Assembly: GCA_937919205.1 (NCBI GenBank) | Contig: CALFOZ010000156.1 | Location: 1-33,155, forward strand | Source of the DNA: an uncultured Planctomycetia bacterium | GTDB taxonomy: Bacteria; Planctomycetota; Phycisphaerae; Phycisphaerales; SM1A02 | Length of the DNA: 33,155 bases | Reading direction: 5' to 3' | In this document: in pieces, positions 1 to 33,155 of the stretch | Layout: each line of letters begins with the position of its first letter | Numbering within the stretch: the first letter of the stretch is position 1 | Made by a program: the position numbers and the translations under genes | The notes under the pieces: generated by a model | What the model was told of the DNA's origin: nothing | The model's input: the letters and a program-made list of their open reading frames with translations, nothing else | Database searches by the model: none

Positions 1-73
1 GCTTGTTTTAAAATTTGTTTCTCACGCCTACAATTATTTTTTAACACTTCAATTTTCTAGAAAGGCTTCAGAC

Positions 74-295
74 ATGCAATGCAACATCAATCAACAAGGT
101 CGAACCGCGCGCATCATCATGGGGGCTTCCATTGAATCGCTAGGAATTGCCGCAGGCATATGGTGGTTCATGGGCGGACCGGCGTGGCTGATTTGGCCCG
201 CGATTGGGTGCGTTGCCGGAGGTTGGTTTGCAATTATGGAAGGCATTCTTGGCTGGTGCGCCATGCGCGCAATGGGTTTCCGCACACCGCTTTAA
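74..295 (+). CDS. Small DUF2892 (YgaP-like) inner-membrane protein
   Basis: This is a 73-residue protein. It has the DUF2892 layout: an N-terminal C-N-x(6)-G-R-x(2)-R-I-I-x-G segment, two hydrophobic helices (about residues 20-37 and 39-58), and a C-terminal G-W-C-x(2)-R-A-M-G-F-R-T-P-L tail. The family is named for the membrane domain attached to rhodanese in YgaP. Stand-alone copies are common and their role is unknown, although the conserved cysteines suggest sulfur or redox chemistry. The ATG at 74 has a good Shine-Dalgarno (AGAAAGG, 8 nt upstream), which fixes the start. The tRNA-Pro gene begins 33 bp after its stop. The assignment rests on the terminal motifs and topology; the function is not determined. 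Confidence 0.8.
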   Translation: MQCNINQQGRTARIIMGASIESLGIAAGIWWFMGGPAWLIWPAIGCVAGGWFAIMEGILGWCAMRAMGFRTPL

Positions 296-327
296 TTGCT
301 AGACTTGTTCCCTCACTGATTTGTTGG

Positions 328-401
328 CGGGGCATAGCTCAGCTTGGTAGAGCGTCTGGTTTGGGACCAGAAGGTCGTCGGTTCGAGTCCGGCTGCCCCG
401 A
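328..401 (+). tRNA. tRNA-Pro (anticodon TGG)
   Basis: A full cloverleaf can be folded. The acceptor stem CGGGGCA (328-334) pairs with TGCCCCG (394-400), with discriminator A401. The D-stem is GCTC/GAGC. The anticodon stem is TCTGG/CCAGA with loop TTTGGGA, and TGG lies at 362-364. The variable loop is AGGTC. The T-stem GTCGG/CCGGC encloses loop TTCGAGT. The 3' CCA is not encoded, so it must be added by the tRNA nucleotidyltransferase. A TAGACT hexamer at 300-305 is placed suitably to be the -10 box, but no clear -35 box precedes it. Confidence 0.97.
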
Positions 402-475
402 TTGTTTGTGCAAGATTGGAAGAAGTTTGACCGATCAATGAAGCGGCGTTGTTGAACGAATGGTTTCAGGAATTC

Positions 476-904
476 ATGGATGCAATGATTACGGAACTTG
501 CGATGACCGAACCAGCACCAACCGATTTCATGTTGAGCTCGTATGCGCCAATTTTAATTGTCTTTGTAATGGCGGCGGGATTTGCGGCATTCAATCAAAT
601 TGCTAGTTCGTTCCTTGGGCCAAAAAATGTTGGCGCCACAAAGGGCACGCCTGTGGAAAGCGGAATGGATGCCATTGGCACCACACGCAAGCGTTTTAAT
701 ATTCGCTTCTATGTGTTGGCCATGACCTTCTTGGTGTTCGATGTGGAAATTATTTTCCTGTACCCATGGGCCGTTACCTTCACTCAACTTGAACCAAAGA
801 GCCCGGAGGCGTTGCTGTTCTTGGCGCGCATTCTGTTCTTTATAGGAACAAGCGTGGTCGCATACATCTACGCGTGGCGCAAGGGCGTCTTCCGCTGGGA
901 TTAA
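476..904 (+). CDS. nuoA: NADH-quinone oxidoreductase subunit A (complex I)
   Basis: NuoA is a three-helix membrane subunit of the proton-pumping NADH:quinone oxidoreductase and lies next to the quinone site. The protein has a first helix around residues 15-33, the conserved loop (E-S-G-M-D, where most homologues read E-C-G), then R-K-R-F-N-I-R-F-Y, and helix 2 with V-F-D-V-E-I-I-F-L-Y-P-W-A. The start at ATG 476 (142 aa) has AGGA 5 nt upstream. A TTG at 449 would add nine residues. The Cys-to-Ser change in the loop removes a commonly conserved cysteine. No other nuo gene adjoins it, and nuoH lies 29 kb away. The gene converges on the aldo/keto reductase with only 3 bp between the stops. Confidence 0.93.
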   Translation: MDAMITELAMTEPAPTDFMLSSYAPILIVFVMAAGFAAFNQIASSFLGPKNVGATKGTPVESGMDAIGTTRKRFNIRFYVLAMTFLVFDVEIIFLYPWAVTFTQLEPKSPEALLFLARILFFIGTSVVAYIYAWRKGVFRWD

Positions 905-907
905 AAT

Positions 908-2011
908 TTAGAAACGTTCCGCCGCAGTCTTGGGTGAGCCGTCCCATACATCGGACTTTTGTCCATTGACTGTCGTTCCATTTTGAATGGCGGTTGGTAT
1001 GGTTTCAAAAAACTTCCAGGGAAACGGCAGCTCAAACTTGGTCAGTTCGTCCAACGTGGCGCGCTCTTCTGCTGTTAATTTCACCGCAAACGCACCTAAA
1101 TTGTCGGCAAGTTGCGCGCTGTGACGGGCGCCAATAATCACGCTTGTCACGCCGCGTTGATCAAGCACCCAGCGCAACGCAACTTGCGCAACCGTGGCTT
1201 GATGCGCCGCGGCAATCTCCTTCAGGCAATCAAGCAAGACGAAAGTTTTTTCAACCATCCAGGGCGAAGTAGATTTCACGCGCGTTGTGCCGTCGTCTTT
1301 GGGTAAATGATTTCGATCAAACTTGCCGCTGAGCACGCCGCCACGTAATGACCCCCACGGCGTAACACCAAGATTGAGGTCGCGCGCCATGGTCATGAGT
1401 TCGCTTTCCACGGTGCGCTGTAAAAGTGAATATTCAATTTGCAACGCGCACAATGGTTCCCAGCCGCGCATCAACGCCGTGTATTGACATTTCACGCACA
1501 CCCACGCTGGATGATCGGACAAACCAATGTGCAACACCTTTCCAGCTTTCACCAACTGATCCATTTGTGACATCATTTCTTCAACGGGCGTGTGTTGATC
1601 CCAAAAGTGCGCCCACAACAAATCAATGTGATCGGTTTGCAGGCGGCGCAGTGAATCTTCCACCGCGTGTCGAATGGCTTTTCTACCGGCGCCTCCACCA
1701 TTGGGATCGCCGGGCCACATGTTGCCCATGAACTTTGTGGCAATCACAACCCGATCGCGCGTGCCCTTGCCGGCGCCAGCGGAAAAATAATCGCCAAGAA
1801 TCTTTTCGCTGTGGCCCTTGTTGTACATGTTGGCGCAATCAATAAAGTTGCCGCCGGCCTGCAAGTACTGCGTCAGCATGGAGCAACTTTCGTCAATGTC
1901 GGTTCCAATTTTCCATTCATCGCCAAAGGTCATGGAGCCAAAGCACATTGGGCTAACGCGCAAACCGGATCGACCAAGCGTGACGTAATCCTTCAATGAG
2001 TTGTGGTTCAT
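908..2011 (-). CDS. Aldo/keto reductase
   Basis: This is a 367-residue NAD(P)H-dependent oxidoreductase with an (alpha/beta)8 barrel, probably cytosolic. The N-terminal L-G-R-S-G-L-R-V-S hairpin is typical of the AKR family. The catalytic tetrad can be placed in F-I-D-C-A-N-M-Y (Asp and Tyr), V-I-A-T-K-F (Lys) and L-L-W-A-H-F-W-D (His). The S-V-I-I-G-A-R segment near the C-terminus is the usual cofactor-binding loop. The architecture resembles the YajO/YhdN-like or voltage-gated K+ channel beta-subunit-like AKRs, so the substrate cannot be named. A TATCGT hexamer ends exactly 6 nt before the ATG, and no Shine-Dalgarno is visible. The gene is downstream of the M28 peptidase on the same strand, but the 174-bp gap and its own -10-like box argue for separate transcription. 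Confidence 0.93.
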   Translation of the reverse strand: MNHNSLKDYVTLGRSGLRVSPMCFGSMTFGDEWKIGTDIDESCSMLTQYLQAGGNFIDCANMYNKGHSEKILGDYFSAGAGKGTRDRVVIATKFMGNMWPGDPNGGGAGRKAIRHAVEDSLRRLQTDHIDLLWAHFWDQHTPVEEMMSQMDQLVKAGKVLHIGLSDHPAWVCVKCQYTALMRGWEPLCALQIEYSLLQRTVESELMTMARDLNLGVTPWGSLRGGVLSGKFDRNHLPKDDGTTRVKSTSPWMVEKTFVLLDCLKEIAAAHQATVAQVALRWVLDQRGVTSVIIGARHSAQLADNLGAFAVKLTAEERATLDELTKFELPFPWKFFETIPTAIQNGTTVNGQKSDVWDGSPKTAAERF

Positions 2012-2017
2012 GCCGCA

Positions 2018-2023
2018 ACGATA
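2018..2023 (-). promoter_or_regulatory. -10-like hexamer, leaderless-type, of the aldo/keto reductase
   Basis: TATCGT is followed by TGCGGC (6 nt) and then ATG on the minus strand. With the usual distance from -10 box to start point, transcription would begin at the A of the start codon. No convincing -35 hexamer is seen. Confidence 0.4.
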
Positions 2024-2185
2024 CGCATTACTATCAAATTACGTATTGTAGTTTTTAGGCTTTATTTCCTATTCATTGTCCATAATCCGGCGTTCTTTCA
2101 ATTGGCGGTCGGAACCAAAGATTTCCGCCACGGGCAATGCGTGCTGTATGAAATGGATTTGAAAAGCTGGATGAAGTAAAGAAAA

Positions 2186-4312
2186 TTATTTCGATGCTTT
2201 CAACGTCACCTTGACATCTTGTTCGGCGCCGTCACGCTTGATATGCAACGTGATCACGTCGCCAGGATTCTTCTCACGTAAATGAGTCGCGAGTTCACCC
2301 ATGTCGTTCAAGGGCTGATCATCCCACTTCAAAATCACATCGCCCTTTTGTAAGCCCGCATCCGCGGCGCTTGTGCCCTCGCTAATTCCTTCGATTTCCA
2401 AACCAGGCTCCTTGCGCTTGTTCGTGGCTGGTTGAATTCCAAGTCGAACTTTTGCATAACCGCGACTTGCGCCTCCAGTGCTATCCGTGCTTTTAAATAC
2501 GGGCTTAGTTGGAGTTGTAACAAGGGTTTTTATCAAGCCTTCAGCCAACCCAATCACCTTGCTGGCGCCATATGGATTCACGGTGAATCCTTGATCTTGT
2601 GGAGTGTGATATTCATCGTGCGTTCGCGTGAACAGAAATAGCACGGGAATTCCAACTCCGTAAAAACTGGCGTGATCACTTGGACCGCGCCCGCCGGAAT
2701 CCGCATCAACCGTTAAACCGCTCGCAACAACCGCTGGACGAATGAGATCCGTAAAACCCTCGGCCGTTCCTGTGCCGCTCATGGCTAGACGATCACCACT
2801 GAGGCGGCCAACCATATCCATGTTCACCATTGCCGCGATTTTGTCGGCTGGAATTGTCGGATGCTTCACATACTCGCGGCTTCCATCAAGTCCCATTTCC
2901 TCGGCGGTGAACGCCATGAGTAAAATGCTGCGACAATTTTCTGGCGCTTCCTTGGAGCCCATGTAGTCCTTTAATTTTTTTGTAAGGCACAACATGGCGG
3001 AAGTTCCGCTTGCATTGTCATCCGCGCCCGGATGCAACTTGCCGCGATTATTTGGTTGCGCACCAAAGTAGCCCATGCCAACGTGGTCATAGTGCGCTCC
3101 AAGAATCACCCACTCGCTTGCCAGCTCGCCCTTGCCCGCAATAATGCCGCCAACATTTTGCGCCGCTAATCCTTTTTCAGAAATGGCGACATTGATGCTT
3201 GCCTTGACATCAGGTTTCAGCGTGAGAGTTTTTATTTTTCCATCGTCGGCCAGGCGGCGCAAGTCCATCAATGACCGACCGCTTTCGTCAGCGGACTTCA
3301 CCAACACGTCCGCTTGCTCCTGCGTAATTTGCACAATTGGAAAGTCATAGCTTGAACCAAACACACTGCTGTCGGTGTTCTCCAATCCCTTGGCGCCACT
3401 CTTACATTCCGGCGGATTCACCATGATCAAGGCGGCGGGCTTTCGATCTGCAAGTGCGTCCAGTTTGGGACGCATACCCGCATATCCACTAAAGCGACGA
3501 TCGCTCCACAAACTTCGTCCACTTTCATCCAGCGGTTCGTATCGCAAAAATATAACTATTTTGCCTGTAAAATCATCTTTTTCATTGAAGCTGGTGTAAC
3601 CATCTTGACCCGCCTCAATGGCGTAACCCGCAAATACAAGTGGCGCGGTCACATCGCCATTGCCGGAACTTCCTAAGACTTCAAATTCATCCGCGCGCTT
3701 AAGTGTTTTTCCATTCATGCTCACAACTGCGGTTTCAACTTTGGGTGAGCCACCTTCAAGCTCAAATGGTTGGCGGTAACTTTTAGTTTTTGCATCTGCA
3801 ACACCAGGAAATGCTGGCTCAAGTCCCGCTTGCTTCATGAAAAACTCTACGTAATCCGCGGCCAAATCATTGCCGCGACTTCCTGGAACGCGGCCCTCAA
3901 AGAATGGATTAGAAAGTGTCTGCACATGTTGATACCACTCAATAGCCATCGGTCCCATGGCCGTCAGCGCCGCGCGTAAATCTGTTTCAGCTGGATTGTT
4001 TGGATCCGCTGGAATTTCATCTGGTGAATAGGTGTAAGGATTGACGGCCTTGCCCTCGACCAATTCGCCAACCTGCGGCGGCTTGGATTTTTTTGCAGGC
4101 GCGTCTTTTTCCATGTCCGATGTTGTGTTGGTTATTTCCGCCGTGTCAGTTTGTGTATTAGTTGGCACGGAGTCGGCGGACTTCGTTGGTGGCACGTCCG
4201 TGGTTGGCGCAGTGGGCGCAGTGGGCGCAGATGTTGGTGGCGGCGCAAATGCAAGGACGGCCGACGAACAAGTCACAGAAAGGATGGCGAGAAATTTAAA
4301 TGGCGTATACAT
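2186..4312 (-). CDS. Secreted M28-family zinc peptidase with PA and PDZ domains
   Basis: This is a 708-residue exported metallopeptidase, probably an aminopeptidase. The layout is a signal peptide (about residues 1-22), a Thr/Pro/Ala-rich linker, a protease-associated domain inserted around residues 200-340, the M28 catalytic domain (about 380-600), and a C-terminal PDZ domain (about 620-708). Co-catalytic zinc ligands are visible in G-A-H-Y-D-H, H-P-G-A-D-D-N-A-S-G, F-T-A-E-E-M-G, N-M-D-M-V-G and D-E-Y-H-T-P. The PDZ domain carries G-L-Q-K-G-D-V-I-L. I chose ATG 4312 because GGAG sits 6 nt upstream and the signal peptide then starts cleanly; the upstream ATG at 4336 would add eight residues. 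The linker DNA contains three short GTGGGCGCA-like repeats encoding P-T-A. The gene is divergent from the SYLF lipoprotein. Confidence 0.93.
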   Translation of the reverse strand: MYTPFKFLAILSVTCSSAVLAFAPPPTSAPTAPTAPTTDVPPTKSADSVPTNTQTDTAEITNTTSDMEKDAPAKKSKPPQVGELVEGKAVNPYTYSPDEIPADPNNPAETDLRAALTAMGPMAIEWYQHVQTLSNPFFEGRVPGSRGNDLAADYVEFFMKQAGLEPAFPGVADAKTKSYRQPFELEGGSPKVETAVVSMNGKTLKRADEFEVLGSSGNGDVTAPLVFAGYAIEAGQDGYTSFNEKDDFTGKIVIFLRYEPLDESGRSLWSDRRFSGYAGMRPKLDALADRKPAALIMVNPPECKSGAKGLENTDSSVFGSSYDFPIVQITQEQADVLVKSADESGRSLMDLRRLADDGKIKTLTLKPDVKASINVAISEKGLAAQNVGGIIAGKGELASEWVILGAHYDHVGMGYFGAQPNNRGKLHPGADDNASGTSAMLCLTKKLKDYMGSKEAPENCRSILLMAFTAEEMGLDGSREYVKHPTIPADKIAAMVNMDMVGRLSGDRLAMSGTGTAEGFTDLIRPAVVASGLTVDADSGGRGPSDHASFYGVGIPVLFLFTRTHDEYHTPQDQGFTVNPYGASKVIGLAEGLIKTLVTTPTKPVFKSTDSTGGASRGYAKVRLGIQPATNKRKEPGLEIEGISEGTSAADAGLQKGDVILKWDDQPLNDMGELATHLREKNPGDVITLHIKRDGAEQDVKVTLKASK

Positions 4313-4528
4313 GCGTGGCTCCGTGGTTAAGGACACACATAGTAAGAGTGTTTTTCACTAAACGCTTGCGTAAAATAGTGGACATTCATTCCTTGTTTGT
4401 GTACTGAATACTGAATGCTGTATCGAAGAAACCTCGCTTTAAAATAATTTCTTATAGACTGCGTGCGTGGGTCGCGTCCTTGTGAGATCGTGTTGACCGT
4501 TTCGCACATTCCAAAGAAGAAAGATTGC

Positions 4529-5086
4529 ATGTTTCAAAAATTCACTCCGCGCCTTGGATTATTGTTTACAACACTGACCCTGTTGAATTGCTCAACTGTT
4601 CCAGAAACTAAAGCGGACCGTGAAGCGCTTGCCGCTTCGGTCACCGCGACCATCGCCAGAGCCAAGGCGAAGGACGCATCGCTAGAAAAATTCTTTGCTG
4701 ACAATTATGGCTACGCAATTTTTCCTGAAGTTGGAAATGGCGGAGCTGGACTTGCATTTAGTTACGGACGCGGTGAGGTCTATCAAAATGGTAAAGCAAC
4801 CGGCTATTGCGACCTGAGCAAGGGAACTATTGGCGTGACTTTGGGCGGGCAAACATTTTCTGAGCTGATCTTCTTCAAGGACAAGGAACGCTACGAAAAC
4901 TTTATAGGTGGCAAATTTGCCTTCGCGGCAAACGCCTCGGCGGTGGCCGTGGCCGCGGGAGCGGGCGCGAGCGCCTCATACAAAGAGGGCGTGGCGATCT
5001 TTATTACAAATTCATCTGGGCTTATGTTTGATGCTTCGATTGGTGGACAGCAATTCAACTTTAAGCCGTCCAACACCGACAAGTAA
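4529..5086 (+). CDS. SYLF-domain (YSC84-like) lipoprotein
   Basis: This is a 185-residue protein. The N-terminus is a lipoprotein signal with the lipobox L-L-N-C (Cys about residue 15), so it is probably anchored in the membrane on the periplasmic side. The remainder is a SYLF lipid-binding domain, recognised from Y-G-Y-A-I-F-P-E-V, G-G-A-G-L-A-F-S-Y-G-R-G, V-T-L-G-G-Q-T-F-S-E-L-I-F-F and a glycine/alanine-rich C-terminal beta region ending S-I-G-G-Q-Q-F. Family members bind phosphoinositides in yeast; the bacterial role is not established. ATG 4529 is chosen over an upstream in-frame ATG at 4463 because it puts the signal peptide at the N-terminus and has a purine-rich AAGAAGAAAG stretch before it. 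A terminator-like hairpin follows the gene. Confidence 0.88.
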   Translation: MFQKFTPRLGLLFTTLTLLNCSTVPETKADREALAASVTATIARAKAKDASLEKFFADNYGYAIFPEVGNGGAGLAFSYGRGEVYQNGKATGYCDLSKGTIGVTLGGQTFSELIFFKDKERYENFIGGKFAFAANASAVAVAAGAGASASYKEGVAIFITNSSGLMFDASIGGQQFNFKPSNTDK

Positions 5087-5141
5087 ACGACGTGGCTGGC
5101 GCGTCAACACAACCGCCACGAATTTGATTTAAACTTCACAT

Positions 5142-5168
5142 ATCCGCCGCCTCGTGGTGGATTTTTTT
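5142..5168 (+). terminator. Rho-independent terminator after the SYLF gene
   Basis: Stem CCGCC (5144-5148) pairs with GGTGG (5156-5160) with one G-T wobble, and is extended by two A-T pairs at its base. Seven T residues follow (5162-5168). It lies 58 bp after the stop codon and before the gcvP promoter region. Confidence 0.7.
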
Positions 5169-5259
5169 GCTTGGGTGTACCGATTGAGTGGCAACTTTAA
5201 ATTTGCATGATTGCCATAATTCAAATCAAAAAGACAAGGATTTGAAGGATATCCCTCTC

Positions 5260-5265
5260 TATACT
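5260..5265 (+). promoter_or_regulatory. -10-like hexamer, leaderless-type, of gcvP
   Basis: TATACT is followed by CGGCAC (6 nt) and then the ATG at 5272. There is no Shine-Dalgarno in the 20 nt before the ATG and no good -35 match at 16-18 nt. The spacing would put the transcription start on the start codon itself. I see no glycine-riboswitch-like structure in the short upstream region. Confidence 0.5.
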
Positions 5266-5271
5266 CGGCAC

Positions 5272-8208
5272 ATGTCCATGCTTGAAAAAGTTGCGTCCTC
5301 CACCAGTAGCACCCATCAGTCGCTTGAGCCGCTTGATACGTTTGCGCGCCGACATATTGGCCCAAGCGACGCCGATATTGCGGAAATGCTCACCTTTCTG
5401 GGCTATGAAAGTTTGGACGCTCTCACGCGCGCGGCTATTCCTGAATCCATCCGCTCAACTCGTCCACTTATCATTAGCGATCCAACCAATCGCAGTGCCT
5501 TCAAGGCGCGCGGAGAGGCCGAGTGTGTTGCGGCGCTTTCAGTGTTGGCTGGAAAGAATCAAGTGTTCCGCTCATATATAGGAATGGGATACAACGATTG
5601 CATTACTCCCGCGGTGATTTTGCGCAACGTTCTAGAGAATCCAGGTTGGTACACGCCGTACACGCCGTATCAACCGGAAGTGTCACAGGGGCGTCTTGAA
5701 AGTTTGTTGAATTTTCAAACCATTGTCACGGAACTCACGGGTTTGGAAATCGCTGGCGCAAGTTTGCTGGATGAAGCGACCGCGGCCGCCGAGGCCATGA
5801 ACATGGCCTTTGGAATGGCCAAGGATGGATGCGCGAAGTTTTTTATTGACGTTGCCACGCACCCGCAAACCATCGCCGTTGTTCAAACGCGCGCGCATGG
5901 ACTTGGCGTAACCATTGTGGTTGGTGAGGCCGACACAATTGATTTCAGCAAAAATGATTTCTGTGGAGCCCTGCTTTCCTATCCATCAACCGATGGCCGC
6001 ATTCGCGATTGGCGCGGCGTGATTTCTAAAATAAAATCAGGCGGCGCGTTGGTGATTATGGCGGCCGATCCATTGGCGCTCACATTGCTTACTTCGCCCG
6101 GTGAATTGGGCGCGGATGTTGCGGTTGGTTCCATGCAACGCTTTGGCGTGCCCATGGGATACGGCGGTCCGCACGCCGCGTACTTTGCAACCAAGACCGA
6201 GCACGTTCGCAAAATGCCAGGGCGATTGATTGGTGTCAGCCGCGATTCCACTGGTCGGCCGGCGCTTCGACTTTCCATTCAAACGCGCGAGCAACATATT
6301 CGCCGCGACAAGGCCACCAGCAATATTTGCACCGCGCAAGCGCTGTTGGCAAATATTGCCGCGTTCTATGGCGTGTATCACGGACCCGATGGTTTAAAGC
6401 GAATCGCCGAACGCGTTCACCGCGCCACCACCACTGTGGTCGCGGGTTTAAAAATGCTTGGACACGTGCCTGGTCCAGAGCACTTCTTTGACACGGTGCG
6501 CGTGCAACTGTGCGGCACCACCGCGGACAACGTGAACGCCGCCGCCAAGAAGCACAAAATAAATTTTAGAAACTACGCCGACGGCACGATTGGATTTGCG
6601 TTGGACGAAACCGTTCTGCCGCACGACTTGCAAGACATACTTGAATGTTTCGCCGCGGGCACGGGCAAACCAACGCCCAAGATTTCTTCTTTGCACGCTA
6701 GTGATGCGTTGCCCGCTTCCCTGAAACGCGCAAATAGTTTCATGACGCAAGATGTGTTCAACAGCTACCACTGTGAAACCGAGTTACTGCGCTACATCTT
6801 TCAATTGCAAGGACGCGATCTCAGTCTTGCGCACAGCATGATTGCGCTTGGTTCATGCACCATGAAACTCAACGGCACTTCGGAAATGATTCCCGTGACG
6901 TGGCCAACATTTGGAAAGTTGCATCCATTCGCGCCACTTGATCAATGCGCTGGCTACGCGGAATTATTCCGCACCTTGGAGAGTTGGTTGTGCGATATCA
7001 CCGGCTTCGCGGGAATGTGCTTGCAACCAAACTCTGGAAGCAACGGTGAATATGCGGGATTAATGGTCATTCACGCGTATCACGAGCAACGCGGCCAGGG
7101 TCATCGCAATGTTTGCTTGATTCCAGAAAGCGCGCACGGAACAAATCCCGCCAGCGCGGTGGTGGCGGGCATGCAAGTTGTTGCGGTTCAATGCGACAGC
7201 GAGGGCAATGTTGATCTGGCGGATCTTCGCGCCAAGGCCGCGCTTCATAAAAATGATTTGTCATGTTGCATGATGACCTATCCAAGCACGCACGGAGTTT
7301 TTGAGGATCGCATTAAGGAGTTGTGCGACATTATTCACGAACATGGTGGTCAGGTCTACATGGATGGCGCCAACATGAACGCGCAAGTTGGCTTGACGCG
7401 TCCCGGTGAAATTGGCGCGGATGTGTGCCATTTGAATTTGCATAAAACATTTTGCATTCCACATGGTGGCGGTGGTCCGGGCGTTGGCCCGATTGGTGTG
7501 GCGAAACATCTTTGTGATTTTCTGCCAAGCCATCCGGTCATCAATCCAGTCAACGCTGGCAAGCACTCAATTGGTCCGGTGTCGGCGGCTCCATATGGCA
7601 GTGCCAGCATTCTTCCAATTTCATGGATGTACATTTCACTCATGGGCGCGGACGGTTTGCGCAAGGCGACTCAGGTCGCCATTCTTTCCGCCAACTACAT
7701 GGCCAAGCGCATGCACAATGATTACAAAGTTATGTTTGTGAACAAGAATGGTTGTTGCGCGCATGAGTTCATCATTGACTGCCGCATGTTTGATCAGTCG
7801 GCGGAAATTAAAATTGACGACATTGCAAAGCGCTTGATGGACTTTGGATTTCACGCGCCCACCATGAGTTGGCCCGTGCCTGGCACGTTGATGATTGAGC
7901 CCACGGAGAGCGAATCCAAGGAGGAGCTGGATCGATTCTGCGAGGCGATGATTGCCATTCGCGCTGAAATTGCGCAGATTGAGCAGGGAAAAAGCGATCG
8001 CAAAGATAATCCGCTCAAGGGCGCGCCGCATACCGCGGAGGCTATTTGCGCCGACACATGGAATCACACCTACACGCGCGCGCACGCCGCGTATCCATTG
8101 CCGTGGGTTCGCAATCGCAAATTCTGGCCGGCGGTTGGTCGTGTTGACAATCCATATGGTGATCGCAACCTTGTGTGTTCATGTGAGCCGCTCAGCGCGT
8201 ATCACTAA
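5272..8208 (+). CDS. gcvP: Glycine dehydrogenase (decarboxylating), P-protein of glycine cleavage
   Basis: This PLP enzyme decarboxylates glycine and passes the aminomethyl group to the lipoyl arm of GcvH. At 978 residues it is the fused single-chain type, with both halves that other bacteria split into gcvPA and gcvPB. The N-terminus has F-A-R-R-H-I-G-P, followed by Y-I-G-M-G-Y, Y-T-P-Y-Q-P-E and [12 protein letters not shown]. In the C-terminal half S-G-S-N-G-E-Y-A-G precedes H-L-N-L-H-K-T-F with the PLP lysine at about residue 725, followed by a glycine-rich P-H-G-G-G-G-P-G loop. I chose the start at 5272 because the family N-terminus and the -10-like box agree; a second ATG lies at 5278, and the frame is open upstream to a GTG at 5188. 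No gcvT, gcvH or lpd is nearby. The next gene starts 8 bp after the stop. Confidence 0.97.
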
Positions 8209-8216
8209 ACATCATC

Positions 8217-9107
8217 ATGGATCTCATGCATCGTCGCCAAATTCTTGCGGCAGGTTTATTGGCGGCGGCTGTTCGTGGCGTGCATGCGGGTGATCCTTCT
8301 GTGGCCAACACCGCCACGCAGTTTGGAAGTCGCGCGACAAAAGATGATGGGCGCCTGCTTCGACAAAGCGTCTCGCGTTGGTGTTTGGGTTCCATGAACA
8401 TTGAGCAAGTGATCGACTTGGCGAAGTCCGTGCGCCTTGATGGGATTGATCTTCTTGATCCGCCAGACATTCAAAAAGTTCGCGCCGCAAAATTGGCGTG
8501 CCCAGTTGCCAATGGTCCCACCACTATTGCGGATGGTTTGAATCGCATTGAACACCACGATGACATTATTCAGCGCGCGGAAGTTCTCTTTCCACAAATT
8601 TCTTCGGCTGGCGCGCCGCTGGTAATTGTGTTTGCTGGTGATCGCCGCGGTCTTGATAACGCCAAGGGTTTGGAAAATTGCGTGGCTGGTCTGAAGCGAC
8701 TTCTGCCCATCGCGCAAAAATCAAATCTTGGAGTGGTGATGGAGTTGCTCAACTCGCGCGTTGACCACAAGGATCACATGGGCGATCACACGCCCTGGGG
8801 GCTTCAACTTTGCGAGGCGATTGCGGACCGTCGATTTGGTTTGCTGTTTGATATTTATCACATGCAAATTATGGAGGGCGACGTGATTCGGTCCATCCAG
8901 AAGGCCGCGCCGTGGATTCTTCACTATCACACGGCCGGCGTGCCGGGTCGTGGGCCGCTTGATACGAAACAAGAGTTGTATTACCCGGCGATCATGCGGG
9001 CGATTGTTGCCACCGGGTATCGCGGCTTCGTTGGGCACGAGTTCATGCCTTCCAAGGATGCTAAGGCGGAGCTAAAGGCGGCCATTGCGGCGTGTGCGGG
9101 CGACTAA
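8217..9107 (+). CDS. Hydroxypyruvate-isomerase-like TIM-barrel protein, probably exported
   Basis: This 296-residue protein belongs to the Hyi/AP-endonuclease-2 TIM-barrel superfamily of sugar-acid isomerases. Diagnostic segments are V-V-M-E-L-L-N-S-R (metal-binding Glu), L-L-F-D-I-Y-H-M-Q-I-M-E-G-D, H-Y-H-T-A-G-V-P-G-R-G and G-F-V-G-H-E-F-M-P near the C-terminus. The first 25 residues (R-R, then a hydrophobic stretch ending in V-H-A-G) look like an export signal, which E. coli Hyi lacks. The gene starts 8 bp after gcvP and shares its strand, so the two are probably cotranscribed. A link between glycine cleavage and glyoxylate/hydroxypyruvate chemistry is plausible, but export would separate the two proteins. 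The substrate is not certain. ATG 8226 is an alternative start. Confidence 0.82.
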   Translation: MDLMHRRQILAAGLLAAAVRGVHAGDPSVANTATQFGSRATKDDGRLLRQSVSRWCLGSMNIEQVIDLAKSVRLDGIDLLDPPDIQKVRAAKLACPVANGPTTIADGLNRIEHHDDIIQRAEVLFPQISSAGAPLVIVFAGDRRGLDNAKGLENCVAGLKRLLPIAQKSNLGVVMELLNSRVDHKDHMGDHTPWGLQLCEAIADRRFGLLFDIYHMQIMEGDVIRSIQKAAPWILHYHTAGVPGRGPLDTKQELYYPAIMRAIVATGYRGFVGHEFMPSKDAKAELKAAIAACAGD

Positions 9108-9158
9108 ATTCAGGTTTAGGGTTCGTCCTTCGTGGCAATTGGGGGCTTGGGGGTCTTT

Positions 9159-9187
9159 GTGGCGCTTTTGGGTTGCTCCAACGCCAC
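9159..9187 (+). terminator. Candidate terminator after gcvP-hyi
   Basis: GTGGCG (9159-9164) pairs with CGCCAC (9182-9187). An inner TTGG/CCAA stem lies above a 3-nt bulge, with loop GTTGCT. Only three T residues follow, so it may terminate weakly or protect the 3' end. It begins 51 bp after the stop. Confidence 0.45.
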
Positions 9188-9277
9188 TTTCGGCATGTTG
9201 AGTTGTATTTGTACCCAGCCAAAGTTGGTTTGACCATGTTACTGCGTTATTTCAAATGATGGCTATGCTCAGATTCA

Positions 9278-10732
9278 GTGTCTGAACGAGCAACGATCAC
9301 ATTATTAGGTGCGGCGGGAGAAGTAACGGGGTCTTGCACATTGTTGGACACGCCGCGCGGTCGCGTGGTGATTGACTTTGGACTTTTCCAAGGTTCGCCG
9401 GAACAAGAGCATAGAAATCTGCAGGTTCCAGAAATCGATTGGCCGCATGTGGATGGCGTAATTGTGACGCACGCCCATGTTGACCATTGCGGTCGGCTTG
9501 GAATGTTGCCCCGCCTTCGTTGCGCCGCGCCAATATTTGCCACACCGCCAACGGCGGATTTATTGCCGCGCGTGTTGCGATCAAGCGCGTCGTTGCAGGT
9601 TCTTCGCCATGAGGAGTGGCGAAATGGAACAACACCTATCGCGCGGGTTATTGATCCGCCGCCAGAGCCTGGAACAAAAAGTAAAACCTCAAGTTCCGAG
9701 CCACCAATTTTATACGACGCGCACGACGCAATGCTTGCGGCGGAAACTATTTGCCCGATTGAATATAATGTGTGGCGCGAGATTAAACCAGGGTTGCGAT
9801 TTCGATTTCACGACGCGTCGCACATTATAGGTTCCGCCAGCGTTGAAGTTGCATTTATACTAAATGGAATTGAGAGAAAAGTGCTGTTTTCTGGCGATTT
9901 AGGACCCGCTCGCAGTCCCCTGCTTCGCGCCCGTGAATTACTACCCGATGTGGATGTTGTGCTGATGGAAAGCACAAATGGCGCGCGAAATTTTACCGCC
10001 AGTTCTTCCTCAGCCGATGCGCTTGCTGATGTTGTGCAACGCGTAGCGGCTCGCGGTGGAAAAATACTGGCGCCAACATTTGCCCTTGGTCGCGCGCAAA
10101 CATTATTGTTGCGCTTGGCGGAATTATCGCGTTTAAACAAACTGAATGGAATGAATGTGTATTTAGATTCACCTATGGCAATTCGCGCCTCTGAATTATG
10201 TGGCCGCTATCCGGCCTTGCTTGAGCCAGCCTTGCGCGCCGCGGCCGAAGCTGGAAATGATCCACTTCACTTCGCGGGCTTACAGCATTTATTTAATCGC
10301 AGACAAAGTTTGAAACTGACCAAGAGCGCGCAACTTGGGATTATTCTGGCGGGTAGTGGATTTTGTGACGCGGGCCCGGTGCTACATCATCTTGCGGCGC
10401 TTGTTGCGGATTCGCGCAACGCGCTTTTATTTGCGGGCCATCAAATTGTTGGCTTGCTTGGACATTCGCTTTTGCATCACGCGAAGTTGATTGAATTAAA
10501 AGAAGGCATGTTTGAGGTGAAAGCCGAGCGCGTTCATCTTGAGGGATTAAGTGGCCATGCGGATCAAGGTGATTTGGTGGCTTGGATTGGCGCGCGTGAG
10601 GGTGGAACGCCGCGGGTGATTTTAAATCACGGCGAGCAAGCTTCTAGAGTTGCGCTGGCTGGGGCAATTCGGTCTGGGCTGGGTTTAGAAACTGAGTTGC
10701 CAGACTTTATGAAGAGTATTGAGGTCTTATAA
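9278..10732 (+). CDS. Beta-CASP metallo-beta-lactamase-fold RNase/nuclease
   Basis: This is a 484-residue metal-dependent nuclease of the beta-CASP group (CPSF73/YSH1-like). The zinc motif H-A-H-V-D-H lies at residues 65-70, a later His at D-A-S-H-I-I-G, and the metal-binding Asp in F-S-G-D-L-G. The beta-CASP cap is seen in P-T-F-A-L-G-R-A-Q, Y-L-D-S-P-M-A, L-A-G-S-G-F-C-D-A-G and F-A-G-H-Q-I-V-G. The final motif is S-G-H-A-D-Q. Relatives process or degrade RNA in the cytosol. The start is a GTG at 9278; a TATGCT hexamer lies 8 nt upstream and there is no Shine-Dalgarno, so this may be another short-leader or leaderless message. The gene converges on parB. Confidence 0.93.
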   Translation: MSERATITLLGAAGEVTGSCTLLDTPRGRVVIDFGLFQGSPEQEHRNLQVPEIDWPHVDGVIVTHAHVDHCGRLGMLPRLRCAAPIFATPPTADLLPRVLRSSASLQVLRHEEWRNGTTPIARVIDPPPEPGTKSKTSSSEPPILYDAHDAMLAAETICPIEYNVWREIKPGLRFRFHDASHIIGSASVEVAFILNGIERKVLFSGDLGPARSPLLRARELLPDVDVVLMESTNGARNFTASSSSADALADVVQRVAARGGKILAPTFALGRAQTLLLRLAELSRLNKLNGMNVYLDSPMAIRASELCGRYPALLEPALRAAAEAGNDPLHFAGLQHLFNRRQSLKLTKSAQLGIILAGSGFCDAGPVLHHLAALVADSRNALLFAGHQIVGLLGHSLLHHAKLIELKEGMFEVKAERVHLEGLSGHADQGDLVAWIGAREGGTPRVILNHGEQASRVALAGAIRSGLGLETELPDFMKSIEVL

Positions 10733-10786
10733 CTTAATATTTTAGCATGGGTGCTTTGTCAAATATTGCATTATTTGGCTGAAATA

Positions 10787-10832
10787 GTGTGTTTTTAAAA
10801 TTTTTGCATAAATCGATGTGTTAAAAATACAC
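10787..10832. terminator. Candidate bidirectional hairpin between convergent genes
   Basis: GTGTGTTTTTAA (10787-10798) can pair with TTAAAAATACAC (10821-10832) over 12 positions, with one G-T wobble and a 22-nt loop. It sits between the convergent stops of the beta-CASP gene and parB. The stem itself carries T-runs on both strands, so it could act in either direction. The long loop lowers confidence. Confidence 0.4.
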
Positions 10833-10883
10833 CCCGTGGGCAGGCGAATTTATGGCTTTAGACGCCCTGCTAAAATTCTAAAT

Positions 10884-12029
10884 TTAATTTTCGAAACGAA
10901 TTTGGTCGGTACGAAGTCCAAGCTTTGCCAGCATTCCTTCAAACTGATCGAGCGAAAAGAATTCCATTGAAACTTTGCCGGTGTTTGGCTTACGACCAAG
11001 CTGAATTGTGACTCGAGTACCAAGAAGGGTACTTAATCGTGTTTCTAAATCCTTTACATTGGCCTGACGTCTTGCGGGTACTGTTCCACGTGGAACTCTT
11101 CCCTTTGCTTCCGAAGAGAGTCTTTGTACTTCGCGCTCAAGAGTTCTAACAGACCATTCGCCGCGTACTGTTGATTCTGCAAGCGTTGCTCTAGCCTTAA
11201 TATCTAAAATGCCAAGAAGAGCTTTAGCATGGCCTTGTGAAAGCAAGCCCTGGCGAACCAACCCCGCAGACAATGGGTCTAGTTCTGCTAAGCGCAGAAG
11301 ATTTGTTACGGTAGTACGGTCTAAAGCTAGTTTTTCGGCGAGTTTTTCATGGGTAAGCGAGAATTCTTCAGCCAATTTAAGTATTGCCAGAGCTCTGTCC
11401 ATTGGATTAAGATCTGTTCTGTGTACATTCTCAATTAGGGCACAAATACCCGAATACTCGTCCGAAGCCTGAACTACGATCGCAGAAATAGAATTCCTGC
11501 CAAGCATCTTAAAGGCTCGCCAACGTCGTTCTCCGGCTACTATTTCAAATTGGCCAGTAGTGCCATCAAGCGGTCGAACAATTATTGGTTGTAGCAATCC
11601 ATTGGACTTTATTGACGCCGCTAAATCAGACAGTTCGGAAGTCTTAAAATCGGTCCTTGGCTGTCTTGGATTGGGTCTAATTTTTGAAATCTCAATCAAA
11701 GCAACCCCGTCGCCAAATACAACTGAAGATTTGTTTGACTCTGAATTTTTATGTAGCGATGCCGAAATAATGGGTTTGGTTGTTGATAGATCGGGTGTAG
11801 TTTCTGGTTGGGCAACAACAACAGTGGGTACAACAATCGAAACTCCAGAATGTGCTGGATCTTTTTGTGGGCTATTAATCGGAATAAGTCGGCCAAGTCC
11901 GCGTCCAAGTTTTGTAATTGGAACTGCTTGAGACGGTTTTTTCGTGATATTTTCCCCTGTATTTGAATCAATTGATTTACCTGAAATTACAGGAGATTCT
12001 TTTTTGGAATTGTTATTTGGATTAGTCAT
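10884..12029 (-). CDS. parB: Chromosome-partitioning protein ParB
   Basis: ParB is a DNA-binding CTPase clamp that loads at parS and spreads to segregate the chromosome. The 381-residue protein has a low-complexity N-terminal extension (about 1-38), then the usual ParB start motif K-L-G-R-G-L-G-R-L-I (40-49), a second poorly conserved linker (about 52-108), and the core from I-S-K-I-R-P-N-P-R-Q-P-R (114-125). The CTP-binding box G-E-R-R-W-R is at 166-171, followed by A-L-I-E-N-V-H-R-T-D-L-N-P (197-209), the helix-turn-helix around 222-246 and a C-terminal dimer domain. A typical family length is about 290, the excess being the two linkers. A strong Shine-Dalgarno fixes the start. No parA is adjacent, although parA normally precedes parB. 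Two parS-like sites are present, one in the gene and one upstream. Confidence 0.95.
   Translation of the reverse strand: MTNPNNNSKKESPVISGKSIDSNTGENITKKPSQAVPITKLGRGLGRLIPINSPQKDPAHSGVSIVVPTVVVAQPETTPDLSTTKPIISASLHKNSESNKSSVVFGDGVALIEISKIRPNPRQPRTDFKTSELSDLAASIKSNGLLQPIIVRPLDGTTGQFEIVAGERRWRAFKMLGRNSISAIVVQASDEYSGICALIENVHRTDLNPMDRALAILKLAEEFSLTHEKLAEKLALDRTTVTNLLRLAELDPLSAGLVRQGLLSQGHAKALLGILDIKARATLAESTVRGEWSVRTLEREVQRLSSEAKGRVPRGTVPARRQANVKDLETRLSTLLGTRVTIQLGRKPNTGKVSMEFFSLDQFEGMLAKLGLRTDQIRFEN
11082..11097. promoter_or_regulatory. parS site inside parB
   Basis: The site is T-GTTCCACGTGGAAC-T, with a perfect 14-bp palindrome at 11083-11096. It matches the known bacterial parS pattern GTTNCACGTGNAAC at every fixed position. 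It encodes R-V-P-R-G-T-V in the ParB hinge before the C-terminal domain. Confidence 0.88.
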
Positions 12030-12032
12030 GTG

Positions 12033-12040
12033 CCTCCTTT
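12033..12040 (-). promoter_or_regulatory. Strong Shine-Dalgarno of parB
   Basis: AAAGGAGG is read on the minus strand, 3 nt from the ATG at 12029. It fixes the parB start. It also shows that this organism uses canonical ribosome binding, which contrasts with the Shine-Dalgarno-less, possibly leaderless genes in the same window. Confidence 0.75.
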
Positions 12041-12079
12041 TAAAGCAAGACAGAATGTAACACTTAAATTATCCATTTG

Positions 12080-12095
12080 CGTTCCACGTGGAACA
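12080..12095. promoter_or_regulatory. parS site upstream of parB
   Basis: The site is C-GTTCCACGTGGAAC-A, with its perfect 14-bp palindrome at 12081-12094, 51 bp upstream of the parB ATG. The core is identical to the site inside parB, 998 bp away. Its place in the parB promoter region suggests that ParB may repress its own gene. The rest of the parB-YceI intergenic region (12041-12320) shows no gene. Confidence 0.9.
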
Positions 12096-12327
12096 ATTTC
12101 TGTATTTTAAGTTATAAGACTCATTATATGGACTTAAAGAGGCGTGCATTTGGCTTCACACAATACAAAATGGGTTCTTGTGATGTAAGACTTTCGGCGT
12201 CTACAAATTTAAATACACAAAAGCGATCCCGCATTCTGGCGAGTGTCGCGCAATGTGATCGTGAGAAATGTATCGCTTGTCTATAGTGAACCAAACTCGC
12301 AACAAACAAATCAACAAAGGAATAACA

Positions 12328-12984
12328 ATGCATTTGTCTTCGAAGTCATTCACCGCAATCACCTCACTCTTTGTAATCACGATCAGCGCAGTGGCCCTGC
12401 AAGGCCCGGTTGAAAAAGTTGCCCCAACACCAACAGCGACCAATTCAACAACTTCTATTCAAGGACAAACCAGCGAGACAACTTGGAAAGTTGATGACAC
12501 GCATTCCATGGGATTATTCCGAGTCCAACATTCAGGCGCGGGAATGTTTTGGGGAAGATTTGATGACGTCTCAGGAACAGTCACGACCAATGGCTCCGGC
12601 GCGCAAGCCCTAGCTATGAATATCGCCATTGACACCAACTCGGTTTCAAGCGCGAACAAAGATTTAGATGGACACCTTCGAAGCCCAGATTTTTTTAGTG
12701 TGAAAGAATTTCCAACAATGACATTTATAAGCACCTCATCTAAAAAACTCGATGGCAATATGTGGGAGGTTTCTGGCAACCTCACCGTGCATGGAGTGAC
12801 GAAACCATTGACGGCGAATGTGGAGATGACCGGACAAAGCGAGTCAGTCCGCGGGAAAAAAATTGGATTTGAAGCCGTGTTCACAATGGATCGCGGCGAA
12901 TTTGGAATGACCTACGGAATTGAAAAGAACGCGATTGGAAAAAATGTGCGAATTATAGTGGCTCTTGAAGCTGGGGCCTCCTGA
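12328..12984 (+). CDS. YceI-family periplasmic protein
   Basis: This is a 218-residue exported lipocalin-like beta-barrel protein. The signal peptide covers about residues 1-24, a Thr/Ser/Pro-rich linker runs to about residue 48, and the YceI domain follows. The domain has W-K-V-D-D-T-H-S-M-G-L-F-R-V-Q-H, L-D-G-H-L-R-S-P-D-F-F, V-K-E-F-P-T-M-T-F, G-N-L-T-V-H-G-V-T-K-P and a C-terminal D-R-G-E-F-G-M. YceI proteins bind isoprenoid tails, including quinones, in the periplasm, and some are induced by high pH or stress. ATG 12328 is chosen because AAAGG lies 7 nt upstream and the signal peptide begins there; an upstream in-frame ATG at 12268 would bury the signal. It is transcribed away from parB. 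Confidence 0.9.
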   Translation: MHLSSKSFTAITSLFVITISAVALQGPVEKVAPTPTATNSTTSIQGQTSETTWKVDDTHSMGLFRVQHSGAGMFWGRFDDVSGTVTTNGSGAQALAMNIAIDTNSVSSANKDLDGHLRSPDFFSVKEFPTMTFISTSSKKLDGNMWEVSGNLTVHGVTKPLTANVEMTGQSESVRGKKIGFEAVFTMDRGEFGMTYGIEKNAIGKNVRIIVALEAGAS

Positions 12985-13078
12985 CATAAGCCACTCGATC
13001 AATTCCATATTCAAACTGAGATAGTTTCAATCCACTTTTTCGCAATCAAAAATTATTGTTGCTCTTGAGCGCCTCAAC

Positions 13079-13939
13079 ATGGAAATGGAAATTCTGTTGT
13101 ATGCAATTGCGTTGCCATCATTTGTTGGCGTGATGTTTAGTTATTGTGGAAACTTAGCAAGAAAAATTTCGGTGTTGACTGGATTCAATGGATGCGCCTT
13201 GGCCGCCACATTACTCCTAAGCTCAATGTCGCAAGAATCCCTGATTCAATTCGCATCGCAAAATAGGTGGCTGTGGTTTCCATTAACCACATTTATGATC
13301 GCCGTGCTTACCGACGCGTGCGGCTTATTCAAAAAAATTATGCCACTGCGAATCTATATTGCTTGCGCAGTCATTATTTTAGGCGCCGCTTTGTTGCTTA
13401 TTCCGTCATGGGATAATCTGTCGCGCCGACTGTTTCTTGGCGTTGCGGTGGGGGGTTGCGCCACGGTTCTTGTGCTTGTGGTTGAAAAACGAAAATGTTT
13501 TTCCACGTCACTGGCCCTTAGTTTTTCATTGATCGCGCCGTCGGTGCTTGCCATGCTTTCGGGATTTGCAAAACTAGCGATACCACTGGGAGCCGTCGCG
13601 TTTTGCCTGGGCATTATTTCACTCATTGAACTTGTCCGCCAAATGCGCGGGCGCAAATGCCTCGGACTGGGCGTGGGTGGGGGAGTTGTGGTTGCAAGCA
13701 TTGCTGGTCTTGGTAGCGCCACCGGTTTTGGTTATGACACGACCAATATCCCGATTTGGATTTGGGTGCTTTCTGCCGCCGCACCACTGGGACTTTGCCT
13801 GGGCGAATTCCCAGGGATTTGTTCAAGACAAATTCCGTCCGCGTGCGCCAGAATTTGTGGATGCGTCATTCTTGCTGTTGTGGCTATCTTGATGTGCGTG
13901 CTGTTTCAGAATTCAAGTGCCAGCTCGCTTTATAAATAA
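13079..13939 (+). CDS. Multi-pass membrane protein of unknown function
   Basis: This 286-residue protein is almost entirely hydrophobic, with about eight or nine predicted transmembrane helices separated by short charged loops such as E-K-R-K-C and R-Q-M-R-G-R-K. I do not recognise the family. There is no transporter signature, no catalytic motif and no signal peptide apart from the first helix. Cysteines are unusually frequent, at about a dozen, and several lie within helices. It lies 94 bp after the YceI gene and 115 bp before the lipoprotein gene, both on the same strand, so a loose cotranscribed group is possible. No clear Shine-Dalgarno precedes ATG 13079; an in-frame ATG at 13085 is an alternative. 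A weak TTGCC/GGCAA hairpin lies just after the stop. Confidence 0.7.
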   Translation: MEMEILLYAIALPSFVGVMFSYCGNLARKISVLTGFNGCALAATLLLSSMSQESLIQFASQNRWLWFPLTTFMIAVLTDACGLFKKIMPLRIYIACAVIILGAALLLIPSWDNLSRRLFLGVAVGGCATVLVLVVEKRKCFSTSLALSFSLIAPSVLAMLSGFAKLAIPLGAVAFCLGIISLIELVRQMRGRKCLGLGVGGGVVVASIAGLGSATGFGYDTTNIPIWIWVLSAAAPLGLCLGEFPGICSRQIPSACARICGCVILAVVAILMCVLFQNSSASSLYK

Positions 13940-14054
13940 CATTTTGCCTTTGAATGGCAATTGATTTCCCTTCAAGCGTTCACGGAACTACCATCAATCA
14001 CCCCGCATTATTCGCTAAGAACATACATAAAGTATTCCAAACTTGAATCGCACT

Positions 14055-15062
14055 ATGTATATTAATTTCACTCGCGTTGTTGCTGTGCTCTATTCATTAT
14101 TTGTGGTTGGTGGAATATTCATGCAATCCGGTTGCTTTCCGCGCCCGCTTGATTTGCAACTGACAGACGCCTCGGACAACAAGCCCGTGGAAGGAGTCAC
14201 AATCCATCGACACAGCGTGACGTTGCTTTCACTTCTTGCCACGGACTCCAACGCGGTTCAAAGCGGACCTGGTGGGCAGGCCAGAATTTGGGTACCCCCA
14301 TTCAACACTAAGTTGACTTTACTGCAGTCGGGATTTGAGCCCGCAACAATCGACGTGTTTAACTCCAAAACCACCGACAACATGCTGGTGTCGTCAAATT
14401 CCGCGCATCAAACATTTCGCTTTCAAGACCTGGATGAGAAAACGACGCACAACATGAAGCTTGCGCCAGTGAAATTTGTGCCCATTCAAGTGCGCGTGGT
14501 TGAAAAATCAAATGGCGATCCAATTGATGACGCCGAAATCTCCGCCACAACTTTTTTATATTTGCCCATGCCTGGAATTGAAAATCGCTGGGGGTTTCCT
14601 GATTTACAAACCATGCGCAGTGATGGCGACGGACACACCCAGGTAAGCCACGCGTCGGGATTTCGCAATGTGCTCACTGTGCGAAAACCTGGTTATCAAG
14701 AAGTTCGACAGGATCTAGATGACAGCAATTCTGAATCTGAATTGATTATCCGGCTTCGCCAACTGCAAAAGAAGACCGTTCAATTTAAAGTTTTGAATTC
14801 AGAGAGCAACCAACCCATTCCCAATGTTGTGGTGCGCTTAAATGAACAGCGAAATGGGCTTGCGTCTGGCCCCAATGAATTTGCCGTTGTGAGCAACGAA
14901 GATGGATTTACGCCACTAGTTCCCATTCAAAATATGATGCCACTTGTGATAGAGACGGAATGCGCCGGTTACCACAGATTTTCCCTTGGTCTTGATTGGC
15001 GCGCATTAAAAGATGGCGAAGTAATCAAGGTCAATGTCCGAAAAAAAGGATGGTTTGAATAG
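14055..15062 (+). CDS. Lipoprotein with carboxypeptidase-regulatory-like beta domains
   Basis: This 335-residue protein has an N-terminal signal peptide ending in the lipobox-like M-Q-S-G-C, so it is probably lipid-anchored. The remainder looks like three consecutive beta-sandwich repeats of roughly 90-110 residues. Each opens with a similar phrase: L-T-D-A-S-D-N-K-P-V-E-G-V, V-V-E-K-S-N-G-D-P-I-D-D-A and L-N-S-E-S-N-Q-P-I-P-N-V-V. These openings resemble the carboxypeptidase-regulatory/transthyretin-like fold seen in secreted and cell-surface proteins. Binding to a surface polymer is a guess and no catalytic residues are visible. A TTG at 14043 is an alternative start four residues earlier. 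It precedes apaG on the same strand. Confidence 0.7.
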   Translation: MYINFTRVVAVLYSLFVVGGIFMQSGCFPRPLDLQLTDASDNKPVEGVTIHRHSVTLLSLLATDSNAVQSGPGGQARIWVPPFNTKLTLLQSGFEPATIDVFNSKTTDNMLVSSNSAHQTFRFQDLDEKTTHNMKLAPVKFVPIQVRVVEKSNGDPIDDAEISATTFLYLPMPGIENRWGFPDLQTMRSDGDGHTQVSHASGFRNVLTVRKPGYQEVRQDLDDSNSESELIIRLRQLQKKTVQFKVLNSESNQPIPNVVVRLNEQRNGLASGPNEFAVVSNEDGFTPLVPIQNMMPLVIETECAGYHRFSLGLDWRALKDGEVIKVNVRKKGWFE

Positions 15063-15148
15063 GCATGAATTTGAACTTGTTGAAAGTTCGGCTAAGACCT
15101 TGATTTGGACTTGGTAAGAACGTCCGGCTCGCATATCGTGCCATCATT

Positions 15149-15556
15149 ATGGCAACACCTTCAGTTCGAACATGCAAGGGCAGTGAATGCGTGACACATG
15201 GAATACGTATTACGGTTGATCCGCATTACCTTCCTTCACATTCCGATCCGGAAAATAGCCGCTACCTATTCAACTACAAGGTGGCCATGCATAACGAGGG
15301 AACAAGTTGCGCCAGGCTTCGCAGTCGCAAGTGGGTCATTGTTGACTCTAGTGGTGAGCGGCATGAGGTTCAGGGACTTGGTGTGGTTGGACATCATCCA
15401 GATTTATCGCCGGGGGAAAAATTTGAATACTCAAGTTTTTGTCCTTTGCAAACAGCATGGGGAACAATGCAGGGCACGTACACCATGGAGCGTAATGATG
15501 GATCTTTGTTCGAGGTGGAGATTGCGCGCTTCTTTCTCATTGGGCCGCACCAGTGA
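15149..15556 (+). CDS. apaG: ApaG domain protein
   Basis: This 135-residue single-domain protein has an immunoglobulin-like beta fold. The ApaG signature is clear: Y-L-F-N-Y-K-V-A-M-H-N-E-G, L-R-S-R-K-W-V-I-V-D, the glycine-rich G-L-G-V-V-G-H-H-P-D-L-S-P-G-E and F-E-Y-S-S-F-C-P-L. ApaG is classically associated with Co2+/Mg2+ resistance and Ap4A metabolism in enterobacteria, but its biochemical role is unsettled. The last four bases overlap the asd start codon (GTGA at 15553-15556), which suggests translational coupling. In enterobacteria apaG sits beside ksgA and apaH, so the asd neighbour here is different. Confidence 0.9.
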   Translation: MATPSVRTCKGSECVTHGIRITVDPHYLPSHSDPENSRYLFNYKVAMHNEGTSCARLRSRKWVIVDSSGERHEVQGLGVVGHHPDLSPGEKFEYSSFCPLQTAWGTMQGTYTMERNDGSLFEVEIARFFLIGPHQ

Positions 15557-16626
15557 GTGGGGGAAACGCGGATGCGTCTACATCCGTATCCGCGGCAACA
15601 AAATCACATGCGGGGAAAAAAGTGTTTTGCGTAAGCGTGATTGGTGCAACCGGGGCGGTTGGCCGTGAGGTAATTCAACTACTTGAAAAACGAAACTTTC
15701 CCGTGTCGCAGTTGCGTTTGTTCTGTAGCGAACGATCCGCCGGAAAAACATTTCAATTTCGCGGACAAACATTGGTGGCACACACCGTTGATCGCGAAGC
15801 TTTGGTGGGAAGTGACTACGCCATTTTGTGCGCGGACGCCACAACGGCGCGCTCCATGGCGCCCATGCTTGCCGAATTGAATATTGTTGCGGTGGATAAT
15901 TCCAGCGCATTTCGCGAGGATCCCGCCGTTCCACTTGTTGTGCCCGAGATCAATGGTGAATTATTAAATAGCAAACCAATCTTGGTGGCCAATCCAAATT
16001 GCACCACGATTGTTTCTTTAATGGTCGCGGCGCCACTACACCGCGTGGCGCAACTGGAACGAATGACCGCGTGTTCCTATCAGGCGGTTTCGGGCGCTGG
16101 CCTTGCGGGCATGCATGAGTTGGAATCACAAGCCCGCGCGTGGGCATCCGGTGACAAAGTTGCGGGGCAATTATTTCCAAGACCAATTTTATTCAATGTG
16201 TTTCCGCACAACTCGCCGCGCCAATCAGATGGATCAAATGAGGAAGAACACAAACTTGCTCGCGAAAGCCGCCGGATTTTGGCTTACGACCGTTTGCGTG
16301 TAAGCGCGACCTGTGTTCGCGTGCCCACACTGCGGGCGCACGCCGTTGCATTGCACTTAGAATTTACCAACGCGATTTCTTCAGCCCAAGCCGTGGACAT
16401 TCTTTCGCGAGCGCCGGGCGTTCGTGTGGTGGATGAATCAAACGGCGATCAACCGGCGGATCCGCAAATGGCTTCTGGCCTTAATGAAGTTTTGGTTTCA
16501 AGAATTCGCGTTGACCACGGCGGCACGCCCGGAAAATCATTGGCGTTGTGGGTGGTTGGTGATCAATTGCTCAAGGGGGCCGCGTTGAACGCGGTTCAAA
16601 TTATTGAACAGTTGATCGCGGGTTGA
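15553..16626 (+). CDS. asd: Aspartate-semialdehyde dehydrogenase
   Basis: This enzyme catalyses NADPH-dependent reduction of aspartyl phosphate to aspartate semialdehyde, the branch point to lysine/diaminopimelate, threonine and methionine. The protein has 357 residues. The Rossmann motif V-I-G-A-T-G-A-V-G-R-E-V is at about 29-40, after a roughly 22-residue Ser/Ala-rich extension. The catalytic cysteine is C150 in A-N-P-N-C-T-T, the S-G-A-G-L-A-G loop is at about 180-186, and the catalytic histidine is H263 in T-L-R-A-H. The GTG start overlaps the apaG stop. The next plausible start would be internal, near the Rossmann motif. The stop codon lies inside an 11-bp-period tandem repeat. Confidence 0.95.
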   Translation: MSGGNADASTSVSAATKSHAGKKVFCVSVIGATGAVGREVIQLLEKRNFPVSQLRLFCSERSAGKTFQFRGQTLVAHTVDREALVGSDYAILCADATTARSMAPMLAELNIVAVDNSSAFREDPAVPLVVPEINGELLNSKPILVANPNCTTIVSLMVAAPLHRVAQLERMTACSYQAVSGAGLAGMHELESQARAWASGDKVAGQLFPRPILFNVFPHNSPRQSDGSNEEEHKLARESRRILAYDRLRVSATCVRVPTLRAHAVALHLEFTNAISSAQAVDILSRAPGVRVVDESNGDQPADPQMASGLNEVLVSRIRVDHGGTPGKSLALWVVGDQLLKGAALNAVQIIEQLIAG

Positions 16627-16641
16627 TCGCTCGTTGATCGC
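16611..16641 (+). repeat. Three tandem GTTGATCGC repeats with an 11-bp period
   Basis: GTTGATCGC occurs at 16611, 16622 and 16633 with exactly 11 bp between copies. A fourth, near-identical ATTGATCGC lies at 16664-16672. The array spans the last codons and stop (16624-16626) of asd and runs into the 105-bp gap before the convergent trpC. The period of about one helical turn would place all copies on one face of the DNA. Confidence 0.75.
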
Positions 16642-16731
16642 AGTCAGGCGATTGCGTTGCTGGATTGATCGCGTGGCGTGTATGCCAGTGCGTAACTTTG
16701 AGGAGCGCTTGGCAAAAAACAGAAATGAAAG

Positions 16732-17547
16732 CTACGCGGTGGCCGGTGCGCGCAATTCGCGAAGCGCCTGGCCGGGATCGGGTTGGCGAAGCAAATGCTC
16801 ACCCACAAGAACAATTCCAACGTCATGCATTTGTAGGCGATGAATATCGTGCGCCGTGCGAATGCCGCTTTCGCTCACCACCACGCGGCGATCTTCTATT
16901 AAATCAACCATGCGAAAGGTATGCGCCAAATCCGTTGTCATGGTTTTTAAATTTCTGTTGTTTATGCCCAGAAGTGAATAGCCAATATGCGGAAAGCCAA
17001 CATGATTTTGCACGCGGTATAAATTTTCCACGTCATGCACCTCCAGCAAGATGGTCATGCCAAGTTCAACCGCAAGAATTTGAAAGTCAACAATATCCTG
17101 CTCAGTCAAGCATTCGGCGATCAATAAAATGGCGTCGGCGCCAGCGGCACGGCTTTCCCAAATTTGCCAACTGTCGACAATGAAATCTTTTCGCAGAACC
17201 GGTAGGGGCACCGCGGCGCGAATAAGTTCTATGAAATCCAGTTGACCTCCAAAGTCCACTTGGTCGGTTAAGCAACTAATAGCCGCGGCCCCAGCTTGGT
17301 GATAGCGTTGTGCGATGTCCACCGGATCAAAGTCATTGCGAATAAGACCGGCGGACGGGCTTTTCTTTTTAATTTCCGCGATAACACGCGTTGGCTCCGC
17401 GTTGTCGAGCACAACGGCGCGGAAAAAATTGCGCGGGCGCGGCATGGAGCGAATCTTTTCCTGCAGAAGTTCCAGCGGCGAGTGTTGCTTGCGCTCCTGC
17501 ACTTCCACAAATTTTCTTTCAATAATTTTTTGGAGCGCGTTGGGCAT
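16732..17547 (-). CDS. trpC: Indole-3-glycerol phosphate synthase
   Basis: This TIM-barrel enzyme closes the indole ring in tryptophan synthesis, converting carboxyphenylamino-deoxyribulose phosphate to indole glycerol phosphate. The motifs are K-K-S-P-S-A-G (active-site Lys), L-R-K-D-F-I-V-D (catalytic Lys), L-L-E-V-H-D (Glu), G-I-N-N-R-N-L and V-S-E-S-G-I near the C-terminus. I chose ATG 17547 (271 aa) because M-P-N-A-L-Q-K-I-I-E-R-K matches the family N-terminus and GGA lies 5 nt upstream. In-frame ATGs at 17580 and 17655 would add 11 or 36 residues. No other trp gene is adjacent. It converges on asd and diverges from the CPBP protease gene. Confidence 0.94.
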   Translation of the reverse strand: MPNALQKIIERKFVEVQERKQHSPLELLQEKIRSMPRPRNFFRAVVLDNAEPTRVIAEIKKKSPSAGLIRNDFDPVDIAQRYHQAGAAAISCLTDQVDFGGQLDFIELIRAAVPLPVLRKDFIVDSWQIWESRAAGADAILLIAECLTEQDIVDFQILAVELGMTILLEVHDVENLYRVQNHVGFPHIGYSLLGINNRNLKTMTTDLAHTFRMVDLIEDRRVVVSESGIRTAHDIHRLQMHDVGIVLVGEHLLRQPDPGQALRELRAPATA

Positions 17548-17653
17548 AATTTCCGCAAGTCTATGCAGTGGCGCGGACATTGCCACGCAAGACGCGGCCA
17601 CAAATCCTGAATTTGTGCCCGCGTCAATCATGTGGGCGTGGGCGGGAATTTCC

Positions 17654-18454
17654 ATGGCTTTGCTTTACAAAGTGAAATGGTTGCGCCTTGCAAATGCCGC
17701 GCCGCATTTATGGCGGCTTAACATAAATCAAAACGCACTGCTGGCGCTGTGTGGAATTTTGCTTTCTGGAATTGTTGGCGCGCTCATTTTGCGCGCCGCG
17801 GGCGTGAGTACGCAGAACCCCTTGCCTCCAAGCGCGTTACTAACGGCATTGGTCGCTGGATCACTGACCACAATCACAGTGTTTACGGCCTTGCGACATT
17901 TTTCGAGCGCATCAGTGTTCGATAGCAAACCAGAACCCCTTGCAACACACAAAGCGATGGGTACTGCAACAGGCATCATCACGGGAGTGATTGCTTTCTT
18001 CATTGTATGGCCCTTGATTCAAATGACATCCGCGCTAGGTGGCGTGATTCAATTTCAATTCACGGATATCCGCGCGCCAATCGTGGGGCACCAATTTCTT
18101 GAAACCATTCGTGAGCAGGGAAATAATCCCGTGACCTGGGGATTGGTGTTCACCATTGTGATACTTGGTCCGCTGGCCGAAGAAATAATTTGGCGCGGCG
18201 CTATTCAACAAGGTCTGAAACAAATTGGAGTGCCGCGCGCCGGCGCGATTTTGATCACGGCCGCCACGTTCGCGCTGTTTCACTGGGGCGCGGTGCCAAA
18301 ATATGGCCACGCCGCCGCCATTCCAGCGTTGGCGGTATTTGGTGTGGCGCTTGGATTTCTTATGGAGCGCACCGGCCGCCTGTGGAGTTCATTCACGGCG
18401 CACGCGCTGTTTAATTGTGCAAATATTTTCCTGTTCTCTATGCTTCCTCAATGA
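17654..18454 (+). CDS. CPBP-family intramembrane metalloprotease
   Basis: This 266-residue multi-pass membrane protein is related to type II CAAX prenyl endopeptidase (the Abi/CPBP family). The metal-binding motifs are E176-E177-x3-R181 in L-A-E-E-I-I-W-R-G, F-A-L-F-H210-W-G, and the third motif A-H250-A-L-F-N. About six to seven helices precede and surround them. Bacterial members cleave membrane proteins or modify peptides such as bacteriocins; the substrate here is unknown. ATG 17654 was chosen because hydrophobic sequence starts soon after it. Starts further upstream in the same frame would run antisense to trpC. Its TGA overlaps the trpS ATG in an ATGA arrangement (18451-18454). Confidence 0.85.
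   Translation: MALLYKVKWLRLANAAPHLWRLNINQNALLALCGILLSGIVGALILRAAGVSTQNPLPPSALLTALVAGSLTTITVFTALRHFSSASVFDSKPEPLATHKAMGTATGIITGVIAFFIVWPLIQMTSALGGVIQFQFTDIRAPIVGHQFLETIREQGNNPVTWGLVFTIVILGPLAEEIIWRGAIQQGLKQIGVPRAGAILITAATFALFHWGAVPKYGHAAAIPALAVFGVALGFLMERTGRLWSSFTAHALFNCANIFLFSMLPQ
18439..18444 (+). promoter_or_regulatory. -10-like hexamer, leaderless-type, of trpS
   Basis: TATGCT is followed by TCCTCA (6 nt) and then ATG 18451. A weak TTGTGC lies 18 nt upstream of the hexamer. It is embedded in the final codons of the CPBP gene, so trpS could have an internal promoter in addition to being read through from the upstream gene. Confidence 0.4.
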
Positions 18455-19554
18455 ACGCCGCCGATTCTCACGCACGCGCCGCAAGCAAGTCCCGCATTCT
18501 GACGGGCGACACGCCGACAGGTCGATTGCATTTGGGTCATTGGGTTGGCAGTGCCAAGCGCCGCGTGCAATTGCAACACACGCATGATTGCTATTTCATT
18601 GTGGCCAACTATCACGCGTTCACCACGCGCGCCGACAAGCCGAAAGAGATCCGTGGCGATTCGCTGGAAATTGTGCGCGATTTAATCGCCATGGGAATTG
18701 ATCCAGATCTTTCAACTATTTTTCTGCAAAGCGAAGTTCCAACAATTCATGAGTTGACTTTCTTGTTCGCCATGTTGTTGCCATTCAACCGCGTTCTGCG
18801 CAATCCAACGTTGAAAGATGAAATCAAGGTGAAGGATTTGGGCGAGACGTATTCGTTTGGATTTCCGTTGTACGCCGTTGGCCAATGCGCGGACATTCTG
18901 TCATTTCGTCCCGAGGGTGTTCCGGTGGGTGAGGACCAGGTGCCGCATTTAGAAATGACGCGTGAGGTGGCGCGCCGCTTCAATCACATGTATTGCGGCG
19001 TGAATGAGAAGGCCGAGGACCATGAGCACGTGCAACTTGGCGGGGTATTTCCGGTGCCGCGCGCTGAGGTTGGCGAAGTGGGCCGCTTGATGGGCGTCGA
19101 TGGGAAAAATAAAATGAGCAAGAGTTTGGGCAACGCCATCTTTATTTCGGATCCACCCAAAGAAGTTGAAAAGAAAGTCATGCGCATTTTCACTGGCCGC
19201 CAAAGCGCCACTGAACCAGGCGATGTGAAGAATGCGCTGTTTCAATATGTGGAGGCTTTCATTCCCGACGCCGCGCGCGTTGAGGAATTGAAGGATCTCT
19301 ACACGCGCGGCGACAATATTGGGGACGGCCATATAAAGAAGGAGGTGGCGCAAGCCATCAACACACTGCTTGCGCCCATGCAGAAACGCCGCGCCGCGCT
19401 TGAAGGTCGCGACGATTTGGTGATGGATATTTTGCGCTCGGGTTGCCGCAAGGCAAACGTGACCGCGGAAATCACGTTAGAGGCCGCGCGTAAGGCCGCG
19501 GGATTGCATTTCTTTGCACGAACCTTGGCGTATTCCGCTGATTCAAAGATTTGA
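18451..19554 (+). CDS. trpS: Tryptophanyl-tRNA synthetase
   Basis: This class I aminoacyl-tRNA synthetase charges tRNA-Trp in the cytosol. The protein has 367 residues. The nucleotide-binding signature is G-R-L-H-L-G-H-W-V-G (the HIGH equivalent) at about residues 27-36, preceded by T-G-D-T-P-T-G. The second class I signature, K-N-K-M-S-K-S-L-G-N, lies about two thirds along the fold. V-G-E-D-Q-V-P-H and Q-C-A-D-I-L are typical TrpS active-site segments. It is somewhat longer than the usual roughly 330 residues. The start ATG overlaps the stop of the CPBP protease gene by 4 nt, and no Shine-Dalgarno is present. Confidence 0.96.
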   Translation: MNAADSHARAASKSRILTGDTPTGRLHLGHWVGSAKRRVQLQHTHDCYFIVANYHAFTTRADKPKEIRGDSLEIVRDLIAMGIDPDLSTIFLQSEVPTIHELTFLFAMLLPFNRVLRNPTLKDEIKVKDLGETYSFGFPLYAVGQCADILSFRPEGVPVGEDQVPHLEMTREVARRFNHMYCGVNEKAEDHEHVQLGGVFPVPRAEVGEVGRLMGVDGKNKMSKSLGNAIFISDPPKEVEKKVMRIFTGRQSATEPGDVKNALFQYVEAFIPDAARVEELKDLYTRGDNIGDGHIKKEVAQAINTLLAPMQKRRAALEGRDDLVMDILRSGCRKANVTAEITLEAARKAAGLHFFARTLAYSADSKI

Positions 19555-19623
19555 ATCCGCCGTCAATTTCGTTATCTTTACAGTTCTACACTCATTTCAT
19601 CCGATTTGTTTGTCACCACTGCC

Positions 19624-19917
19624 ATGAATCAATCTTCCAACCAAAACGCCGACCGGTTCTGCCCGCACATGGATGCGGGAGATTTGCGATGCAACCACCG
19701 CTTCACAATGGCGACAGTTGCCAGCGCGTTTTCGGTGTGTTGCAACGCCTTTCACGGTTGCGCAACATTTCACCGAATCAATATGGAAGAGTCGCATGGC
19801 ACGCTGGAAAAACCCGTTGTTATTCGGCGGCTCACAAGAGTTGCTGGCGACGGAACCCCTCCAGTACAGGTGACCGCGCATGGAAAAGATATCTCCATTC
19901 GATCACGCGGCGCGTGA
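19624..19917 (+). CDS. Small cysteine-rich protein, unknown, overlapping xerD
   Basis: This 97-residue ORF fills the otherwise empty gap between trpS and the Xer recombinase gene. It overlaps the recombinase start by 38 nt in another frame. The N-terminal half has a regular cysteine/histidine pattern: C13-P-H15, C23-x-H25, C39-C40 and C46, each near aromatic residues. This looks like a small zinc- or iron-sulfur-binding module. The C-terminal half (V-V-I-R-R-L-T-R-V-A-G) is basic. I do not recognise the family. A TTG at 19606 would add six residues. Support comes from the spaced cysteines and from the lack of any other gene here; it could still be a chance ORF. Confidence 0.5.
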   Translation: MNQSSNQNADRFCPHMDAGDLRCNHRFTMATVASAFSVCCNAFHGCATFHRINMEESHGTLEKPVVIRRLTRVAGDGTPPVQVTAHGKDISIRSRGA

Positions 19918-20803
19918 ATTTCTAAATTGGGCGCGCATTGAAACCGGGCTCAGCACTTCAACGCTTGAGGCTTACGGACGCGACTTGCGATACATGAAGG
20001 AATATTTAGTTGGGGCCGGAGTAAAATCGCCTGATGCTGTTCGCATGGAACATTTGGCGCAACATCTTCAGCAACTCAAACGCGAGCGCGGATTGGACTC
20101 AAGCACTGTTACGCGCCATCTTGCATCCATGCGGGTTTTTTTCAGGTGGATGCAGGCGGAAAGAAAAATTACGCGCGACCCAGCACGCTTGCTTGATCGA
20201 CCGCATCGATGGAGAAGATTGCCGGGAACGCTGACGCCTGGTCAAATGCGGAAATTAGTTGAGGCGCCAAACGCGGAGACGGGTGATTTGTGGCGTCGAG
20301 ACCGCGCCATACTTGAAGTGATGTACGCCTCGGGCTTGCGTGCCAGTGAAGTTGGTTCTCTGAAGATGAATGATTTCAACGCGACGCTTGGTTGTGTTGT
20401 TGTGATTGGAAAGGGAAATAAGCAACGTATGGTTCCAGTTGGCGAGCCGGCGATTGTGGCGATTGATGAATATCTAAAGGAGACGCGTCCATCGTTGGCG
20501 CGCTTTCGCGACGGCCGCGACCACTTTCGACTGTTTCTATCTTTCAGCGGTAAACCGATTGAACGCGTGGCCGTCTGGCAAATTGTGCGCAAGTACTCGG
20601 ACTTGTCGGGACTACACGGCGTGCATCCACATAAATTGCGCCATTCATTTGCCACGCATTTGTTAAGTGGCGGCGCAGACCTTCGTGTGGTGCAGGAACT
20701 TCTTGGACACGCCGACATTGCCACAACGGAAATTTATACGCATGTGGATCAGCGGCGCTTGCGCGAGGTGTTGCGAAAGTTTCATCCGCGCGAGGCAAGT
20801 TGA
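19880..20803 (+). CDS. xerD: Tyrosine recombinase XerC/XerD
   Basis: This site-specific recombinase resolves chromosome dimers at dif. The 307-residue protein has the SAM-like N-terminal core-binding domain (about 1-100), including F-L-x(3)-R-I-E-T-G-L-S-T-S-T-L-x-A-Y. The catalytic domain carries R154 (G-L-R-A-S-E), K178 (G-K-G-N-K-Q-R), H251-x2-R254 (H-K-L-R-H-S-F-A-T-H), H277 (L-G-H) and the nucleophile Y286 (I-Y-T-H-V). All catalytic residues are intact and the length matches housekeeping Xer proteins, so it is not a phage or island integrase. XerD is more likely than XerC from overall similarity, but the two cannot be separated by eye. No dif-like 28-mer was recognised nearby. Confidence 0.93.
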   Translation: MEKISPFDHAAREFLNWARIETGLSTSTLEAYGRDLRYMKEYLVGAGVKSPDAVRMEHLAQHLQQLKRERGLDSSTVTRHLASMRVFFRWMQAERKITRDPARLLDRPHRWRRLPGTLTPGQMRKLVEAPNAETGDLWRRDRAILEVMYASGLRASEVGSLKMNDFNATLGCVVVIGKGNKQRMVPVGEPAIVAIDEYLKETRPSLARFRDGRDHFRLFLSFSGKPIERVAVWQIVRKYSDLSGLHGVHPHKLRHSFATHLLSGGADLRVVQELLGHADIATTEIYTHVDQRRLREVLRKFHPREAS

Positions 20804-20909
20804 TATAAAATTCTGGGGGTGAAGCGTGCCGCGCTTGAGGGTGTTTGCCACCATAATTAATTTGAAATACAAAGTGTCGCGCCAACATTTATAAATTGAC
20901 AAGAAGCGT

Positions 20910-20915
20910 TAGGCT
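20910..20915 (+). promoter_or_regulatory. -10-like hexamer, leaderless-type, of zwf
   Basis: TAGGCT is followed by ATGAAC (6 nt) and then ATG 20922. The first ATG (20916) directly abuts the hexamer and so would lie upstream of the predicted transcript start. This favours the second ATG. Confidence 0.4.
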
Positions 20916-20921
20916 ATGAAC

Positions 20922-22421
20922 ATGCGAATAGCCGACCCATGTGTTCTAATTATTCTTGGCGCCAGCGGTGACTTGACCAGCCGCAAACTAATTCCAGCCA
21001 TGTATGAAATGGCGGAGGCTGGTTTTTTAAATCCCGCCACATGCATTCTTGGCATGAGCCGCACTGTAAAGACGGACGCCGCGTGGCGCGACGAATTGAA
21101 ACCGTGGTTGCTAAAACAAGTCAAGGGTTTCCGCGAGGAAGTGTGGGCGGAATTTGCCAAGAGAATTTTTTACATGGCTGGCGACGCCGCCACCAACGAG
21201 CCTTATCCACGGCTTGCCGCGCGCGTGGCGGAACTTGATACGCAACACAAGTGCGCGCAAAATGTTTTGTTTTTCATGAGCGTGGCGCCGGAGTTGTACG
21301 AGCCCATCGTGGCGCAAATTGACGCGGCCGGAATGGTGACCGAGGGCCGACGTTGGTGCAGTATTTCACCCAACAACAAATCGTGGCAACGCATTATTGT
21401 TGAAAAGCCTTTTGGCTTTGACGACGAAAGCGCGGCGAGTTTGAACCGCGCGCTTGGACGCGTGTTTGAAGAGGACGCCATTTACAGAATTGATCACTAC
21501 CTTGGCAAGGAAGTTGTGCAAAATCTTTTGGTGTTTCGTTTCGCCAACTCGCTGTTTGAGCCGGTGTGGAATCATCGCTACATCGATCACGTGCAAATTA
21601 CCGCCGCGGAAACCGTTGGCGTTGGCCAGCGCACCGCGTTCTATGACAAGACGGGCGCCATTCGTGACATGATTCAAAGCCACTTGCTACAAGTGATGGC
21701 GTTTGTGGCCATGGAGCCGCCCACAAGTTTTTCCGCCGACCACATTCGCTCCGAGAAAATTAAAGTAGTCGACGCATTGCAAACTCCGCCGCTTGACAAT
21801 GTGGCGCAGTGGGGATCGCTTGGTCAATATGCGGGCGATGGCAACGAGGGCGCGTATCACGATCTTAAAGGCGTGGAACCAAATTCCAAAACTGAAACAT
21901 TCGCCGCCTTAAAGATGCACTTTGATAATTGGCGTTGGTCCAAGGTTCCGTTTTATCTGCGCACCGGCAAGCGCCTGGCGCGCAAGAGCACGCAGGTTGT
22001 TATTCATTTCAAGCCGCCCGCGGCCAATCTGTTCAAGAAAATTGTCAATGCCCCGCTCGTTGGAAACAGAATGACCATTGATATTGCGCCCAACGAGCAA
22101 TTAAAAATTCAATTTAACGCCAAGGTTCCAGGGCCAATGAATATTCAGCCCGTTGAAATGGAAATGGATTACGCGGATTCATTCAGCGCGACGGTGGTAG
22201 AGGCGTATGGGCCACTGATGATTGACGCCATGCGTGGCGACCAGAGTTTGTTTAAGCACCGGCTTGAAGTGGAGAGCGCCTGGAACGCAATCATGCCGTT
22301 TCTGAACGATGCGAGCGCCCCACTGCGAAAAAATATTCAAGGCAATTACGCGCCCGGTTCGTGGGGGCCGCAATCAGCAACGGATCTTTTGGCGCGCGAC
22401 GGAAGAACCTGGGCGGTGTGA
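20922..22421 (+). CDS. zwf: Glucose-6-phosphate 1-dehydrogenase
   Basis: This enzyme oxidises glucose-6-phosphate to 6-phosphogluconolactone with NAD(P)+, opening the oxidative pentose phosphate or Entner-Doudoroff route. From the second ATG the protein has 499 residues, the usual length. The nucleotide-binding G-A-S-G-D-L-T-S-R-K is near the N-terminus, E-K-P-F-G follows, and the substrate-binding signature R-I-D-H-Y-L-G-K-E has D191/H192. The conserved D-M-I-Q-S-H-L-L-Q carries the expected catalytic histidine. The product is the substrate of the next gene, pgl, 78 bp downstream. The start at 20922 rather than 20916 is inferred from the -10-like spacing and changes only two residues. Confidence 0.97.
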   Translation: MRIADPCVLIILGASGDLTSRKLIPAMYEMAEAGFLNPATCILGMSRTVKTDAAWRDELKPWLLKQVKGFREEVWAEFAKRIFYMAGDAATNEPYPRLAARVAELDTQHKCAQNVLFFMSVAPELYEPIVAQIDAAGMVTEGRRWCSISPNNKSWQRIIVEKPFGFDDESAASLNRALGRVFEEDAIYRIDHYLGKEVVQNLLVFRFANSLFEPVWNHRYIDHVQITAAETVGVGQRTAFYDKTGAIRDMIQSHLLQVMAFVAMEPPTSFSADHIRSEKIKVVDALQTPPLDNVAQWGSLGQYAGDGNEGAYHDLKGVEPNSKTETFAALKMHFDNWRWSKVPFYLRTGKRLARKSTQVVIHFKPPAANLFKKIVNAPLVGNRMTIDIAPNEQLKIQFNAKVPGPMNIQPVEMEMDYADSFSATVVEAYGPLMIDAMRGDQSLFKHRLEVESAWNAIMPFLNDASAPLRKNIQGNYAPGSWGPQSATDLLARDGRTWAV

Positions 22422-22463
22422 TTTCTATTTGTAATTTGAAATGTGTTCAACAAAAAATATGTG

Positions 22464-22493
22464 TTGATTGAACAAACCATCAACGGCTACTAT
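22464..22493 (+). promoter_or_regulatory. Promoter of pgl, leaderless-type
   Basis: TTGATT (22464-22469), an 18-bp spacer and TACTAT (22488-22493) are followed by TCACGC (6 nt) and then ATG 22500. This is the only one of the leaderless-type sites with both hexamers recognisable. No Shine-Dalgarno precedes the ATG. Confidence 0.6.
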
Positions 22494-22499
22494 TCACGC

Positions 22500-23294
22500 A
22501 TGAGCGATCTTCTTCCAACCGATTTACGCGACACGCCCATCAAGGCGCCGCCGCTTCCTGGAAAAATTGTTTCACGCGAGGATCCCGAAGGGGTCTTTGA
22601 CGCGCTTAGCGCGGACTTGCTTTTGCATTCGTTGAATTGCGTGAACGCGTTTGGTGAATTTCATATCGCGCTTTCTGGTGGCACAACGCCGATGCCGTTG
22701 TACAGCCAACTGATGTATGACCCGCGATACCGCGCGATTCCTTGGGAAAAGACGCACCTTTGGATTGTGGATGAGCGCCACGTTCCGTTTGACAATGAGT
22801 TGAGCAATTTTCGACAGATCAAGGAAATTATTGTTGATCACACTGACATTCCGGCTGACCATGTTCATCCAATGCAAACTTCATTGGCTGACCCCGCGGC
22901 TGATTATGAAAAAACATATTTAAATGTTCTTTCAAGCCGACCCAAGGGGCAGAATCGCCTTGACTTTGTGTTGCTTGGCATGGGCGACAATGGACATACC
23001 GCCAGTTTGTTTCCACACACTTCGGTGTTGGAGGAGCGCGTGAAATTTGTCGATGTGTGCGACGGACCAACCGTGACGCCGCCGCCGAGAATCACCATGA
23101 CCTATCCTGCCATCAATGCCGCCCGCTTTGTGGCCGTATTGGTGGTGGGTGAAAAAAAGACCGCCATGTTGCACCAAGTGGCGACTGGCCAAGACACATA
23201 TCAGGCGTTGCCAATTAAGGGCGTTCATCCAATCAGCGGTGAATTTGTTTGGTATGTCGATCGCGCGGCGTGCGAAGGCAAGCCGGCGGCGTAA
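22500..23294 (+). CDS. pgl: 6-phosphogluconolactonase
   Basis: This enzyme hydrolyses 6-phosphogluconolactone, the product of Zwf, to 6-phosphogluconate. The protein has 264 residues and belongs to the DevB/Pgl, glucosamine-phosphate-isomerase-like fold. The signature segments are L-S-G-G-T-T-P-M-P-L-Y, L-W-I-V-D-E-R-H-V-P, and G-M-G-D-N-G-H-T-A-S-L-F-P, which carries the catalytic histidine. ATG 22500 is chosen because the promoter above places the transcript start there. The in-frame start at 22443 would add 19 residues, lies upstream of that promoter's -10 box and matches nothing in the family. It converges on ruvX across a 131-bp gap. Confidence 0.95.
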   Translation: MSDLLPTDLRDTPIKAPPLPGKIVSREDPEGVFDALSADLLLHSLNCVNAFGEFHIALSGGTTPMPLYSQLMYDPRYRAIPWEKTHLWIVDERHVPFDNELSNFRQIKEIIVDHTDIPADHVHPMQTSLADPAADYEKTYLNVLSSRPKGQNRLDFVLLGMGDNGHTASLFPHTSVLEERVKFVDVCDGPTVTPPPRITMTYPAINAARFVAVLVVGEKKTAMLHQVATGQDTYQALPIKGVHPISGEFVWYVDRAACEGKPAA

Positions 23295-23425
23295 TTTTTT
23301 TCGCGGGTGTGAATGTAGTCAATCAAGTTTCCGAAGCGAAACATTCATGTGTTGAATGACAATTTATTCACTTGCCCATATTGCGTTGCGTTGATCAACA
23401 AGTTGGTCAGCCGTGCAATTCTTTT

Positions 23426-23890
23426 TTAAGACTCGCTTGGTGAATCGCCGGTTTGTAAATCAGGTTGTGCGCGGGCGCGCAAAAAATCCTCAAGAATGGC
23501 CGCGGCCGCCAAAGAATCACGCAGGGCCTTTTTTTCCGCGTGCGTGCGGCCTGACTGCGCCATGCGTGAATCGGCCTCAAAGGTTGTCAGGCGTTCGTCG
23601 TGTAAATGAATTGGCTTGTTCGTAATTTGCATAATTTGTAAGGCAAACTCGCGCACTGCCTTGCTGGCCGCGCCCTCGCTGTCATCCATGTTCAGCGGAA
23701 GACCAATCACAATTTCATCTGGCGCATTTTCTTCAATAACTTTTTTCAGCGCCTCAAGAAGCGCTGGCCCCTTGATCACATTGATGGTTCCAATGGGCGA
23801 CACAATATTGGTGAGAGAGTCGCCAAGCGCCAAGCCTGTTCTTCGATCACCAAGATCAAGCGCAAGAAATCGGACGATCTTTTTTTTCAT
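23426..23890 (-). CDS. ruvX: YqgF/RuvX, putative Holliday-junction resolvase-like pre-16S rRNA nuclease
   Basis: This 154-residue protein has the RNase H-like YqgF fold. It opens with F-L-A-L-D-L-G-D-R-R-T-G-L-A, the first catalytic Asp strand. I-V-I-G-L-P-L-N-M-D-D-S-E-G then follows, with D-E-R-L-T-T further on and D-S-L-A-A-A-A-I-L near the C-terminus. Members were proposed as Holliday-junction resolvases; the E. coli protein acts in 16S rRNA 5'-end maturation. It starts 51 bp downstream of the stop of the mannose-1-phosphate guanylyltransferase gene on the same strand. The ATG at 23890 is preceded by CATAAAT and CGCACA, again without a Shine-Dalgarno. Confidence 0.92.
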   Translation of the reverse strand: MKKKIVRFLALDLGDRRTGLALGDSLTNIVSPIGTINVIKGPALLEALKKVIEENAPDEIVIGLPLNMDDSEGAASKAVREFALQIMQITNKPIHLHDERLTTFEADSRMAQSGRTHAEKKALRDSLAAAAILEDFLRARAQPDLQTGDSPSES

Positions 23891-23941
23891 TGTGCGATTT
23901 ATGTTCCCTGCTTCAAGACCTGCTTCAAAACGCGAAATAAT

Positions 23942-25021
23942 TTACTGCAACTTTGGCGGCACAGTGGTTGCAATTTCCTTCACGCGCTCCGCCATATCGG
24001 CGCGGCACACCAATGTCGCGTCCTTGGTTCGCACCACAATCACGTTCTCCAAACCAATCACGCTTACGGTGTGATGCGCGTCGTCGCTGGCCACGGAAAT
24101 ATTTTTGCAATCCAAGTGCGCCGTCTCGCAATTGGCGCGGTTGCCCGCGGAGTCGGTGCTTAATGTTTCCGCCCACGACGGCCAACTTCCAACATCTTTC
24201 CACTGCACGGCCATTGGAACAACCGCAATTGAGCGGCGCGCATCCTTACTGGCTGGCTCCATAAGCGCATAATCAAGACTTATTTTTGGAAGCGTTGGAT
24301 AGACCGCGTCAACAACCTGCTTCTGTTGCGCGGTGCCCCACGCGTTGGCAATCTTTTCAAGCCCCACAAAACTTTCAGGCTTGTACCACGAGATCGCCTC
24401 CAAACATTTCGCGGCGTGAAATACAAACATGCCGCTGTTCCAACTGAATGTCTTTGCCTCCAAATACATCTGCGCAATTTCTTTAGCGGGCTTCTCCACA
24501 AATCGTTTGGCGGCGAAACATTGGTCAAAGCCGGGAATTGGCTCGCCGCGCTCCACATAACCGTAACCTGTTGCGGCAAATGTTGGCGTAATTCCAAATG
24601 TCACAAAGCGTGTTGGATCTTTTTCGGCAAGTTGAAAGCCGGCGTCAACGCGCCGCGCAAATTCCTCTTGCGGCTCAATCAAATGGTCGCTGGTCACAAC
24701 AATAAAGACCGCGTTTGGATCGCGCTTTGCAAGAACCGCCGCCGCAAAACCAACCGCGTTCAGTGTGTCGCGACCCATGGGCTCGCCCAACCAATTTTCA
24801 TTGGTCAGCGAAGGCACGGCGCGCATGACTTGCTCTTGATACGAATCCGACGCGCACACCAACCTGCGCTCCGCTGGAACAATTCCCTCCAGGCGCGCGC
24901 CCGCAATTTGCAAAAGACTTTTGCCATCAATAAATGGAAGAAGTTGTTTGGGTTGCGCCTTGCGACTCATGGGCCACAATCGCGTGCCACTGCCACCAGC
25001 CATGATCATTGCGTAGCGCAT
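23942..25021 (-). CDS. manC: Mannose-1-phosphate guanylyltransferase
   Basis: This nucleotidyltransferase makes GDP-mannose from mannose-1-phosphate and GTP, supplying surface polysaccharide and glycoprotein synthesis. The 359-residue protein opens with the pyrophosphorylase signature M-I-M-A-G-G-S-G-T-R-L-W-P-M-S-R, ends the loop with K-A-Q-P-K-Q, and has F-V-E-K-P and W-N-S-G-M-F-V-F, typical of this family. It is the single-domain type without the C-terminal isomerase cupin of bifunctional ManC/AlgA. A TAGCAT hexamer lies only 4 nt before the ATG, closer than in the other genes. It is followed by ruvX on the same strand. The symbol manC is by function only. Confidence 0.93.
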   Translation of the reverse strand: MRYAMIMAGGSGTRLWPMSRKAQPKQLLPFIDGKSLLQIAGARLEGIVPAERRLVCASDSYQEQVMRAVPSLTNENWLGEPMGRDTLNAVGFAAAVLAKRDPNAVFIVVTSDHLIEPQEEFARRVDAGFQLAEKDPTRFVTFGITPTFAATGYGYVERGEPIPGFDQCFAAKRFVEKPAKEIAQMYLEAKTFSWNSGMFVFHAAKCLEAISWYKPESFVGLEKIANAWGTAQQKQVVDAVYPTLPKISLDYALMEPASKDARRSIAVVPMAVQWKDVGSWPSWAETLSTDSAGNRANCETAHLDCKNISVASDDAHHTVSVIGLENVIVVRTKDATLVCRADMAERVKEIATTVPPKLQ

Positions 25022-25131
25022 GTGTGAATGCTAGCCAAACGCACGAATGATTTGTGCGTGTCCATGTAAAACCCGCCTCATCATTTGTTGTGAATAAAAA
25101 TGACTCGGCGCGGCCATGTCGCCAATTCTAT

Positions 25132-25761
25132 TTACGCTTGGCCCTTCAGTTGCAACGCCGCCGCGACAATGGCCTCCGCCGCCGCTGATTTGCCCACAAC
25201 AAGCGCGGCGCGCTCCACCAATCGCTCGGCCACGGCGCGTGGTTCGCCAAGTTGCATCAGCACCACAAGCGCGTCCGCCACGGCGCCTGACATTTTCACC
25301 GCGCCACCAACGCGCGCCGAATTGGTCGCGCCCGCGGTGAATCGCGAAACCTTGTCCTTCAGTTCCACAACAATTGTTTCCGCGGTCTTGCGGCCAATCT
25401 CTGGCAGTGATTGCAACGCGGCGAAATCTTTCTGCTCAATCATGGCGGCAATGTCCGCAAATGATCTCTGCAACGCGCGCAACGCCTTGCGATTACCAAT
25501 TCCCTTCACGCTGGTCAACAGCTCAAAGAAGTCGCGGTCGCTGACGGATTGAAACCCAATCAAGCGCGGCCAAAAACTGGATCCCTGACCTTGGCTCTCT
25601 AAATAATGCAGAGTGATAAAATTCACGGTGGAGCCAATCACGCCCGCCAACGCCAGCGCGTCCGCGGCCGGAATCAACACCTCGTAGGTCATCGCGCCCG
25701 AGCGAATCAACGCCGATTGTCCGCCCACAGAAATAAGTTCACCTTCGATTGCCGCGATCAC
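25132..25761 (-). CDS. ruvA: Holliday junction DNA helicase subunit RuvA
   Basis: RuvA binds four-way junctions and recruits the RuvB motor for branch migration. With a GTG start at 25761 the protein is 209 residues and begins M-I-A-A-I-E-G-E-L, matching the family's usual M-I-x2-L-x-G opening. An OB-fold domain runs to about residue 65. The helix-hairpin-helix pair includes [11 protein letters not shown] and [10 protein letters not shown], and an Ala-rich linker leads to the RuvB-binding domain III. TAGCAT lies 7 nt before this GTG. In-frame starts at 25770 (ATG) and 25866 (GTG, the first after an upstream TGA) would add 3 or 35 residues. ruvB and ruvC are not adjacent. It is divergent from carB. 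Confidence 0.92.
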
Positions 25762-25986
25762 ACACGCCATGCTAGCGGAGGCTTTATTTTGCAGTTGCCC
25801 ACGCGCCGTAGCGCTGGGCAATTCCATCCACACATCGGCGCGCAAATGCGCCGCGATCAATTTCACATTTATTCATTTGCCTGGCAGAAATTGGCTCAAA
25901 GTTTCGCCCTTCTCGTTAGACTTGTTCTGTTTGTGAAAGCCATTCATAGCGGCGCGTGCGCCACGCTTTCACGGACAAAAAATCCC

Positions 25987-28900
25987 ATGCCTCGACGCCA
26001 AGACATTCACACAATCCTGATCATCAGCAGTGGACCAATTGTGATTGGTCAAGGTTGTGAGTTTGATTATTCCGGAACGCAAGCGTGTAAGGCGTTGCGT
26101 GAAGAGGGCTACCGCGTTGTGTTGATCAACTCTAATCCCGCAACCATTATGACGGATCCGGCGTTTAGCGACCGTACCTACATCGAGCCCATCACGCCAG
26201 AGGCCGTGCGAAAAGTCCTACAGAAGGAGCGCGATCTTGGAACACCGATTGACGCACTGCTTCCAACGCTTGGTGGACAGACCGCGCTGAATTGCGCGTG
26301 CGCCCTGCATGACGACGGCACTCTGGCGCGCATGAATGTTGAAATGATCGGCGCTGATCGCAAAGCCATTCACCGCGCCGAAGACCGCGAAGCCTTCCGC
26401 GCCATTGTTGAAAAACTTGGACTGAAGCAACCCAAGTCGCGCACCGTGACAACGGTTGAGGACGCGAAAACATTCGTGCACGAAATTGGTTTTCCCGCCA
26501 TCATTCGCCCCGCGTTCACGCTTGGTGGTTCCGGCGGCGGCATTGCGTGGAACATGGATGAGCTTGAGGAAATCACGCGCCGTGGAATTTCCGCCAGCAT
26601 GATTGGCCAGGTGTTGATCGATCAAAGCGCGCTGGGTTGGAAGGAATATGAGCTTGAAGTGGTGCGCGATCGCAAGGACAACTGCATCATTGTGTGCGGA
26701 ATAGAAAATCTGGACGCCATGGGCGTGCACACTGGCGACAGCATCACCATTGCGCCAATCATGACGCTGAGCGACAAGGAATATCAGCGCATGCGCGACG
26801 CGGCCTTCAGCATTATGCGCGCGGTGGGCGTTGAAACCGGTGGAAGTAATGTGCAGTTCGCGGTCAACCCCGCCAATGGCGACATGGTTGTTGTTGAAAT
26901 GAATCCGCGCGTGAGTCGCTCTAGCGCGTTAGCCAGCAAGGCGACTGGTTTTCCAATCGCAAAGATTGCCGCCAAACTTGCCGTTGGTTACACGCTTGAT
27001 GAATTGCGCAACGATGTGGTGGGAAACACCAGTGCGTGCTTTGAACCAACGCTTGACTATGTCGTGGTGAAGATGCCGCGTTGGACATTTGAAAAATTCC
27101 CGGAGGCCGACGAACGCCTCACCACGCAAATGAAAAGTGTTGGCGAGGCCATGAGTATTGGCCGCACCTTTAAAGAGGCGCTGCAAAAAGTGATTCGCTC
27201 CATGGAGGTCAAGCGCCACGGATTTGGTCTTGATCGAAACGACAAGTGGCTTGCCGCGCAACGCGACACCATCAGCGAGTTGGCCGATGGCAGCGATGTG
27301 GCGTGGCCGATCGCCGAAGAAACACTTGTGCGCAAACTCACCGTGGCCAGTCAGGGGCGCTTGTATTACGTGCGTTACGCCCTGAAAAGCGGCTGGACCG
27401 TGGAGCGCGTCAGTGAACTCACCGGCTACGACCCGTGGTATGTCTCGCAACTTGCGGAGTTGGTGGCCTTTGAAGACGTGTTGTGCAACTATAAATCGCT
27501 AGACCAGTTGCCCAACGAGATTTTATTTCAAGCCAAGGCCCACGGCTACTCCGACGCGCAACTGGCTAATTTATATTTAGGCGCCATCACCACCGACACA
27601 ATTTTGAAAGTGCGCGCGCACCGCAAGAAAGCCGGCATTGATCCCGTGTACAAATTGGTGGACACATGCGCCGCGGAATTTGACGCCGCCACTCCATATT
27701 TTTATTCCACATATGAGCGCGCCTTCACGCACAACGGCAAGCGCGTGCTGGATGACGAAATTAGAATCACCAACAAGCCCAAGGTCATCATTCTTGGTGG
27801 CGGTCCAAATCGCATTGGTCAAGGAATTGAATTTGATTATTGCTGTTGTCAGGCTTCTTTCGCGTGCGCGGAAATGGGTCTTGAAAGCGTGATGATCAAC
27901 TCCAATCCAGAAACCGTGAGCACGGATTTTGACACCAGCGATTTACTTTTCTTCGAGCCACTCACGCTTGAGGACACGCTGAATTGCATTGAACGCCTTA
28001 ACGGTGGCGGCATTGACCAAGGCGCGCGCAGTGGAGGAGTGGTTGGCGTGATTGTGCAATTTGGCGGGCAAACTCCTCTGAATTTGGCGCATGGACTTGC
28101 CAAGGCTGGCGTACCACTGATTGGCACTGGCCTGCAAAGCATTGACGACGCCGAGGACCGCGATCGATTTAAAAATGTCATTGATGAACTTGGCCTTGCG
28201 CAACCGCCCTCTGGAATTGCGCGCGGCCTTGAGCAGGCCGTGGAAATTGCGAATCGCATTGGCTATCCGGTTTTAGTGCGCCCAAGTTATGTGCTTGGCG
28301 GTCGCGGCATGGAAACTTGCTTTGATGAAACAAGTCTGCGCCGCTACATGAGCAAGGCCGTCGAAGTAAGCGACCTTGCGGAAACACCAATCTTGGTGGA
28401 CCACTTTCTAGCCGACGCGATTGAAGTTGATGTTGATGTGATCGCCGATTTCTCGCCAGACGAAAGTTCTCAAACAAAACTTGTTCCACAAACAAGCCCC
28501 AACCCGCGCGCTGTTGTGTGCGGCGTCATGGAGCACATTGAAGAGGCTGGCATTCATTCGGGCGACAGCACCTGCACCGTGCCGCCGTACTCGCTTTCAC
28601 CAGTGATCGTGCGCCGCATTCGCGAACAGTCCATGGCGCTGGCCAAAAAACTTCGCGTGCGCGGACTTATGAATGTGCAAATGGCCGTGAAGGATGATGT
28701 GATCTATGTGCTTGAAGTGAATCCGCGCGCCAGCCGCACCACTCCATTTATTAGCAAGGCCAAGGGCGTTGCGTATGCGCGCCTTGCCGCGCGAGTGATG
28801 ATGGGCGCCTCGCTTGATGAACTGAACGTGCATGAAACCGCCGACACGGGTTTCTTTGCCGTGAAAGAAAGCGTTTTTCCATTCGCCAAATTTCCGGGCG

Positions 28901-29526
28901 TGGATGTAATTCTGGGTCCAGAGATGCGCTCCACTGGCGAAGTCATGGGCGCCGACCGCAGTCTGCCCGTTGCGTTTGCCAAGGCGCAAATTGCGGCGGG
29001 CGTGATGTTGCCTATTCAAGGAAATGTTTTTGTATCCGTGCGCGACAGCGACAAGAAGCATGTGTGTGAACTGGGTCGCTCGCTCACGCGCATGGGATTT
29101 AAATTATTCGCCTCACACGGAACGCACGTGGAACTTTCCAAACAAAATATTCCTGCCATCGCACTGCGCAAAATTTCCGAAGGCGCTCGCCCCAATGTGC
29201 TTGACCTTATTCGTAGCGGCGAAATACATTTAATTCTGAACACCGCCACGCGCAAAGGCGGCGAAACCGATGAAGGAAAAATCCGCGCGCAAGCCGTGCG
29301 CAGTGGCGTGCCAATTGTCACCACCATTTCTGGCGCACGCGCCGCGGTGCAAGCCATTGCCGGCATGCAGGCCGAGCCATGGAACGTGTTCGCCATTCAA
29401 GATTATTTTCCACACCTGGCACGCCCGGCTTTCAAGCCCGCGACAGCAACGCCCGCGCCCGAACACAACCGCGCCAATGACAACGCAAATAATAAAGACA
29501 CTCACCCATCACCCGTTCATAATTAA
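25987..29526 (+). CDS. carB: Carbamoyl-phosphate synthase large subunit
   Basis: CarB joins glutamine-derived ammonia, bicarbonate and two ATP into carbamoyl phosphate for arginine and pyrimidine synthesis, working with CarA, which is not in this window. From ATG 25987 it has 1179 residues, against about 1070 in E. coli. Both ATP-grasp halves are intact. The first opens [16 protein letters not shown] and the second [15 protein letters not shown] at about 603, each followed by an N-P-R-x-S/A-R-x2 segment. An MGS-like allosteric domain lies near the C-terminus. Extra sequence is a Ser/Asp/Thr-rich insertion at about 821-842 and a Pro/Ala/Asn-rich tail from about 1141. The start matches the family M-P-[KR]-R-x-D-I; the frame is open upstream. 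A TAGACT box lies at 25917-25922. Confidence 0.97.
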
Positions 29527-29675
29527 TGTGCGCCGCGTGCCCCAACCGTGCCCGCGCTCAATCAAAGACCCCGCAATGACCGACCCATTCGCTTTCAAAC
29601 CAGCGAAACACAACCAACACGCCGCCACGCGCGCCGCCCGCAACCCCCACTTGCATTTTTTAGCATCTGCCTAGA

Positions 29676-31031
29676 ATGTCAACCCACATGTCGCTCAACC
29701 TGAATCAATATCTGCCCTCGTGGCTTCCGGCGCTTCCGCAAACCATGCAAATCATTGTTGGTCTCATCGTGATCCTGATCATGTTGCATGTCATCTTGAT
29801 TGGCTGTGCGTACTCAATCATGTTGGAGCGCAAACTAAGTTCATGGATGCAAGACCGCGTGGGACCAAATCGCACCGGCCCATTCGGCTTGTTGCAACCC
29901 ATCGCCGACGGTTTGAAATTTCTCATGAAGGAAGAATTTGTTCCCGCGGGCGCCGACAAAATTTTGTTCATGATTGCGCCCGCGCTACTGATGGTTCCAG
30001 CCATGATCACATTCGCCATTGTTCCGTGGGCCGGCACGCTGAACTTTGACACGCTTCCGTTTGGTCTTGCAGAAACACTTGGTCTGCAAGGCATCAGCGT
30101 GAAAATGTGCGGCGCCGTAGTGAGCATTGGCATGATTTATTTGCTGGCCATTGCAAGTCTGGGCGTGTACGGCGTGGCGCTTGGTGGTTGGGCCAGCAAC
30201 AGCAAGTTCAGTTTCCTGGGCGGCCTTCGCGCCAGCGCGCAAATGATTTCATATGAAATTCCCATGGGTTTATCGCTGCTTTGCATCATTCTTACGGCTG
30301 GCAATCTTGACCCATACGGAATTGTTGTGGCACAAACTGGCGGTGGCATGTGGAACATTGTCCAGCAACCCGTCGCCGCCATAATCTTCTATACATGCTT
30401 GCTTGCCGAAGCCAACCGCGCGCCATTTGATTTAGCCGAAGCGGAAAGCGAACTGGTTGGTGGCTACCACACCGAATATTCCAGCATGCGCTTCGCCATG
30501 TTTTTCCTGGGCGAATATTTCCATCTCATCACCGGCGCCGCGTTCTTTAGTTTGCTGTTCCTTGGCGGCTGGAGCATTAGTCCATTTGGTTTGTGGTTCG
30601 ACTTGCCAGCCGAGGGCAGTCTGCTTCTCATCGGCGCGCAATTTGCCGTGATGATGGCCAAAGTCATCTTCATGGTTGCATTCGCCATGGCCATTCGCTG
30701 GACGCTTCCGCGCTTTCGCTTTGATCAACTCATGCGCCTGGCCTGGGAAGGCCTCATTCCAACTTCGCTCATGGTGTTGCTTATGACGGCGGCGTTCGTG
30801 TTCATGGGTTGGAATTCATACATTTGGATTGGCTCACTTGGTTGCATCGCGGTGCTGTATTTAATTTCGCCGCTTATGCCGCGCCAGGCTTCGCCAAATC
30901 ACAGAATTCCAATGATTGGAAGTCGTTTCAGCCCCATGGTCGATGGCACCGGCTCCGTTAGCCGCCACCCAATTGCCATGAGTGACGCGGCCATTCCTGA
31001 TCCGCGCCAAGGCCCGCTCAGCATTCACTAG
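29676..31031 (+). CDS. nuoH: NADH-quinone oxidoreductase subunit H (complex I)
   Basis: NuoH is the eight-helix membrane subunit that forms the quinone chamber of complex I together with NuoB and NuoD. The protein has up to 451 residues, against about 325-350 usually. The diagnostic loops are intact: E-R-K-L-S-S-W-M-Q-D-R-V-G-P-N-R, then G-L-L-Q-P-I-A-D-G-L-K, and E-A-N-R-A-P-F-D-L-A-E-A-E-S-E-L-V-G-G-Y. A roughly 50-residue Pro/Ser/His tail follows the last helix. TTGCAT, a 15-bp spacer and TAGAAT (29672-29677) resemble a promoter and overlap ATG 29676. If so, the real start may be ATG 29688, four codons later. It stands alone, 149 bp after carB and far from nuoA. Confidence 0.95.
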   Translation: MSTHMSLNLNQYLPSWLPALPQTMQIIVGLIVILIMLHVILIGCAYSIMLERKLSSWMQDRVGPNRTGPFGLLQPIADGLKFLMKEEFVPAGADKILFMIAPALLMVPAMITFAIVPWAGTLNFDTLPFGLAETLGLQGISVKMCGAVVSIGMIYLLAIASLGVYGVALGGWASNSKFSFLGGLRASAQMISYEIPMGLSLLCIILTAGNLDPYGIVVAQTGGGMWNIVQQPVAAIIFYTCLLAEANRAPFDLAEAESELVGGYHTEYSSMRFAMFFLGEYFHLITGAAFFSLLFLGGWSISPFGLWFDLPAEGSLLLIGAQFAVMMAKVIFMVAFAMAIRWTLPRFRFDQLMRLAWEGLIPTSLMVLLMTAAFVFMGWNSYIWIGSLGCIAVLYLISPLMPRQASPNHRIPMIGSRFSPMVDGTGSVSRHPIAMSDAAIPDPRQGPLSIH

Positions 31032-31059
31032 TTCAGCAACGCGGCCTTGGGCTTGCGGC

Positions 31060-31096
31060 TTCAACCACTTGGCTTCAACCACGTGAATTCAACCAC
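31060..31096 (+). repeat. Three TTCAACCAC repeats with a 14-bp period
   Basis: TTCAACCAC occurs at 31060, 31074 and 31088, exactly 14 bp apart. The first two copies share a longer GGCTTCAACCAC core. The array begins 29 bp after the nuoH stop. Confidence 0.75.
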
Positions 31097-31556
31097 TCGA
31101 CAGCGCACATACTCCACGCGCCCAAAGCCTGCCACGTATTCGCCAATTCAGTTTCAAACGCAACGCTCGCCACGGCAAACGCAAGGCTGTGCACAAATTA
31201 ATTCACGCACAAACCGTTTTATAAAAACAACTTGCGCCAACACCGCGCATGTTGTGCACACTCATCCACAAACATATTTGCTATTCATTGCCCGCGCGAA
31301 GCAAGCCGGCGCATTCGTCCAACCCACGCGCCATAGTCAAGCACCGCCCGCAAGCGTGCCGCGCGCGATGGCATGCGGCCAACATCCGTTCCGAAAGCCG
31401 TGTCAGCGCGCCACTTCCAATACGCGCCACGCAATTTAAACTTTGACAACACCGCAAGTCGCGCCAATTGCCACAACGCGTCAATTGTATGTTTCATTGA
31501 TTCTCCAACGCGTCACCCATGTGTTGGTTTGAAAGCATGTGCGCCATCATCGTAAT

Positions 31557-31570
31557 CAATCACGTGATTG
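31557..31570. promoter_or_regulatory. Perfect 14-bp palindrome CAATCACGTGATTG
   Basis: The dyad is fully symmetric around CACGTG but does not fit parS, because the flanking positions are CAAT/ATTG instead of GTTN/NAAC. It may be an operator for a homodimeric regulator. It is immediately followed by a GC-rich hairpin. Confidence 0.4.
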
Positions 31571-31573
31571 TGT

Positions 31574-31592
31574 CGCGCCCACTTGTGGCGCG
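31574..31592. other. GC-rich stem-loop CGCGCC/GGCGCG
   Basis: CGCGCC (31574-31579) pairs with GGCGCG (31587-31592) around a 7-nt loop. Alternatively it forms an 8-bp stem with one bulged C. An A/T-rich stretch with two AATAATT copies follows at 31596-31614. It resembles a terminator or cruciform, but no gene ends nearby. Confidence 0.35.
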
Positions 31593-31779
31593 CGCAATAA
31601 TTTTGAAAATAATTCCAACATTCACTGTTACAAATAGCAAACACGCACTATATTGTTCACAACAAGAGCGCTTGCGCACTTGCCAACGTTGGTGACGCGA
31701 TGGCGCATCACCACAGCACACCTCATGCTCGTCACTATGCGACGCCGATCGAAACTCCGACTCGATTGGTGTCGCTGTC

Positions 31780-31795
31780 TGTATTTACAAATACA
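31780..31795. promoter_or_regulatory. Inverted repeat TGTATTT-AC-AAATACA upstream of radA
   Basis: The two perfect 7-bp arms are separated by 2 bp. A third direct TGTATTT half-site lies at 31812-31818. The pair is centred about 77 bp before the radA start and could be an operator controlling radA. Confidence 0.45.
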
Positions 31796-31852
31796 AAGTA
31801 ATAAATATCGCTGTATTTGCGCCTATTTTCACCAACCCGTGCGCGCCCGCCG

Positions 31853-31858
31853 TAGAAT
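31853..31858 (+). promoter_or_regulatory. -10-like hexamer, leaderless-type, of radA
   Basis: TAGAAT is followed by CATCGC (6 nt) and then GTG 31865. The hexamer also contains the in-frame TAG stop that limits the radA frame, so no earlier start is possible. No good -35 box is seen. Confidence 0.5.
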
Positions 31859-31864
31859 CATCGC

Positions 31865-33155
31865 GTGGCCAAAGAGCGCGTGTCTTATCTATGCGGCGCT
31901 TGTGGCGCCAACCATCCAAAGTGGTTGGGCAAGTGCCCAGATTGCGGAACATGGGATTCGCTACAGCGATTTGTTGAGGCCAAGCCAACGCCCGGCATGT
32001 TGCCCGTTAGCGTTCACATGGACACCGAGCTCTCCAGCGAGGCGCAACCGCTTGGTGAAATTCAAGCCTCGCTTATTCCCCGTATTGCAAGTGGTGTTGC
32101 AGAGTTTGACCGCGTGCTTGGCGGCGGATTTGTTCCAGGCAGTGTGGTGTTGCTTGGTGGCGACCCCGGAATTGGAAAGAGCACACTTCTTTTGCAAGCA
32201 CTTGCGGCACTAGCCGATGGTGGCAGTACCGTGCTGTACGCAAGCAGTGAAGAAAGCGCGCATCAGTTGCGCCTGCGCGCCGAGCGTCTTGAGACCGCCA
32301 CCACAATTTCTTTAGGTCACACACAAAGTGCCGCAACTTCTTCGTTTGAAAATTCTCTTTCGCAAAATTCAGAAACCGATTCAACAAGCGCGCAAGAAAA
32401 TCCCACTACAACCAAACGCGCTCAAAACATTTCACGCGAGAAAAATTTATGGATTCACGCGCAGAGCAATCTTGCGCGCATTATTGAGCAAGCGCGCAAA
32501 CTGAATCCAACCGTGCTGGTTGTTGATTCAATTCAGCTTGTGCATCGCGTAGACATTGACGCCGTTCCCGGCAGTGTTTCTCAACTGCGCCGCTGTGCGC
32601 TTGATTTGGTTGCGCTTGCAAAAACAACGGGAATTATCGTTGTAATTGTGGGTCACGTCACCAAAGACGGATTGCTTGCGGGCCCGCGCTTGTTGGAACA
32701 CTTAGTAGATGTGGTACTCAGTTTCGAAGGCGACCGTCATTACGCGCACCGCGTTGTGCGCGCCGCAAAAAATCGTTTTGGTAGCACGCTTGAAGTTGGT
32801 CTGTTTGAAATGACATCGCTTGGTCTGCGCCAAGTTGATGAAAGCGCGCTCGCCGCTGATCCATCGCTTGCACCGCGACCTGGCTCGGTGTGTGTTCCAA
32901 CAATGGCCGGTACACGCTGTTTGCTTGCGGAAGTTCAAGCGCTTACTGCAACTGGTTTAGTTGGCGCCGCAAAAAGAAAAGCCTCGGGCGTTGATGCAAG
33001 CCGCCTTGCAATGTTGATTGCGGTGCTAGAACAACACGGCGGTCTGCGATTAGGCGACCAAGATGTGTACGCCGCCGCCGCCGGCGGCCTAAAAGTGCTT
33101 GAACCCGCCGCAGATTTAGCTATTTCACTTGCAGTTGCAGGCGCCAGACTTGGCC
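31865..33155 (+). CDS. radA: DNA repair protein RadA (partial, 3' end beyond window)
   Basis: RadA (Sms) is a RecA-like ATPase that processes recombination intermediates. The first 430 residues are present and the frame is open at the window end. The N-terminal zinc finger is C10-x2-C13...C24-x2-C27. Walker A is G-G-D-P-G-I-G-K105-S, Walker B lies around D221 in L-V-V-D-S, and the RadA-specific K302-N-R-F-G motif is present. The Lon-like C-terminal domain is reached but cut. A Ser/Thr/Gln/Asn-rich insertion of about 45-50 residues (about 143-194) splits the region between the A-S-S-E-E-S helix and the W-I-H-A-Q strand, where most homologues have only a few residues. The start is GTG 31865, since an in-frame TAG lies just upstream; a second GTG at 31880 is possible. 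There is no Shine-Dalgarno. Confidence 0.96.
   Translation, partial: MAKERVSYLCGACGANHPKWLGKCPDCGTWDSLQRFVEAKPTPGMLPVSVHMDTELSSEAQPLGEIQASLIPRIASGVAEFDRVLGGGFVPGSVVLLGGDPGIGKSTLLLQALAALADGGSTVLYASSEESAHQLRLRAERLETATTISLGHTQSAATSSFENSLSQNSETDSTSAQENPTTTKRAQNISREKNLWIHAQSNLARIIEQARKLNPTVLVVDSIQLVHRVDIDAVPGSVSQLRRCALDLVALAKTTGIIVVIVGHVTKDGLLAGPRLLEHLVDVVLSFEGDRHYAHRVVRAAKNRFGSTLEVGLFEMTSLGLRQVDESALAADPSLAPRPGSVCVPTMAGTRCLLAEVQALTATGLVGAAKRKASGVDASRLAMLIAVLEQHGGLRLGDQDVYAAAAGGLKVLEPAADLAISLAVAGARLG

Follow-up and report, generated by a model that had tools for sequence, protein, structure and literature searches.

In Firmicutes, sRNAs of the RsaE/RoxS type carry a C-rich single-stranded seed that has been proposed to block ribosome-binding sites. 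The alpha-r14 or "cuckoo" sRNAs of Alphaproteobacteria, for example NfeR1, are described in the cited portion of PMC10746234 as holding anti-Shine-Dalgarno motifs unpaired within hairpins. Few sRNAs have been annotated for the Planctomycetes-Verrucomicrobia-Chlamydiae group: an Rfam-based table, in the part of the source cited here, gives 8 distinct sRNAs (PMC9029176), and the Rhodopirellula-1 motif is listed as a candidate structured RNA of Proteobacteria and Planctomycetes without an Rfam number (PMC2864571).

Here we analyzed a stretch of 33,155 nucleotides (the window) from an uncultured Planctomycetia bacterium whose 2.49 Mb assembly comprises 241 contigs. A first-pass annotation had marked the 833 bp that separate nuoH from radA (31032-31864) as an origin candidate. 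We conclude that this gap is probably a composite locus and not an origin, combining a minus-strand small protein gene with a divergent, independent sRNA gene.

Results

The upstream neighbor of the gap is nuoH, encoding complex I subunit H (29676..31031, plus strand; Pfam NADHdh, E 3.5e-110), and on its other side radA (31865..33154, plus strand) runs off the contig end. By RadA, the four nearest named relatives (loci L009-L012, 69-97% identity) are MAGs that bear the labels uncultured bacterium, Planctomycetaceae, Phycisphaerales and Planctomycetota. An apparent variable-length insert occupies residues ~150-190 of RadA, and 11 of the 14 other radA-bearing genus genomes align in two pieces on either side of it. 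Only 6 nt separate a TAGAAT sequence (31853..31858, plus strand) from the radA start codon, and similar elements precede radA in genus relatives; the TAGAAT is a possible promoter of a leaderless radA mRNA.

The gap had been described as non-coding, which did not hold: alignment with relatives revealed two conserved segments, a 70-codon open reading frame on the minus strand and an RNA-like element on the plus strand. The small ORF spans 31285..31497 including its stop codon, with the coding part running from 31497 to 31288, and has GGAG 6 nt ahead of its ATG. By tblastn, each of the 15 genus genomes that have a radA locus holds a homologue in its nuoH-radA region, and homologues also adjoin radA in loci L009-L018. 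Substitutions at first, second and third codon positions were 6/3/13, 9/4/21, 10/6/28 and 10/3/21 in four comparisons, concentrated at third positions in every one. Across 151 genomes of the order, a profile of the protein detected a single copy in each of 92, which belong to families f1 to f4. Searches of Pfam and NCBIfam returned no match. Three helices are predicted (AF2 mean pLDDT 86), and a structure search returned no solved relative, its sole match having a meaningless E of 4.7. Judged by this conservation pattern, 31288-31497 is a conserved, unannotated gene predicted to encode a 70-aa protein.

The plus-strand element corresponds to a predicted sRNA at 31661..31789, with its start placed from a promoter and its end from a hairpin. 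This terminator-like 3' hairpin, P3 (31739..31775, plus strand), has 14 bp and a loop, AACUCCGAC, that exposes CUCCGA. The predicted sRNA has a fold z of -2.8, and its fold energy is -24.0 kcal/mol on the plus strand compared to -18.3 kcal/mol on the minus strand. Covariation was assessed in an alignment (A5) of 67 rows, made up of 56 sequences from outside the genus and 11 of 13 genus sequences, leaving out the near-duplicates G002 and G015, locus L249, which is without CTCCGA, and loci L298-L301, which were read later. Over these 67 sequences (61 distinct), 94.4% of cells were paired and 12 of the 14 pairs had two-sided changes, with 87 two-sided-change cells compared to 14.8 after shuffling; not one of 500 shuffles attained any of these measures. 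In the slid controls, pairing was at most 57% and covariation was 0.201 compared to 0.380 for P3. Within the genus alone, P3 covariation was not above shuffles, with one two-sided pair and 93 to 126 of 500 shuffles scoring as high. Retention of the loop motif is partly circular, since the models contain it and the script sought CTCCGA; a single model hit of 57 (L249) was without the motif, and it was dropped before covariation was counted.

The 12 nt behind the P3 stem hold 4.8 T compared to 2.4 at control positions, a figure that was if anything lowered by the ungapped stem search, which stopped early in 15 of 67 sequences. A U-tract is clear behind P3 in many relatives; in the window's genus the tail is U-poor and the hairpin is a weak terminator. 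We also considered P3 as a peptide-coding segment and rejected this reading, because a one-base insertion in two genus genomes (G010 and G004), together with changing start codons, leaves no common reading frame.

The predicted promoter of the sRNA (31627..31654, plus strand) consists of GTTACA at 31627-31632, a 16-nt spacer and TATATT at 31649-31654. The pattern GT[TG]ACA-16-TATATT is found in 6 of 13 genus genomes, and the window's form is common, with GTGACA, to five genus relatives; a TTGC[GC]T variant occurs in 4 and neither form in 3. More widely, a TTG-N3-N(16-19)-TANANT pattern, chosen after the loci had been inspected, lies upstream of the RNA in 48 of 67 loci (shuffled mean 1.7, maximum 6; other strand 0), with a spacer of 18 nt in 41 of the 48. 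The window is among the 19 loci without this commoner pattern. RNA lengths implied by the predicted promoters range from 58 to 131 nt, and the sRNA gene, of roughly 60-130 nt, would end in a Rho-independent-terminator-like hairpin.

A covariance model (R1) was built from the 13 genus sequences. It matched in 82 of 181 family genomes, among them 56 of the 104 good ones, and in 34 of 45 genera. The matching place was read in 75 of the 82 genomes (the exceptions being G021, G038, G053, G086, G092, G098 and G119), and the hairpin with CUCCGA is present in 73 of these, in some of them with mismatches inside the stem; G100 and G173 have an R1 match without it. The remaining 99 family genomes gave no match, including the genus members G005, G009 and G012. 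Neither was radA found in G012. In G005 (locus L109) and G009 (locus L129), the radA locus and the small ORF are present, yet no RNA-model match was obtained anywhere in the assembly.

A second model (R2), run against 400 genomes of the order, gave 69 matches at E <= 1.5e-9, all within the window's family. A further 15 weak matches, each of them read, came from 10 genomes outside the family and 5 inside, and among these only G206 and G173 contain CTCCGA in the matched stretch. The G206 match, a possible member from another family, has a 13-bp stem that matches but is not followed by a U-tract, and its stretch contains no nuoH, radA or small ORF. The weak G173 match was set aside, as it resembles a terminator that follows a tRNA-like sequence.

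The position of the RNA relative to nuoH is stable. Of the 56 loci outside the genus, 52 have it no more than 500 nt from the nuoH 3' end, and the other 4 have no nuoH in the stretch covered; 36 of the RNAs are convergent with nuoH and 16 are on the nuoH strand. Its strand relative to radA and to the small ORF varies, and this variation around a stable nuoH place argues against a plain radA leader. Comparative sequence supports a conserved structured element together with its strand, its 3' hairpin, a predicted promoter upstream of it in the majority of relatives and its distribution across a single family, and we infer a discrete transcript from the predicted sRNA gene.

The 9-mers that had drawn attention to the gap were reported accurately. 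Three TTGTNCACA sequences occupy exactly 31188-31196 (minus strand), 31252-31260 (plus strand) and 31653-31661, and TCATCCACA is present at 31262-31270. Based on a first-order Markov model, 0.13 copies of TTGTNCACA are expected in 833 bp compared to the 3 found (P(>=3) 0.002), and a triple as tight as this one has a Poisson expectation of ~0.05 anywhere in the genome. In the whole window, TTRTNCACA occurs 5 times compared to 2.7 expected, with 15 of 100 shuffles reaching 5. Genome-wide, the motif occurs 139 times compared to 110 for a reversed control and is therefore hardly enriched. Among the part of the 139 places that was listed, a similarly tight triple (627 bp) falls on contig C58 in a nuoF-like reading frame, which we take to be nuoF. 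Pure chance is an unlikely explanation of the gap's boxes at the local level, yet the nuoF-like triple is their equal.

Retention of the boxes was scored in 14 genus genomes with mapped gap ends, the 15th (G014) having no mapped nuoH end. The 31252 box is retained in 7 of the 14, the 31653 box in 4 (G000, G003, G011 and G013) and the 31188 box in 1 (G000). In G003, an extra minus-strand match overlaps the 31252-type box, and in G006 the single box overlaps the 5' end of the small ORF. The boxes at 31188 and 31252 lie between nuoH and the 3' end of the small ORF. The third, a DnaA-box-like TTGTTCACA (31653..31661, plus strand), covers the final two bases of TATATT and so overlaps the -10 element and the predicted start site of the sRNA. 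The DnaA-box-like 9-mers of the gap are probably incidental, one of them overlapping the RNA's predicted promoter, and promoter sequence can inflate TTGTNCACA counts.

The hint that the window lies near the origin was a fair one: parB is in the window, and dnaA lies 29-33 kb from radA in G001, G006 and G007, the 3 of 7 searched genus genomes in which both share one contig, which makes the hint reasonable. In the window genome, contig C224 carries dnaA, and contig C148 carries a second, more distant gene with a DnaA-ATPase domain (L004:454-1911); genes of this type were present in all 7 genus genomes searched, and in G011 it was the only DnaA-domain gene found. Two parS-like palindromes, at 11082 and 12080 of the window, lie inside parB and just upstream of it, each with 3 mismatches to what we take to be the parS consensus. 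Cumulative GC skew on partial contigs of relatives gave a divided result: the minimum fell at a distance of 3 kb (G006) or 6 kb (G007) from radA, but the trend in G001 was the opposite. On a G014 contig that lacks radA, the minimum is 28 kb away from dnaA.

A block just 3' of dnaA is common to five genus genomes and consists of a DnaA box, a short spacer and a TATCTATGACTATGAATA-like element (L003:1413-1708 on contig C224; also in G001, G006, G007 and G014). The box reads TTRTNCACA in four of the five and TTATCAACA in G014; the TATCTATGACTATGAATA-like element is clear in four, with G006 retaining only TCTATG. The A/T fraction of this region compared to that of its own contig is 0.62/0.50 in G001, 0.46/0.35 in G006, 0.49/0.36 in G007 and 0.53/0.45 in G014, and it is 0.61 in G000. 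This box with its AT-rich element is a likelier candidate for the origin of the genus than the nuoH-radA gap.

Discussion

Two other readings accept the hairpin and deny it a free RNA. One presumes that it simply serves nuoH and its neighbors as a terminator, shared or bidirectional, and yields no RNA product of its own; in favor of this, 36 of 56 loci have the hairpin convergent with nuoH and no more than 500 nt from the nuoH 3' end. We consider this reading unlikely, given that a same-strand promoter pattern at a regular spacing precedes the hairpin in 48 of 67 loci, that the loop sequence is nearly fixed and that in the window's genus the hairpin lies beyond the small ORF. The other presumes an attenuator in the 5' leader of radA. 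In the window's genus, and in 16 of the 56 other loci, the hairpin does precede radA on the strand that radA occupies; the distance between loop and radA is 45-505 nt in 15 of those 16 loci and 1293 nt in L250. The hairpin faces the nuoH end in 36 of 56, however, and in 5 of these radA sits behind it on the other strand; radA also appears to have its own -10 element at the start codon, so that a leader role is quite unlikely. Because the hairpin could belong to an RNA gene and still serve as a terminator or leader, our confidences in these readings overlap with that in an sRNA gene.

That the gap is the chromosome origin, as first proposed, is very improbable. It resembles DnaA-oriC regions in its clustered 9-mers (three boxes in 833 bp), its A/T patches and its nearness to dnaA, ~30 kb off in three relatives, and the skew minima near radA on the partial contigs of G006 and G007 are in its favor. 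It differs in that its boxes are poorly conserved (7, 4 and 1 of 14 genus genomes), conservation within it falls on a protein gene and a predicted RNA gene, and a better candidate, the conserved box and AT-rich element, lies beside dnaA. The comparable triple in nuoF-like coding DNA and the opposite skew trend in G001 also argue against it.

Returning to the composite locus with its sRNA gene, the CUCC of the P3 loop is complementary to the core of GGAG ribosome-binding sites. Our best guess for the mechanism, a tentative one, is pairing in trans through the terminator loop: the RNA would act without Hfq, its CUCCGA would pair with GGAG ribosome-binding sites, and this pairing would block translation of some mRNAs. 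Hfq was not found in 11 genomes, in a search that was positive in only 5 of 14 control genomes. The small ORF was considered as a target and rejected, as complementarity between the loop and the 36 nt before its aligned start was 4.17 compared to 4.61 for shuffled sequences (47 loci). A fuller proposal is rather doubtful: a single-copy, family-wide, Hfq-free sRNA of Phycisphaerales-like Planctomycetota, with the terminator loop as an anti-Shine-Dalgarno seed and the place beside nuoH linking it to control of respiration. If true, the RNA would join the small number of sRNA families described in this phylum. With structural support, and with stable synteny in the 73 genomes in which it was read, it would provide an entry point to post-transcriptional regulation in a group for which the Hfq search of 11 genomes, with its few positive controls, found none.

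With regard to known families, Rfam 15 gave nothing above the gathering cut-off in the window or in 11 related loci, nor anything above threshold in L164, L153 and L175, which also hold the RNA, and a scan of the gap at E up to 10 gave three chance-level matches only. Among the literature matches listed for small RNAs of Planctomycetes or Phycisphaera and for anti-Shine-Dalgarno sRNAs, the RNA is undescribed, which does not prove its absence from the literature; it is likewise not described among those listed for the DnaA box or oriC of Planctomycetes, and a search for Phycisphaerae origin and dnaA found nothing. The RNA is apparently a new family of intergenic sRNA with a predicted intrinsic terminator. 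It shares with the RsaE/RoxS type a C-rich loop as a proposed seed, and the Rfam scans were negative. Its likeness to Rhodopirellula-1, known here from its listing alone, is that both are candidate structured RNAs of Planctomycetes. With the alpha-r14 or "cuckoo" sRNAs it shares an anti-Shine-Dalgarno motif in an unpaired hairpin region, and, as far as the cited portion of PMC10746234 describes them, those RNAs are built of three hairpins that all bear CCUCCUCCC but diverge in their stems. The predicted RNA of the gap, in contrast, belongs to another phylum and has one conserved CUCCGA loop, in its last hairpin, on a stem of conserved sequence.
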